Part shown: positions 1-64,000 of the stretch, piece by piece
Numbering within the stretch: the stretch's first letter is position 1
Layout: every line of letters starts with the position of its first letter
Assembly: GCF_014359565.1 (NCBI RefSeq)
Contig: NZ_JACIZD010000008.1
Span: 1-64,000, forward strand
DNA from: Immundisolibacter sp.
Lineage (GTDB): Bacteria > Pseudomonadota > Gammaproteobacteria > Immundisolibacterales > Immundisolibacteraceae
Reading direction: 5' to 3'
DNA: 64,000 nucleotides
The notes under the pieces: generated by a model
What the model saw: the letters and a program-made list of their open reading frames with translations, nothing else
Database searches by the model: none
Told to the model about the DNA's origin: nothing
Made by a program: the position numbers and the translations under genes

Positions 1-1
1 C

Positions 2-412
2 ACGGTGCTGACCACGCCGGCCAACGTCAACGACGTGACCCAGGCACACGGCCTGCTGCACGGGCAGGAAACGGTCGCGCTGGGTGATGCCGGCTACCAG
101 GGCGTGGCCAAGCGTCCCGAGAATCAGGACGCACCGGTCACCTGGCACGTGGCGCTGCGCCCGGGCGTGCGCCAGGCCCTGCCCGACGACGCGCTGGGCC
201 GGCTGCAGGAAAGGATCGAACAGGTCAAGGCGAGTTTGCGGGCGAAGGTCGAGCATCCGTTTCACATCGTCAAGAACCTGTTCAAGCACCGCAAGGCGCG
301 TTACCGGGGGCTGGCCAAGAACCAGGCGCACTTGTTCACGCTGTTCGGCCTGGCCAACTTGGTGCTGGCCGGCTGGCGTTTGCGGGCGCGTGACGCCCTG
401 CGTGTGTCCTGA
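2..412 (+). mobile_element. IS5-family transposase, C-terminal part, cut by the window edge
   Basis: The reading frame is already open at the left edge, so the gene begins outside the window and only its last 137 codons are visible. It encodes the C-terminal part of a DDE transposase of the IS5 group. The second catalytic Asp lies in GDAGYQG and the catalytic Glu in RAKVEHPFHIVK. The Glu is followed by the basic stretch FKHRKARYRGLAKN and a hydrophobic Leu-rich tail, as is usual at the end of IS5-type enzymes. The visible part has no frameshift or internal stop, so the enzyme may be intact. A probable element end follows the stop codon. Confidence 0.87.
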
Positions 413-548
413 GGACCGGTTCAGGTGCCAAACATCGGCCCAATACCCCCAAAACTGCCACCCGCGACCCGCCGGACACCCATTTTTTAGCCGTGACTGC
501 CTTTCCTTGGTCATGCTTTCGGCGGCGAGGGATTGATCAGCGTTTCCT
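413..548. mobile_element. Probable right end of the IS5-family element
   Basis: This non-coding stretch lies between the transposase stop and the next gene. Its outer part (498-538) recurs almost exactly, inverted, at 62767-62808, with one substitution and one single-base indel. It finishes in AGCGTTTCCTTAGG, and AGCGTTTCCTTG also closes the dispersed repeat ending near 16088. A shared terminus of this kind is what an insertion-sequence end should look like. The exact boundary and target duplication cannot be set because the left end is outside the window. Confidence 0.6.
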
Positions 549-569
549 TAGGCCTCACAGGGAGTAACC

Positions 570-1352
570 GTGCCAATTCACAAGGACCGCAGACCCATCA
601 GGTCACTTGAAGACTGGGAGCTGCTCGCTCCACCGAAGAGTAAAGGTCAGTGGGTCCAAGGTAGGAGCGCTATGGAGGTCGCGCGCGCTTGGACAGAGGA
701 TGGCGGTCTCCGGCTCCCCCAAGAGGTACTTGCCGCCTTGGAAGGTCACGCCGACTTCGGATCCGTCTTTGAATGGGAGGCCGAACCGGAAGCCAAGCTG
801 CGCTTCGACAGCCTTCCTGGAGAAACCAGGAACACAGATTTGGCTGTTTACGCCAAGGATCGCCACGGGCCATACCTGTTGGCAGTCGAAGCAAAAGCAG
901 ATGAACCGTTCGCTTCAACGGTCGCGGAAACATTGGCCGCGGCCCTTGAACGGAAGCTGCTCAATCCAAGGTCCAACGGGCTCGCTCGGGTCGAACACCT
1001 CGCGACCACCATTCTCGGTGCACGGGCCAGCGGTGACCCTGAGGTTGGAGCTCTGCGGTACCAACTCCTCACTGCAACTGCTGGCGCTCTAAGTGAAGCA
1101 GAGCGCAAGGGCTTGCGACGTGTGCTCCTCCTGATCCACGAGTTCAAGACATCGAAGACAGACGACGAGAACCACAAGCGGAACGCGAGTGACCTGAATC
1201 GGTTCCTGCAGCGCATCTCACACAACACAGGGATCCGACACGCAGAGGGCGCACTGCTTGGGCCGTTTACCGTCCCAGGCCACGTCGCTGTTCAGCTCTA
1301 TATCGCAAAGGTCGCCCGCAACTTGCGCGCCAGCATGCATTATGAACATTGA
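570..1352 (+). CDS. Hypothetical protein with PD-(D/E)XK nuclease-like motif
   Basis: This 260-residue soluble protein is not recognised. It starts at GTG, with GGGAG five bases upstream. Residues 85-110 read RNTDLAVYAKDR followed by PYLLAVEAKAD: Asp90 on one predicted strand and Glu107-x-Lys109 at the end of the next. That spacing and hydrophobicity fit the D...ExK core of PD-(D/E)XK nucleases, seen in restriction, repair and defence enzymes. The C-terminal half is helical and charged. There is no signal peptide or membrane segment. The stop overlaps the start of the next gene by 11 bases, so the two are probably translated together. The nuclease role is an inference from one motif. Confidence 0.6.
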   Translation: MPIHKDRRPIRSLEDWELLAPPKSKGQWVQGRSAMEVARAWTEDGGLRLPQEVLAALEGHADFGSVFEWEAEPEAKLRFDSLPGETRNTDLAVYAKDRHGPYLLAVEAKADEPFASTVAETLAAALERKLLNPRSNGLARVEHLATTILGARASGDPEVGALRYQLLTATAGALSEAERKGLRRVLLLIHEFKTSKTDDENHKRNASDLNRFLQRISHNTGIRHAEGALLGPFTVPGHVAVQLYIAKVARNLRASMHYEH

Positions 1353-1878
1353 TATCGCTGTGGAGTCTTGGTCAGCGACCAAAGATGTCGTAGTTGGCGT
1401 CTCCGCGCTTATTGGCATGGGTCTTGGAATTTTCAACTTCTGGAAGGCTCGACAAGACGAGAAAGTAAAGCTAGAGGTAATTCCAAAGGCTGTCATTCTT
1501 TCCAGAATTGATCAGAGAGGAAGAGAAATTCAATTCACGTCACCTCACAGAATCGATGGCGGAAAACTTCTAGACTTGGTGGCCATTGAGATCATCAACA
1601 GAAGTAAATTTCCTGTTGTCATAGCTACAGTCGGATTCGGGCGTGGCACTAGCGAGTCGTATCTACTAGTACCAGAGCCCATTATGAAAGATGGGGAGGC
1701 ACTGCCCTGGCGCCTAGAGCCACGCGCGTCATTGGAGGTAAGGGCGCTACTTAGTCCAGTGCTGCACGCCCATCATAGGCGCGATAGGGAGTACGCTTTT
1801 GCTGTCACTGCTTGCAATCACACGGCTAGCGGAACGAGTGAAGCAATGAAGATACTGGTCGCGCAAAATGATGCATAA
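1342..1878 (+). CDS. Membrane-anchored hypothetical protein coupled to the nuclease-like gene
   Basis: This 178-residue protein has no family that I recognise. The ATG at 1342 is chosen because it lies inside the end of the upstream gene and places a hydrophobic helix (about residues 16-34, VVVGVSALIGMGLGIFNFW) near the N-terminus. The remaining 140 residues look like a beta-rich soluble domain, on either face of the membrane. The DNA is visibly richer in A+T than the flanking core genes, with AGA, ATA and AAA codons that are rare elsewhere in the window, so horizontal transfer is likely. The pairing suggests an accessory two-gene unit. Confidence 0.6.
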   Translation: MNIDIAVESWSATKDVVVGVSALIGMGLGIFNFWKARQDEKVKLEVIPKAVILSRIDQRGREIQFTSPHRIDGGKLLDLVAIEIINRSKFPVVIATVGFGRGTSESYLLVPEPIMKDGEALPWRLEPRASLEVRALLSPVLHAHHRRDREYAFAVTACNHTASGTSEAMKILVAQNDA

Positions 1879-1888
1879 CCATGCTTTC

Positions 1889-1933
1889 CAGCAAGCGTAG
1901 CCTGGATGCAGCGCAGCGAAATCCGGGATTCTT
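1889..1933 (+). repeat. 45-nt direct repeat, left copy (GTAG-hairpin element)
   Basis: This 45-base sequence starts CAGCAAGCGTAGCC and is repeated without a mismatch at 2872-2916 in the same orientation. Inside it, CCTGGAT and ATCCGGG can pair across the loop GCAGCGCAGCGAA, giving a REP-like hairpin. Together the two copies bracket an IS110-family fragment and the higBA genes. Confidence 0.8.
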
Positions 1934-1952
1934 TAGGGCCTGGTAGATACTG

Positions 1953-2226
<274 letters not shown>

Positions 2227-2233
2227 GGGCGGC

Positions 2234-2512
2234 GTGATCAAGTCATTCAAGCATAAGGGGCTGGAGGAGTTTTTTAACTCCGGCTCTACTCGCGGTATTC
2301 AGGCGGCACATGCCAACAAACTGCGTATGCAGCTGGCCGCTTTGGATACCGCCACAGTCATAGAAGACATGAACATCCCCGGCTACCGCCTGCACCCGTT
2401 GAAAGGCGATCACAAGGGGCTTTGGTCAATTACGGTCAACGGGAACTGGCGCGTCACGTTCGACTTCACGGACGGCAATGTCTATATCGTCAATTACGAG
2501 GACTACCACTAA
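2234..2512 (+). CDS. higB: HigB/RelE-type toxin
   Basis: This 92-residue protein matches the HigB branch of the RelE superfamily, ribosome-dependent mRNA interferases. Recognisable segments are KSFKHKGLEEFF at the N-terminus, RLHPLKGDHKGLWSI in the middle, and the strand pair NWRVTFDF...VYIVNYEDYH at the C-terminus, the usual end of this subfamily. The length is normal. The GTG start sits just behind a strong promoter and has no Shine-Dalgarno sequence. Its stop overlaps the antitoxin ATG by one base (TAATG), the toxin-first order typical of hig operons. The module lies between two perfect 45-nt repeats. Confidence 0.9.
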   Translation: MIKSFKHKGLEEFFNSGSTRGIQAAHANKLRMQLAALDTATVIEDMNIPGYRLHPLKGDHKGLWSITVNGNWRVTFDFTDGNVYIVNYEDYH

Positions 2513-2805
2513 TGGCAATGCACAATCCTCCCCATCCCGGCGAGTTCATCCTGGCGACGTACATGGAGCCTTTTGGGGTCAGCTGCCGGTCCCTTGCCGA
2601 ACACCTTGATGTGGCTGCTTCCACCCTTAATCGGATATTGAAGCAGCAGAGTGGCGTTAGCCCGGAAATGGCGCTGCGTCTGTCGAAGGTGCTCGGCCGC
2701 TCCCCTGAGAGCTGGCTTGCCATGCAGGATGCTTATGACCTTTGGGTAGCCAGGAAAACGGTCAAGCTGTCTGGTGTGCAGCGTCTCAATCTCGACGCCG
2801 CATGA
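2512..2805 (+). CDS. higA: HigA antitoxin, XRE-type helix-turn-helix
   Basis: This 97-residue DNA-binding antitoxin neutralises HigB and represses the operon. The N-terminal HPGEFILATYMEPFGVS, the helix-turn-helix around residues 25-60 (SLAEHLDVAASTLNRIL then SPEMALRLSKVLGRSPE) and WLAMQDAYDLW are signature segments of the HigA/VapI family. The ATG at 2512 shares a base with the higB stop and starts the protein at its usual length; an upstream in-frame start would run through higB. A CGGCCC-tgac-GGGCCG hairpin lies at 2825-2840, just after the stop, but it has no T tract. Confidence 0.92.
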   Translation: MAMHNPPHPGEFILATYMEPFGVSCRSLAEHLDVAASTLNRILKQQSGVSPEMALRLSKVLGRSPESWLAMQDAYDLWVARKTVKLSGVQRLNLDAA

Positions 2806-2871
2806 TCATTCGCGACAGGCACGACGGCCCTGACGGGCCGCGGCCTGAGTAAACGTAGCCCGGATGCAGCG

Positions 2872-2916
2872 CAGCAAGCGTAGCCTGGATGCAGCGCAGC
2901 GAAATCCGGGATTCTT
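2872..2916 (+). repeat. 45-nt direct repeat, right copy, with partial tandem unit
   Basis: This is identical over 45 bases to 1889-1933. Immediately to its left, 2854-2873 is a partial extra unit differing at one position (CGTAGCCCGG in place of CGTAGCCTGG). In that version the CCGGAT arm pairs perfectly with ATCCGG, supporting the hairpin model. Confidence 0.8.
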
Positions 2917-2925
2917 GAGCCCCCC

Positions 2926-2961
2926 CGTAGATGGGTGAAGGCCGCCAGGCCGTAACTCATC
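2926..2961 (+). repeat. GTAG-prefixed hairpin, third stem type
   Basis: After the prefix CGTA, GATGGGT pairs with ACTCATC (one G-T pair) around an inner palindrome GGCC-gcca-GGCC. It lies 9 bases after the preceding hairpin element and uses the same GTAG prefix, so it looks like a further member of this REP-like class. Confidence 0.5.
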
Positions 2962-3035
2962 GTCCGGGACCGGGCACACGCTCGGTCCCGACGCCGGTCA
3001 TTCGGGCACCTGCGCCGGCGTGGGAACTGAGGCGC

Positions 3036-3362
3036 CTAGTGCCCGATCGAGAAAAAGAAGCAGCCGCCGCCGTCAGGGTCGCAGTAGCGGAACATCAGAT
3101 GGGCATCGTCGTGGTAGTAGTGGCCGTGTCTGTGCAGGTGCGGATGCGCGCGGTAGTACCGGTCCCACTCGTTCCACGAGCGCCAGTGCCCGCGGTAGGT
3201 GTAGCGTTGGCCTTGGTGCTGATCGTGCCCGTAATGGCGGTGCTTGTCGTAGGGTCGCTCACGGTAGCCCGGGTAGTCGCCATGGTTGCGGTCTGCCAGT
3301 GCGGGACCGCTCGACACGGCCAGCAGCGAGAGGCACGCAAGGAAGCGGGTCAGACGTTTCAC
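3036..3362 (-). CDS. Small secreted His/Tyr-rich protein
   Basis: This 108-residue protein of unknown function begins at GTG 3362, preceded by GGAGAG at good spacing; an earlier in-frame start would only lengthen the N-terminus. Residues 1-24 form a clear signal peptide (KRLTRFLACLSLLAVSSGPALA), so the mature protein is periplasmic or exported. The mature part is rich in His, Tyr, Arg and Asp, with blocks such as DKHRHYGHDQHQG and HPHLHRHGHYYHDDAH, and ends in a Gly/Phe-rich tail with two Cys. Metal binding is plausible from composition but is only an inference. It stands alone on its strand. Confidence 0.65.
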   Translation of the reverse strand: MKRLTRFLACLSLLAVSSGPALADRNHGDYPGYRERPYDKHRHYGHDQHQGQRYTYRGHWRSWNEWDRYYRAHPHLHRHGHYYHDDAHLMFRYCDPDGGGCFFFSIGH

Positions 3363-3423
3363 GAGGACTCTCCGAGGATCGCTGCCGGCCACGGCGGATG
3401 CGTGACAGCAATGATGCGCGAGA

Positions 3424-3582
3424 CTAACCGGGCGCGGCGGCCGGACATTTGACTGCAGTCAGCGCAGCGCCAAGCGGCGCTGCACGGGCATCATCGGTGC
3501 GCAGACTTTCGGCGTACTTGGGAACGGCCAGGCTCGGGCCGAGGAAAACACAGGCTGAGAGCAGAACGGCAGGGCGCGGCAT
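3424..3582 (-). CDS. Possible 52-residue secreted peptide
   Basis: An ATG frame of 52 codons begins with a signal-peptide-like stretch (PRPAVLLSACVFLGPSLAVP) and continues with a short Ala-rich tail ending CPAAAPG. No good Shine-Dalgarno sequence is visible (the upstream bases are CCTACGAAACCGACC) and there is no recognisable family. It is reported only because the signal peptide looks genuine and it lies just upstream of another small secreted protein on the same strand. It could equally be chance coding in an intergenic region. Confidence 0.25.
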   Translation of the reverse strand: MPRPAVLLSACVFLGPSLAVPKYAESLRTDDARAAPLGAALTAVKCPAAAPG

Positions 3583-3918
3583 GGTCGGTTTCGTAGGTCA
3601 GGGAACCGCCGTTCCAATTTTGGCCCGCGTAGCGCGCAATAAGCGCAGCGAATTGCGCCGTATTGCGTTTGAGCCGAGCGGAATAAACAGGGCAAAGGTT
3701 GCGATCGCGATCCGACCGGTTATGGCTTCGCCCAACCCGTCCTGCGTGAACTTCGAAAACCGGGCATCCTGGCTGGGGCAACGTCACTTGCAGCCGGAAG
3801 CGTGGACCGATCGCGGATACCTTCGATATCGTCGGCGTACCCCACGCAGGTGGCAGGCACAATACGCGCAGCGCGCTCGGAAAATCCGCCGCGCCCCAGC
3901 ATTCACGGACATGAACAA
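3583..3918. other. Intergenic region before yaeQ
   Basis: Apart from one repeat hairpin at 3628-3662, no gene, RNA or convincing promoter is visible here. The open frames have no protein-like features. Confidence 0.5.
3628..3662 (+). repeat. GTAG-prefixed hairpin, GCGCAAT stem
   Basis: CGTAGC is followed by GCGCAAT (3634-3640), the loop AAGCGCAGCGA, then ATTGCGC (3652-3658), a perfect 7-bp stem. The prefix and loop core (AGCGCAGCGA) match the 45-nt repeats at 1889 and 2872, whose stem is instead CCGGAT/ATCCGG. The element is thus a REP-like hairpin with the stem replaced on both sides. Confidence 0.6.
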
Positions 3919-4464
3919 ATGGCCCTCAAAGCCACCATCTACAAAGTCGACCTGCAAATCGCCAACATGGACCGGAATTACTACGCCGAGCACAACCTGA
4001 CGCTGGCGCAGCATCCGTCCGAAACCGACGAACGCATGATGGCGCGCGTGCTGATGTACGCCCTGAACGCGCAGGAGGGCATCGCCTTCACCCGCGGCTT
4101 GTCCGAGACCGACGAACCGGAAATCTGGGTCAAGGACCTGACCGGCCAGATCACGCTGTGGATCGACATCGGCCGGCCGGATGAAGCCCGCCTGCGCAAG
4201 GCCTGCGGTCGGGCCGGGCAAGTGATCGTCCTGTGCCACAGCAGCAGTTGCGAGCTGTGGTGGAAGCAGATCCAGAGCAAGCTGACGCGCCTGACCAATC
4301 TGAGCGTGCTGCAACTGCCGGTGGCCGACAGCCAGGCCCTGGCCGCGCTGGCGCAGCGCACCATGCGCCTGCAATGCCTGGTGCAGGACGACGAGGTGTG
4401 GATCAGCACCGACGCCGAGCGCGTGTCGGTCAGGCTGAGTCCGCTCAAGGTGGCGGCGCAATAA
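3919..4464 (+). CDS. yaeQ: YaeQ family protein
   Basis: This 181-residue protein matches YaeQ throughout. The N-terminus reads ALKATIYKVDLQIANMDRNYY and is followed by HPSETDERMMARVLMYAL, TDEPEIWVKDLTG and WIDIGRPDEARLRKAC, all hallmark segments. The family has a fold related to PD-(D/E)XK nucleases but its biochemical role is unsettled; an early link to RfaH-dependent expression was not confirmed. The start is the ATG at 3919, which gives the family length. No strong Shine-Dalgarno sequence is seen. It is a single gene, with no operon partner on its strand. Confidence 0.93.
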   Translation: MALKATIYKVDLQIANMDRNYYAEHNLTLAQHPSETDERMMARVLMYALNAQEGIAFTRGLSETDEPEIWVKDLTGQITLWIDIGRPDEARLRKACGRAGQVIVLCHSSSCELWWKQIQSKLTRLTNLSVLQLPVADSQALAALAQRTMRLQCLVQDDEVWISTDAERVSVRLSPLKVAAQ

Positions 4465-4585
4465 CAACCGCCGCATTCCGCTGTATGCACCGGTGCTCGG
4501 CGGGCTGATGTTCGGCTTTTCGGTGGCGCGCTTTCGGCGCCTGCTCGGCTGAGCCCGCCTGCGCAGCCGGCCGCGGCCGGGCCGT

Positions 4586-5005
4586 TCAGCCGGCTATGGC
4601 CGAGGTTTGCTCCAGCTCCATCAAAACGCCGCCGCAATCCTTCGGGTGCAGGAACACGACCGGCAGGCCGTGGGCGCCGATGCGCGGCTCGCCCAGCACG
4701 CGGATGCCGGCCGCCTTGACGGTGGCGATGGCGGCGGCCAGGTCCGGCACCTCAAAGCACAGGTGGTGCAGGCCGCCGTCGGGGTTCTTTTCCAGAAATT
4801 TGGCGATGGGTGACTGCTCGCCGAGCGGCTCCAGCAGTTCGAGCTTGGTGTTGCCGGTATCCACGAACACCGTCGTGACGCCATGTTCCGGCAGCGCCAG
4901 CGGCGCCGACACCTGCGCCGGCGAGGCCAGGGAGTCGCGATAGCGCTGCGCGGCGGCCTGCAGGTCCGGCGTGGCGATGGCGATGTGGTTCAGGCGGCCG
5001 ATCAT
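4586..5005 (-). CDS. mce: Methylmalonyl-CoA epimerase
   Basis: This 139-residue glyoxalase/VOC-fold enzyme interconverts (R)- and (S)-methylmalonyl-CoA. The two half-domains are visible: GRLNHIAIATPDL at the start with its metal His, and HHLCFEVPDL in the second half, followed by GLPVVFLHPKDCGGVLMELEQ, which carries the final His and Glu ligands. The length is typical. The ATG overlaps the stop of the biotin-carrier gene by 4 bases (ATGA). As last gene of the pcc operon it should act on the product of the carboxylase. The mutase that would finish the route to succinyl-CoA is not in the window. Confidence 0.92.
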   Translation of the reverse strand: MIGRLNHIAIATPDLQAAAQRYRDSLASPAQVSAPLALPEHGVTTVFVDTGNTKLELLEPLGEQSPIAKFLEKNPDGGLHHLCFEVPDLAAAIATVKAAGIRVLGEPRIGAHGLPVVFLHPKDCGGVLMELEQTSAIAG

Positions 5006-5565
5006 GGGTTTGCTCCGGGCTTCGGCCGATCTGCGCCCGGCCGGTCGAACTCGATCAGCAGCTGGTCGGCGTCCACGGTCTGGCCGGCGCTGATGTCGAG
5101 CTTGACCACCGTGCCGTCGCGTTCGGCGAACAGCACGTTTTCCATCTTCATGGCCTCGATGACGCACAGCGCCTCGCCGGCCTTGACCGCCTGACCGGCC
5201 TCCACGTACACGGCGATGACCTTGCCCGGCATGGGCGACAGGACGAGGTTCGAGGTGTCGGCAGCCTGCTTTACCGGCATCAACGCGTACAGGTCGTGCT
5301 CCAGGGCGGTCATTGCCCGAGTGCTGACCTGCTTGCCGCGGCGCGTGATGGTCAGCCGCCCCCCGGACTGGTCGACGCGAAAGCGCACCGGGTAGCCGTC
5401 GATGGTCAGTTCCTGCAACGCCTGCCCGGGCCGGTATCGGCCGTGCACGGCGTGCGTGTGCTCGCCGATGCGGAACTGGGCGCCGGTGTCGCTGACCTCG
5501 CCCACGTCCAGGCGCACTGATTCGCCCTGGATGGCGACATAGAACGTCTTGTCCTGACCGGCCAT
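5002..5565 (-). CDS. Biotin carboxyl carrier subunit of acyl-CoA carboxylase
   Basis: This 187-residue protein carries the biotinyl domain of the carboxylase as a separate polypeptide. Residues 108-184 form the lipoyl/biotinyl fold, with the biotinylation motif EAMKM and Lys140 as the expected biotin site; MPGKV about 26 residues earlier is also typical. The first 100 residues resemble the linker (BT-like) region found between the ATP-grasp and biotinyl domains of longer alpha chains. It starts 3 bases after the biotin carboxylase stop and overlaps mce by 4 bases, so all four genes are probably one transcript. Confidence 0.9.
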   Translation of the reverse strand: MAGQDKTFYVAIQGESVRLDVGEVSDTGAQFRIGEHTHAVHGRYRPGQALQELTIDGYPVRFRVDQSGGRLTITRRGKQVSTRAMTALEHDLYALMPVKQAADTSNLVLSPMPGKVIAVYVEAGQAVKAGEALCVIEAMKMENVLFAERDGTVVKLDISAGQTVDADQLLIEFDRPGADRPKPGANP

Positions 5566-5568
5566 GGC

Positions 5569-7074
5569 TCAGCTCCCCTGCCCGGCGCGCTTGAGCAGCT
5601 TCCACGGACTGTCGGCATCGCCGGCGTGCACGTGGCGGGCGCGCAGTTCCTGCTGGGCCCGCACGTAGGCGGCGATCACCGCGAACAGCTCGCGCTCCTG
5701 CTCGTTGACCGTCGGCTCGTCGTAGCCGTCCGGGTACTCCTCGGCAATGAAGTTGGTGGAAATGTCGCCCGTCGCGAACCGCGGGTGGCTCAGCAGGCTG
5801 CCCAGGAAATCCAGATTCGTGGTCACGCCGCGGATGTCGTAGCTGTCGAGCGCATCCACCAGCCGCGCCGTGGCCTGGGCGCGATCCTCGCCGTAGGCAA
5901 TCAGCTTGGCGATCATCGGATCGTAGTACATCGAAATCTCGCCGCCCTCGTACGTGCCCGAATCGACGCGAATGCCGGGGCCGGCCGGTTCCTGATAATC
6001 GGTGAGGCGGCCGATCGAGGGTAGAAAGCCGCGCCGCGCGTCCTCGGCATACACGCGCGCCTCGATGGCCCAGCCGGTCAGCGTCACGTCTTGCTGGCGC
6101 AGCGCCAGGGGCTCGCCGGCAGCTATGCGGATCATCTGCTCGACCAGATCGACGCCGGTCACCAGCTCGGTCACCGGATGCTCCACCTGCAGGCGGGTGT
6201 TCATCTCCAGAAAATAGAAATTGCGCTCCTGATCGACGATGAACTCCACCGTGCCGGCCGAGTGATAGCCGACGGCACGCGCCAGGGCCACCGCCTGCTC
6301 GCCCATGGCCTGGCGGACCTGCGGCGTCAGGAACAGGCTCGGCGCTTCCTCGATCACCTTCTGGTGTCGACGCTGGATGGAGCACTCGCGCTCGCCCAGG
6401 TACACGATGTTGCCCTGCCGGTCGCCGAGCACCTGGATTTCGATGTGTCGCGGGCGGGTGATGTATTTTTCGATGAACACCCGGTCGTCGCCGAAGCTGG
6501 AACGCGCCTCGGAGGCGGCGGCGCGAAAGCCCTCGGCCATTTCCTCGCGCCGGTTCACCACCCGCATGCCCTTGCCGCCGCCACCGGCGGTGGCCTTGAT
6601 CATGACCGGGAAGCCGATGTCCTCGGCGATGCGCACCGCCTCGTCGGGTGTGTCGATGATGCCGACGTAGCCGGGCACGGTGTTGACGCCGGCCTCGACG
6701 GCCAGTTTCTTGGACTCGATCTTGTCGCCCATCGCGCGCACGGCGCCCTGCGGCGGCCCGATGAATACCACGCCCGCCTCTTCCAGCCGGCGGGCGAATT
6801 CGGCGTTCTCGGACAGGAAGCCGTAGCCCGGGTGCACGGCCTGTGCCCCGGCTGCGGATATCACTTCCAGGATGCGATCGATGTCCAGGTAGGAATGCGC
6901 GCTGGGTGCCGGGCCGACCGGCCAGGCCTCGTCCGCCATGCGCACGTGCAGGGCGTTCCTGTCGGCTTCGGAGTAGATGGCGACCGTGGCAATGCCCAGG
7001 CGCTGGCAGGAGCGAATCACCCGGCAGGCGATTTCGCCACGGTTGGCGATGAGGATTTTTTTGAAAAGCGGCAT
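5569..7074 (-). CDS. pccA: Acyl-CoA (propionyl-CoA) carboxylase, biotin carboxylase subunit
   Basis: This 501-residue ATP-grasp enzyme carboxylates biotin using ATP and bicarbonate. The N-terminal ANRGEIACR (9-17), glycine-rich ATP loop [12 protein letters not shown] (160-171) and active-site [16 protein letters not shown] (from 288) are all present. The protein stops at the end of the biotin carboxylase C-domain. The biotin domain that propionyl-CoA carboxylase alpha chains often carry is encoded by the next gene instead. It follows pccB by 14 bases. An accC-type role in fatty-acid synthesis is possible from sequence alone, but the gene company favours propionyl-CoA. Confidence 0.92.
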
Positions 7075-7088
7075 TTTATTTCAAAATC

Positions 7089-8636
7089 TTATAGCGGAAT
7101 GTTGCCGTGCTTCTTGAACGGTCGCTGCACGCTCTTGTTGGCCAGCATGCGCAGCGCCCGGCACAGGTGCTCGCGGGTGCGGCTGGGCGTGATCACGTCG
7201 TCGATGAAGCCGCGTTCGGCCGCCACGAAGGGGTTCGCGAAGCGCTCGCGGTATTCCTGCTCCAGGCGCGCGGTCTCGGCAGCCGGGTCCGCCGACTGGT
7301 CGATCTGACGCCGGTACATGACCTCGACCGCGCCCTTGGGGCCCATGACGGCGATCTCGGCGGTCGGCCAGGCGTAGTTGATGTCGCCGCGAATGTGCTT
7401 GCTGCTCATCACGTCGTAGGCGCCGCCGTAGGCCTTGCGGGTGATGACGGTGAGCTTGGGCACGGTGGCCTCGGCGTAGGCATACAGCAGCTTGGCGCCG
7501 TGCTTGATGATGGCGCCGCGCTCCTGGGTGGTGCCCGGCAGGAAGCCCGGCACGTCGACCAGGGTGACCAGCGGCACGTTGAAGCAGTCGCAAAAGCGCA
7601 CGAAGCGCGCCGCCTTGCGCGAGGAGTCGATGTCCAGCACGCCGGCCAGTACCTTGGGGTTGTTGGCGACGATGCCGACCGTGCGGCCTTCCATGCGGGC
7701 AAAGCCGATGACGATGTTCTTGGCGTAGTCCGGCTGGATCTCGAAGAAATCGCGGTGGTCGACGATCTTGTGGATCAGTTCCTTGATGTCATAGGGCTGG
7801 GTGGCGTTCTCCGGCACCAGCGTGTCCAGGGACGGCTCGGCCCGGTCGGCCGGGTCGTCGCACGGGTAGCTGGGCGGGGTTTCCAGGTTGTTAAGCGGCA
7901 GGAAATCGAACAGCCGCCGCGTCTGGACCATGGCCTCGATGTCGTTCTCGAGCGCCAGGTCGGCCACGCCGGACTTGGCCGTGTGGGTGACGGCGCCGCC
8001 CAGGTCTTCCGAGGTCACGTCCTCGTGGGTGACCGTTTTGACCACGTTGGGCCCGGTCACGAACATGTAGGAACTGTCCTTCACCATGAAGATGAAGTCG
8101 GTCATGGCCGGCGAGTACACCGCCCCGCCGGCGCACGGACCCATGATGACCGACAGCTGCGGCACCACGCCGGAGGCCTGCACGTTGCGCCAGAAGATTT
8201 CCGCGTACCCGCCGAGCGAGGCCACGCCTTCCTGGATGCGTGCGCCGCCGGAGTCGTTAAGGCCAATCACCGGCGCCCCGACCTCGACCGCGCGGTCCAT
8301 GACCTTGCAGATTTTCTCGGCGTGGGTCTCGGACAAGGCGCCGCCGAAGACCGTGAAATCCTGCGAGAACACGAAACTCAGGCGGCCGTTGATGGTGCCG
8401 TACCCGGTGACCACGCCGTCACCCGGAAACTGCTTGTCGGCCATGCCGAAATCCTGGCAGCGGTGCTGCTTTAGCGTGTCCAGCTCGCAAAAGGAACCGG
8501 CATCCAGCAACAGATCGATGCGCTCGCGGGCCGTGAGCTTGCCCTTGGCATGCTGGGCGGCGATGCGATCCGCGCCGCCGCCGAGCTTCGCCGCCGCCCG
8601 CGCGCTGTCCAGACGATCAAGAATGCTGCCGCTCAA
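7089..8636 (-). CDS. pccB: Propionyl-CoA carboxylase, carboxyltransferase (beta) subunit
   Basis: This 515-residue crotonase-fold enzyme moves the carboxyl group from biotin to acyl-CoA. Two oxyanion-hole regions are visible: [13 protein letters not shown] (about 125-137) and [12 protein letters not shown] (361-372). In [10 protein letters not shown], Asp408 corresponds to the residue that favours propionyl-CoA in studied actinobacterial enzymes, where Ile or Leu favours acetyl-CoA. The start is TTG, supported by GGGGGAG six bases upstream; the next in-frame ATG would remove conserved sequence. It is the first gene of the pccB-pccA-carrier-mce operon and lies 94 bases after gltA. Confidence 0.93.
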
Positions 8637-8659
8637 GCGCTGCTCCCCCTCGGATACGG

Positions 8660-8680
8660 AAAACCCGGCCAGCGGCCGGG
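8660..8680 (-). terminator. Intrinsic terminator after gltA
   Basis: On the minus strand, CCCGGCC-gct-GGCCGGG forms a perfect 7-bp stem followed by TTTT. It lies between the gltA stop and the pccB ribosome-binding site. The short T run suggests partial termination, so some read-through into the pcc operon is possible. Confidence 0.7.
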
Positions 8681-8730
8681 ATCAGGATGTAGGTCGGCCC
8701 GCCGCGCGGACCGACACCAGCCCGGGCGGC

Positions 8731-10023
<1,293 letters not shown>

Positions 10024-10185
10024 CGTGATTCCTGGTGTCGGGTGATCAGGGGACTGCGCCCCGCACGCGGGTAGCGCCCGGGCCTGCAACGCGCAGCCGA
10101 GGACTCATTCGGTCGCCCGGTGCTGCAGCGCGGAAGCCCGATTCTAGCAGCGGCCTCGCGCAGCCAACAACGCAGCGCCGCGGCG

Positions 10186-10213
10186 CTGACGGCAGGGTCA
10201 AATCTGCTATCCT
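10186..10213 (+). promoter_or_regulatory. Possible promoter of the ilv operon
   Basis: CTGACG (10186-10191) and TATCCT (10208-10213) are 16 bases apart and about 70 bases before ilvB. Both boxes match only partly. No leader peptide rich in Ile, Leu or Val codons is visible, so attenuation of the enterobacterial kind is not supported. The divergent gltA promoter must lie in the same 259-bp gap, but I cannot place it. Confidence 0.35.
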
Positions 10214-10282
10214 TGCCGACCTTTTTTTGCGGGCTCGCCGTCCGTAAAACCTTTTTATCCAGCACACCCCCGCGGAGGGCAG

Positions 10283-12012
10283 GTGGAACTCACCGGCGCC
10301 GAAATCATCGTCCGTTTCCTGCGCGATCAGGGCGTGCGCCATGTATTCGGCTACCCGGGCGGCGCCGTGCTGCACATCTACGATGCGCTCTACGGCCAGC
10401 AGGAGGTCGAGCACATCCTGGTGCGGCACGAGCAGGCAGCCACCCATGCCGCCGACGGCTATGCCCGCGCCACCGGCGAGCCGGGCGTGGTGCTGGTCAC
10501 CTCCGGCCCGGGCGCGACCAATGCTGTCACCGGCATTGCCACCGCCTATATGGACTCGATCCCGATGGTGGTCATCACCGGCCAGGTGGCGACCCACCTG
10601 ATCGGCAACGATGCCTTCCAGGAAGCGGACACGGTCGGTATCACCCGCCCCTGCGTGAAGCACAACTTCCTGGTCAAGGACGTGGCCGATCTGGCGCTGA
10701 CCCTGCGCAAGGCCTTCCATATCGCCACCACCGGCCGCCCCGGCCCGGTGGTGGTCGACGTGCCCAAGGACGTGACGGCCAATCGCGCGCGTTACGCCTA
10801 TCCGGCGCAGGTCGAGATGCGCTCCTACAACCCGGTGCAGAAGGGCCATCCGGGGCAGATCCGCAAGGCAGCGCAGTTACTGGTCAAGGCCAAGCGGCCG
10901 ATGATCTACAGCGGCGGCGGCGTGGTGCTGGGCAAGGGGTCGGCGCAGCTGACGCAGCTCACGCGCCGGCTGGGCTTTCCGATCACCAACACGCTGATGG
11001 GCCTGGGTGCCTACCCGGCCGACGATCGGCAGTTCCTGGGCATGCTCGGCATGCATGGCACCATCGAGGCCAACATGGCCATGCACGAGTGCGACGTGCT
11101 GCTGGCCGTGGGCGCTCGTTTCGATGACCGGGTCACCGGCGAGCTGTCGAGCTTCTGTCCCTACGCGCGCATCATCCACGTCGACATCGACCCGGCCTCG
11201 ATCGCCAAGAACGTCAAGGTCGACGTGCCCATCGTCGGCACCGTGGTGTCGGTGCTGGAAGACCTGCTGGCGGAGCTCGAAGCCCTGGGCCAGCAGCCGG
11301 ATGGCGAGTCGCTGAAGGCCTGGTGGGCGCGCATCGAGACCTGGCGTGCGCAGCAATGCCTGGCCTACGACAAGACCGGCGAGCTGATCAAGCCGCAGGC
11401 GGTGCTCGAAGCCCTGCACCGCATCACCGGCGGCAATGCCTACGTGACCTCCGATGTCGGCCAGCATCAGATGTGGACGGCGCAGTTCTATGGTTTCAAT
11501 CAGCCCAATCGCTGGATCAATTCCGGCGGCCTGGGCACCATGGGCTTTGGCCTGCCGGCGGCACTGGGCGTGAAAATCGCCTACCCCGACGCCGACGTGG
11601 TGTGCGTGACCGGCGACGCCAGCATCCAGATGTGCATCCAGGAGCTGTCCACGGCCAAGCAGTACGGGCTGCCGGTCAAGGTCGTCAACCTGAACAACCG
11701 CTATATGGGCATGGTGCGCCAGTGGCAGGAGTTCCAGTACAAGGGGCGCTACTCCCACTCGTATATGGACGCCCTGCCCGACTTCGTGAAGCTGGCCGAG
11801 GCTTATGGCCACGTCGGCATGCGCATCGAGCGCCCGGCGGACGTGGAAGGCGCCCTGCGCGAGGCATTTGCCCTGAAGGACCGGCTGGTATTCATGGACT
11901 TCATCACCGACGCCTCGGAAAACGTCTATCCGATGGTCGAGGCCGGCAAGGGCCAGCACGAGATGCGCCTGTCGCCCTATCAGCAGGGTCTGCGTGACCG
12001 GGAACTGGCCTG

Positions 12013-12013
<1 letters not shown>
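10283..12013 (+). CDS. ilvB: Acetolactate synthase, large (catalytic) subunit
   Basis: This 576-residue thiamine-diphosphate enzyme joins two pyruvates, or pyruvate and 2-oxobutyrate, in the first step of valine/leucine or isoleucine synthesis. The N-terminal domain has [15 protein letters not shown] and the catalytic Glu in [15 protein letters not shown]. The C-terminal cofactor motif is [18 protein letters not shown], ending in [17 protein letters not shown]. The start is GTG with GGAGGG just upstream. Its TGA overlaps the ilvH ATG by one base, coupling the two subunits. FAD binding by the central domain is usual for the family. Confidence 0.96.
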
Positions 12014-13552
<1,539 letters not shown>

Positions 13553-13560
13553 GCCGGCGC

Positions 13561-14310
13561 ATGGACGGCGAGCAAACGCCTGGCGGCCGGCGGCGGCGCG
13601 GCATCTACATACTGCCGAACCTGTTCACCACGCTGGGTCTGTTTGCCGGCTTCTATTCGATCGTCGCCGCCGGACGGGGCCAGTTCGGCCCGGCCTGCAT
13701 CGCGGTGTTCGTGTCCATCATCACCGATGGACTCGATGGCCGGGTGGCGCGCCTGACAGGCACCGAAACCGACTTTGGCGCCGAGTACGATTCGCTGACC
13801 GACATGGTCGCCTTCGGAGTGGCGCCGGCCCTGCTGGTGTATGACTGGTCGCTGCAGCACCTGGGCAAGATCGGCTGGCTGCTGGCGTTCTTTTACGCGG
13901 CGGCGGCGGCCCTGCGGCTGGCCCGCTTCAACACCCAGCCGCAGGTCTACGGCAAGAAATACTTCCAGGGTCTGCCCAGTCCGTCGGCCGCAGCGCTGGT
14001 CACCAGCGCCGTGTGGGCGGGCCATTCCTATGGCTTTCCGGCCTGGGCGGGCATGCCGCTGGCCCTGCTGGTGGCCATTGGTGGTGGCGGCCTGATGGTC
14101 AGCAATTTCCGCTACTACAGCTTCAAGGATTTCGACCTGCGAGGGCGGATCCCGTTTTTCGCCGCGGTGCTGATTGCCATCGGCATTGCCGTGATATCTA
14201 CCGACCCGCCGCTGGTGCTGCTGGGCCTGTTCATGAGCTACGCCGTGTCCGGCCCGGTGCTGACACTGCATCGCCGCCGACGCTTGCGGCAGGGCCGTCG
14301 CGCCGGCTGA
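13561..14310 (+). CDS. pssA: CDP-diacylglycerol-serine O-phosphatidyltransferase
   Basis: This 249-residue inner-membrane enzyme makes phosphatidylserine, the precursor of phosphatidylethanolamine. The CDP-alcohol phosphotransferase motif DG-xx-AR-x8-G-xxx-D-xxx-D is complete in DGRVARLTGTETDFGAEYD followed by SLTD. It lies after the first transmembrane helix (GIYILPNLFTTLGLFAGFY). Several further helices follow. This is the membrane (Bacillus/Helicobacter-type) form, not the phospholipase D-like enzyme of E. coli. It often follows ilvC in gammaproteobacteria, as here. The ATG at 13561 is 8 bases after ilvC; the last 80 bases overlap the convergent mltF. Confidence 0.93.
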   Translation: MDGEQTPGGRRRRGIYILPNLFTTLGLFAGFYSIVAAGRGQFGPACIAVFVSIITDGLDGRVARLTGTETDFGAEYDSLTDMVAFGVAPALLVYDWSLQHLGKIGWLLAFFYAAAAALRLARFNTQPQVYGKKYFQGLPSPSAAALVTSAVWAGHSYGFPAWAGMPLALLVAIGGGGLMVSNFRYYSFKDFDLRGRIPFFAAVLIAIGIAVISTDPPLVLLGLFMSYAVSGPVLTLHRRRRLRQGRRAG

Positions 14311-15628
14311 GGCCGAAGCGCGTCTTGGCGTCCGGCGCGCCGTCGGCGCTGAGCAGGGCAAAGTACCGACGCACGCTTTCGACGTGGTAGACCGGCTCCC
14401 AGCCACGCGCGCCGCGCTGGACCTTGGGCAGGGCCCGGCGCACCTCGGGCCAGCGGTTCGGGTTGCCACCCTGCGCCTCCACTGCCCGACGCGCACGGGC
14501 CAGACCGCCCGGCCCCAGGTTGTAGGCGACCAGCGTCAGCCAGGTACGGTCCGGTTCCGGCACCGAATGGCCAAGATCGGCTCGCAAACGGGCCAGATAA
14601 CGGGCGCCGCTATCGATCGAATACCGCGCATCGAAACGATCTCCCTCGCCCAAGCCGCGGGCCGTGGTGGCCGTGAGCATCATCAGACCGCCTGCGCCGC
14701 GCGGCGACTCGGCGCGCGGATTCCAGCGCGATTCCTGATAGGCGAGCGCCGCCAGCAGGCGCCAGTCGATGCCGTGCTCGGCTCCGGCGCGCCGGAACTG
14801 GGCCTCGTAGCGCGGCAGCTTGGTTGCCAGGGCCAGCCGGAAGCCATCCAGGTCGACCACCTCAAAGCGACGGCGCAAGCCGCGTTCCTGTTCACGCAGT
14901 TGGGCGATCAGCCCACTCTTGCGGGCCTTCAGGAAAAACCGGTCCACCTGCCGCGCCAGCGAATCGTCCCGGGTGTGACGCAGTACCCACGCAATCTGCC
15001 CCGGCGGTCCAACTGCCTCGCCCAGACGCAGCGCCGGCAGGCGCTGCCGTGCCCGCAGCGCTTCATCGCGCTGCGCCAGCGTGCAGGGAATGTCCCCGGC
15101 CGACACGCGCTCGAGCAACGCCACGGTGCCCATGGGCGCGATCGGCGCGAGGCGGATCCGGCGAACGCCGGCCCGGTACAGCCGCGAGACATAGCCGTCG
15201 CTGCCGGAGATGAGAATCTGCCGCAGCGCGGCAGCCGCCCCCACGTCCGTCGGCAAACGTGCCGCGCCATTGCACACAACGTGCGTTTGACTGTCGGCAT
15301 AGGCCGGAGCCGCGCGCAAATGGTCCGGCAAGGGCTCCGGCAAGGGCTGTCCGGGGACGGCGATATCCACCTCGTCCCGTGCCAGCATGTCCAGTAGCGC
15401 GACCTGCGATTCGGCCTCGATCAGGCTGACGGTCACGTCCAACCGGTTCGCGAACTCGCGCAGCAGCGCGTGGTGCATGTCCTGAAAGGCCGCGTGATCG
15501 ATGCCAGGATCGACCGGCACCGCGGCACGCAGGGTTCCGGATCGCTGCACGCGCTCGAGCCGGGACGGCTGCGGGTAGCGCTGCGCCAGATCCGGCCAGT
15601 ACAGAAGCATCAGCAGCAGGGCGGCCAC
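14231..15628 (-). CDS. mltF: Membrane-bound lytic murein transglycosylase F
   Basis: This protein is about 465 residues from GTG 15628 and cleaves peptidoglycan glycan strands. After a short N-terminal hydrophobic segment (AALLLMLLYWPDLA) it has a solute-binding-type domain (RSGTLRAAVPVDP onward). The C-terminal SLT domain has the catalytic Glu in LAYQESRWNPRAESPRGAGG at about residue 299, then LMMLT and the conserved AYNLGPGG. No ATG exists at the N-terminus. TTG 15763 would add 45 residues and run up to the tRNA-Ser, so GTG 15628 is preferred with modest certainty. Its 3' end overlaps pssA by 80 bases, an unusually long convergent overlap. Confidence 0.88.
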   Translation of the reverse strand: MAALLLMLLYWPDLAQRYPQPSRLERVQRSGTLRAAVPVDPGIDHAAFQDMHHALLREFANRLDVTVSLIEAESQVALLDMLARDEVDIAVPGQPLPEPLPDHLRAAPAYADSQTHVVCNGAARLPTDVGAAAALRQILISGSDGYVSRLYRAGVRRIRLAPIAPMGTVALLERVSAGDIPCTLAQRDEALRARQRLPALRLGEAVGPPGQIAWVLRHTRDDSLARQVDRFFLKARKSGLIAQLREQERGLRRRFEVVDLDGFRLALATKLPRYEAQFRRAGAEHGIDWRLLAALAYQESRWNPRAESPRGAGGLMMLTATTARGLGEGDRFDARYSIDSGARYLARLRADLGHSVPEPDRTWLTLVAYNLGPGGLARARRAVEAQGGNPNRWPEVRRALPKVQRGARGWEPVYHVESVRRYFALLSADGAPDAKTRFGLSRRDGPAASVGGDAVSAPGRTRRSS

Positions 15629-15739
15629 CAGACTGGCACCCCACCACTCGGGGAGTCCATATCGCAGGGCTGAGTCCTCGACAGACTGCGCCGCGGTTTC
15701 GGTGTGTCGAAAACCGCCATCGGCACGGGGGGCGGATGG

Positions 15740-15745
15740 TATATT
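15740..15745 (+). promoter_or_regulatory. -10 box of tRNA-Ser
   Basis: TATATT lies 44 bases before the tRNA and is followed by the G+C-rich stretch AGGCGCGCTCC, as in stringently controlled stable-RNA promoters. No good -35 match is found 16-18 bases upstream. Confidence 0.4.
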
Positions 15746-15788
15746 AGGCGCGCTCCACGGCAAACCTCAGGCCTCACGGCCATCCTGC

Positions 15789-15879
15789 GGAGAGGTACCG
15801 AAGTGGCCATACCGGCGCGGACTCGAAATCCGTTGGGGGCGTAAGCTCCACGTGGGTTCGAATCCCACCCTCTCCGCCA
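15789..15879 (+). tRNA. tRNA-Ser (anticodon CGA)
   Basis: This 91-nt class II tRNA decodes UCG. The acceptor GGAGAGG pairs with CCTCTCC before the discriminator G and an encoded CCA. The anticodon stem GCGGA/TCCGT encloses loop CTCGAAA. The long variable arm GGGGGCGTAAGCTCC marks a serine tRNA, and the T arm GTGGGTTCGAATCCCAC is regular. Confidence 0.95.
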
Positions 15880-15944
15880 ATTTTCCGCCTTGAACCGGCC
15901 TGCGAGCGGTTCTGGCCACGCAAGACCTGCACCTGAAGAACGCC

Positions 15945-15969
15945 CGCCCGCCCCACTGCGGGGCGGGCG
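15945..15969. terminator. G+C-rich perfect hairpin after tRNA-Ser
   Basis: CGCCCGCCCC pairs with GGGGCGGGCG across ACTGC, ten perfect pairs. There is no T run on the plus side, so it may act in RNA end protection or Rho-assisted termination for the tRNA. Confidence 0.45.
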
Positions 15970-15990
15970 ACCGTCCGTCAAGCAAGCCTG

Positions 15991-16088
15991 ATTTTCCGAT
16001 GACTCACAAGATCAGTGGCTTGCAGCCACCGATTTTGACAGCGTGTCCTTGCGCTGCGGGAACTGCTGAATACTTCAGCGTTTCCTTG
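15991..16088 (+). repeat. Dispersed hairpin element, copy A
   Basis: This shares its order of blocks with 29697-29795: TTTTCCGATG(A/G)CT, a hairpin, then GCGCTGCGGGAA and GCTGAATACTTC, ending in GTTTCCT. The hairpin is GATCAGTGGCT-tgc-AGCCACCGATT, pairing at ten of eleven positions. The left 50 bases of the longer copy are absent. A third, inverted copy lies at 63071-63131. Confidence 0.7.
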
Positions 16089-16147
16089 AATCGCCCAGGC
16101 CGACGCCGGATTGACAACCGCCGCGTCAGACGCGAGCAAACGGCGCC

Positions 16148-16717
16148 TCACGCAACACAACTGTAGACCAACGCCGGTGGTGCGTTCAGCAGTACCGGAT
16201 GAATGTCCAGACGGCCGAACAGCTCCTGCAGGCTGCGCCGGAAACGACGACTGGTCGGCAGCACCTGTGCATGCACGAAGCTGTAGGACACAAAGGCCCC
16301 GCCCGGTCGCAGTGCCGCGCGCACGGCGTTGACGACCGAGGCCTGGTGCACGGCGCTGAAATTGGCAAACGGGAGCCCGCAGACCACCGCATCGACCTGC
16401 GGTATGCCGCGCTCGGCAAGCACCTCGGGCAGGCGCTGCGCGGCGGCGTTGATCACCTCCACGCGCGGGTAGCGGGTGGCCACGTAAGCCGCCAGTTCGG
16501 GATCGAGTTCCAGCGCCAGTAATCGGCACGCCGGGTGAGCCCGCTGTGCCAGAAGACGCGTGAAGGCACCCGTGCCCGGTCCGAGTTCCACGATCACCCG
16601 GGCGCGGGCAAAGTTGATCGGGTCGGTGATCTGGCCGGCCAATGCCGGACTGCTGGGAAATGCCGACCCCATGCGCAGGGGATTGGCAAGAAAGGAACGC
16701 AAAAAGCGGATATCCAA
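16148..16717 (-). CDS. PmtA-like phospholipid N-methyltransferase (SAM-dependent)
   Basis: This 189-residue class I methyltransferase begins at TTG 16717 with AGGAGG nine bases upstream. The N-terminus (RFLRSFLANPLRMGSAFPSSP) is the membrane-contact segment typical of PmtA-type phosphatidylethanolamine methyltransferases. The SAM site is VIVELGPGTGAFTRLL, about residues 43-58, followed by LALELDPELA. The RNA adenine dimethylase group is a more distant alternative. Phosphatidylethanolamine is the likely substrate by family, but this is not proven here. It is divergent from the efflux operon. Confidence 0.75.
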   Translation of the reverse strand: MDIRFLRSFLANPLRMGSAFPSSPALAGQITDPINFARARVIVELGPGTGAFTRLLAQRAHPACRLLALELDPELAAYVATRYPRVEVINAAAQRLPEVLAERGIPQVDAVVCGLPFANFSAVHQASVVNAVRAALRPGGAFVSYSFVHAQVLPTSRRFRRSLQELFGRLDIHPVLLNAPPALVYSCVA

Positions 16718-16906
16718 CAGTGACTCCCTCCTCACAGCGCATGGTGGCCGGCACCTTACGCGCGCGCAGCCGCCTGTACAAGGTACGCATCCGGCGTTCA
16801 TGACGTTTATTTTGCTCGCCGGCGCATGCGTACCGTGCCGGCGCAGCGGCCACGCCTGGGGCGTTCGGCGGTTCAATCCGCAGTGCTACCCTACCGCCCC
16901 CTCGCA

Positions 16907-18001
16907 ATGGACCGCGCGGTCAGCATGGATCTCATCAAGGCTCTTCGACGGATTGTTGGCGCCGGTGTGTTGGCCGCCGCTCTGCCGCTCGCCGGCTGTT
17001 CGCGGCAGCAAGCCGACCTGCCCCCGCCGCGCCCGGTGCGCGCCGTGCAGGTGCCGGCAGCCGGCGACCGCACGGGCCAGCAACACTACGCGGCCCGCAT
17101 CGAGGCCCGGCACGAGACGGTGTTGGCGTTCCAGGTCGGCGGCCGGGTAAGCGCCCGACTGGCCGAAGTCGGCGACACGGTCGCAGTCGGCGCCGTTCTG
17201 GCCCGTATCGACAGCAGCGATCTGCGCCTGCGCGAGCGCGACCTGGCAGCCCGCCTGGCGGCCAGCCGGGCCGAGCGCGCGGATGCGGCGAGTGCGCTGC
17301 GCCGGACGAACGAACTACGACCCAAAGGCTTCGTCAGCCAGGCCGAGTTCGATCGCGTCGCCTACCGGGACCAGGCGGCCGCGGCGCAGGTCGAGGCCCT
17401 GACCGCCCAGCTGGGCCTCGCCGCTCGGGATCTGGCCTACGCCGCGCTGACGGCGCCGGCCGCCGGCGTGATCACCGCGCGCATGATCGAGGCCGGCCAG
17501 GTGGTCGGCGCCGGCCAGCCGGCCTTCAGCCTTGCGCAAGTCGGGCAGATCGAGGCGGTCTTCGACCTGCCCGAACACCAGCGCGCCGGCTTGCCGGACA
17601 CCGTCCAGGTCACGCTGTGGACGCAGCCGGATCATCCGCTCACGGCCAAGGTGCGGGAAATCGCGCCCCAGGCCGCCGACGGCAGCCGCACTTACCGCGT
17701 CCGCGCCACGCTGCCGGTTAGCGATGGCCCGCCGCCCGGCCTTGGCAGCAGCGCCACCGTCGCGTTTGCCGGGTCGGTCGCGCTGCCGGCCATTCCGCCC
17801 ACGGCCGTGCTCAAGCGCGACGACGGCCAGCCGGCGGTGTGGGTGGTCGACGGCCAGGGAACGGTGCGGCTGCGCCCGGTGACGCTCGGCCCGGTGCAGG
17901 GCGATCGGGTGGCCATCGCCGGCGGCCTTGGCGCCGGTGACTGGGTGGTGACGGCGGGCGTGCACGATCTGCGCGACGGCCAGGCCGTCAACCTGCCCTG
18001 A
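16907..18001 (+). CDS. RND efflux system, periplasmic adaptor lipoprotein
   Basis: This is a membrane fusion (HlyD/AcrA-type) protein of 364 residues from ATG 16907; ATG 16925 is an equally good start and gives a tighter lipoprotein signal ending LAGC. The lipoyl half-motifs (QVGGRVSARLAEVGDTVAVG and APAAGVITARMIEAGQVV) flank a helical hairpin (ERDLAARLAASRAERADAAS onward). Beta-barrel and membrane-proximal segments follow. It links the inner-membrane pump to an outer-membrane channel. The pump gene begins 8 bases downstream. No TolC-like gene or local regulator is present. Confidence 0.9.
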   Translation: MDRAVSMDLIKALRRIVGAGVLAAALPLAGCSRQQADLPPPRPVRAVQVPAAGDRTGQQHYAARIEARHETVLAFQVGGRVSARLAEVGDTVAVGAVLARIDSSDLRLRERDLAARLAASRAERADAASALRRTNELRPKGFVSQAEFDRVAYRDQAAAAQVEALTAQLGLAARDLAYAALTAPAAGVITARMIEAGQVVGAGQPAFSLAQVGQIEAVFDLPEHQRAGLPDTVQVTLWTQPDHPLTAKVREIAPQAADGSRTYRVRATLPVSDGPPPGLGSSATVAFAGSVALPAIPPTAVLKRDDGQPAVWVVDGQGTVRLRPVTLGPVQGDRVAIAGGLGAGDWVVTAGVHDLRDGQAVNLP

Positions 18002-18009
18002 GCGGCCGC

Positions 18010-21000
18010 ATGTCCCGCTACAACCTGGCCGAATGGGGTCTGCGCCGCCCTGCCCTGACGGCCTACCTGATCGGCCTCATCCTGGTGGGGGGCGCGGTGG
18101 CATTTTTTGGCCTGGGCCAGACCGACATGCCGGACTGGACCCTGCGCGCCATGCCGATACGCGTGTTCTGGCCGGGCGCCAGTGCCGAGCAGATCGAGCA
18201 GCAGGTGGTCGACAAGATCGAGCGCAAGCTGCAGGACACGCCGTACCTGAAAAGCCTGGTCAGCACCTCCAAGCCCGGCGAGGCATGGATCTGGGTCAAC
18301 CTCGAAAACAGCCTGACCGATCCGAAGACCAAGGTGCCGGACATCTGGTACCAGGTGCGCAAGAAGGTCGGCGACATCCGCGACACCCTGCCGCCGGGCG
18401 TGCAGGGGCCGTATTTCAACGACGAGTTCGGCGACGTCTACCCGCTGGTGTACGGCATCTGGGGCGACGAGTTCAGCTACGCGGAGCTGAAGGATCAGGC
18501 CGACTGGCTGCGCGAGGAGCTGCTGCGTCTGCCGATCGTCGAGAAAGTGGTCCTGATCGGCGCCCAGCCGCAGCGGGTGTACCTGAACCTGTCGACGGCG
18601 CGGCTGGGCAATCTGCGTGTGAGCCCGCTGGCGCTGACCGAGGCCATCGCCGGCCATAATGCCATGCAGGCGGCCGGCCAGATCGAGAACACCAGCGATC
18701 GCCTGCGCCTGCGCCTGGGCGGCCAGTTCGGCAGCGTGGACGACGTGCGCCGGGTGCCGGTGCCGGCGGCCGATGGCCGGCTGCTGACGGTGGGCGATCT
18801 GGCCGAAATCAGCGCCGGCTACCAGGACCCGGCAGAACAGCTGATGCGCGTGAACGGCCATCCGGCGGTGGGACTGGCCATCTCGATGGCTGCCGGCGGC
18901 AATGTGGTCGATCTGCGCCGCGACGTGGTGACGCTGATGCAGCGCCTGGAGGCCGGCTTGACGGTGGGCGTGCACACCACACTGGTCGCGGACGAGCCGC
19001 AGGTGGTCACGCACACGCTCGACAAGTTCCTGTTCAAGCTGGCGGTGGCCGTCGGCATCGTGCTGCTGGTCAGCTACGCCACGCTGGGCTTGCGGTCGGG
19101 CCTGGTGGTGGCCACCGCCTTTCCGCTGGTGCTGGGTGCCACCTTCATGGCCATGCAGGTGATGGGCATCGACCTGCAGCGCATCTCGCTGGGCGCGCTG
19201 ATCATCTCGCTCGGCCTGCTGGTGGACGACGCCATCATCATTGTCGAGATGATGCAGGTGAAGATGCGCCAGGGCCTGGACCGCTTCCACGCTGCCAGCG
19301 CTGCCTACACCAGTACCTCACTGCCCATGCTGACCGGCACACTGGTCACGATCGCCGGCTTCATGCCGATCGCGCTGGCGAAATCGGCGCTGCGCGAGTT
19401 CATGTTCGGTCTCTACGGCGTGATTGCGGTGGCCTTGCTGGTGTCCTGGCTGGTGTCGGTGCTGTTCACGCCCTACCTCGCTTACCGCATGCTGCCGGCG
19501 CAGGTAGCGCACCACGACGAGGTGTACGACACGCCCTTCTACAGGCGCCTGCGCGGCCTGGTGCGCGCCTGCGTCAACCGCCCGGGGTGGGTGGCGGCAA
19601 CGGTGGCGCTGCTCGTGGGCCTGGCCGCCGTGGCCGGAAGGCAGGTCGAGAAACAGTTCTTTCCACTCACCGACCGGCCGGACCTGATCGTCGAAACCTG
19701 GCTGCCGGAAGGCAGCTCCTTCGCCGCCAACGAGACGCTGGCCAAGGATCTGGACCGCCTGCTGGCCGGCGAGGCGGGCGTGGTGCGCTGGGTGAGCTAC
19801 ATCGGCTCCGACACGCCGCGCATCTTCACGGACCTGTGGATCGAGCTGCCCACCCACAACGTCATCAAGACTTACGTCCAGACCACCGACCGGCCGACGC
19901 GCGATCGCCTGCGCGAGGCGCTGCGCACACGCATCGCCGGCGAGCTCCCGCAGGCGCGGGCGCGGGTGAACGTGTTTCCGTTCGGCATGCCGGCGCCGTC
20001 GTCGATCGAATACCGCATCACCGGCCCGGACCGCGCCACGCTGCGCGAGTTCGCCGCGCAGGTCCGCGCCGTCATGCACGATCACCCGCAGACCAGCGGC
20101 GTCCATTACAGCTGGCGCGGGCCGGTCAGCACGGTGCGGCTGGATCTGGACCAGGCGCGCCTGACGGCACTCGGACTGTCCGCGCAGCGCCTGGGCGAGT
20201 CACTCGACATGCTGCTGTCGGGGCGGCCGGTGACGCAGCTGCGCGACCGCGACGAGACCATCGACGTGGTGCTGCGCCTGACTGAGGACGAGCGCACGCG
20301 CCTGGGCTACCTGCCGAATGTGCCGGTACCACTGGCCGACGGCTCCAGCCTGCCGCTTGGCCAGCTGGCTCACCTTCAGCCGGCGGTGGAGGAAGGCGTG
20401 GTCAGCCACTACAACCGCGTGCCAGCCATCATGGTATATGCCGACCTGCCCTGGTACGTGCAGCCACTGGACGTGGATGCCCAGCTGCGGGACCGGCTCG
20501 ATGCCATACGCCAGCGCCTGCCGCTGGGGTATCACCTGGAGATCGGCGGCATCGGCGAGCTCAGCGCGGAGGTGGATGAGGCCATCGGCGCGGTGATGCC
20601 GATCATTGCCGTGGCCATCGTGACGCTGCTGATGCTGCAGTTGCAGCACCTGGGCCTGACGCTGCTGGTGCTGGCCTCGGCACCGCTGGGCCTGATCGGC
20701 GTGCTGGTCACGCTGTGGGTGGCGGACCTGCCGCTGGGCCTGGTGGCGCAGCTGGGGGTGTTGGCGCTGGCCGGCATCACCATGCGCAATACAGTGATCC
20801 TGGTCGACCAGATCCGCCAGGACGTGGCGGCCGGTTTGAGCCGCCACGAGGCGGTCATCGAATCGACCGTGCGCCGCTTCCGGCCCATCGTGGTGACCGC
20901 CGCCGCCGCCATCCTGGCGCTGCTTCCGCTGCTGACCGATCCTTTCTGGGGACCGATGGCCTATGCCATGATGGGCGGACTGTTGGTGGCCACGGTGCTG

Positions 21001-21078
21001 ACCGTACTGTTCGTGCCGACGCTGTATGCGGCCTGCTTCAGGGTCCAACCCTCACCCGCTGCGCCGCCGCCCGTCTGA
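18010..21078 (+). CDS. RND efflux transporter, inner-membrane pump
   Basis: This 1022-residue AcrB/MdtB-type proton-driven pump has twelve transmembrane helices in two repeats, each followed by a large periplasmic porter loop. The proton-relay pair Asp406-Asp407 lies in GLLVDDAIIIVEMMQ in helix 4, the diagnostic feature of the hydrophobe/amphiphile exporter family. FFGLGQTDMPDW after helix 1 and ALAGITMRNTVILVDQI late in the protein are also typical. It is encoded with its adaptor only. Substrates cannot be told from sequence; drugs, solvents or fatty acids are possible. Confidence 0.92.
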   Translation: MSRYNLAEWGLRRPALTAYLIGLILVGGAVAFFGLGQTDMPDWTLRAMPIRVFWPGASAEQIEQQVVDKIERKLQDTPYLKSLVSTSKPGEAWIWVNLENSLTDPKTKVPDIWYQVRKKVGDIRDTLPPGVQGPYFNDEFGDVYPLVYGIWGDEFSYAELKDQADWLREELLRLPIVEKVVLIGAQPQRVYLNLSTARLGNLRVSPLALTEAIAGHNAMQAAGQIENTSDRLRLRLGGQFGSVDDVRRVPVPAADGRLLTVGDLAEISAGYQDPAEQLMRVNGHPAVGLAISMAAGGNVVDLRRDVVTLMQRLEAGLTVGVHTTLVADEPQVVTHTLDKFLFKLAVAVGIVLLVSYATLGLRSGLVVATAFPLVLGATFMAMQVMGIDLQRISLGALIISLGLLVDDAIIIVEMMQVKMRQGLDRFHAASAAYTSTSLPMLTGTLVTIAGFMPIALAKSALREFMFGLYGVIAVALLVSWLVSVLFTPYLAYRMLPAQVAHHDEVYDTPFYRRLRGLVRACVNRPGWVAATVALLVGLAAVAGRQVEKQFFPLTDRPDLIVETWLPEGSSFAANETLAKDLDRLLAGEAGVVRWVSYIGSDTPRIFTDLWIELPTHNVIKTYVQTTDRPTRDRLREALRTRIAGELPQARARVNVFPFGMPAPSSIEYRITGPDRATLREFAAQVRAVMHDHPQTSGVHYSWRGPVSTVRLDLDQARLTALGLSAQRLGESLDMLLSGRPVTQLRDRDETIDVVLRLTEDERTRLGYLPNVPVPLADGSSLPLGQLAHLQPAVEEGVVSHYNRVPAIMVYADLPWYVQPLDVDAQLRDRLDAIRQRLPLGYHLEIGGIGELSAEVDEAIGAVMPIIAVAIVTLLMLQLQHLGLTLLVLASAPLGLIGVLVTLWVADLPLGLVAQLGVLALAGITMRNTVILVDQIRQDVAAGLSRHEAVIESTVRRFRPIVVTAAAAILALLPLLTDPFWGPMAYAMMGGLLVATVLTVLFVPTLYAACFRVQPSPAAPPPV

Positions 21079-21125
21079 CGAGGAAATCCTCGCCGCCCCT
21101 TGCCGACTCCGAGGATACGAACGCG

Positions 21126-22109
21126 ATGAACGCCTGGCTGGTCCGCGACTGGTGCACGCCCGAACAGATGCAGTGGACCGACCTGCCCCTGCCCGAGCCG
21201 GGCCCCGGGCAGGTGCGCGTCAAGGTCGCCGCCGCAGCGCTCAACTTTCTGGACACGCTGATGATCGGCGGGCGCTACCAGGAACGCCCGCCCCTGCCGT
21301 TCACGCCCGGCGTCGAACTGTCCGGCACCGTGGATGCCGTCGGCACGGATGCCGCGCTCACGGTCGGCGATCGCGTGTGCGGGCTGGTCGGCTATGGCGC
21401 CTTCGCCGAGTACGCCTGCGTCGATGCCGCAGACCTGTACCGGGTGCCGGAGGCCGTCGATCTGGTCGATGCCGCTGCGCTGCCCGTGGTCTACGGCACC
21501 GCTCACCATGCCCTGCTGGAACGCGGCCGACTGCGCGCCGGCGAGACCTTGCTGGTGCTGGCGGCGGCCGGCGGCGTCGGGCTGGCCACGGTGCAACTGG
21601 GCCGGGCGCTGGGTCTTCGCGTGCTGGCGGCAGCCGGCGGCGCCGACAAGTGCGCCCTTTGCCTGCAGCACGGCGCCGAGCAGGCCTTCGACTATCGCGA
21701 GCCGAGCTGGACCGAACAGCTCAAGGCGGTCACCGCCGGTCGCGGCGTGGATGCCGTGCTCGATCCGGTCGGCGGCGATTACACCGCTCAGGCGCTGCGC
21801 CTGCTGGCGTTCGGCGGCCGGCTGCTGATCGTCGGCTTTGCCGCCGGAGCGATTCCTGAAATCCCGGCCAACCGGCTGCTGCTGAAGGACCTGTCGGCGC
21901 TGGGCGTGATCTGGGGCGCCTGGCGCCGCCGCAATCGGCCGGCCGCAGCACAGCAGATGGCCGACCTGTTCGATCTGTGGCGACAGGGCGCCATCGCGCC
22001 GCTGGTGTCGCAGCGCCGGCCGCTGCGCGACGCGCCGCAGGCCATCGCCGATCTTGGCGCGCGCCACACCACCGGCAAGGTATTGCTGATTCCAGAGGAC
22101 ACGAAATGA
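21126..22109 (+). CDS. NADPH:quinone oxidoreductase family, zinc-free MDR
   Basis: This 327-residue medium-chain reductase lacks the zinc ligands of alcohol dehydrogenases. The GroES-like N-domain includes AALNFLDTLMIGGRYQ and PFTPGVELSGTVDAVG. The nucleotide site is LLVLAAAGGVGLATVQLGRA (about 144-163), the AxxGGVG form that prefers NADPH. AVLDPVGGDY follows. It probably reduces quinones or unsaturated carbonyl compounds. Its ATGA overlap with the next gene, and a GTGA overlap after that, place it first in a three-gene operon ending in mtgA. Confidence 0.88.
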   Translation: MNAWLVRDWCTPEQMQWTDLPLPEPGPGQVRVKVAAAALNFLDTLMIGGRYQERPPLPFTPGVELSGTVDAVGTDAALTVGDRVCGLVGYGAFAEYACVDAADLYRVPEAVDLVDAAALPVVYGTAHHALLERGRLRAGETLLVLAAAGGVGLATVQLGRALGLRVLAAAGGADKCALCLQHGAEQAFDYREPSWTEQLKAVTAGRGVDAVLDPVGGDYTAQALRLLAFGGRLLIVGFAAGAIPEIPANRLLLKDLSALGVIWGAWRRRNRPAAAQQMADLFDLWRQGAIAPLVSQRRPLRDAPQAIADLGARHTTGKVLLIPEDTK

Positions 22110-22567
22110 GTGCCGAAACCCCGCGCGTACCCCTGCCGCCGCCGATTCTGTATGCCGTCGCCATCGGCCTTGGCCTGTGGCTGGAACGTCCCCTGCCGTG
22201 GCCGCTGCCCGGTGGCGCACTGCGATTCTGGAGCGGCGTGGTTCTGATCGCTTTGGCCGTGGCGCTGTTCGGGCTGTGCCTGCGCGAGCTGCGGCGCCAC
22301 CAGACCACCATCAACCCGCAGCGGGCGGCCAGCAATCTGGTCGAAACAGGCCCGTTTCGCTTCAGCCGCAACCCGATTTATCTGAGCCTGACCGTGCTGC
22401 AGGTGGGCCTTGGCCTGCTGGCCGGCAGCACCTGGGTACTGCTGATGCTGCTGTGGGTGCTGCCGGTCATGCAGCGGCTGGTCATCGCCCGCGAGGAGGA
22501 GCACCTGCGTTGGCGTTTCGGCCAGGAATACGCCGACTACTGCGCGCGGGTGCGCCGCTGGCTGTGA
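22106..22567 (+). CDS. Isoprenylcysteine carboxyl methyltransferase-family membrane protein
   Basis: This 153-residue integral membrane protein belongs to the ICMT/phospholipid methyltransferase superfamily. Four hydrophobic helices are visible. The SAM-binding signature is near the C-terminus: GPFRFSRNPIYLSLTVLQVG, then the acidic EEEHLRWRFGQEYADYC and VRRWL. Bacterial members have no assigned substrate, since isoprenylated proteins are not expected here. It overlaps the oxidoreductase by 4 bases (ATGA) and mtgA by 4 bases (GTGA), suggesting coupled translation. Confidence 0.85.
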   Translation: MSAETPRVPLPPPILYAVAIGLGLWLERPLPWPLPGGALRFWSGVVLIALAVALFGLCLRELRRHQTTINPQRAASNLVETGPFRFSRNPIYLSLTVLQVGLGLLAGSTWVLLMLLWVLPVMQRLVIAREEEHLRWRFGQEYADYCARVRRWL

Positions 22568-23274
22568 GCCGCGCCGCCCGCGCGCTGCGCGGATTGCTGC
22601 GGGCACTGCGTTGCGCGCTTCTGATCTGGCTGGCGGTGACTGTCGGGGCAGTGCTGGTGCTGCGCTGGCTGCCGCCGCCGACCACCTCGTTCATCCTGCA
22701 AAACCGCATCGCCGCGCTGCGCGCCGGGTACGGCTTTTACCCCTACCCCTATCGGTGGGTGGATTACGAAGGCATCGCGCCGGTCATGGCGCTGGCCGTG
22801 GTGGCGGCCGAGGACCAGCGCTTTCGGGAGCACCATGGCCTGGACCTGACCGGCATCCGGCAGGCGATTCGCGACAACCAGTATCGCAACCGCCCACGCG
22901 GGGCCAGCACCATCACCCAGCAGACGGCCAAGAACCTGTTTCTTTGGCGCGATCAAAGCTGGCTGCGCAAGGGCATCGAGCTGTACTTCACTGGCCTGCT
23001 GGAACTGCTGTGGCCCAAGCAGCGCATCCTGGAGGTCTACCTGAACATCGCCCAGTTCGGCGGCAGCGTGTTCGGTGTGGAGGCCGCGGCGCGTACCTAT
23101 TTCGACAAACCGGCAGCGGCCTTGACCCGCCATGAAGCCGCCCTGCTGGCGGCAGCGCTGCCGTCGCCATCGCTGCTGCGGGTGGACGCCCCATCGGACT
23201 ATCTGCGCCAGCGCCAACGCTGGGTGCTGAACCAGATGCGCCTTTTGGGGCCGGGCTACCTGCAGGGTTTGTGA
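22564..23274 (+). CDS. mtgA: Monofunctional biosynthetic peptidoglycan transglycosylase
   Basis: This 236-residue GT51 enzyme polymerises lipid II into glycan strands. An N-terminal anchor (ALLIWLAVTVGAVLVLRWL) precedes the catalytic domain. The first catalytic Glu lies in VAAEDQRFREHHGLDLTG. The motifs GASTITQQTAKNLFLW, KGIELYFTGLLELLWPKQ and ILEVYLNIAQFG follow in order. No transpeptidase domain is present, which separates it from class A PBPs. The GTG start overlaps the upstream stop. It converges with the Mla operon, whose last gene ends 8 bases away. Confidence 0.94.
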   Translation: MSRAARALRGLLRALRCALLIWLAVTVGAVLVLRWLPPPTTSFILQNRIAALRAGYGFYPYPYRWVDYEGIAPVMALAVVAAEDQRFREHHGLDLTGIRQAIRDNQYRNRPRGASTITQQTAKNLFLWRDQSWLRKGIELYFTGLLELLWPKQRILEVYLNIAQFGGSVFGVEAAARTYFDKPAAALTRHEAALLAAALPSPSLLRVDAPSDYLRQRQRWVLNQMRLLGPGYLQGL

Positions 23275-23282
23275 GACAACCT

Positions 23283-23876
23283 TCAGTTGCCGAGCAGTTC
23301 CCGGCAAAAGCCGGCGCTTTCGACCACCGCGCGCTCTACCAGCGCATTGGCGGCGGCGACGCCACCGGCCGGATCGTCGCTGGCTGCGGCTTGCTCCAGC
23401 CGCAGCGTGCGGCTGCCCAGCACGCGCCTGTTGCCCACGTCCACCAGCTGAAGTCGCACGGACAGCAGTATCCGGCTTGGCTGGCGCGTGAAGTCCTGTT
23501 CCAGTTGCAGCAGTTCACTGAGCAGGCGGTAGTCGGCACGCACGCCGCTGCCCGGCGCCAAAACCCGCGCGCCGCCGGCCGAGAAGCCATCCATCAGCGC
23601 CTGCCCGAGCAGGCGCGCCGGACGGTCGATCCATCGCTGGCGGGCGAAGTAGCGCAGCTCATGCGCAGACGGTCGGTACGCCATGGCCGCGGTGTCATAA
23701 CCGGGCGCGGCGGTCGGCGTGGCCACCTGGATGGTGCGGCCCACCGGTATGGCCAGCGGGACGCTGGCCTGCGCGGGCAGCGCCAGGGTATGCGTGAGGT
23801 CCGCCTGGGGCGCGCTCAGCGGCAGCGAACAGGCGGCCAGCAGCGACACCAGCGCGGCGGCGATCAGATGCTTCAT
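23283..23876 (-). CDS. ABC-type transport auxiliary lipoprotein (PqiC/YmbA-like)
   Basis: This 197-residue outer-membrane-type lipoprotein has a signal peptide ending LLAAC with Cys16 as lipidation site. The family fold shows in YRPSAHELRYFARQRWIDRPARLLGQALMD, split by helices, and DYRLLSELLQLEQDF. Members (DUF330/ABC-type auxiliary, like PqiC) pair with MCE proteins and probably contact the outer membrane during lipid traffic. It overlaps mlaD by 4 bases and closes the operon. Confidence 0.8.
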   Translation of the reverse strand: MKHLIAAALVSLLAACSLPLSAPQADLTHTLALPAQASVPLAIPVGRTIQVATPTAAPGYDTAAMAYRPSAHELRYFARQRWIDRPARLLGQALMDGFSAGGARVLAPGSGVRADYRLLSELLQLEQDFTRQPSRILLSVRLQLVDVGNRRVLGSRTLRLEQAAASDDPAGGVAAANALVERAVVESAGFCRELLGN

Positions 23877-24790
23877 CGTTCCCCCGGTCCGGGCTCGCGC
23901 TGCGGCGGGCCAAGCAGCAGCATCTGCGGATTGGCGCTGAGCCGATCACCCAGTTCGCGCAGGCTGCCGGCGGCGGAGCCGAGTTCATCCACCGCACGCT
24001 CGACCTGGGGCAGCAGCACGCCGCCGGTGTATTCGAGCTGACGGCGGCTGTCGCGGGCAGTGGTGCCGACCTGCTCGCCGGTGCTGCGCAGGGTCGCCAG
24101 CAGCTGTTCCGTCTGCCGCAGCACCTGCTCGATGCGCGGCGCCAGCGTTTCGCCAGCCTGGGCACCGGACTTGGCCAGCCGTTCCAGATCGCCCAGGGTG
24201 CGGTCCAGCCGGTCACTCTGTCCGGCCAGCGCACCGGTGATGTGCTTCGTGTTGGCCAGGATGGAGCCGATGGCCTGCGCGTTGTCGTCGTTGAGGATCA
24301 CCAGCAGGCGCTGACTTGCCTGTTCCAGCGTGCTCATGGCCAGCGTGAGCGCAGTATCCAGACGCGTCATGAGGGAGGGCTGCATCGGAATCACCGGATA
24401 GGGGCTGCCTTCGGTGCGCTCGAGCAGCGGCGCGTCCGGACTGCCGCCGCTGAGTTCGACCGAACCCAGACCGGTCAGGCCCTGCACGGCGAGAGTCGCC
24501 ACCGTGTCCGTCTTGATGGGTACATCGTGACGGATCTTGAAAGTCAGCCGCACCCGCGTGGAATCCTCCGGATCCAGCTCGATGGCCTCCACCCGACCCA
24601 CTTCGACGCCCTGATACGTCACGCGCGAGGACAGATTCAGCGATGCAACCGAGTCTTTGGTGTAGCCATAGAACAAGCGAAACTCACCGGCTTCCCGCCC
24701 CGAGCCGAGCCACAGCCCGAGGCCGATCAGCGCCGCCCCGAGCAGCAGCACGAAGGCGCCGACCGCAACGTAAGCTACGCGGGCCTGCAT
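23873..24790 (-). CDS. MlaD/MCE-domain substrate-binding protein
   Basis: This 305-residue protein has one N-terminal membrane anchor (about residues 5-27) and one MCE domain at about 37-115, including FYGYTKDSVASLNLSSRVTY in the usual position. It is longer than E. coli MlaD: the C-terminal 180 residues are helical and probably coiled coil (STLEQASQRLLVILNDDN onward), resembling the longer MCE proteins of PqiB or LetB kind but with a single MCE domain. It should form a periplasmic hexamer that carries phospholipid. It overlaps the ATPase gene by 16 bases. Confidence 0.88.
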   Translation of the reverse strand: MQARVAYVAVGAFVLLLGAALIGLGLWLGSGREAGEFRLFYGYTKDSVASLNLSSRVTYQGVEVGRVEAIELDPEDSTRVRLTFKIRHDVPIKTDTVATLAVQGLTGLGSVELSGGSPDAPLLERTEGSPYPVIPMQPSLMTRLDTALTLAMSTLEQASQRLLVILNDDNAQAIGSILANTKHITGALAGQSDRLDRTLGDLERLAKSGAQAGETLAPRIEQVLRQTEQLLATLRSTGEQVGTTARDSRRQLEYTGGVLLPQVERAVDELGSAAGSLRELGDRLSANPQMLLLGPPQREPGPGER

Positions 24791-25551
24791 GTCGGCTTTC
24801 CGAAATCGCGTGGCGAGGCGGCGAAATAGGCGTGAATCTCCGGCTCCTGCGACGCGGCAAGCTCGGCCACCGGCGCCACCGCCAGCAGTGCCCCGCGGCC
24901 GAGAAAGGCAACCCGGTCGCTGACGCGGGCGATGGAGTCCAGATCGTGCGTCACCATCAGTACGGTCAGTCCCAGCAGTTCGCGCAAATCACCAAGGAGT
25001 TCGTCCAGACCGGCGGCGGTCACCGGGTCGAGTCCGGCCGAGGGTTCGTCCAGGAACAGCAGCTCCGGATCCAGCGCCAGTGCCCGGGCCAGGGCGGCAC
25101 GCTTGATCATGCCGCCGCTGAGCTCGCCCGGAAACTTGCCGGCCGCATCCGCCGGCAGACCGGCCTGCCCCAGGCGCAGCATACCCAACTCGCGACGATC
25201 GCCCAGCGACAAGCCGGTGTATTCCGCCAACGGCAGGCAGACATTGTCGAGCACGCTCAGGCCCGTGAACAGCGCGCCCTGCTGAAACAGGATGCCGATG
25301 CGGCGGCGAAGTGCCCGCAAGCCGCCCGCGCCCAGACGCGCCGCATCCTGCCCCAGCACGGTCAGCCGCCCGCCGGCCGGCGGCTGCAGCAGACTCAGCG
25401 TGCGCAGCAACACCGTCTTGCCGGAGCCCGAGCCACCCACCACCGCCAGCACCTCACCGCGGCGCACCGTCAGGTTCAGGTCGCGATGCAGCACTCGCCC
25501 GCCAGCCAGCGTGGTCAGGGCTTCGGCCTCGATGGCCAGGGCCTCGCTCAC
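24775..25551 (-). CDS. ABC transporter ATP-binding protein, MlaF-like
   Basis: This 258-residue ATPase powers the lipid transporter. Walker A is GGSGSGKTVLL (about 38-48), the Q loop lies in ILFQQGALFTGLSVLDNV, the signature is LSGGMIKRAALARA, and Walker B is LLFLDEPSAGLDPVT, with the switch His in VTHDLDSI. LSGGMxKR and the FQxGALF pattern are specific for Mla/Ttg2A-type ATPases. The GTG start overlaps the permease stop by 4 bases. No separate MlaB gene is present; the STAS function is fused to the permease. Confidence 0.93.
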   Translation of the reverse strand: MSEALAIEAEALTTLAGGRVLHRDLNLTVRRGEVLAVVGGSGSGKTVLLRTLSLLQPPAGGRLTVLGQDAARLGAGGLRALRRRIGILFQQGALFTGLSVLDNVCLPLAEYTGLSLGDRRELGMLRLGQAGLPADAAGKFPGELSGGMIKRAALARALALDPELLFLDEPSAGLDPVTAAGLDELLGDLRELLGLTVLMVTHDLDSIARVSDRVAFLGRGALLAVAPVAELAASQEPEIHAYFAASPRDFGKPTCRPA

Positions 25552-26663
25552 AGGCCCAGCACCTGAAACACCACCGAGAACACCGCGTCCGCGACGATGA
25601 CCAGAAAGATGCTCTGCACCACGCTGGTGGTGGTTTCGCGCCCGATGCTCTCGGCACTGCGACCGACGCGAAGTCCGCGGTGGCAGGCGACGCTGGCCAC
25701 CAGCAGGGCGAACACCGGCGCCTTGATCAGGCCCACCCAGAAGGTGCTGGGTGCAAAGGTCGTCGGCAGTCGGCGCAGGAAATCGGCGTAGCCGACACCG
25801 TACAGGCCATCGGCCACCACCATGCCACCGAATATGCCCAGCGCCGACGCGTACAGCGTGAGCAGGGGCAGACACAGCATCAGCGCCAGCACCTTGGGCA
25901 GCACCAGCATTTCCATGGGCGTGATGCCGATGCTGCGCAGCGCATCGAGCTCCTCGGTCAGGCGCATGGTGCCGATCTGGGCGGTGTAGGCAGAGCCGGT
26001 GCGGCCGGCCACGATGATCGCCGCCAACAGCGGCCCCATTTCCCGCAACATGGTCACGCCGACCAGATTCACCACCAGGATGTTGGCGCCGAAGGTCTTG
26101 AGCGGCTCGCCGGCCTGGTAGGTGATGACGACCCCCATCAGGAACGCCAGCACCCCCAGCAACGGCAGCGCGCGCACGCCGGCGGCGTCGATTTCCTGCA
26201 CCACCTGACTTAGCCGAAAGCGGCGCAGGCGGGCCACGCCATCCAGGATCAGCTGGCCCCAGAAATCCAGAAACTTCAGAACATCGGCGAGCTTTTGCAC
26301 CACCGCTCGGCCGATCTGTTCCAGCGGGCCGCCAGTTCGCGGTGCCGGCGGTGGCGCGCCCAACAGGCGGGCGCGCACCAGTTCCAGCAACGCCGCGTGC
26401 CGGGGCGGCAGGGCGCCATAGTCGATCTGTGCGCCGCGGGCCTGGGCCACCGCACCCAGCCGATGCAGGGCCCAGGCGCCCGCGGTGTCCAGTTCGGTCA
26501 CCGCATCGGTATTCAGACGCCAGTCGCCCTGTCCCTGCCAGGCCTCGAGGCTGTGCATCACTTCGTCCAGACACTCGACCGTCCAACAACCGCGCGCCCG
26601 CAGCGTGCGCGACTGCGGTTCGCTGGACAGGCCGGCGGCCTGCGGCATTGCCGGCCGATGCAC
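25548..26663 (-). CDS. MlaE-family lipid ABC permease with N-terminal STAS domain
   Basis: This 371-residue permease has an N-terminal STAS-like domain of about 110 residues, which in E. coli is the separate protein MlaB, and a C-terminal MlaE domain with five or six helices. GVVITYQAGEPLKTFGANI, TMLREMGPLLAAIIVAGRTG and EELDALRSIGITPMEMLVLP are the family signatures. The GTG start directly abuts the stop of the SYLF gene (TGAGTG). The STAS-MlaE fusion is a known architecture. With the ATPase, MCE protein and lipoprotein it forms a complete lipid transporter. Confidence 0.93.
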   Translation of the reverse strand: MHRPAMPQAAGLSSEPQSRTLRARGCWTVECLDEVMHSLEAWQGQGDWRLNTDAVTELDTAGAWALHRLGAVAQARGAQIDYGALPPRHAALLELVRARLLGAPPPAPRTGGPLEQIGRAVVQKLADVLKFLDFWGQLILDGVARLRRFRLSQVVQEIDAAGVRALPLLGVLAFLMGVVITYQAGEPLKTFGANILVVNLVGVTMLREMGPLLAAIIVAGRTGSAYTAQIGTMRLTEELDALRSIGITPMEMLVLPKVLALMLCLPLLTLYASALGIFGGMVVADGLYGVGYADFLRRLPTTFAPSTFWVGLIKAPVFALLVASVACHRGLRVGRSAESIGRETTTSVVQSIFLVIVADAVFSVVFQVLGL

Positions 26664-27359
26664 TCAGTGGGTCGGCGGCGGCGCGTACTTAACGAGGGCC
26701 TGGCGAAATTTCTGCGCCAGCGGCGGCGTACTGAACACGCGGTTGTCGAACACATCCCAGGACGACACATTGCCCCCATAGGCGGCTGCGTTGGCCTCCT
26801 CGTCCGGCTGCAGGACAGCGCCTTCAAGCGCGATGCCGGCGAACAAGCCCCGGCTGCGTGAATAGGAGTAGATCTCGGCCTTCATCTGCGCATCGGTGGC
26901 GGCGGAAGCCTGGCGACCGACCGGCCCGGCGGCGACGGCGGCATCCGCGCCCAGCGTGACCTTGCTCGCGGCCAGGTTCTCGACCCCGCGGCGGGTCTTG
27001 AACACCAGAATGATGTCGGTCGACTGGGCGCCGATTTGCCAACCGATGCTGCCCCCGGCCAGCGTGATGAAGCTGGGATTGCTCCAGCCGCTGTCCTGGC
27101 GCACGGCAATGACGCCCTTGCCCCAGCGCCCGCCAACCACGAAACCGGCCTTGATCACGCCGGGAATCACGGCGATGCCGTAGGCGTTCGCCAGCAGTTC
27201 GGGCGGAATGGCGTTCTCGGGAATCTCGCTGATCTGGTGCAGCACATCGGTCGCCGCGTGCAGGCGGTCGTCCTCGGCCTGGCCGGCCCTGGCGATCGCC
27301 GGGCCCAGCAGGGCCACGCACATCAGTAGCGCAGGCAGACTTGCAAAACTCGATTTCAT
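26664..27359 (-). CDS. Secreted SYLF-domain (Ysc84-like) lipid-binding protein
   Basis: This 231-residue exported protein starts at ATG 27359 behind GAGGAA. Residues 1-25 are a signal peptide ending AIARAG. The remainder is a SYLF/DUF500 domain: NAYGIAVIPGVIKAGFVVGG, RWGKGVIAVRQD, SFITLAGGSIGWQIGAQSTD and IILVFKT are present in order, with YSYSRSRGLFAGIALEGAVL near the end. Eukaryotic SYLF domains bind phosphoinositides and several bacterial ones bind acidic lipids. With zero bases between it and the permease gene, it is probably the first gene of the lipid-transport operon. Confidence 0.88.
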   Translation of the reverse strand: MKSSFASLPALLMCVALLGPAIARAGQAEDDRLHAATDVLHQISEIPENAIPPELLANAYGIAVIPGVIKAGFVVGGRWGKGVIAVRQDSGWSNPSFITLAGGSIGWQIGAQSTDIILVFKTRRGVENLAASKVTLGADAAVAAGPVGRQASAATDAQMKAEIYSYSRSRGLFAGIALEGAVLQPDEEANAAAYGGNVSSWDVFDNRVFSTPPLAQKFRQALVKYAPPPTH

Positions 27360-27437
27360 GCGATTTCCTCGTTGATGCGCCCCGACCGCGCCGCGCAATG
27401 ATGGCACAGCGCCGCCGATTCCCCGGCGCGGCGTGCC

Positions 27438-27443
27438 TATAAT
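27438..27443 (+). promoter_or_regulatory. -10 box upstream of the MDR dehydrogenase
   Basis: A perfect TATAAT lies 64 bases before the start codon in the divergent gap, followed by a GAGGAGAG ribosome-binding site at the gene. The -35 region (CCGATT) is weak, so an activator may be needed. Confidence 0.5.
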
Positions 27444-27506
27444 CGCGCTCGAAAATCTGACCCGGCTGCCCACCGGCAGTTCGCGTACCCCCGAGGAGAG
27501 TTCCTG

Positions 27507-28514
27507 ATGAAGGTGATCGAAATTCCCGAATTCGGCGTCGCCAAGCTGGCGGTCGTCGAGCGTCCCGACCCGCAGCCCGGCCCCGGTCAGGTGCTGGTGC
27601 GCGTGCGGGCCGTGTCGCTGAATTTCCGCGACCTGATGACCGTGCAGGGCCAGTACAACCCGCGCCAGAAGCTGCCGCTGATCCCGCTGTCCGACGGTGC
27701 CGGCGAGGTGGTGTCGGTCGGTCCCGGCGTGCGCCGCTTCAAGCCCGCCGACCGGGTGGTGGCGATCTTTGCGCAGAAATGGCTGGGCGGCGAGGCCACA
27801 CCGGCGGCCCGCGGCTCCACGCTGGGCGGCCCCGGCGATGGCATGGCGGCGGAACTGGTGGCACTCGACGAGGACGGCTTGCTGCCGATCCCCGAGCATC
27901 TTTCCTTCGAGCAGGCGGCGACGCTGCCCTGCGCCGGCGTGACGGCCTGGAACGCAGTCGTGGTGCAGGGTCAGGTCAAGCCGGGCGATACCGTGCTGGC
28001 GCTGGGCACCGGTGGCGTGTCGCTGTTTGCCCTGCAGTTCGCCAAGGCGGCCGGCGCCAAGGTCATCATCACCTCCAGCAGTGACGAGAAACTGGCCCGC
28101 GCCAAGGCGCTGGGCGCTGATCACGGCGTCAATTACGCGAGCGAACCGGACTGGGACAAGGCGGTGCTGGCGCTCACTGACAAAGCCGGCGTCGATCAGG
28201 TGGTGGAGGTCGGCGGTGCCGGCACCATCGCCAAGTCCATCAACTCCGCACGCATGGGCGGCACCATCACCATCATCGGCGTGCTGGCCGGCAACGCCTC
28301 CGAAATGGATCTGCGCCCGGTGCTGATGAAGGGCCTGCGCCTGCATGGCGTGTTCGTCGGCCCGCGCGAGATGTTCGAGGCCATGAACCGCGCCATCAGC
28401 ACCCACCGCATCGAACCGGTCATCGATCGCGTGTTCGAGCGCGCCGACATCGGCGCTGCCTTCGAGCATATGGCCGCCGGCAGGCACTTCGGCAAGATCG
28501 TCGTTCGCATGTGA
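27507..28514 (+). CDS. Zinc-independent NAD(P)-dependent alcohol dehydrogenase (MDR)
   Basis: This 335-residue medium-chain dehydrogenase/reductase has a GroES-like N-domain (AVSLNFRDLMTVQGQYNP, LIPLSDGAGEVVSVGPGVRR). The cofactor domain carries TVLALGTGGVSLFALQFAKA and VIITSSSDEKLARAKALGAD. The Cys/His catalytic zinc ligands are replaced, placing it with the zinc-free alcohol-dehydrogenase-like group. The substrate cannot be assigned. The gene has GAGGAGAG upstream and appears to be a single transcription unit, divergent from the lipid-transport operon. Confidence 0.88.
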   Translation: MKVIEIPEFGVAKLAVVERPDPQPGPGQVLVRVRAVSLNFRDLMTVQGQYNPRQKLPLIPLSDGAGEVVSVGPGVRRFKPADRVVAIFAQKWLGGEATPAARGSTLGGPGDGMAAELVALDEDGLLPIPEHLSFEQAATLPCAGVTAWNAVVVQGQVKPGDTVLALGTGGVSLFALQFAKAAGAKVIITSSSDEKLARAKALGADHGVNYASEPDWDKAVLALTDKAGVDQVVEVGGAGTIAKSINSARMGGTITIIGVLAGNASEMDLRPVLMKGLRLHGVFVGPREMFEAMNRAISTHRIEPVIDRVFERADIGAAFEHMAAGRHFGKIVVRM

Positions 28515-28612
28515 ACTGCCCCACAACCCGCAGGCAGGCGGGCTTGGGTATAGTTTTGCTCCTCGTGCCTGCTCACCAATAAACCGAAGCAACCATCCCA
28601 GGGAGTCTTTAC

Positions 28613-29566
28613 ATGTCGAGAAAAAAAACGCTGATCGTCAGCCTGTGCGGGGTCGCCACACTGGCGCTTGCCGGCTGCGCCTCCACCCAGACCCAGCTCG
28701 GCAGCGGCGGCAGCATGGTCAGCGGGTCGGCCGGCGCGGCTGGTGCGCAGGGCGCGGCACCCCAGCTGACCCGCTGCGCCACGCCCATCGGTACCGCCGC
28801 GCTGATCGAGCAGGACAACCCGATGCTGGCACAGGCCGGCCTGACCAGTCCGATTCCGCTGCTGCGCATCATGATGGCGCAGAGCAACTGCTTCCGCGTG
28901 GTCGACCGCGGCCAGGCCAGCCAGGCCATGCAGCGTGAGCGGGCCATGGCCGCCGGTGGGGACCTGCAAAGCGGCAGCAACATGGGCGCCGGTCAGATGA
29001 AGGCGGCCGATTTCCTGATCACGCCCAACGTGGTGTTCAAGGATTCCAACGCCGGCGGCGGCGGCGCCGGGCTGGGTGCCCTGATTCCGGGTATCGGTGG
29101 CGCCATTGCCGGTGGCATCAAGTGGACCAACATGGAGTCCCAGGTCACGCTGTTCCTGACCAACGTGCGTACTGGCGAGCAGGAAGCTGCCGCCGAGGGC
29201 AGCGCCAGCAAGCGCGACCTGGGCTTCGGCGGCCTGGCATTCGGTGGTCTGGTCGGCGCCGGTGGCGGCGCGTATGCCAGCACCGATATCGGCAAGATCG
29301 TCTCAGCGGCCTTTCTGGACGCCCACAACAAACTGGTAGCGCAGGTCCAGGCGACCCAGCCGGCGGCCACCCGCCCGTCGGCGTCCGGTTATATGACCCT
29401 GTCGGCCGTCAATATGCGCTCCGGCCCCTCGACCCAGTCGCCGGTGGTGCAGCTGGTGTCCAAGGGCACGCCGGTGACGCCGACCGGCGAGAAGCAAGGC
29501 GCCTGGTGGGCGGTGGAAGCCAACGGCCGGACCGGCTGGATCCACGGCGACTACATCACGCGCTGA
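28613..29566 (+). CDS. CsgG-like lipoprotein with C-terminal SH3 domain
   Basis: This 317-residue lipoprotein has a signal peptide ending ALAGC with Cys22 as lipidation site. Its middle resembles the CsgG/FlgO-type domain: PIPLLRIMMAQSNCFRVVDRGQASQAMQRER, read in parts, then KAADFLITPNVVFK, a glycine-rich turn, and ESQVTLFLTNVRTGEQ. The last 60 residues are a bacterial SH3 domain (SAVNMRSGPSTQSPVVQLVSKG, WWAVEANGRTGWIHGDYI), often peptidoglycan-binding. It may link outer membrane and cell wall. No curli genes are nearby. A strong terminator follows. Confidence 0.8.
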   Translation: MSRKKTLIVSLCGVATLALAGCASTQTQLGSGGSMVSGSAGAAGAQGAAPQLTRCATPIGTAALIEQDNPMLAQAGLTSPIPLLRIMMAQSNCFRVVDRGQASQAMQRERAMAAGGDLQSGSNMGAGQMKAADFLITPNVVFKDSNAGGGGAGLGALIPGIGGAIAGGIKWTNMESQVTLFLTNVRTGEQEAAAEGSASKRDLGFGGLAFGGLVGAGGGAYASTDIGKIVSAAFLDAHNKLVAQVQATQPAATRPSASGYMTLSAVNMRSGPSTQSPVVQLVSKGTPVTPTGEKQGAWWAVEANGRTGWIHGDYITR

Positions 29567-29602
29567 CCGCAAACCGGGGACGTCCCCCGGCATCCTTTCC
29601 GG

Positions 29603-29636
29603 AAAGCCCGTCGGTGGAAACCGGCGGGCTTTTTTG
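29603..29636 (+). terminator. Intrinsic terminator after the CsgG-like gene
   Basis: AAAGCCCG pairs with CGGGCTTT, extended by a T-G pair and CGG/CCG around a TGGAAA loop, and runs into TTTTTT. This is the classic form of a Rho-independent terminator. Confidence 0.92.
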
Positions 29637-29640
29637 TGCC

Positions 29641-29795
29641 TATAGGACGCTGAATAACTCCATCCTGGATTTGTCAGCACCCGCCATCGCAAAAAGTGGT
29701 TTTCCGATGGCTGACAAGATCAGCAGCTTACGGCCGCTGATCTTGGCAACGCGTCCCTGCGCTGCGGGAAACGCTGAATACTTCCGTTTCCTATA
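29641..29795 (+). repeat. Dispersed hairpin element, copy B, MITE-like and longest copy
   Basis: This roughly 155-base element begins TATAGGACGCTGAATA and ends CTGAATACTTCCGTTTCCTATA. The two outer ends are imperfect inverted repeats that share TATAGGA. The centre holds GATCAGCAGCT-tac-GGCCGCTGATC. No coding is seen. Its right end resembles the end of the IS5-family element at 548, so it may be a non-autonomous derivative. It covers the stop codon of the cupin gene. Confidence 0.65.
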
Positions 29796-30252
29796 CGCGC
29801 AACAACCGGGCCACGGCAGGGATTGCGCGCAGCTGCGCCAGCTCCTCATCGGTCGGCAACTGCGGCCGGTCCCGTTCGCGACTGACCACGCACAAAAAGC
29901 CGAGCGCCTGGCCGGCATTGGCATGGAACTGGTGGAAGCATTGCGGACCGACGTACACACAGTCCAGCGGCGCCACATTCTGGACCCGCTCGCCCAGAAT
30001 CACCGACCCGCAACCGCGCAGGATGATCACCGCATGCGGGTGCTGGTGGCGCTCCAGGGTCGAATACCCGCCGGCCTGAATCTCGAAATAGCGCACAAGT
30101 GCATCGAGCGCCTGTTCCCCGTCGCCTTCCCCCAGCAAGGTGCGACGGGTGATGTGCCGATGCGGGCCATCCTCGTCCTTGTAGGCCCGCAGCGGTATCT
30201 GCGGCCACTCGAAGTCACCGCCGCGCAGCACGTGCGATTCGTCGCCGTTCAC
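29791..30252 (-). CDS. Cupin-domain protein paired with the RuBisCO-like protein
   Basis: This 153-residue single-domain cupin has likely metal ligands His69, His71 and His73 in LERHQHPHAVIILRGCG and His107 in YVGPQCFHQFHAN; the usual Glu of cupin motif 1 is not seen. An N-terminal HRHITRRTLLG adds two more His. It overlaps the RuBisCO-like gene by 4 bases. In Rhodospirillum rubrum such a pair belongs to the methylthioadenosine-isoprenoid shunt, where the cupin removes methanethiol from 1-methylthioxylulose 5-phosphate. That role is only a hypothesis here. Its TAG stop falls inside the end of a dispersed repeat. Confidence 0.82.
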   Translation of the reverse strand: MNGDESHVLRGGDFEWPQIPLRAYKDEDGPHRHITRRTLLGEGDGEQALDALVRYFEIQAGGYSTLERHQHPHAVIILRGCGSVILGERVQNVAPLDCVYVGPQCFHQFHANAGQALGFLCVVSRERDRPQLPTDEELAQLRAIPAVARLLRV

Positions 30253-31472
30253 CTGAACACCTCGTCCACCACACGACGCAGTGCCGCCGCGCCGCGCTCG
30301 AGATCACCCTGCGCGTACAGGCTGCCGCCGATCAGCAACAAGGTATCCGGCCCGTATCGCCCCAGCCAGTGCGCGGCGCTGGCCACATCCATGCCGCCCG
30401 CCGGCGCCGGGAGGCTGGGCCGCAGCGTGCCCAGCGGCCGACGCAAGTGGTCGTTGATGCGCGCGCAGGTCGCGGCTGAAAAATCGAAACGCCCGCCGGC
30501 GTTCGGGTAGATGACCGCATCGGCACCGGCCAGCCGGAACAGATCGCCCAGCACCAGCTGCGGCGCCATGCCGGCGCCGCGTCCGAACAGACTGCCGGTC
30601 AGCGCCGGATGCGCGAGGATGGCCAGGCCGTACTGGTCGCGGATCAGGCGCAACGTGTCCAGGCCGACCAGCCACGGGCTGATCAGAACGCCAAGGCAGC
30701 CGGCTTCGCGCGCTGCCGCCAGACGCTGCGCCAGCAGCGCCGCCGGTGCGGTCACGTTCGGGAAGTAGTGGCTGTTGCCGCCGCTGGCGGTATTGGCCCG
30801 CGTCACCGCCTCCTGACAGCGCGCCAGACGCTCGGCGAACGACGCCGCCGGCTGGTCGGCAAGGCCGTGATCATCCTTGATGATATCGATGCCGCCGCGG
30901 GCGAAGGCCTCGCAGCGCTGCGCCAGTTCCGACGCCGACAGCCCCATGGGCTTCAGCGCCGTGCACAGCAGCGCGCGGCCATGCACCCCGGTCAGCGCGC
31001 GCAGGCCGGCGATGCCATGTCCCGGACCGCCCAGCGCGCCGAGCAGCGTGGCCGGCCAGTCAATGCCGACCACGCGAATTCCCGGTTGCAGGGAGATGTT
31101 TCCGAACAGCAGGTTCAGGCACTGCGGCAGGTCAGCGCCAATGGCGTCCAGACTGTACGACAGCCACGCCTGTGCGCGCCGCGGCCCGGTCTGTTGCACC
31201 GCCTCGACCCGTCCGGCCAGGCGCTCGGCCAGCTCCGCCGTCAGCAGCGATCGCGGCAGCTCGACCGTTTGTTCGAGCGCTATCAGAGCTGCCTTGCCAG
31301 CCGCGTCCGCACCGGCCGCCAGATTCAGTGCGTAGCGCACGCCCAGCCGGCCATCGGCGCGCAGACCGGCCTGGGTCGCGCTGGCCGGCGCCGATGCCAG
31401 TACCTCGTCCTGCGCCGCACCGGCGCGCAGGCGAGCGTTGGTATCGGCAAGCCGACGAACAGTGGCTGACAT
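30249..31472 (-). CDS. RuBisCO-like protein (form IV)
   Basis: This 407-residue protein has the RuBisCO large-chain fold: an N-terminal domain to about residue 135 and then a TIM barrel. TALKPMGLS keeps the first active-site Lys (Lys174), and GGIDIIKDDHGLADQP keeps the carbamate Lys and its two Asp (Lys199, Asp200, Asp201), but His202 replaces the Glu of true RuBisCO. LAHPALTG (His288) and the phosphate-site LLIGGSLY are recognisable. It should therefore not fix CO2. Family members enolise or isomerise phosphorylated sugars such as 5-methylthioribulose 1-phosphate, or act on related substrates. The overlapping cupin gene supports a joint pathway. Confidence 0.9.
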   Translation of the reverse strand: MSATVRRLADTNARLRAGAAQDEVLASAPASATQAGLRADGRLGVRYALNLAAGADAAGKAALIALEQTVELPRSLLTAELAERLAGRVEAVQQTGPRRAQAWLSYSLDAIGADLPQCLNLLFGNISLQPGIRVVGIDWPATLLGALGGPGHGIAGLRALTGVHGRALLCTALKPMGLSASELAQRCEAFARGGIDIIKDDHGLADQPAASFAERLARCQEAVTRANTASGGNSHYFPNVTAPAALLAQRLAAAREAGCLGVLISPWLVGLDTLRLIRDQYGLAILAHPALTGSLFGRGAGMAPQLVLGDLFRLAGADAVIYPNAGGRFDFSAATCARINDHLRRPLGTLRPSLPAPAGGMDVASAAHWLGRYGPDTLLLIGGSLYAQGDLERGAAALRRVVDEVFR

Positions 31473-31487
31473 TGAAACTCGGCTTGC

Positions 31488-31522
31488 AGGGCGGGCTGGG
31501 GATTCTATCCCAGCCGCCCCGC
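31488..31522. other. Imperfect inverted repeat upstream of the RuBisCO-like gene
   Basis: GGGCGGGCTGGG faces CCCAGCCGCCC across GATTCTAT, with one bulged base. It lies some 15-50 bases before the ATG on the minus strand, so it may be a 5' UTR hairpin or an operator. There is no T run. Confidence 0.35.
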
Positions 31523-31546
31523 TTGCGACCCGGCCACCGTCACCGC

Positions 31547-31575
31547 TTGCCGCGGGCCGAAATACCGGTTACACA
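31547..31575 (+). promoter_or_regulatory. Possible promoter of the HNH gene
   Basis: TTGCCG (31547-31552) and TACACA (31570-31575) are 17 bases apart, about 65 bases before the ATG. The match to sigma-70 is moderate. Confidence 0.35.
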
Positions 31576-31639
31576 ATCGCGGTCCAAGCTTGATGGATGG
31601 CCGTTTTTGGCGTCGGTACGCGCACCGACGGGGACGCAC

Positions 31640-32245
31640 ATGACACAACAGCTTGCTCAACAGGTGCTGCGCACGGACGTGTCCGGAATGCCCCTTGAAT
31701 GGGTGGATTACCAGACCGCGGTACGCCTGTACCACTTCGGCCACGTGGCCTATACCTGCGGCACGCTGCTGTACCGGGTGCACGGCGGCAGGAATGCCGC
31801 CAGCGGCCTGCGCAGCGTGGTCGAGGTCAATTCCATCATCGCCACTTCCGGCGACCAGTCGGCGCTGCGCCGCAGCCGCGAGGTGTACTCGCCGCCCCTG
31901 AACAACCCTGCCCTTTTCAAGCGCGACGGCCACACCTGCCTGTACTGCGGCCAGCAGTTCCTGTCGCGCGAGCTGTCGCGGGACCACGTACGCCCGCTGA
32001 GTGCCAACGGCGCCGACACCTGGGCCAATGTCGTCACCGCCTGCAAGCGCTGCAACAACCACAAGGCCAACCGCACGCCGGAACAGGCCGGCATGCAGCT
32101 GCTGGCAATCCCGTTCGTGCCGACCCATGCCGAGTACGTCTACCTGCGTGGGCGACGCATCCTGGCCGACCAGATGGAATTCCTGCTGGCGCATTTTCCG
32201 CGTTCGAGCCCGCTGCAGGCGCGGTTGCGCGCGCAGATGAGCTGA
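31640..32245 (+). CDS. HNH endonuclease family protein
   Basis: This 201-residue protein has a C-terminal HNH domain with structural zinc. Cys100-x2-Cys103 (CLYC), Asp115-His116 in SRDHVRPL, Asn130 in TWANVVTAC, Cys135-x2-Cys138 and His141 in KRCNNHKANRTP give the complete Cys4-HNH pattern. The first 90 residues, including LEWVDYQTAVRLYHFG, are shared by a widely conserved family of chromosomal HNH proteins whose role is unknown. It is not next to restriction or phage genes. ATG 31640 is the first start after the divergent gap. Confidence 0.88.
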   Translation: MTQQLAQQVLRTDVSGMPLEWVDYQTAVRLYHFGHVAYTCGTLLYRVHGGRNAASGLRSVVEVNSIIATSGDQSALRRSREVYSPPLNNPALFKRDGHTCLYCGQQFLSRELSRDHVRPLSANGADTWANVVTACKRCNNHKANRTPEQAGMQLLAIPFVPTHAEYVYLRGRRILADQMEFLLAHFPRSSPLQARLRAQMS

Positions 32246-32348
32246 CGCTTGACGGCAGTCATACGCAGAGGCTTGCCGCCGCGGCACCGGTGCGCAAGAC
32301 TGCGCCGGAGCTTTCCTGGCTCATAACGCCGATGCCGGAGGACACGTC

Positions 32349-32813
32349 ATGCAAAAGGTCACGCTGCGACGCATCCTGGTAGCGCTGGATTTTTCCGATC
32401 CGGCCCGCAGCGCGCTGGCCTACGCGGCCGGCCTGGGGCGGACCTTCGATGCCGAACTGGTGCTGCTGTACGTGGCGGAACCGCCGCCGTTCGCGCCGGA
32501 CCTGAGCGACTCGCACGGCTATGAGGAGAAAATGGCCGCCTACGCGCGCGAGCAGCTTCAGGCCCTGACCCAGGAACACCTCGATCAGGGCATCAAAACC
32601 CGCTATGTGGTGCGTTTTGGCCGGCCGGCGGAGGAAATCGTCGCCGCCGCGCGCGACGAGCAGGTCGACCTCATCATCATGGCCACCCACGGCCGCTCCG
32701 GCTTGAAGCATCTGGTCGGCAGCGTCGCCGAGAAGGTGGTTCGCCTGGCCACCCGCCCGGTGCTGGTCACGCACTTCGGCCGTGACGAGGAGCCGGTGCT
32801 GGTGCAGAACTGA
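32349..32813 (+). CDS. Universal stress protein, UspA family
   Basis: This 154-residue soluble Usp domain protein begins TLRRILVALDFSDPARSAL. The ATP-binding segment in the C-terminal part, MATHGRSGLKHLVGSVAEKV, contains the G-2x-G-9x-G pattern followed by a Ser/Val stretch, so nucleotide binding is likely. These proteins help survival in stress or stationary phase, but partners cannot be inferred. It lies alone between the HNH gene and the convergent ketopantoate reductase. GGAGG precedes the ATG. Confidence 0.92.
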   Translation: MQKVTLRRILVALDFSDPARSALAYAAGLGRTFDAELVLLYVAEPPPFAPDLSDSHGYEEKMAAYAREQLQALTQEHLDQGIKTRYVVRFGRPAEEIVAAARDEQVDLIIMATHGRSGLKHLVGSVAEKVVRLATRPVLVTHFGRDEEPVLVQN

Positions 32814-32844
32814 CCGACGCGCTCCGCGCTCCGGTCCGGCAGGC

Positions 32845-33774
32845 TCAGTCCGAACTGCCGTACTTGCCCAGCAGGATGTGATGCAGCGTGGCAGTGACCG
32901 GCACCTCGATGCCCAGCTGCCCGGCCCGGCGCAGCACCGCCCCGGTGATGCCATCCAGCTCCAGCGGCTTGCCGCGCTCGGCGTCGGCCTGCATGGAGGG
33001 CTTGATGGGGTCGATGCCCTTGATCCACTGGAACACGGCTTCCAGTTCGTGCGGGCTGAACTCGACCTCGTCGGCTGCCGCCGCGGCGCCGGCCTCGCGC
33101 ATCAGGTTGCGCATCACCCAGGCCATGTCGGGGTCATTCGCCATGCGCTGGGTATCCAGGAAGGTCACTGCCGCCAGCGGATTGCAGCCGTTGTTCAGGA
33201 CCAGCTTTCGCCACAGTTCGCGGCGGATGTCTTCGCTCGCGTAGACGGTGACGCCGGCCTGACGCAGTAGTTCGACCATGGCCGTCGTTTCGCGGCCGCA
33301 GCCGGTCGGATAATCGCCCAGAACCGCCTCGAGCACGCCGCGCACTTCCACCTCGCCGGGGGCGGTGATGTGGGCGAAGAACTTGCGCATCAGGCCGCCC
33401 ATCACCGGCCGCTCGAAGACCTCGGCCAGGATCGGCTCGTTGTCGACGCCGTTTTGCAGCGAGCCCAGCCGGCAGTCCGCACTCACATAAGACTTCAACT
33501 GCTCGGCCAGGCGGCGCGTGTGCTGACTCTTGCAGGCAAACAGCAGCCAGTCGCAGCCGGCAAGCTGGCCGAGCGCAGCCTCGTTCGCGGTGTCGATCAC
33601 GGGCAGGCGGTGCGTTTCCCGCACGCCGTTGAAGTCCAGAACCAGACCCTGCTCGGCCAGGCGCGCCGCATGCTCGCCGCGCGCCAGCAGCAGCACTTCG
33701 GCCTGACCGGTGGCGGCGAGACGCGCACCCAGCAGGCAGCCGATGCCGCCAGCCCCGACGATGCCAATACGCAT
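32845..33774 (-). CDS. panE: 2-dehydropantoate 2-reductase
   Basis: This 309-residue enzyme of the ApbA/PanE family reduces ketopantoate to pantoate with NADPH in pantothenate synthesis. The N-terminal Rossmann motif is RIGIVGAGGIGCLLGARL (2-19). The C-terminal domain has the catalytic Lys in LWRKLVLNNGCNPLAAVT and the conserved Glu/Ser-containing end. Paralogues with other 2-oxoacid substrates exist, so panE is likely but not certain. The ATG is 3 bases from the ferredoxin stop. Confidence 0.82.
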   Translation of the reverse strand: MRIGIVGAGGIGCLLGARLAATGQAEVLLLARGEHAARLAEQGLVLDFNGVRETHRLPVIDTANEAALGQLAGCDWLLFACKSQHTRRLAEQLKSYVSADCRLGSLQNGVDNEPILAEVFERPVMGGLMRKFFAHITAPGEVEVRGVLEAVLGDYPTGCGRETTAMVELLRQAGVTVYASEDIRRELWRKLVLNNGCNPLAAVTFLDTQRMANDPDMAWVMRNLMREAGAAAAADEVEFSPHELEAVFQWIKGIDPIKPSMQADAERGKPLELDGITGAVLRRAGQLGIEVPVTATLHHILLGKYGSSD

Positions 33775-33777
33775 GCC

Positions 33778-34101
33778 CTACTCTTCCAGCAGCTTGCGCT
33801 TGCCCGGCACGCCGGCCCACTGCTCGGCATCTGCCGGTGCGTCCTTGCGCTGGGTGATCGGCGGCCACAGCTGCGACAGGCGGGCGTTCAGTTCGATGAA
33901 CTCCTGCTGGTCGGCGGCGACTTCTTCCTCATCGACGATGGCCTCGACCGGGCACTCGGCCACGCACAGGGTGCAGTCGATGCACTCGTCGGGGTCGATG
34001 ACCAGCATGTTCGGGCCTTCGCGGAAGCAGTCCACCGGACACACTTCCACGCAATCGGTGTACTTGCACTTGATGCAGGCTTCGGTGACGACGAAGGCCA
34101 T
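33778..34101 (-). CDS. fdxA: 7Fe ferredoxin
   Basis: This 107-residue ferredoxin carries one [3Fe-4S] and one [4Fe-4S] cluster. The N-terminal [20 protein letters not shown], then CPVDCF, and the second set [15 protein letters not shown] give the Azotobacter-type FdxA pattern, in which one Cys of the first cluster set is spaced differently. The C-terminal extension to about 107 residues is also characteristic. It is an electron carrier with unspecified partners. ATG 34101 is chosen because it begins the conserved family N-terminus. It lies just upstream of panE. Confidence 0.94.
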
Positions 34102-34184
34102 GACCGTTCTCCGGGACAAAAAAGCGAGCAATTATAGCGGCCAGCCCTGGGCCGACCGGCACCTGCCACGCGCCCGCGATCAGA

Positions 34185-34292
34185 TTCGGCCCGTGGGCGG
34201 GCCTCCCACGACACAGACGACGCCCGTGGGAGCGGCGCCCCCGCCGCGAATCTTCGAATCAGGCAGTCGGCCCGTGGGCGGGCTTCCCACAC
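34185..34292 (-). repeat. Two-arm GTGGGAG element, copy 1 plus a half copy
   Basis: Read on the minus strand, 34292-34222 gives GGGAAGCCCGCCCACGGGCC, a short spacer with TGATTCGAAGATTCGCGGCGG and GGCGCCGCTCCCAC. A further single arm (GGGCGGGCCTCCCAC) lies at 34195-34209. Each arm is a hairpin and the outer GTGGGA ends face each other. The family recurs at 39036 and 41361. Confidence 0.75.
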
Positions 34293-34302
34293 CGCGGCTT
34301 GC

Positions 34303-36882
34303 TTACGACGGGCTTGCGCCGCCGGCCAGCGCGCGCAGTTCGTAAAGCAGATCGAGCGCTGCCCGCGGCGCGAGCTGGTCCGGATCGATCAGCGCCAGCC
34401 GGTCCAGCACCGCCTGGCCGGGCTGCGGCTCGAACAAACCCAACTGGCGCTGCGGTGGCGCACTTGCAAGCGGTGCCGGCAGGCCCTCGCCCAGCTGCGC
34501 CAGACGCTCGCTGGCCAACGCCAGCACCGCCGCCGGCACGCCGGCCAGGGCCGCCACCTGCAGGCCATAGCTGCGCCGCGCCGGCCCCGGCTGCACGCAA
34601 TGCAGAAACACGATTCCGCCGGCATGTTCGGCCGCATCCAGGTGCACGTTGTCGACGCCGTCGAGCTCCTGCGCCAGCGCCGTCAGCTCGAAATAGTGCG
34701 TGGCGAACAGGGTGAAGGCCCGCACGCGCTGCGCCAGATGCATCAGACAGGCCCAGGCCAGCGCCAGGCCGTCGTAGGTGCTGGTGCCACGGCCGACCTC
34801 GTCCAGCAGCACCAGGCTGCGATCGGTCGCGTTGTGCAGGATGTTGGCCGTCTCGCTCATCTCCACCATGAAGGTGGAGCGCCCGCCGGCCACGTCATCG
34901 GCGGCGCCGATGCGCGTGAAAATGCGGTCCACCGGGCCGATGCGCGCCGCGCGCGCCGGCACGTAGCTGCCGGCATGGGCCAGCAGCACGATCAGCGCCA
35001 CCTGACGCATGTAGGTGGACTTGCCACCCATGTTGGGGCCGGTGATCAGCAGGATGCGCCGCCGCTCGTCGAGCTCAAGATCGTTGTCCACGAACGGCTC
35101 GTCGACCAGGCGCTCGACCACCGGATGGCGACCGCCATCGATGTGGATGCCCGGCGCCTCGTCCAGCTGCGGCTCGACATAACCGAAACGGTCGGCGCGC
35201 TCGGCAAGACAGGCCAGCGCGTCCAACTGCGCCAGCGCGCTGGCCGCGGCCTGCAGCGGCGCCAGCTCGGCCGTGACCGCATCCAGCAACTGCTCGAACA
35301 GCAGGCGCTCGCGCGCCAGGGCGCGTTCGCGGGCGCCGAGTGCCCGTTCCTCGAAGGATTTGAGCTCCGGCGTCAGGTAGCGCTCGGCATTCTTGAGCGT
35401 CTGGCGGCGCGTGTAGTCGGCCGGCACCGCCGCCGCCTGGGCGCGACTGAGCTCGATGTAGTAGCCGTGCACGCGGTTGTAGCTGACCTTGAGGCCGGCA
35501 ATCCCGGTGCGCTCCCGCTCGCGCTGTTCGAGCTCCAGCAGGTAGGTGCCGGCATCGCGGCCGATGGACCGCAGCTCGTCGAGCTGCGCGTCGAAACCGG
35601 CCGCGATCACGCCGCCATCGCGCAGCAAGGCCGGCGGCGTCGCCTCCACCGCGCGGCAGAGCAACTCGTGCAGCGGCTCGAAGCCCGGCAGCGCGGCGCG
35701 CAGGTCTGCCAGCAGCGGCGCCTCGAGATCCGCGAGCAAGTCAGCCAGTCCCGGCAGCAATCCCAGGCTGTCGCGCAGGGCTGCAAGATCCCGTGGCCGG
35801 GCGCTGCGCAGCGCCACGCGGCCGAGAATGCGCTCGATATCGCCCAGGCCACGCAGACCCTCCTGCACCCGCACGTAGGTCTGGTCCTGCAACAGCACGG
35901 CGATGGCCGCATAGCGGCGGCGCAGTTCGGCGTGATCGCGAATCGGCCCCAGCAACCAGCGCCGCAGCTGGCGGCTGCCCATGGCGCCGACGCAGGCGTC
36001 CAGCACGCCGACCAGCGTGGCGCGCTCGTCGCCCGACAGGCTGCGGTCGATTTCAAGATTGCGGCGGGTGGCCGGATCCAGCACCAGCACCGCGTCCGGC
36101 GCCTGCACGCGCAGGCCGCGCAAATGTGGCAGCGCCGCCAACTGCGTGTCCTGCGCGTACTGCAGCAGCGCGCCGGCCGCGCCGATGGCCAGCGCCATCC
36201 CGGCGCAGCCGAAGCCCGTCAGATCGCGCACGCCAAACTGCTCGCACAACCGCCGCTGCGCACTGGCGGCATCGAACTGCCACGGTGGGCGGGAGGTCAC
36301 GCTCCACGGCCCGTCCGGCACGGCCGACTCACCCTCCGCGGCCAGCAACTCGGCCGGTGCCAGGCGCGCCAGCTCGGCCGCCAGCGCCGCCTCGCCGGCC
36401 AGTTCACCGACCGTGAAGCGGCCGCTGGCCAGCTCCAGTACCGCCAGTCCGGCGCGCTCACCCTGGCGCAGCACTGCCGCGATCAGGTTGTCCCGCCGCT
36501 GGTCGAGCAGTGCATCGTCGGTCAGCGTGCCGGGCGTGACCACGCGCACCAGCTCGCGCTGCATCGGCCCGCGCCCGTCCGGCACGCCGACCTGCTCGCA
36601 GATGGCCACCGTGCGCCCGCGTCGCACCAGGCGGCCGAGGTAGTTCTCCAGCGCGTGCGCCGGCACGCCGGCCATCGGGATTTTCTTGCCGCCGGACTCG
36701 CCGCGGCTGGTCAGGGTGATGTCCAGCAGCCGGGCCGCCTCGACCGCATCGTCGAAGAACAGCTCGTAGAAATCGCCCATGCGATACAGCAGCAGAGCCT
36801 GCGGCTGCTGCGCCTTCAGGCGCAGGTAATGCTGCATGGCCGGCGTGTGGCCGGCCAGCGAATCAGCGGGCGTCTGGGCCAT
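34303..36882 (-). CDS. mutS: DNA mismatch repair protein MutS
   Basis: This 859-residue protein recognises mismatches. The N-terminal [14 protein letters not shown] and [11 protein letters not shown], with the mismatch-contacting Phe-x-Glu in the last, are intact. The ATPase has Walker [14 protein letters not shown] at about residue 615, [20 protein letters not shown] and the [11 protein letters not shown] switch. ATG 36882 is chosen over an upstream TTG that would overlap ccmF; it lies 14 bases after the ccmF stop. No mutL is nearby. Confidence 0.97.
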
Positions 36883-36896
36883 CGTCAACTCTGAGC

Positions 36897-38864
<1,968 letters not shown>

Positions 38865-39178
38865 AGGATGTTCCGGATCCCGCCGCGAGGGCGGGAAAGA
38901 CAGTGCGACAATGCGCAGCGCCTGTCAGGCGCGTGTGCGGTCGGATCAACACGGCGGGGCAGTGTAATGCCGCCGTCGTGGGGCCACCAATGCCGCCCCA
39001 AGGCCGAAGGTCCCCACAGGCGCGGTTCTCCTGATGTGAGAGGCCCGCCCTCGGGCCGAGTGCATGATTCGAGGATTCGGATTCGCGGCGGGGGCGCCGC
39101 TCCCACAAGGGCGCTTCTACCAAGCCCAATCAGCCGCCAGCGCCAGTACAAGAACCCAAGAATCTCCTACCGACCCTC
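38865..39178. other. Divergent ccmF-ccmA intergenic region
   Basis: Promoters for both directions must lie here, but none is convincing. The clear feature is a dispersed two-arm repeat (39036-39112). No gene or RNA is recognised. Confidence 0.5.
39036..39112 (+). repeat. Two-arm GTGGGAG element, copy 2
   Basis: GTGAGAGGCCCGCCCTCGGG, the spacer CCGAGTGCATGATTCGAGG and CGCGGCGGGGGCGCCGCTCC match copies at 34222-34292 and 41361-41431. It adds 6-7 bases in the spacer (a duplicated GATTCG). Confidence 0.8.
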
Positions 39179-39784
39179 ATGCTCGAACTGCGCGACCTGG
39201 CCGCGGTGCGGTCCAACACCCTGCTGTTCCGGCGCCTGAGCCTGCTGCTGCACGCCGGCGAGGCGCTGCGCGTGGCCGGTCCGAATGGCGCCGGCAAGAC
39301 CACGCTGCTGCGCGTGATCTGCGGCCTGACCGAGCCGGCCCGCGGCCAGGTGTGCTGGGACGGCACGCCGATCAGCGCACTGAGCGACGAGTACCGCGCC
39401 CGGCTGGCTTTTCTGGGCCACCAGGAAGGCCACTTCGGTGACCTGACCGCGGCCGAGAACCTGCGTCTGGCCGGCCAGAACGTGCCCCCCGACGCGGTGG
39501 CTACCGCACTGGAACAGGTCGGCCTTCGCGCGCTGGCCGACCAGCCGGCACGCTTCCTGTCGCAGGGCCAGCGCCGCCGTCTCGGACTTGGCCGCCTGCT
39601 GCTGCGCGCCGCCCCGCTGTGGGTTCTGGACGAGCCGCTGACGGGTCTGGACCGTCAGGGCGTGGAACTGACCGCCCACCTGCTGGCGCAGCATCTGGCC
39701 GATGGGGGTCTGGCCGTGCTGACCACCCACCAGGATCTGCCGGGCCTAGACGGCGTGCTGCGGCACTTGGACCTTGGCGGCTGA
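39179..39784 (+). CDS. ccmA: Haem exporter ATP-binding protein CcmA
   Basis: This 201-residue ABC ATPase works with CcmB to release holo-CcmE from CcmC. Walker A is GPNGAGKTTLLRVICGL, the signature is LSQGQRRRLGLGRLLL, and Walker B is WVLDEPLTGLDRQGV, with the switch His in LTTHQDLP. The short length is characteristic of CcmA. It starts the ccmABCD cluster, 1 base before ccmB. Confidence 0.95.
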   Translation: MLELRDLAAVRSNTLLFRRLSLLLHAGEALRVAGPNGAGKTTLLRVICGLTEPARGQVCWDGTPISALSDEYRARLAFLGHQEGHFGDLTAAENLRLAGQNVPPDAVATALEQVGLRALADQPARFLSQGQRRRLGLGRLLLRAAPLWVLDEPLTGLDRQGVELTAHLLAQHLADGGLAVLTTHQDLPGLDGVLRHLDLGG

Positions 39785-39785
39785 C

Positions 39786-40445
39786 ATGCTCGGACAGGTT
39801 TTTCGCCGCGAACTGCTGCTGGCCTGGCGCCGGCCGGGCGACACGCTGCTGCCGCTGACGTTTTTCGTCATCGTCGGCAGCCTGTTCCCGCTCGGCGTGG
39901 GCGCCGAGCCGCAACTGCTGCGCAGCATTGGCCCGGGGGCGGTGTGGATCGCCGCGGTGCTGGCCACGCTGCTGGGCCTGCCGCGATTGTTTGCCGCCGA
40001 CCAGCAAAGCGGCGCGCTCGAACAGCTGCTGCTCAGTCCCGCACCACTGCCCCTGCTGGTGGCGATCAAGGTGCTGGCACAGTGGCTCACGTCCGGCCTG
40101 CCGCTGGCGCTGGCCGCGCCGCTGCTGGCGCTGGGCTTCGGGTTAAACTTTGGCGACCTTGGCGTACTGCTGGCCGGGCTGCTGCTGGGAACGCCGCTGC
40201 TGAATTTGCTGGGCGCCATCAGCGCCGCGTTGACGCTCGGCCTGCGCGGTGGCGGCGCCCTGCTCGGCCTGCTGGTGCTGCCGCTGTACGTGCCGGTGCT
40301 TATTTTTGGCAGCGGCGCGGTGCAGGCCGCCGCGCTAGGTTTTGGCGCCGGCGCCAACCTGTCGCTGCTGGCCGCCATGCTGGTCCTGGCACTGGTGTTT
40401 GCACCCTGGGCCACCGCCGCCGCGCTGCGCATATCACTGGACTGA
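39786..40445 (+). CDS. ccmB: Haem exporter membrane protein CcmB
   Basis: This 219-residue protein has six hydrophobic helices. FRRELLLAWRRPGDTLLPLTFF at the N-terminus, RLFAADQQSGALEQLLLSP in the first loop and the GTPLLNLLGAISAALTLGLRGGG region are conserved CcmB segments. It is the permease partner of CcmA. The ATG at 39786 gives the family length, one base after the ccmA stop. ccmC starts 6 bases downstream. Confidence 0.94.
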   Translation: MLGQVFRRELLLAWRRPGDTLLPLTFFVIVGSLFPLGVGAEPQLLRSIGPGAVWIAAVLATLLGLPRLFAADQQSGALEQLLLSPAPLPLLVAIKVLAQWLTSGLPLALAAPLLALGFGLNFGDLGVLLAGLLLGTPLLNLLGAISAALTLGLRGGGALLGLLVLPLYVPVLIFGSGAVQAAALGFGAGANLSLLAAMLVLALVFAPWATAAALRISLD

Positions 40446-40451
40446 CCGCCC

Positions 40452-41189
40452 ATGTTCGGCCCCACCCTGGACCGCCTCGCCGCGCCCAAGTTCTTCTATC
40501 CCTTTGCCGGGCGGCTGCTGCCGTGGCTGGGCTGGCTGGCGGCCGGGCTGCTGGTGCTGGGCGCCGGCTGGGGGCTCGGCGTGGCGCCGGCCGACTACCA
40601 GCAGGGCGACAGCTACCGGATCATGTTCATCCACGTGCCGGCGGCCTGGCTGTCGATGCTCACCTACATGGTGATGGCCGGCGGCGCGTTCGTGTTCCTG
40701 GTCTGGCGCATCAAGCTCGCCGACATCCTGGCCAAGTGCTGCGCGCCGCTGGGCGCCGCCTTCACCGCGCTGACGCTGGTCACCGGATCGCTGTGGGGCA
40801 AGCCGATGTGGGGCACCTGGTGGGCCTGGGATGCACGCCTGACCTCCGAACTGGTGCTGCTGTTCCTGTATCTGGGGCTGATCGCGCTGCGCGGCGCCAT
40901 CGACGAGCCGCAGCGCGCCGGCCGGGCGACCGCGCTGCTGGCGCTGGTCGGCGTGGTCAACATCCCGATCATCCATTTCTCGGTCGAGTGGTGGAACACG
41001 CTGCACCAGCCGGCCTCCCTGACGCGCATGGCCGGACCGGCCATCCACCCGGCCATGCTGACGCCGCTGCTGCTGATGATCGCCGGCTTCACGGTGTACT
41101 TCGCGGCGGTGCTGCTGCAGCGGATGCGCTGCGAAATCCTCGAGCGCGAACAGCAGGCGCGCTGGCTGACGGAGCTGGACGCACCATGA
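40452..41189 (+). CDS. ccmC: Haem-handling protein CcmC
   Basis: This 245-residue protein has six helices and attaches haem to CcmE. The WWD motif is present as GTWWAWDARLTSELVLLFLY, with the flanking His residues in IMFIHVPAAWLSML and IIHFSVEWWNTLHQ. It overlaps ccmD by 4 bases (ATGA). Length and order in the cluster are standard. Confidence 0.96.
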   Translation: MFGPTLDRLAAPKFFYPFAGRLLPWLGWLAAGLLVLGAGWGLGVAPADYQQGDSYRIMFIHVPAAWLSMLTYMVMAGGAFVFLVWRIKLADILAKCCAPLGAAFTALTLVTGSLWGKPMWGTWWAWDARLTSELVLLFLYLGLIALRGAIDEPQRAGRATALLALVGVVNIPIIHFSVEWWNTLHQPASLTRMAGPAIHPAMLTPLLLMIAGFTVYFAAVLLQRMRCEILEREQQARWLTELDAP

Positions 41190-41335
41190 GCGAATTCCTG
41201 GCCATGGGCGGCTACGGCGCCTACGTGTGGCCGTCCTACGCGCTGGCCGCACTGGTGCTGGGCCTGAACGCCTGGCTGCCGTGGCGCCGGCACCGGCACT
41301 TGCTGCGCGCCCGTCAAACCCGGCCAGAGATATGA
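41186..41335 (+). CDS. ccmD: Haem exporter subunit CcmD
   Basis: This 49-residue small membrane protein, overlapping ccmC by 4 bases, has the family pattern: FLAMGGYGAYVWPSYALAA, one helix (LAALVLGLNAWLP) and a basic tail WRRHRHLLRAR. CcmD stabilises the CcmC-CcmE complex. It is short enough to be missed by automated gene calling. Confidence 0.93.
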   Translation: MSEFLAMGGYGAYVWPSYALAALVLGLNAWLPWRRHRHLLRARQTRPEI

Positions 41336-41360
41336 GACCCACCAACTGGCAGCATTCATT

Positions 41361-41431
41361 GTGGGAGGCCCGCCCTCGGGCCGAATGCTTGATTGAAGGT
41401 TTCGCGGCGAGGGCGCCGCTCCCACAAGGGC
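41361..41431 (+). repeat. Two-arm GTGGGAG element, copy 3, inside the ccm cluster
   Basis: GTGGGAGGCCCGCCCTCGGG, the spacer CCGAATGCTTGATTGAAGG and GCGAGGGCGCCGCTCCCAC match the copies at 34222 and 39036. It lies in the 151-bp gap between ccmD and ccmE, which are normally contiguous. Confidence 0.82.
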
Positions 41432-41486
41432 ACATCCACCACCAACCCTTGCACAGGCACACAGAATCTCCGGCACCCAATCGTCG

Positions 41487-41933
41487 ATGAAAACCCGTCA
41501 CAAACGTCTGCTATTCCTGTCGCTGGCGGTGGTCGCCCTGGTGGCCGCCGTGCTGCTGGTGATGAACGCCTTTCGCGACAACCTGGTGTTCTTCTTCAGC
41601 CCGACCGAGGTCGCCGCCGGCAAGGCACCGGCCAACGGTACCTTTCGTATCGGCGGGCTGGTGACGACCGGCTCGGTGCAGAAAGGACCGGCGCCGCTGG
41701 AGCTGCGTTTTACCGTCACGGATCTGAGCAAGGAAATGCGCGTGCACTACATCGGCTCGCTGCCGGACCTGTTCCGCGAAGGCCAGGGCGTGGTCGCCGA
41801 GGGCCGGCTTGGCCCGGATGGCGAGTTCCAGGCCAGGACCATCCTGGCCAAGCACGACGAGAACTACATGCCGCCCGAGGTCGCCCAGGCGCTCAAGAAA
41901 TCCGGCGCCGCGCATCCCGGGCCAAAACCGTGA
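41487..41933 (+). CDS. ccmE: Periplasmic haem chaperone CcmE
   Basis: This 148-residue protein is anchored by one N-terminal helix (LLFLSLAVVALVAAVLLVM) with the rest periplasmic. His123 in LAKHDENYMPPEV is the residue that binds haem covalently, followed by Tyr127. FFFSPTEVAAGKAPANGTFR is another standard segment. It is separated from ccmD by a repeat element and overlaps the next gene, aguA, by 4 bases (GTGA). Confidence 0.96.
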   Translation: MKTRHKRLLFLSLAVVALVAAVLLVMNAFRDNLVFFFSPTEVAAGKAPANGTFRIGGLVTTGSVQKGPAPLELRFTVTDLSKEMRVHYIGSLPDLFREGQGVVAEGRLGPDGEFQARTILAKHDENYMPPEVAQALKKSGAAHPGPKP

Positions 41934-42970
41934 CGACTCTTACGCCGGGTTATCTGCCGCCCGAATGGGCGCCACAGGCAGCCGTCCTTCTGACCTGGCC
42001 ACACGCGCACGGCGACTGGGCGGACACGCTGGGCGAAACCGAAGCCGAATTCGTCGGCTTCGCGGCCGCCATCGCGGCCCGCGAGCCGCTGATCGTCGCC
42101 TGCCACGATGCAGCCCATCGCCGCCACGTGGCGGAGCGCCTGGCCCATGCCGGTGTGACGCAGGCGCGCCTGACGCTGGCGATAGCGCCCTCCAACGATG
42201 TCTGGGTGCGCGATCACGGCCCGCTGACCGTGCTGCGCGACGGCTGGCGGGTGGCGCTCGATTTCCGCTTCGACGGCTGGGGCGGCAAGTACCGCGCCGA
42301 GCTCGACAATACCGTCACCGCGGTGCTCGCCGGTCAGGGCGCTCTCGGTACGCTGGGGCAGGAAGCCCTGCCCTGGGTGCTGGAAGGCGGCAACATCGAG
42401 GTCGACGGCCAGGGCACCCTGCTGGCCAACCGCCCCTGCCTGCTGAGCCCGACGCGCAACGACCCGGCCGCCGCGCAGGCCCTGCTGGCGGCGCTGCCGA
42501 CGCTGCTGGGCGTCTCGCGCCTGCTGTGGGTGGACCGCGGCGACGTGCTGGGCGACGACACCGACGGCCACATCGACACGCTGGCGCGCTTCTGCGATCC
42601 GCACACACTGGCCTATACCTGCGCCGATACGGCCGACCGTGCGCAGCACGCGGCCCTGGACGGCCTGGAAGAACAACTCAGGGCGCTGCGCCGGGCCGAC
42701 GGCCGCCCCTATCAGCTGGTGCCGCTGCCGGTGCCGGCGCCGCTGTACGGCGCCGACGGTCGCCGCCTGCCGGCCAATTACGCCAATTTCCTGATCGTGA
42801 ACGGCGCCGTGCTGGTGCCGACCTACGGGGACGCCAACGACGCGACCGCCCTCGCCCGCCTCGCCGACTGCTTTCCCGGCCGCGCCATCGTGCCGGTGCC
42901 GGCGCGCGCCATCGTCGGCCAGAACGGCAGCCTGCACTGCGCCAGCATGCAGATTCCGGCGGCGCCATGA
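41930..42970 (+). CDS. aguA: Agmatine deiminase
   Basis: This 346-residue enzyme of the guanidino-group-modifying superfamily converts agmatine to N-carbamoylputrescine and ammonia. SNDVWVRDHGPLTV, EGGNIEVDGQGTLL, DGHIDTLARF and the catalytic Cys337 in NGSLHCASMQIP are all present. The GTG start overlaps the ccmE stop, which places two unrelated pathways on one likely transcript. The next gene encodes the following enzyme, supporting the assignment. Confidence 0.96.
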   Translation: MTTLTPGYLPPEWAPQAAVLLTWPHAHGDWADTLGETEAEFVGFAAAIAAREPLIVACHDAAHRRHVAERLAHAGVTQARLTLAIAPSNDVWVRDHGPLTVLRDGWRVALDFRFDGWGGKYRAELDNTVTAVLAGQGALGTLGQEALPWVLEGGNIEVDGQGTLLANRPCLLSPTRNDPAAAQALLAALPTLLGVSRLLWVDRGDVLGDDTDGHIDTLARFCDPHTLAYTCADTADRAQHAALDGLEEQLRALRRADGRPYQLVPLPVPAPLYGADGRRLPANYANFLIVNGAVLVPTYGDANDATALARLADCFPGRAIVPVPARAIVGQNGSLHCASMQIPAAP

Positions 42971-43851
42971 GCACGCTCACCGTCGCTTGCGTACAGCACG
43001 CCTGCGGCATCGATCCGGCCGCCAATCTGGCGGCGAGCGAAGCCGGCATCCGCGCCGCCGCCGCCCAGGGCGCGCAACTGGTGCTGCTGCAGGAACTGCA
43101 CCGCACGCAGTATTTCTGTCAGGTCGAGGATCCGGCCCTGTGCGACCTGGCCGAGCCGGTCCCCGGCCCGACCACGCAATTCCTGGCCGCGCTGGCCCGG
43201 GAACTGGGCGTGGTCATCGTCGGCTCGGTTTTCGAGCGCCGCCTGGCGGGCGTGTACCACAACACCGCCGTGGTGCTGGAGCGCGACGGCATGCTGGCCG
43301 GCCGCTACCGCAAGATGCACATCCCGGACGATCCGGGCTATCTGGAGAAGTTCTACTTCACCCCCGGCGATGGCCCGTTCGCGCCCATCGACACCTCAGT
43401 CGGGCGCCTGGGCGTGCTGGTGTGCTGGGACCAGTGGTACCCGGAGGCGGCGCGGCTGATGGCGCTGACCGGGGCAGACCTGCTGCTCTACCCTACCGCC
43501 ATCGGCTGGGACCCGACCGACGACGCCGCCGAACAGGCCCGCCAGCAAGAGGCCTGGATCACCATCCAGCGCGCGCATGCGATCGCCAACGGCCTGCCGG
43601 TGCTGGCCTGCAACCGCATCGGCGTCGAACACATGCCGGGCGGTGCGCCCCAGGGCGCGCGCTTCTGGGGCAGCAGCTTCATCGCCGGCCCGCAGGGCGA
43701 GCTTCTCGCGCAGGCGCCGAGCGACGCGCCGGCCGTCATCTGCGCCGACCTCGACCTTGCCCGCAGCGAGCAGGTGCGCCGCATCTGGCCGTTCCTGCGC
43801 GACCGGCGCATCGACGCCTACCAGAACCTGATTCGCCGCGTCAGCGACTGA
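42967..43851 (+). CDS. aguB: N-carbamoylputrescine amidase
   Basis: This 294-residue nitrilase-superfamily enzyme hydrolyses N-carbamoylputrescine to putrescine, CO2 and ammonia. The catalytic triad is Glu43 in LLQELHRTQYF, Lys116 in RYRKMHIPDDPGY and Cys153 in VLVCWDQWYPEAAR. FWGSSFIAGPQGELL near the C-terminus is specific to this branch. It overlaps aguA by 4 bases (ATGA), so both enzymes of the route are co-produced. Confidence 0.96.
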   Translation: MSTLTVACVQHACGIDPAANLAASEAGIRAAAAQGAQLVLLQELHRTQYFCQVEDPALCDLAEPVPGPTTQFLAALARELGVVIVGSVFERRLAGVYHNTAVVLERDGMLAGRYRKMHIPDDPGYLEKFYFTPGDGPFAPIDTSVGRLGVLVCWDQWYPEAARLMALTGADLLLYPTAIGWDPTDDAAEQARQQEAWITIQRAHAIANGLPVLACNRIGVEHMPGGAPQGARFWGSSFIAGPQGELLAQAPSDAPAVICADLDLARSEQVRRIWPFLRDRRIDAYQNLIRRVSD

Positions 43852-43892
43852 ACGCCGCGCGCCACCACCAAAAAAAGCCGAGGAGACCAACC

Positions 43893-45068
43893 ATGCCGAG
43901 CTTCAATCCACCGCTGCGCATGCTCATGGGCCCCGGCCCGTCGGACGTGCACCCGCGCGTGCTGGCGGCCATGGCGCGGCCGACCATCGGCCACCTCGAT
44001 CCGGCCTTCGTCGGCCTGATGGACGACATCAAGGTACTGTTACGCCAAGCCTTCAAGACCCGCAACGAGGTCACCTTCCCGATCTCCGGGCCCGGCTCGG
44101 TGGGCATGGAAGCCTGCTTCGTGAACCTGGTCGAACCGGGCGACACGGTGATCGTGTGCCGCAACGGCGTGTTCGGCGGACGCATGAAGGAGAACGTCGA
44201 GCGCGCCGGCGGCACGGCGGTGGTCGTCGATGACCCGTGGACGCGGGCCGTGGACCCGCAGCGCCTGGAAGACGCGCTCGAGGCCAACCCACAGGCCAGG
44301 CTGGTCGCCTTCGTGATGGCCGAGACCTCCACCGGCGCGCTGTCGGACACCAAAACGCTGGTGCAGATCGCGCATCGTCACGGCGCGCTGGCCATCGTCG
44401 ATGCGGTCACGGCGCTGGGCGGCGTGCCACTCGACGTCGACGGCTGGGACATCGACGCCATCTACAGCGGCACCCAAAAGTGCCTGTCCTGCCCGCCCGG
44501 CCTGGCGCCGGTCAGCTTCGGCGCCCGGGCGCTCGACAAACTGCGCGCCCGCAAGACGCCGGTGCAAAGCTGGTTCCTGGACCTGAACCTGGTGCTCGGC
44601 TACTGGTCCGGCGCCGCCCGGCGCAGCTACCACCACACCGCGCCCATCAACGCCCTGTACGGCCTGCACGAGGCGCTGCTGATGCTGCACGAGGAAGGCC
44701 TGGAAGCCGCCTGGGCGCGCCACGCCCTGCACCACCGGGCGCTGCGTGCCGGCCTGGAGGCCATGGACCTGCGCCTGGCAGGTGCCGACGGCGAGCGCCT
44801 GCCGCAGCTGAACGTGGTCGGCATTCCGGATGGCGTCGACGATGCGCGCCTGCGCCAGACCTTGCTCGACGACTACGATCTCGAAATCGGCGCCGGTCTG
44901 GGTGACCTCGCCGGCAAGGCGTGGCGCATCGGCCTCATGGGCCAGTCCGCCAGCCGCCGCCACGTGTTGGCCTGCCTGACCGCGCTCGGCAGCGCGATGG
45001 CGGCGCAGGGCCGGCCGACCGACTGCGGCGCGGCGCTGGCTGCGGCGCTGGACGTGTACGCCGCCTGA
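43893..45068 (+). CDS. Alanine-glyoxylate/serine-pyruvate aminotransferase family
   Basis: This 391-residue class V PLP aminotransferase has the AGXT-family start LLMGPGPSDVHPRVLAAM-like (here RMLMGPGPSDV), the turn SGPGSVGMEACFVNLV and the PLP Lys196 in YSGTQKCLSCPPG. It converts glyoxylate to glycine with alanine or serine as donor, or acts in the reverse sense. GAGGAG precedes the ATG. It is 41 bases after aguB; a role in putrescine use is not supported by sequence. Confidence 0.88.
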   Translation: MPSFNPPLRMLMGPGPSDVHPRVLAAMARPTIGHLDPAFVGLMDDIKVLLRQAFKTRNEVTFPISGPGSVGMEACFVNLVEPGDTVIVCRNGVFGGRMKENVERAGGTAVVVDDPWTRAVDPQRLEDALEANPQARLVAFVMAETSTGALSDTKTLVQIAHRHGALAIVDAVTALGGVPLDVDGWDIDAIYSGTQKCLSCPPGLAPVSFGARALDKLRARKTPVQSWFLDLNLVLGYWSGAARRSYHHTAPINALYGLHEALLMLHEEGLEAAWARHALHHRALRAGLEAMDLRLAGADGERLPQLNVVGIPDGVDDARLRQTLLDDYDLEIGAGLGDLAGKAWRIGLMGQSASRRHVLACLTALGSAMAAQGRPTDCGAALAAALDVYAA

Positions 45069-45174
45069 CGGAGGCTGCACCGTCGGTGCCGGGCGGCGGT
45101 CCCGGCGCCGGCAGGGCGGATCGATCGGCGCTCGACTGATGCCGGGCACCGAAAAGCCCGCAATGGCGGCACGT

Positions 45175-45180
45175 TACAAT
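45175..45180 (+). promoter_or_regulatory. -10-like box before metH
   Basis: TACAAT lies 29 bases before the metH start in the 141-bp gap after the aminotransferase. No matching -35 box is found, and no cobalamin, SAM or SAH riboswitch pattern is visible. Confidence 0.35.
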
Positions 45181-45209
45181 GCCGCCCCCACCAACCGCCC
45201 CGCCCCGCC

Positions 45210-48877
<3,668 letters not shown>

Positions 48878-48890
<13 letters not shown>

Positions 48891-50494
48891 CGGGGCGGCG
48901 CTGACTCCGCGGGTCGACAGTCGAACGGCAACTCAGCGGGCACGGCATACGGCCTGCTGGTGTCGATGACGATCGCCAGCGCCTGCTCGTCAGCACCGAG
49001 CGGCCGATAGCGCGCGCGCTGCGCGTCGAGCACGGCCAGATTCGCCTCCGAAGCATCGCCGGCCTGGGCGGCACGGCGCTCCACCCGCTCGCGCAGCACA
49101 TCCGGCGGGGCGCTGCAGGCAAGGATGCGAAACGGCACGGCAAGACTCGCCGCCAGGCGTGCGAAGCGCCGGCGTTCGCCGGCAGCCAGGAAGCTGGCGT
49201 CCACCAGCACCGGCCAGCCGGCGCGAAGCAGCCGCCGCGCCAGACGCGCCAGATGCCGATAGGTGGCGGCGCTGAGCTTGGCCCGGTAAGCGCCCTGATC
49301 GATCCCGGAGCCGGTACGCGCACCCGGCCCGAGTCCCAGCAGGCGCTTGCGCTCCACGTCCGAGCGCAAGCGGATCAGCGGCAGCCGTTCGGCCAGCCAG
49401 TCGGCGTAATGCGTCTTGCCGGAGCCGGCCAGGCCGTGGGTGATGGCCAGCCACGGCTGGCGCGGGCGGATCAGCGTTTCGGCCAGGCGCAGGCAGCCGA
49501 TGCACTCGCGCAGGGCCTGAAAACGCAGACCGGGCGCCTGCGCCCCGGCCGCGCGCAGGCGGGCCACCTTGGCCCGCACCAGCGCCCGGTAGACCTCGAA
49601 AAAGTCGACCAGTGGCACGCCGCCATAGTCGCCGGTGGCCTGCAGGTAGCGGTCGCGGACCCGCCGGGCCAGGTCCGGTCGGCCACGGCGGGCCAGGTCC
49701 ATGGTCAGGAAGGCCAGCTCGCCGTGTACGTCCTGCCAGCGCAGGGCGGGGTCGAATTCGATGGCGTCGAACGGCACAGGGTGGCCGTCCAGCCAGACGA
49801 TGTTGCCAAGGTGCAGGTCGCCGTGACATTCGCGCACCCGGCCGTCGATCCGGCGCCGCACCAGCAGCGCGCGGCGGCGCCGGTATTCGGCCTCGGTCCA
49901 GGCGGCGAGGCGATCCAGTCGCGCGCGGCTGCGTGGACTGGCACCGTCACGCAAGGCGGTGAAGTTATCGCGGGCGGCTTGCACAAGATCGCCGGGGCGG
50001 CCGTAGGGCGAGCCAACCGGCGCCGGTGGTAGGCGCCGGTGAAAGGCCGCGATGCACTCGGCCAGCGCATCGATGTGGGCGCCTTCGAGGTGGCCGCCTG
50101 CGAGCAGGCAATCGAGCGACGCCTCCGGCGGGAAGCGACGCATTTCGACCGCCCAGTCGATAGCCCGGCCGCTGCCGCCCGGGCGCGGGGCCGCGACTGT
50201 GCCGGTGATCGGCATGACGGAAAGATAGAGCTCCGGCGCCAGGCGCCGGTTCAGGCGCAGTTCTTCCCGGCAGAAGTGCCGGCGCTGACGCAGACGGGTG
50301 AAGTCCAGAAAGCCTAGATTGACCGGCTTTTTGAGTTTGTAGGCGCGCTGCGCGGTCAGCAGCACGGCCGAGATGTGGGTTTCGACGACCCTGACCGGGC
50401 CGGCTTCGCGGGCCAGTGTGTCGACCAGCGCGTCCAGCATGCGCCGCCAGCGGGCGCCAGGCTGAGGGCGGGTGGCAGCGCGTTCGGTTGCCAC
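48878..50494 (-). CDS. Fused aminoglycoside-phosphotransferase-like and P-loop kinase protein
   Basis: This 538-residue two-domain protein has an N-terminal half of the APH/choline kinase fold, with [15 protein letters not shown] and the catalytic [15 protein letters not shown]...AIEFDP. The C-terminal half is an AAA/adenylate-kinase-like P-loop domain with [18 protein letters not shown] and later [15 protein letters not shown]. The family is widespread in Proteobacteria and its substrate is unknown; antibiotic resistance should not be assumed. It begins at GTG 50494; ATG 50440 is a possible alternative. It lies 12 bases after hsp20. Confidence 0.85.
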
Positions 50495-50506
50495 CCGCCC
50501 CCCAAT

Positions 50507-51028
50507 TCAGGACGTCTTGATGTCGATTTTCTTCACCTTGCTGTGCGCTTCGGCGCTCTTGGGCACGCTGACGCTGAGCACGCCCTTGCTGAAGTTGGCG
50601 CTGGCCGTGCCGGCGTCGGCATCCGGTGGCAGGCGAAAGCTGCGCGTGAAGCTACCGTAGCTGCGTTCGGTCAGGTGGTAGCCCTTGTCCTTTTCTTCCC
50701 GCTCGGCGCGCTTCTCGCCGCGCACGGTGAGCAGGTCATCCTGCACCTCGATCGAGATGTCCTTCTCGTCGATGCCGGGCAGCTCGGCGCTGATCAGGTA
50801 GCGGTCATCCTGTTCCTTGATGTCCACCGCCGGCATCAGGTCGCCGCCGGTCAGACTCCGCAGCGGTTCGATGTCCAGCGGCCGGCGCAGCGAAGCCCAG
50901 CGCGGAAAATCGGCGAAGAAATCATCGAACAGGCTATCCCAGCGATCGCGCAGGGTGCTCAGCTGTCGGCTGGCGCCGGTCGCCGGGGTGGATTTCCTGA
51001 CTTCGACCTGGGTGGATTTTTCAGCCAT
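50507..51028 (-). CDS. Small heat-shock protein, Hsp20/alpha-crystallin
   Basis: This 173-residue chaperone holds unfolding proteins under heat stress. The N-terminal arm (WDSLFDDFFADFPRW) is followed by the alpha-crystallin domain from about 65: MPAVDIKEQDDRYLISAELPG, split here by no gap, then GYHLTERSYGSFTRSFRLP and ANFSKGVLSVSVPK. The C-terminal IxI-type motif appears as KKIDIKTS. The ATG is preceded by GAGGAG, which can be paired in a 5' UTR hairpin. It is 114 bases after the glutathione transferase gene on the same strand. Confidence 0.95.
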   Translation of the reverse strand: MAEKSTQVEVRKSTPATGASRQLSTLRDRWDSLFDDFFADFPRWASLRRPLDIEPLRSLTGGDLMPAVDIKEQDDRYLISAELPGIDEKDISIEVQDDLLTVRGEKRAEREEKDKGYHLTERSYGSFTRSFRLPPDADAGTASANFSKGVLSVSVPKSAEAHSKVKKIDIKTS

Positions 51029-51035
51029 GGCACGT

Positions 51036-51071
51036 CTCCTCGGGGATGGGCGGAACTGCCGCCCGCAGAGG
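51036..51071 (-). promoter_or_regulatory. Candidate RNA thermometer in the hsp20 leader
   Basis: On the minus strand the leader reads CCTC-tgc-GGGCGG-cagtt-CCGCCC-atcccc-GAGGAG. The inner stem is six perfect G-C pairs. The outer CCTC can pair with GAGG of the ribosome-binding site, so translation could be blocked until the leader melts. This is drawn from sequence complementarity only and is not a match to the ROSE or fourU consensus. Confidence 0.4.
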
Positions 51072-51091
51072 TGGACAAGCCTAGGCGGTCG

Positions 51092-51134
51092 CTCCCGGCG
51101 CGCCCATGATCCGAATCAGCTGGCGCGCCGGGAG
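51092..51134 (-). terminator. Long hairpin between gst and hsp20
   Basis: CTCCCGGCGCGCCA pairs with TGGGCGCGCCGGGAG on the minus strand (14 pairs, one bulged G) around a 14-nt loop. It starts 8 bases after the gst stop and is probably a terminator or attenuator, although it has no T run. Confidence 0.55.
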
Positions 51135-51142
51135 ACTGGGAA

Positions 51143-51757
51143 TCACTTCAGGGACGGCAGTTTCTGCCAGGCCGGACGGGCCGCCACGCGGTTCAGCCAG
51201 GCCATGATGTTCGGGTACTGGTCCACGCCGAGCTGCTTGTAGATGTCGGCCAGCAGCAGCACGGTGGAGACGTTGATGTCGGCCACGCTGAAGCGGTTAC
51301 CGACCAGGTAGTCCTTGCCGGCCAGGCTGTCGTTGAGCACGCGCAGCGGCGCCGGCAGCGTGTCGGTGGCCTCCTTGGCCAGCTCCGGACGACGCTTTTC
51401 CGGCGGATACAGCATGGCGTGGCGCAGGTAGTTGACGACGTAGATTTCCATCTCCAGCGACGCCCACAGCGCCCACTGGAAAACCCGCCCTTCGTCCTCG
51501 ACGCTGGCCGGCCACAGGCTGCCCTGGCCGAATTTCTTGGCCAGGTACATGGCGATCGCCATCGATTCCCAGAGGATGAAATCACCATCCTGCAGCACCG
51601 GCACATGGCCGTTGGGATTGATCTTGAGGAACTCGGGCGTGCGCGACTCGCCGGCTCCCTGGTTGGTCTTGACGTGCTCGTAGGGCACGCCGAGTTCTTC
51701 GAGCGTCCACAGGCAGCGCTGGGCGCGCGACATGTACTGGCCGTAAAGCTTGAGCAT
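51143..51757 (-). CDS. Glutathione S-transferase family protein
   Basis: This 204-residue cytosolic GST begins at ATG 51757 after GAGGAG. The thioredoxin-like N-domain is recognisable: LKLYGQYMSRAQRCLWTLEEL, in two parts, with NPNGHVPVLQDGDFILWES, where the cis-Pro and the Glu-Ser glutathione contacts lie. The helical C-domain contains RFSVADINVSTVLLLADI with the N-capping box Asp. Substrate is unknown. The Ser10/Arg12 area is the likely activating site. Confidence 0.9.
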   Translation of the reverse strand: MLKLYGQYMSRAQRCLWTLEELGVPYEHVKTNQGAGESRTPEFLKINPNGHVPVLQDGDFILWESMAIAMYLAKKFGQGSLWPASVEDEGRVFQWALWASLEMEIYVVNYLRHAMLYPPEKRRPELAKEATDTLPAPLRVLNDSLAGKDYLVGNRFSVADINVSTVLLLADIYKQLGVDQYPNIMAWLNRVAARPAWQKLPSLK

Positions 51758-51859
51758 CGGTGAGTCTCCTCGGGTGGGTGTTGGCAAGCCGCGCAAGCGT
51801 GGCATGGTGCACGCGCACAGCGCAAGCCGGCGCAGCCGCCTGATGTAGCATTTGCCAGC

Positions 51860-52840
51860 ATGGACCGCTTCGACCGCATCTACCGCCTGTACACGCTGTT
51901 CACGACCAGCCGCGAGGCGCGTTCGGCCGCCTCGCTGCAGGCCGACCTCGGCTGCTCGCGGGCCACCTTAATGCGGGCCATCGCCGAGCTGCGCGACCTG
52001 CTGGGCACGCCCCTGGTGTGGGACAGCGCCGCCCGCGGCTATCGGCTGGACGGCGCGGCGCCCCGCGCACAGTTGCCCGGATTGTGGTTCTCGGCCGATG
52101 AATTGCAGGCGCTGCTGCTGGCCCAGAAGCTGCTGTCCGGGCTCGGCGAAGGCCTGATACCGGACCAGATCGACGCCCTTCGCGGACGCATCATGACCCT
52201 GCTGGCGCACGGCGGCGTGGCGCCGCAGCGCGCCGCCGAGGCGCTGCGCATCCTGCCGCTGGGTGGCCGCAGCTGCGATCCAGTGATATTCCGACAGGCG
52301 GTGGCGAGCACCCTGGCCGGGCGTCGAATCGAAATTCGCTACCTGGCCCGCAGCAGCGGGGAAATCAGCACCCGGCTGGTCAGCCCGCAGCGGCTGGTGC
52401 GCTACCGCGACAACTGGTACCTGGATGCCTGGTGCCACTGGCGCGGGGCGCTGCGCAGTTTTGCGATCGACGCCATCGAGGCCCTGCAGGCCACCGATGA
52501 TCCGGCGCAGGACATTCCCCAGACGGAACTGGACGCGCACTTCGGGGCCGCCTACGGCATTTTCGCCGGACCTGCGCCGCAACAGGCAGTGCTGCGCTTT
52601 GCCGCCAGTCGGGCGCGCTGGGTGGCGGCCGAGCGCTGGCATCCGGCGCAGTTCGGGCGCTGGCTGGAGGATGGCCGCTACGAACTGGTGGTGCCCTACG
52701 GCGACCCGACCGAGCTGATCCTGGACATCCTGCGCTACGGGCCGCAGGTGGAAGTGCTGGAACCGCCGTCCCTGCGCGCCGAGGTTTCTGCCCGGCTGCG
52801 TGAAGCGGCGGCGCTGTACGCGGGGGATGGGATCAGCTGA
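51860..52840 (+). CDS. WYL-domain transcriptional regulator
   Basis: This 326-residue regulator has an N-terminal winged helix-turn-helix (DRIYRLYTLFTTSREA, LQADLGCSRATLMRAIAELRD, residues 4-47) and a central WYL domain with EIRYLARSSGEISTRLVSPQ and VRYRDNWYLDAWCHWRGALR, in two parts. A C-terminal WCX-type segment follows. WYL domains sense nucleic acid or nucleotide ligands in several regulators of DNA-damage and defence genes. The gene is divergent from gst by 102 bases, so gst is a possible target. Confidence 0.9.
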   Translation: MDRFDRIYRLYTLFTTSREARSAASLQADLGCSRATLMRAIAELRDLLGTPLVWDSAARGYRLDGAAPRAQLPGLWFSADELQALLLAQKLLSGLGEGLIPDQIDALRGRIMTLLAHGGVAPQRAAEALRILPLGGRSCDPVIFRQAVASTLAGRRIEIRYLARSSGEISTRLVSPQRLVRYRDNWYLDAWCHWRGALRSFAIDAIEALQATDDPAQDIPQTELDAHFGAAYGIFAGPAPQQAVLRFAASRARWVAAERWHPAQFGRWLEDGRYELVVPYGDPTELILDILRYGPQVEVLEPPSLRAEVSARLREAAALYAGDGIS

Positions 52841-52853
52841 GGTCGACGGCCGG

Positions 52854-54254
52854 TCAGTCGCCGAACAATTTGCGCCCGCGGCGACGGGCGCGGTGCTTGC
52901 GCTCCAGCTGACTGGGGGTGAGCACGTTCACGCGCCCGGCGTACGGGTTCTCGCCCTGCTTGGTGACGATGCGTACCGGCGTGCCGGTCAGGCCCAGCGC
53001 CTCGCGAAAGCTGTTTTCCAGGTAGCGCAGGTAATTGGGCGGCAGCTTGTCCACCTGCGTGCCGTGGATGACGATGGTCGGCGGCGCGTGGCCGCCCTGG
53101 TGGGCATAGCGCAGCTTGGCGCGGCGGCCGGCGGCCATCGGCGGCGGATTGGCGGCGACGATGGTCTCCAGCAAACGCGTCAGTTCCGAAGTCGGCGCGC
53201 GCGCCAGTGCGCTGTGCTGCACGGCAAACGCGGCCTTGGTGAGGGCTTTCACGCCGCGACCGTTCTTGGCGCTGATGAACTCGATCGGCGCGAACTCGAC
53301 GAACGGCAGCCGGCGCCGCACTTCCATCCGCAGCGCCTTGCGCGCGGCATCGTCCAGCGTGTCGGACTTGTTCACCGCCAGCACCAGGCCGCGCCCGCGC
53401 TGCAGCGCCTGGCCGGCGATGTGCGCGTCCTGCTCGCTGACGCCAAGCTCGCCGTCCAGCATCAGGATCACCACCTGCGCCTGGTCGATGGCCTGCAGGG
53501 TCTTGATGACGCTGAATTTTTCGATGGCTTCGTGCACCTGCGCCTTGCGCCGCAGGCCGGCGGTATCCAGCAGCACGCATTCGCGCCCATCCAGCACCAC
53601 CGGCACGCGCACGCAGTCGCGGGTGGTGCCCGGCAACGGGCTTTCGATCAGGCGCTGCTGGCCGAGCAGGCGGTTGATCAGCGTGGATTTGCCGGCGTTG
53701 GGCCGACCGACGACGGCAAACACCGGCCGCGGGTCGGCTTCTTCCTCGGCCGCCGGCTCGTCATCCGGAAAACCCGCCAGCACGGTCTCCAGCAGCTCGG
53801 CCACGCCATGGCCGTGGCTGGAGGAGATTGGCCACGGATCGCCCAGGCCGAGCTCGAAAAAATCGGCGCGTACCAGCTCGGCATCGAGATGCTCGGCCTT
53901 GTTGACCGCCAGCCACACCGGCTGGCCGAGGCCGCGCAGGGTGTTGGCAATGCTGCGGTCGTCGGCGGTCAGACCGCCACGGCCATCGACCACCAGGATC
54001 ACCGCGTCGGCCTCCTGCGCCGCCATCAGCGCCTGGGCGCTGACCTTGCCCGACAGTTCCGGGTCTTCGCCCAGCATGCCGCCGGTGTCGACCACCCAGA
54101 ACGGGCGCTCGCCCAGGCGCCCGGCGCCGACCAGGCGGTCGCGGGTGACGCCCGGAAAATCCGCCACCAGCGCGTCGCGACTGCGCGTGAGGCGGTTGAA
54201 CAGGGTCGATTTGCCGACGTTAGGTCGACCCAGCAGGGCGATTACGGGTGTCAC
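52854..54254 (-). CDS. der: Ribosome biogenesis GTPase Der (EngA)
   Basis: This 466-residue essential GTPase acts in 50S subunit assembly. Two tandem G domains are visible: GRPNVGKSTLFNRL at residues 8-21 and GRPNAGKSTLINRLL at about 184, each with DTGG or DTAG (G3) and NKAE or NKSD (G4). The C-terminal KH-like domain contains KLRYAHQGGHAPPTIVIHG, in parts, and a basic tail RKHRARRRGRK. It is the last gene of the hisS-yfgM-bamB-der cluster, 8 bases after bamB. Confidence 0.97.
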   Translation of the reverse strand: MTPVIALLGRPNVGKSTLFNRLTRSRDALVADFPGVTRDRLVGAGRLGERPFWVVDTGGMLGEDPELSGKVSAQALMAAQEADAVILVVDGRGGLTADDRSIANTLRGLGQPVWLAVNKAEHLDAELVRADFFELGLGDPWPISSSHGHGVAELLETVLAGFPDDEPAAEEEADPRPVFAVVGRPNAGKSTLINRLLGQQRLIESPLPGTTRDCVRVPVVLDGRECVLLDTAGLRRKAQVHEAIEKFSVIKTLQAIDQAQVVILMLDGELGVSEQDAHIAGQALQRGRGLVLAVNKSDTLDDAARKALRMEVRRRLPFVEFAPIEFISAKNGRGVKALTKAAFAVQHSALARAPTSELTRLLETIVAANPPPMAAGRRAKLRYAHQGGHAPPTIVIHGTQVDKLPPNYLRYLENSFREALGLTGTPVRIVTKQGENPYAGRVNVLTPSQLERKHRARRRGRKLFGD

Positions 54255-54262
54255 GGCAGTGC

Positions 54263-55501
54263 TCAGTTGGCCGGTCGCAGGGCATACAGGCGCCCTCCTT
54301 CGGACAGGAAGTAGGCCACGCCATCACGCACGTACGGCGTCAGCAGGAAGGCATCCTTGGTCGGCCGCGTGCGTCCGACCAGCGTACCGTCATCGGCCCT
54401 CAGCCAGTGCACGTAGCCTTCGATGTCGGCGACGGCAAGGTAAGAACCCACCACCGCCGGGGCCGTCAGGTGGCGCCCCTTGAGCGCGTCCTGCTCCCAG
54501 TAGACGGCGCCGCTGCGCTGATCGAAGGCACTGATCTTGTCATCGGTGTCGACGCCGTAGACGTTGAAGCTGTCTGCCGCCAGGGCGGTATCGCACGACA
54601 GCTCGCGCGCCCAGCCGACCGTGCCGGTGGCCAGTTCGATGGCGCTGGCGCGTCCCTGATAGGCGCCCGCGAATACTGCGCTGCCTTCGATCACCGGCTG
54701 GCAGTCGGCATCGACCATGCGTTCCAGCTCGGTGCGCCCGCGCGGCTGCACGATCGGCGTGTCCCAGGCCTCGCGGCCGGTGTGCAGATCGACGGCCACC
54801 AGATGTCCGTCGGCAAAGCCGTGCACGGCCAGTGTCGGGGTGGTCAGGGGGGCGCTGCCGCCGCGCAGCGACAGCGTGGGCACATCGCGCTCGATGCTCC
54901 ACTTGCGGGCGCCGTCGGCGCTGCTGAGGCCATACAGGTGGCCATCGCCGGTGGCGACCACCACCACGCCATCACGCGCAGTTGGCGGCGCCAGAATCTC
55001 GCTTTCCAGCGGCACGCGCCAGCGTTCCTTGCCATCGGTCGCCGCGAGCGCGATCAGCTCGCCATTGGCCGTACCGACCAGCACCAGGCCGTCGCCGGCG
55101 CCAACGCCGCCGGTGATGTCATCCTCGAGGCCGGCCTTCCACAGGCGCTTGCCGTCCGCCAGGGCATGGGCGAACACGTCGCGCCGGGACTGGCCGAGTG
55201 TGTAGACGACCTCGCCATCGAAGGCCGGCCAGGGTTTCGGATAGCCATCCGGCGTGCCGTCGGTGATGCGGTGCTCGGCCAGCACCTCGACGGTGATCGA
55301 ACCGGTCAGTTCCGGCAGCTCGGCCGTGATTTCCGGCTTGTCGTTGGCGGTCAGGCGCCCGGCGACGGACTCGCCGGCCCGGTTCACCCCGCGCACGGCC
55401 CCCTTGCCCAGACTGGACACGGTGCCACAAGCCGCGAGCGCAGTGGCCAGCAGGCCGATGGCCAGGAAGCGCACCGGCATTGAAAGGGTTGCATGGATCA
55501 T
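54263..55501 (-). CDS. bamB: Outer-membrane assembly lipoprotein BamB
   Basis: This 412-residue eight-bladed PQQ-type beta propeller is part of the BAM complex. The signal peptide ends TALAACG with Cys25 as lipidation site (Cys18 if the second in-frame ATG is used). Repeated blade motifs such as ITGGVGAGDGLVLVGT, DGVVVVATGDGHLYGLS and GSYLAVADIEGYVHWL are spaced about 40 residues apart. The ATG overlaps the yfgM stop by 4 bases. Position next to yfgM and der is conserved in gammaproteobacteria. Confidence 0.95.
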   Translation of the reverse strand: MIHATLSMPVRFLAIGLLATALAACGTVSSLGKGAVRGVNRAGESVAGRLTANDKPEITAELPELTGSITVEVLAEHRITDGTPDGYPKPWPAFDGEVVYTLGQSRRDVFAHALADGKRLWKAGLEDDITGGVGAGDGLVLVGTANGELIALAATDGKERWRVPLESEILAPPTARDGVVVVATGDGHLYGLSSADGARKWSIERDVPTLSLRGGSAPLTTPTLAVHGFADGHLVAVDLHTGREAWDTPIVQPRGRTELERMVDADCQPVIEGSAVFAGAYQGRASAIELATGTVGWARELSCDTALAADSFNVYGVDTDDKISAFDQRSGAVYWEQDALKGRHLTAPAVVGSYLAVADIEGYVHWLRADDGTLVGRTRPTKDAFLLTPYVRDGVAYFLSEGGRLYALRPAN

Positions 55502-56108
55502 GGCTGGCCCAGCGCATCGAGCTTGAGTTTGATCAGCGCTGCCTGTCCGGACTCGGGCGGCAACCCGGCCAGCGCCTCCTGATAAGCCTGGCGCGCGTCC
55601 TGCAGTCGGTCCTGGGCACGGGCGATGTCACCCCTGAGTTCGGCCAGGGCCGGCGAGGTGGCCGGGATGTCCTTGCCCAGTGCATCCTGCGCAGCCTGCG
55701 CCTTGCCCTGGTCCAGCAGCAGGCGCGCCAGGCGCAGGCTGGCCAGTGCCCGGTCGGTCGGCTCACCGGCATGTTCCACCACCCAGCGCAAGTGTTGCTC
55801 GGCCATGTCGAGCTTGCCTGCCTCGACCGCCTGCTTGGCCTGCGCCAGGGCGACGAAGCTCGCATAGCTGGTGCGCGGATACTGCGCGCGCAACTGCGCG
55901 GCCAGGGCGTCGGCCGTCTGCCCGGCCGGCGGCTGCTGATAGGCGGCGAACAGTGCCGCCGCCTCGGTCGCCTGGCGCTGCTGATAACTGCCGTAAAAAT
56001 GCTTGCCCAGCAGCCCGGCCAGCACGGCCACGATGACGACTGTCAGCAGGCGTCCGTACTGGTCCCACAGGCGGCGCAGGTGTTCGATCTGATCGGCGTC
56101 GGCGGTGC

Positions 56109-56112
<4 letters not shown>
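55498..56112 (-). CDS. yfgM: YfgM-like periplasmic TPR protein
   Basis: This 204-residue protein has one N-terminal helix ([18 protein letters not shown], about 22-39) and a periplasmic TPR domain with [20 protein letters not shown] and [20 protein letters not shown]. YfgM associates with SecYEG and the chaperone PpiD in E. coli. It begins 4 bases inside the hisS stop overlap and ends overlapping bamB. Confidence 0.92.
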
Positions 56113-57395
<1,283 letters not shown>

Positions 57396-57403
57396 GATCG
57401 GTA

Positions 57404-58369
57404 TCAGGGAGTCGTGGCGGGCGGCACAGCGCCGGACGGCGATGTGCCGGGGAATTCGGAAGCCGCCTGCGGCGGCCGGGTGCCCAGCGTCATGCGCACC
57501 ACATGCTGGTCGGCCGGCAACGTGACCGGCTCGCCATTGTAGAAAACGTCGACCGCCGGCGCGTTGCCGAGCAACACCCGCAGCGGCGGCTGTCCGCGCA
57601 CGGTGCGTTCCGGACCCGGGCTGACCAGTTCGTAAACGAGGCGCCGGCCGGCGTGGTCAGTGACTTCCACCCAGCTGACGGCCCGGCTGCGCAGGCGCAG
57701 TTCAGCCTCGCCCTGGCCGGCAGCATCAGAAGCGTGCGCGGCGAGCTGCTGGCCGGCTCCCGGCGACGGCGACGGTGCCGCTTCGGCCGCCGCAGCCGGC
57801 GTCGCCTCAGTGGCGACGACCTGATCTGCACTCGCGCTCGGAGAGTCGGCAATCGCCTCCACCGGCGGCGGGCTTTCCGGCACGGCATCGAGCCGCGGCG
57901 GCTCGGCCGGCACAACACTCGAATCGGCATGCACGGGCGCGGGCTCACCATCCGCTACCGGCGGCTCGCGTCCGGCACCGGCCCAGATGGCTGCCAACAC
58001 CGCGGACGCCAGCACGACCAGCAGCCCACCCACGCGCACCAGCCGGGGGCGCCCGGGGTGCAGTTCGGGAGCACGGCGCAGGGGCGTGGTATGCCCATCG
58101 GCTGACGCCGGCCGGAAACCGCGCAACAGGGCCTGCTCGTCCAGTCCCAGCAGGATCGCGTAGTTGCGCAGCTGCCCGCGGGCGTAGGTGGCTGCCCCAA
58201 ACGGCGCGTAGTCGCCGGCTTCCAGAGCCTCGATCAGTGGCGCACGCAGGCGCAGCCGGTTGGCGGCTTCCGCCGTCGACCAACCGCGCCCGAGGCGGGC
58301 CTGGCGCAGCTGCTCGCCGATCGAAGCGGCAGCCGCCGGCGCCGCGTCATGCTCCACGTCCACGGTCAA
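57404..58369 (-). CDS. rodZ: Cytoskeletal protein RodZ
   Basis: This 321-residue protein anchors MreB to the membrane. The cytoplasmic helix-turn-helix domain is at residues 17-85 ([40 protein letters not shown]). One transmembrane helix (113-131) and a periplasmic domain follow, the latter after a Pro/Ala-rich linker. The C-terminal DUF4115 part has [20 protein letters not shown]. It overlaps pilW by 4 bases. Confidence 0.94.
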
Positions 58370-59178
58370 TGCAGCTCTTGCGCTTCGCGCGAATCGGGGA
58401 AACGGTTCTTGAGCAACATGCGGTAGCTGGCAGCCCGGTCCAGGTCGCCGAGAGCCGTTTCCACCTGGATCCCCAGCGCCAACCCGGCCGGCGTCTGACC
58501 GGCGCTGCGGACATAGCGGGCCAGATGCTCACGGGCGGTGCGGGCGTCGCCTTTCTTGAACTGAAGGTCGGCCAGCATCAGGCTGGCCGTTGCAAAGCCC
58601 GGGTCCAGCTGCACGGCGGTCGCCAGGTCGATCTGGGCACGTTCGCCGTCGCCGTGGCGTAGCGCGCACTCGGCGGCGTTGGTATAGGCCAGGGCCGGGG
58701 TCTGGTAAAGCGGGTTCGCAATGGCGCAGCGAAACTGCGCGTCCGCTTCGCGCGCCTTGCCCTGACCGCACAGGTATACCCCGTAGTTGTTGCGGATTTC
58801 GGGGTCGCTGGGCGACAAGGCCAGCGCGCGCTGGTAATGCTCCTCGGCCACCTGCGGTTTGCCCAGCCGCAGCTGCAGCAAGGCCATGGCGGCATGCGCG
58901 CTGGCGTTGCGCGGGTTCAGCTGCAGGCTCTGCTCCAGCTCCCGCAGCGCCACATCGAGCGCCCCCTCCTGCAGGTAACCTGCGCCCAGCGCCATGCGCA
59001 GCTCGGACAGGCGCTCGTTCTTGCTCAGCTTGCGCTCCGGATCGCTGGCAACACGGCTGCAGGTGTCCATGTCGATCGCCAGTTCACCGCCGGACGCGTC
59101 CCGCAGCGCCGGATCGCGCGTGCTGGCGCAACCGGCCAGGACCAGGGCGGCGATCGAGACTGCGACCTGCCTGGGCAT
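58366..59178 (-). CDS. pilW: Type IV pilus biogenesis lipoprotein PilW/PilF
   Basis: This 270-residue lipoprotein has Cys17 after LVLAG and six or so TPR units from about residue 50, including ALREVEQSLQLNPRNASAHA-like segments (here LRELEQSLQLNPRNASAH) and NNYGVYLCGQGKAREADAQF. It acts as the pilotin that places the PilQ secretin in the outer membrane. Its site between rlmN and rodZ is the conserved one. No other pilus genes are in the window. Confidence 0.92.
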   Translation of the reverse strand: MPRQVAVSIAALVLAGCASTRDPALRDASGGELAIDMDTCSRVASDPERKLSKNERLSELRMALGAGYLQEGALDVALRELEQSLQLNPRNASAHAAMALLQLRLGKPQVAEEHYQRALALSPSDPEIRNNYGVYLCGQGKAREADAQFRCAIANPLYQTPALAYTNAAECALRHGDGERAQIDLATAVQLDPGFATASLMLADLQFKKGDARTAREHLARYVRSAGQTPAGLALGIQVETALGDLDRAASYRMLLKNRFPDSREAQELH

Positions 59179-59183
59179 CGGAC

Positions 59184-60278
59184 TCAGACCACCACAGGCA
59201 CGTGCGTGCTGCGCCGCTGGCGCGGCAGCACCTTGCCCGCAAGCTGACCACAGGCGCCGTCGATGCCGTCGCCGCGGGTCTTACGGACCGTGGCGACCAG
59301 GCCGTGACGCAGCACCTCGTCGCGGAATTTCGCGACCGCCTCCGGGGGCGAGGTCTCGTAGGGCAGGCCGGCGACCGGGTTGTACGGAATCAGGTTGACC
59401 TTGGCCGGCACGCGCGCGAGCAGCTTGGCCAATGCCTTGGCCTGCGCCGGGTGGTCGTTGACGCCGGCCAGCAGCGTGTACTCGAAGGTGACGCGGCGGC
59501 GATCGTCCCCGGCCACGTAACGGCGGCAGGCGTCCAGCAGTTCGGCGATCGGGTAGCGCCGGTTCAGCGGCACCAGTTCGTCACGCAGCGCGTCGTCCGG
59601 CGCATGCAGCGACACGGCCAGCGCCACCGGGCATTCCTCGCGCAGGCGGTCGATCATCGGCACCACGCCGGCGGTGCTGACCGTAACGCGCCGCTTGGAC
59701 AGACCGTAGGCCAGGTCGTCCAGCAGCACGCGGATGGCGGCCACCACGTTGTCGAAGTTCAGCAGCGGCTCGCCCATGCCCATGAACACGACGTTGGTGA
59801 TGGGCTTCTCACGCACCGGGTGCGGCGGCAGCAGCCGGCTGGCGGTCCACATCTGGCCCAGGATCTCGCCCGTGCTCAGGTTGCGGTTGAAGCCCTGCTG
59901 GGCGGTCTGGCAGAAGCTGCAGTTGAGCTGGCAGCCGACCTGCGAGGACACGCACAGCGTGCCGCGGCGCGTCTCGGGGATGTACACCGTCTCGATGGCA
60001 CTGCCGCCGGGCAGGCGCAGCAGCCATTTGCGGGTGCCGTCCGCCGCCTGCTGGTCGGCAGTGACTTCAGGCACCCGAATTTCGGTTTCCTGCGCCAGCC
60101 GTTCGCGCAGCGCCTTGCTCAAATTGGTCATGGCCGCGAAATCGTCGCAGCCACGCGCATGCAGCCACTGCAGCAGCTGATCGGCCCGAAACGGCTTCTC
60201 GCCCAGCTGCGTCAGCAAACCGGCCAGACCCGGGCGATCCAGGTCCAGCAGGTTGGGTTTGGTGCAGGTCGCGTCCAA
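59184..60278 (-). CDS. rlmN: 23S rRNA/tRNA m2A methyltransferase RlmN
   Basis: This 364-residue radical-SAM enzyme methylates A2503 of 23S rRNA and A37 of some tRNAs. The cluster motif Cys116-x3-Cys120-x2-Cys123 (CQLNCSFC) is intact, with [15 protein letters not shown] and [15 protein letters not shown] in order. A catalytic Cys is expected near the C-terminus; [11 protein letters not shown] fits. The only N-terminal start is TTG 60278, which is 12 bases after ndk. The length is normal. Confidence 0.95.
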
Positions 60279-60290
60279 GACGTCCGGGGC

Positions 60291-60722
60291 TTAGCGCGTG
60301 CGCGGGCAGATTTGCCCGGGCTCGAAGAAATAGGCGATCTCGGTCGCGGCATTCTCGACGCTGTCGGAACCGTGAACGGCGTTTTCTTCGATGTTGCTGG
60401 CAAAGTCGGCGCGAATGGTGCCCGGCGCGGCCTTGGCCGGATCGGTGGCACCCATCAGCTCGCGGTGTCTGGCAACCGCGTTGTCGCCCTCCAGCACCTG
60501 GATCATTACCGGGCCGGTGGTCATGAAGGCGACCAGGTCCTTGAAGAACGGCCGCTCGCGATGCACGGCGTAGAAGCCCTCGGCACGCTCGCGGCTCAGA
60601 TGCTCCATGCGGGCGGCGATGATCTTCAGGCCGGCCTGCTCGAAACGGGAATAGATGGCGCCAATGACGTTCTTGGCGACGGCATCGGGCTTGATGATGG
60701 ACAGGGTGCGTTCAGTGGCCAT
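60291..60722 (-). CDS. ndk: Nucleoside diphosphate kinase
   Basis: This 143-residue enzyme balances nucleoside triphosphates by phospho-histidine transfer. It starts [17 protein letters not shown] and the active His117 lies in [26 protein letters not shown] and [14 protein letters not shown] are typical. The ATG at 60722 begins the family N-terminus; the upstream 12 codons are not conserved. It is first gene of the ndk-rlmN-pilW-rodZ-hisS run and divergent from the tRNA array. Confidence 0.97.
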
Positions 60723-60802
60723 GGTGTGATTCAGGATGGGGTAGACGGGAGATTTCAAGGGCGGCGAATTCTAACAGCTTGTCGGTGCCCCGCCCGGACG
60801 CG

Positions 60803-60832
60803 TTGACCCTCCGCCGAGCCGCGCTGTATAGT
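60803..60832 (+). promoter_or_regulatory. Promoter of the tRNA-Pro-Arg-His-Lys array
   Basis: TTGACC (60803-60808) and TATAGT (60827-60832) are 18 bases apart. The following TCGCGCCCCGCG is the G+C-rich discriminator expected for growth-rate and ppGpp control. It lies 37 bases before tRNA-Pro. Confidence 0.78.
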
Positions 60833-60869
60833 TCGCGCCCCGCGCAACGGTGCGGGCCAGGCGAAATCT

Positions 60870-60946
60870 CGGGGTATGGCGCAGTCTGGTAGCGCGCCAG
60901 CTTTGGGTGCTGGATGTCGGGAGTTCGAATCTCTCTACCCCGACCA
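60870..60946 (+). tRNA. tRNA-Pro (anticodon TGG)
   Basis: This is a 77-nt tRNA. CGGGGTA pairs with TACCCCG, the anticodon stem CCAGC/GCTGG encloses TTTGGGT, and the T arm is GGGAGTTCGAATCTCTC-like with one mismatch. CCA is encoded. It is the first of four clustered tRNAs. Confidence 0.95.
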
Positions 60947-60985
60947 GTTCGTCGCGGCAGGATTGGGGCAGGTTTCGGGTTCGCT

Positions 60986-61063
60986 GCGCCCGTAGCTCAG
61001 CCAGGACAGAGCAACGGCCTTCTAAGCCGTCGGTCGCAGGTTCGAATCCTGCCGGGCGCGCCA
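60986..61063 (+). tRNA. tRNA-Arg (anticodon TCT)
   Basis: This is a 78-nt tRNA. GCGCCCG pairs with CGGGCGC, the anticodon stem ACGGC/GCCGT encloses CTTCTAA, and the T arm GCAGGTTCGAATCCTGC is perfect. The encoded end is GCCA. It reads AGA/AGG codons, which are rare in core genes here. Confidence 0.95.
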
Positions 61064-61080
61064 TGTCGCCACAGGTTTAT

Positions 61081-61157
61081 GGTGAGCGTAGCTCAGTCGG
61101 TAGAGCCCCGGATTGTGATTCCGGTGGTCGTGGGTTCGATCCCCATCGCTCACCCCA
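61081..61157 (+). tRNA. tRNA-His (anticodon GTG)
   Basis: This is a 77-nt tRNA including the encoded extra 5' G at 61081, which pairs with the discriminator C as in all bacterial tRNA-His. GTGAGCG pairs with CGCTCAC, the anticodon stem CCGGA/TCCGG encloses TTGTGAT, and CCA is encoded. Confidence 0.96.
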
Positions 61158-61193
61158 GTTTGATGCCAGTTTGATGTTTGATGTTTGAGTTTC

Positions 61194-61269
<76 letters not shown>

Positions 61270-61277
61270 TTAAGAAC

Positions 61278-61309
61278 AAGGGGTTAGGCTCACGCCTGAC
61301 CCCTTTTTT
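61278..61309 (+). terminator. Intrinsic terminator of the tRNA array
   Basis: AAGGGGT pairs with ACCCCTT, extended by a T-G pair and AGGC/GCCT around TCAC, followed by TTTTTT. It ends the tRNA transcript and marks the left edge of the arsenic-gene remnant. Confidence 0.93.
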
Positions 61310-61329
61310 GTTGGGTTTTTCGTGCTGCG

Positions 61330-61607
61330 GTGGCCTCCGCGGTGAACCTGCCCAGCTTCTTCATGGGCCGGCTGATCCAGGCCGACTATCCGCGCACCAC
61401 CGCCATCGCCTTCACTGCCGCGGGCAACAACTTCGAGCAGGCCATCGCCGTGGCCGTCGCCTCGTTCGGCCTGGCCTCGCCGGTCGCCTTCACCACGGTG
61501 ATCGGGCCGTGCCGGTGCTCATCCTGCTGGTGCAGCTTGCCTTGCGGCTGGGCCGCCGGTGGCGGCTCAGCGGCGCGCCTTCCCCTGCCACCCCATCGAG
61601 GCCGTGA
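61330..61607 (+). pseudogene. Arsenite efflux permease ACR3, broken C-terminal fragment
   Basis: Only the end of the transporter remains. [20 protein letters not shown] and [19 protein letters not shown] match the conserved final helices of ACR3-family arsenite exporters, up to TTVIGP. There the frame is lost; it continues in another frame as [17 protein letters not shown], with the usual LVE between the two parts missing, so a small deletion is likely. The N-terminal 250 or so residues are absent, cut off just after the tRNA terminator. The fragment cannot be functional. Confidence 0.8.
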
Positions 61608-61608
61608 C

Positions 61609-62031
61609 ATGAGCCAGATCACCATCTACCACAACCCCGCCTGTGGCACCTCGCGCAACGTGCTGGCCCTGATCCGCAACAGCGGCGAGGAGCCCACGAT
61701 CATCGAGTATCTGAAGACGCCACCCGACCGTGAAACGCTGCACCGCCTGATCGCCGCGATGGGCATACCGGTGCGCGCGCTGCTGCGCGCGAAAGGCACG
61801 CCCTACGCCGAACTCGGCCTCGATGATCCGAAATGGAGCGACGAGCAATTGATCGACTTCATGCTTGAACACCCCATCCTCATCAACCGGCCCATCGTCG
61901 TCACGCCGCTGGGCACACGGCTGTGCCGACCTTCGGAAACCGTGCTGGACATTCTTCCCCAGCCCCAGCGTGGCGCATTCAACAAGGAAGACGGCGAAGC
62001 CGTCGTCGATGCGGGAGGCCGCCGTGTCTGA
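61609..62031 (+). CDS. arsC: Arsenate reductase, glutaredoxin-dependent
   Basis: This 140-residue enzyme reduces arsenate to arsenite. Cys12 in [16 protein letters not shown] is catalytic. Arg residues of the family and [20 protein letters not shown], which closes the active site, are present. With no working exporter beside it here, resistance would need a pump elsewhere. It begins 1 base after the broken acr3 frame and its end overlaps arsH by 8 bases. Confidence 0.95.
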
Positions 62032-62746
62032 GTCCAGCATCGACCTGCCCAATATCGACAGCGCGCTGTTCCAGCAACCCGATGCCCAGCGGCTGCTGGC
62101 ACCCCGGCGCGCCACGCACGCGCCGCGCTTCCTGCTGCTCTACGGCTCGCTGCGCGAACGCTCATACAGCCGCCTGGCTGCCGAAGAAGCGGCGCGCATC
62201 CTGCGGGCGCTCGGCGGCGAGACGCGTATGTTCAACCCCTCGGGCCTGCCGCTGGTGGACGATGCCCCCGCCGATCACCCGAAGGTCAGGGAACTGCACG
62301 AGCTGGTGCAATGGGCCGAAGGCTTGGTGTGGAGTTCGCCCGAGCGCCACGGCGCGATGACCGGCCTGATGAAGACGCAGATCGACTGGATTCCGCTATC
62401 CATCGGCGTAGTGCGCCCCACCCAAGGCAAGACGCTGGCGGTCATGCAGGTCTCGGGTGGCTCACAGTCCTTCAACGCGGTCAACCAGATGCGCCTGTTG
62501 GGCCGCTGGATGCGGATGCTGACGATCCCTAACCAGTCCTCGGTTGCCAAGGCATACCAAGAGTTCGACGAGGCCGGGCGCATGAAGCCCTCGCCCTACT
62601 ACGACCGCATCGTGGATGTGATGGAAGAACTGATGAAGTTCACGCTGCTCACCCGCGACGTGGCGCCGTATTTGGTGGATCGCTACAGCGAGCGCAAGGA
62701 AAGTGCCGAGGCTTTGGCGCAACGGATGCGGCAAGACGCCCTTTGA
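62024..62746 (+). CDS. arsH: Arsenical resistance flavoprotein ArsH
   Basis: This 240-residue NADPH-dependent FMN reductase oxidises organoarsenicals such as trivalent methylarsenite in studied members. The FMN phosphate loop is [19 protein letters not shown] and the second site is [20 protein letters not shown], with [17 protein letters not shown] after it. GTG 62024 is preferred because GGAGG lies five bases upstream; ATG 62009 is possible. It ends 10 bases before a sequence matching the IS5-family element end. Confidence 0.93.
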
Positions 62747-62756
62747 CCAAGCGCTG

Positions 62757-62808
62757 GGGAACCACTGATCAATCCCTCGCCGCCGAAGGCATGACCGAAG
62801 GAAAGGCA
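62757..62808 (-). mobile_element. Solo IS5-family end, inverted relative to the left-edge element
   Basis: From 62767 to 62808 this matches the reverse complement of 498-538 with one substitution and one added base; GGGAACCACT before it parallels GGAAACGCT of the IS terminus. No transposase accompanies it, so it is a relic or the end of a deleted copy. Confidence 0.65.
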
Positions 62809-63070
62809 CGATGCCCCAACGCATCGATCGCGCAGGCGATTGAAATGGCGTGAGTCTCTAGCGGGCGCCCCGCGAAAGACGTTCTCGAAAAGCCTCCCGG
62901 AAAACGCCGCCCGGCGCCCTGCCCGGCCGGCAGCTCGGTGCGCCAGTCCAAGGCAAGGGGAGCGATTCCAGCGAAGGGTCCTGTGAGCGCCGGTGGGATC
63001 ATCAGGACATGACCGTGACGCTCAAGACTCCGGGGCTCCTGAATCTGGTCTCAGGCGCCTGTGCGGATTG

Positions 63071-63131
63071 GAAAGGACCGGCGCCGCCAAAATCGATGGC
63101 TGCAAGCTGCCGATCCTGTCAGCCATCGGAC
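63071..63131 (-). repeat. Dispersed hairpin element, copy C, inverted
   Basis: On the minus strand it reads GTCCGATGGCTGACAGGATC, a hairpin and GGCGGCGCCGGTCC, aligning with copies A and B. The hairpin is GATCGGCAGCT-tgc-AGCCATCGATT. It lacks the outer parts of copy B. Confidence 0.6.
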
Positions 63132-63181
63132 AACTGTAGAGCCCGGCTATGCCAGGCGATCAGCGCGCGCCGTATGCGCCG

Positions 63182-64000
63182 CTATCGAGCCGGCCCATCC
63201 CCCGGCTTGCGCTTGGGGTAGCCGGTCTTGGCCTTCGGCTTGAAGGCCTTGTCGCCGGCCGGCCGCGGCTTGAACGGTCGCGGGGCGCCTTCCGCTGCCG
63301 GGCCGCGCGACGGGCGCGGACTCTTGTAGGGATTGGCAATCGGCGCGCCGTCGGCGACGCGGCTGATGGCCAGCGGCTGGCCGGCCACGCGGGTGCGCTT
63401 CAGGATCGCCATCAGGTCTTTCGGCAAGCCTTGCGGCAGGTCGACCGTGCTGTGGTGGTCGTAGATTTCGATGCGGCCGATGAACTTGCTGTCGAGGCCG
63501 ATCTCGTTGGCGATGGCGCCGACCAGGTTCGACGGCTTCATACCGTGGCTGCTGCCGACCTCCACCCGGTACGACTCCAGGTGCTCGTCGGGGGCGGGGG
63601 CACCACGCGGCGGGCGGCGCTCGCCGGGGGCGCTGTCACGGAAGCGCTCACGCGTCGGGGCCGGGCCATCCTGCCGCGGTTTGAATGCCTTCGGTTGCGG
63701 CCGTTCGGGCGCCAGCAGCAGGGGCTCGCTGCCCTGTACCACCACCGCCAGGGCGGCTGCGATGTCGATCGGCTCGAGGGATTTTTCCTGCGCGTAGTCG
63801 CCCAGCAGGCGCCTGAACAGGGCCACGGTGTCGGCGTTCTCGGCCTTCGCCAGGGCCTCGTCGATGCGGCCCATGAAGCGCCCGATGCGGCGCTGGTTGA
63901 CGGCCTCCACGCCCGGCAGGGGCATTTCCTCGATGCGCTGACGGGTGGCGCGCTCGATGGCCTGCAGCATGCGCGCCTCGCGTGGGGCCACGAACAGGAT
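63182..64000 (-). CDS. DEAD-box RNA helicase, C-terminal part (DeaD/CsdA-like), cut by the window edge
   Basis: The visible 272 residues are the end of a cold-shock-type DEAD-box helicase; the helicase core lies beyond the edge. FVAPREARMLQAIERATRQ is the end of the second RecA domain. A dimerisation region follows, then the DbpA-type RNA-binding domain (ESYRVEVGSSHGMKPSNLVG, FIGRIEIYDHHSTVDLP) and a long basic tail of KPR/RP repeats. These proteins unwind structured RNA in ribosome assembly and mRNA decay. deaD is more likely than dbpA because of the linker length and tail. Confidence 0.88.
   Translation of the reverse strand: MLFVAPREARMLQAIERATRQRIEEMPLPGVEAVNQRRIGRFMGRIDEALAKAENADTVALFRRLLGDYAQEKSLEPIDIAAALAVVVQGSEPLLLAPERPQPKAFKPRQDGPAPTRERFRDSAPGERRPPRGAPAPDEHLESYRVEVGSSHGMKPSNLVGAIANEIGLDSKFIGRIEIYDHHSTVDLPQGLPKDLMAILKRTRVAGQPLAISRVADGAPIANPYKSPRPSRGPAAEGAPRPFKPRPAGDKAFKPKAKTGYPKRKPGDGPAR

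Follow-up and report, generated by a model that had tools for sequence, protein, structure and literature searches.

The methylthioadenosine (MTA)-isoprenoid shunt has been studied in Rhodospirillum rubrum and Rhodopseudomonas palustris, and the chemistry of its steps is described (PMC5893883, PMC4958253, PMC4334135). In R. palustris, work in vitro and in vivo established the RuBisCO-like protein (RLP) RLP1 as a 5-methylthioribulose-1-phosphate 1,3-isomerase, and the cupin Rru_A2000 is the proven 1-methylthioxylulose-5-phosphate methylsulfurylase of R. rubrum (PMC5893883), a step that uses glutathione as reductant (PMC4334135). The genes mtnA (Rru_A0360) and mtnP (Rru_A0361) of R. rubrum are located far from the RLP and cupin genes Rru_A1998 and Rru_A2000 (PMC4958253). 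The genes mtnP and mtnA are also distant from the RLP and the cupin in R. palustris, where a class II aldolase serves a parallel DHAP-type shunt (PMC5893883). Prior work on the shunt in the group studied here was not found among the open-access papers that we searched.

We analyzed a 64,000-nt stretch of DNA of Immundisolibacter sp. (hereafter, the window) that encodes an RLP and a cupin on its minus strand. The RLP gene (30249..31472; 407 aa) presents an open reading frame from an ATG at 31472 to a TGA at 30249, and its start codon is somewhat uncertain, as approximately 40 N-terminal residues are missing from relatives outside the genus. The cupin gene (29791..30252; 153 aa) is likewise open, from a GTG start codon at 30252 to a stop codon at 29791. 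As stated by the original prediction, the two genes overlap by 4 bases: the sequence GTGA (30249..30252, minus strand) combines the stop of the RLP and the start of the cupin, and this overlap probably entails translational coupling. We consider it very probable that this pair constitutes the signature enzymes of the MTA-isoprenoid shunt, with the genes of the pathway on several contigs and with methylthioinosine as the probable point of entry. The shunt was also the reading proposed initially, and it is now well supported by the clade of the RLP, the identity of the cupin, fusions of the two proteins and the remaining pathway genes of the genome.

The RLP matched the Pfam family RuBisCO_large with 69 bits (cut-off of 30 bits) and is the only RuBisCO-fold protein of the genome. 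Its top match among solved structures was 3qfw (E 9e-73), which we take to be RLP1 of R. palustris, with the MtnW structure 2oek far behind (E 1e-35); its nearest named relatives belong to Nitrococcus and other Ectothiorhodospiraceae, and the gene content is in keeping with a gammaproteobacterium. Where RuBisCO presents its carbamylated Lys and metal-binding residues, the protein carries the motif KDDH (residues 199-202; 30867..30878 on the minus strand, as computed from residue numbers), in which His replaces the Glu of RuBisCO and MtnW. In a quick tree of 110 proteins, the window RLP and 3qfw were both found in a clade of 98 rows (support 99) that is separate from MtnW and from remoter RuBisCO-fold rows. 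The motif KDDH or KDDQ was present in all rows of this clade, and KDDE in each of the 12 rows outside of it. The initial assignment to form IV is borne out by this clade and by the match to 3qfw, and the tree, which had been proposed as a check, groups the window RLP with the proven isomerase of R. palustris. On sequence grounds, the protein is a member of the DeepYkr-type isomerase clade of form IV, apart from MtnW and RuBisCO, and we predict that it is a 5-methylthioribulose-1-phosphate 1,3-isomerase.

An alternative function would be that of an MtnW-type 2,3-diketo-5-methylthiopentyl-1-phosphate enolase of O2-dependent methionine salvage. MtnW models were indeed the top NCBIfam matches of the RLP by E-value, but the scores of 166 and 123 bits compare to cut-offs of 409 and 514, the motif is KDDH rather than KDDE and the protein falls outside the MtnW branch of the tree. 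In addition, the O2-dependent enzyme MtnD was not found in the genome by family search, and neither of the two class II aldolases of the genome passed an MtnB cut-off. This function is extremely unlikely. More generally, the RLP scored far below every cut-off of the NCBIfam MtnW and RuBisCO models and lacks the KDDE metal ligands of bona fide RuBisCO (forms I-III); both identities are rejected on the basis of these scores, of the motif KDDH and of the position in the tree.

The cupin scored 30.1 bits against Pfam Cupin_2 (cut-off of 27.2), and its best solved structures were 3ibm (E 1e-41) and 3jzv (E 4e-38), the latter corresponding to Rru_A2000. It is 50.7% identical to 3jzv over 136 aa and 46% identical to 3kgz, and these two structures are 56.0% identical to each other, which is the value given for the proven cupins of R. 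rubrum and R. palustris (PMC5893883). The metal motif ERHQHPH spans residues 67-73 (30034..30054 on the minus strand, as computed from residue numbers). Residues Glu67, His69, His71, His73, and His107 were invariant across 62 of 62 RLP-linked cupins, and Cys121 was conserved in 61 of them. Rru_A2000 possesses these same five residues and shares the HxHxH arrangement without the canonical Glu. Based on similarity to Rru_A2000 over the full length and on the motif ExHxHxH...H, the cupin is predicted to be a glutathione-dependent 1-methylthioxylulose-5-phosphate methylsulfurylase. The original prediction was right to point out the additional His residues and the absence of the standard Glu; its suggestion that these denote a different reaction is not supported. 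Because the same motif is found in Rru_A2000 and in all of the linked cupins, new chemistry is not indicated, and the absent Glu is ruled out as a mark of novelty. Judging from these alignments, the His-rich motif without the usual Glu is a signature of the methylsulfurylase family.

The association of the two genes extends well beyond the window. When the cupin was encoded separately in the neighborhood, it was located directly downstream of the RLP and on the same strand in 47 of 47 loci (window included). In 15 loci, the RLP and the cupin formed a single reading frame of roughly 520-690 codons (L022, L026, L029, L030, L033, L090, L098, L099, L102, L115, L125, L138, L140, L141, and L145). 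Such fusions were mostly found in Nitrospirota, and also in several genomes of the window's own class. They argue strongly, and independently, for a joint action of the RLP and the cupin and, along with the constant gene order, they indicate that the pairing is not due to chance. No earlier report of an RLP-cupin fusion is evident from the titles and abstracts consulted in PMC, whose mostly open-access content makes this weak evidence of novelty. Within the 98-row clade of the tree, a branch of 70 rows contained the window RLP and 3qfw, and its members presented an adjacent cupin (48), a fused cupin (15), or none (7). The other 28 rows formed a sister branch without any cupin; the separation of the two branches has a support of only 82 in this quick tree.

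The distribution of the pair was also observed at two other scales. The cupin was present in all three genomes of the genus and in none of four genomes of the same family (G003-G006), which are incomplete; G003, the one among these that was also covered by the RLP search, lacks the RLP as well. This pattern may reflect acquisition of the pair by the genus or its loss in the lineages around it. Three near-identical loci (L108, L111, and L121) of Gemmatimonadota and of one gammaproteobacterial bin present an mtnA frame directly after the RLP and the cupin; pathway genes are therefore clustered in some lineages, with one of these bins possibly mislabelled.

The linkage with the cupin also bears on the substrate of the RLP. 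Most of it could derive from 5'-deoxyadenosine, which radical SAM enzymes release as a by-product: the RLP would convert 5-deoxyribulose-1-phosphate directly into 1-deoxyxylulose-5-phosphate and leave to the cupin only a minor flow of MTA. Methylthioinosine phosphorylase does accept 5'-deoxyinosine (PMC6302742), enzymes of methionine salvage are promiscuous (PMC6079011), and 1-deoxyxylulose-5-phosphate would be the product expected chemically from the same 1,3-isomerization. However, a sugar devoid of a methylthio group would require no cupin, and a cupin is encoded downstream of the RLP or fused to it in nearly the whole branch. We regard 5'-deoxyadenosine as very unlikely to be the main source of substrate and favor MTA.

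The remaining genes of the MTA-isoprenoid shunt were searched with family models in the whole genome (3.09 Mb in 27 contigs, with a completeness rated at 100%) and were found spread over several contigs. Both MtnA (424 bits; cut-off of 279) and O-acetylhomoserine sulfhydrylase (665 bits; cut-off of 495) are encoded on contig 2. Dxs is encoded on contig 1 (800 bits; cut-off of 466), which rules out that the shunt substitutes for a missing Dxs. The scatter of these genes is normal, since mtnA and mtnP of R. rubrum are equally far from its RLP and cupin. As initially noted, the window contains no MTA phosphorylase or isomerase gene near the pair; other contigs, however, encode MtnA and a member of the MtnP phosphorylase family. 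An unrelated phosphosugar pathway, in which an unusual cupin would catalyze a different reaction, was inspired by the location of mtnP and mtnA outside of the window and by the cupin's lack of the canonical Glu. It has lost its basis with the detection of mtnA and of the phosphorylase, here specifically of methylthioinosine type, elsewhere in the genome, as in R. rubrum and R. palustris, and with a metal motif identical to that of the proven methylsulfurylase and of the linked cupins; we find it very improbable. The genome further encodes, on contig 1 and away from mtnA, a FucA-like class II aldolase that is 51-53% identical to the aldolases of two other genomes (G016 and G021). In G016 (G016:C87; L147:3282-5085), an RLP-free genome of the class, the gene for this aldolase, which is 51% identical to that of the window's genome, overlaps the mtnA frame, and these two genes are likely a DHAP-shunt pair.

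The entry into the pathway appears to differ from that of R. rubrum. The MtnP-like phosphorylase of contig 18 scored 321.1 bits against the S-methyl-5'-thioinosine phosphorylase model NF006599 (cut-off of 223), and 264.9 bits against the MTA phosphorylase (MTAP) model, under its cut-off of 274.85. The genome search proposed by the original prediction recovered mtnA, whereas the phosphorylase is of methylthioinosine type: no true MTA phosphorylase (MtnP), the entry enzyme of R. rubrum, was found, as the contig-18 protein fails the MTAP cut-off. True MtnP is a feature of R. rubrum as the type example and not part of the RLP-cupin core. Among solved structures, the contig-18 phosphorylase is closest to 3ozb, which the PDB lists as a methylthioadenosine phosphorylase and which is presumably the methylthioinosine phosphorylase of P. 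aeruginosa. The contig-18 gene adjoins and overlaps a gene for a hypoxanthine-guanine phosphoribosyltransferase (247 bits; cut-off of 181). On contig 4, beside nagZ, a TRZ/ATZ amidohydrolase (685 bits; cut-off of 540) is similar to the solved MTA/SAH deaminase 4f0r (E 1e-138). The first steps therefore seem, from these family matches, to run through another intermediate, methylthioinosine, than in the textbook organism. The methylthioinosine phosphorylase and the deaminase family were above cut-off in 13 of 13 examined genomes of the class with RLP and cupin. Family matches were also obtained in many RLP-free relatives; because this type of entry is common in the class regardless of the RLP, it may be a background habit of the class rather than a component of the shunt. 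We found no paper in PMC that joins methylthioinosine with the isoprenoid shunt, which is weak evidence of novelty given that the subscription literature is mostly outside of PMC.

From the named genes, their families, the clade of the RLP and the invariant residues, we infer as follows which reactions take place in the organism, in what order, and which residues bind the metal. MTA would be deaminated to 5'-methylthioinosine, which the phosphorylase would split into 5-methylthioribose-1-phosphate and hypoxanthine, the latter being recaptured by the phosphoribosyltransferase encoded beside the phosphorylase. MtnA would then produce 5-methylthioribulose-1-phosphate, and the window RLP would move the carbonyl from C2 to C4 (1,3-isomerization), yielding 1-methylthioxylulose-5-phosphate. 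The cupin, its metal held by the invariant His residues and perhaps by Glu67, would transfer the methylthio group to glutathione and so yield 1-deoxyxylulose-5-phosphate and methylthio-glutathione. The former would enter the MEP isoprenoid pathway, and methanethiol from the latter would form methionine with O-acetylhomoserine. The FucA/Ald2-like aldolase may divert some 5-methylthioribulose-1-phosphate to a DHAP shunt running alongside, similarly to R. palustris. Whether the gammaproteobacterial shunt is a distinct variant seems evenly balanced to us: such a variant would proceed via MTA deaminase and methylthioinosine phosphorylase, return the purine as hypoxanthine rather than adenine, and its RLP may also convert 5-deoxyribulose-1-phosphate derived from radical SAM enzymes directly into 1-deoxyxylulose-5-phosphate.

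A separate observation concerns the sister branch of the RLP tree. In 19 of its 28 loci, the two halves of a split transketolase (N-half PF00456; C-half PF02779 and PF02780) are encoded upstream of the RLP on the same strand, usually directly (L105:4-5119, L114, L139, L132, L134, and others), and such halves were found at 0 of the 62 cupin loci. The operon of L105 comprises an MTR kinase (336 bits over a cut-off of 275), MtnA (425 over 279), tktN, tktC, and the RLP; L114 carries an additional methylthioinosine/MTA phosphorylase and L139 an additional MetX-like gene. This gene content suggests a route of methionine salvage that is not yet described: transketolase would cleave 1-methylthioxylulose-5-phosphate, possibly with a ThDP enamine that expels methanethiol. 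No PMC paper was found that combines a split transketolase, an RLP, and methionine salvage.

The pair of the window is largely ordinary, in that it corresponds to a known pathway whose remaining genes are found on other contigs. Oxygen-independent methionine salvage of this kind, characterized by biochemistry in R. rubrum and R. palustris, is thereby extended to a genome that has no RuBisCO of its own. The lead offered by the sister clade is more surprising than the window pair, whose interest is moderate and comes from the methylthioinosine entry and the fusions. If true, this entry implies the release of a different purine, and annotation could predict the pathway in genomes without a true MtnP.

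Compared with the described systems, the locus shares features with each. The route of P. aeruginosa through MTA deaminase and methylthioinosine phosphorylase feeds the O2-dependent MtnB-C-D pathway; both enzyme families are over cut-off in the window's genome, which, however, lacks MtnD and encodes the RLP and the cupin. In R. palustris, RLP1 (RPA2169), a proven 1,3-isomerase, and the cupin (RPA2170) have consecutive locus numbers, and an aldolase similar to that of its parallel DHAP-type shunt is found in the window's genome. In contrast, its mtnP and mtnA are side by side, it possesses several other RuBisCO-type proteins where the window's genome has only one, and its RLP1 belongs to a different sub-branch than the window RLP, which groups with relatives from Ectothiorhodospiraceae, Nitrococcus, and Gemmatimonadota. 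The shunt of R. rubrum (RLP Rru_A1998 and cupin Rru_A2000) resembles that of the window by a cupin that shares 51% identity and the metal motif, by mtnA and phosphorylase genes far from the pair and by the presence of O-acetylhomoserine sulfhydrylase. It differs in that, by locus numbers, A1999 stands between the RLP and the cupin, which overlap by 4 bases in the window, and in its use of a true MTA phosphorylase with release of adenine, where the genome studied here encodes a predicted MTA deaminase, a methylthioinosine phosphorylase, and a hypoxanthine phosphoribosyltransferase.
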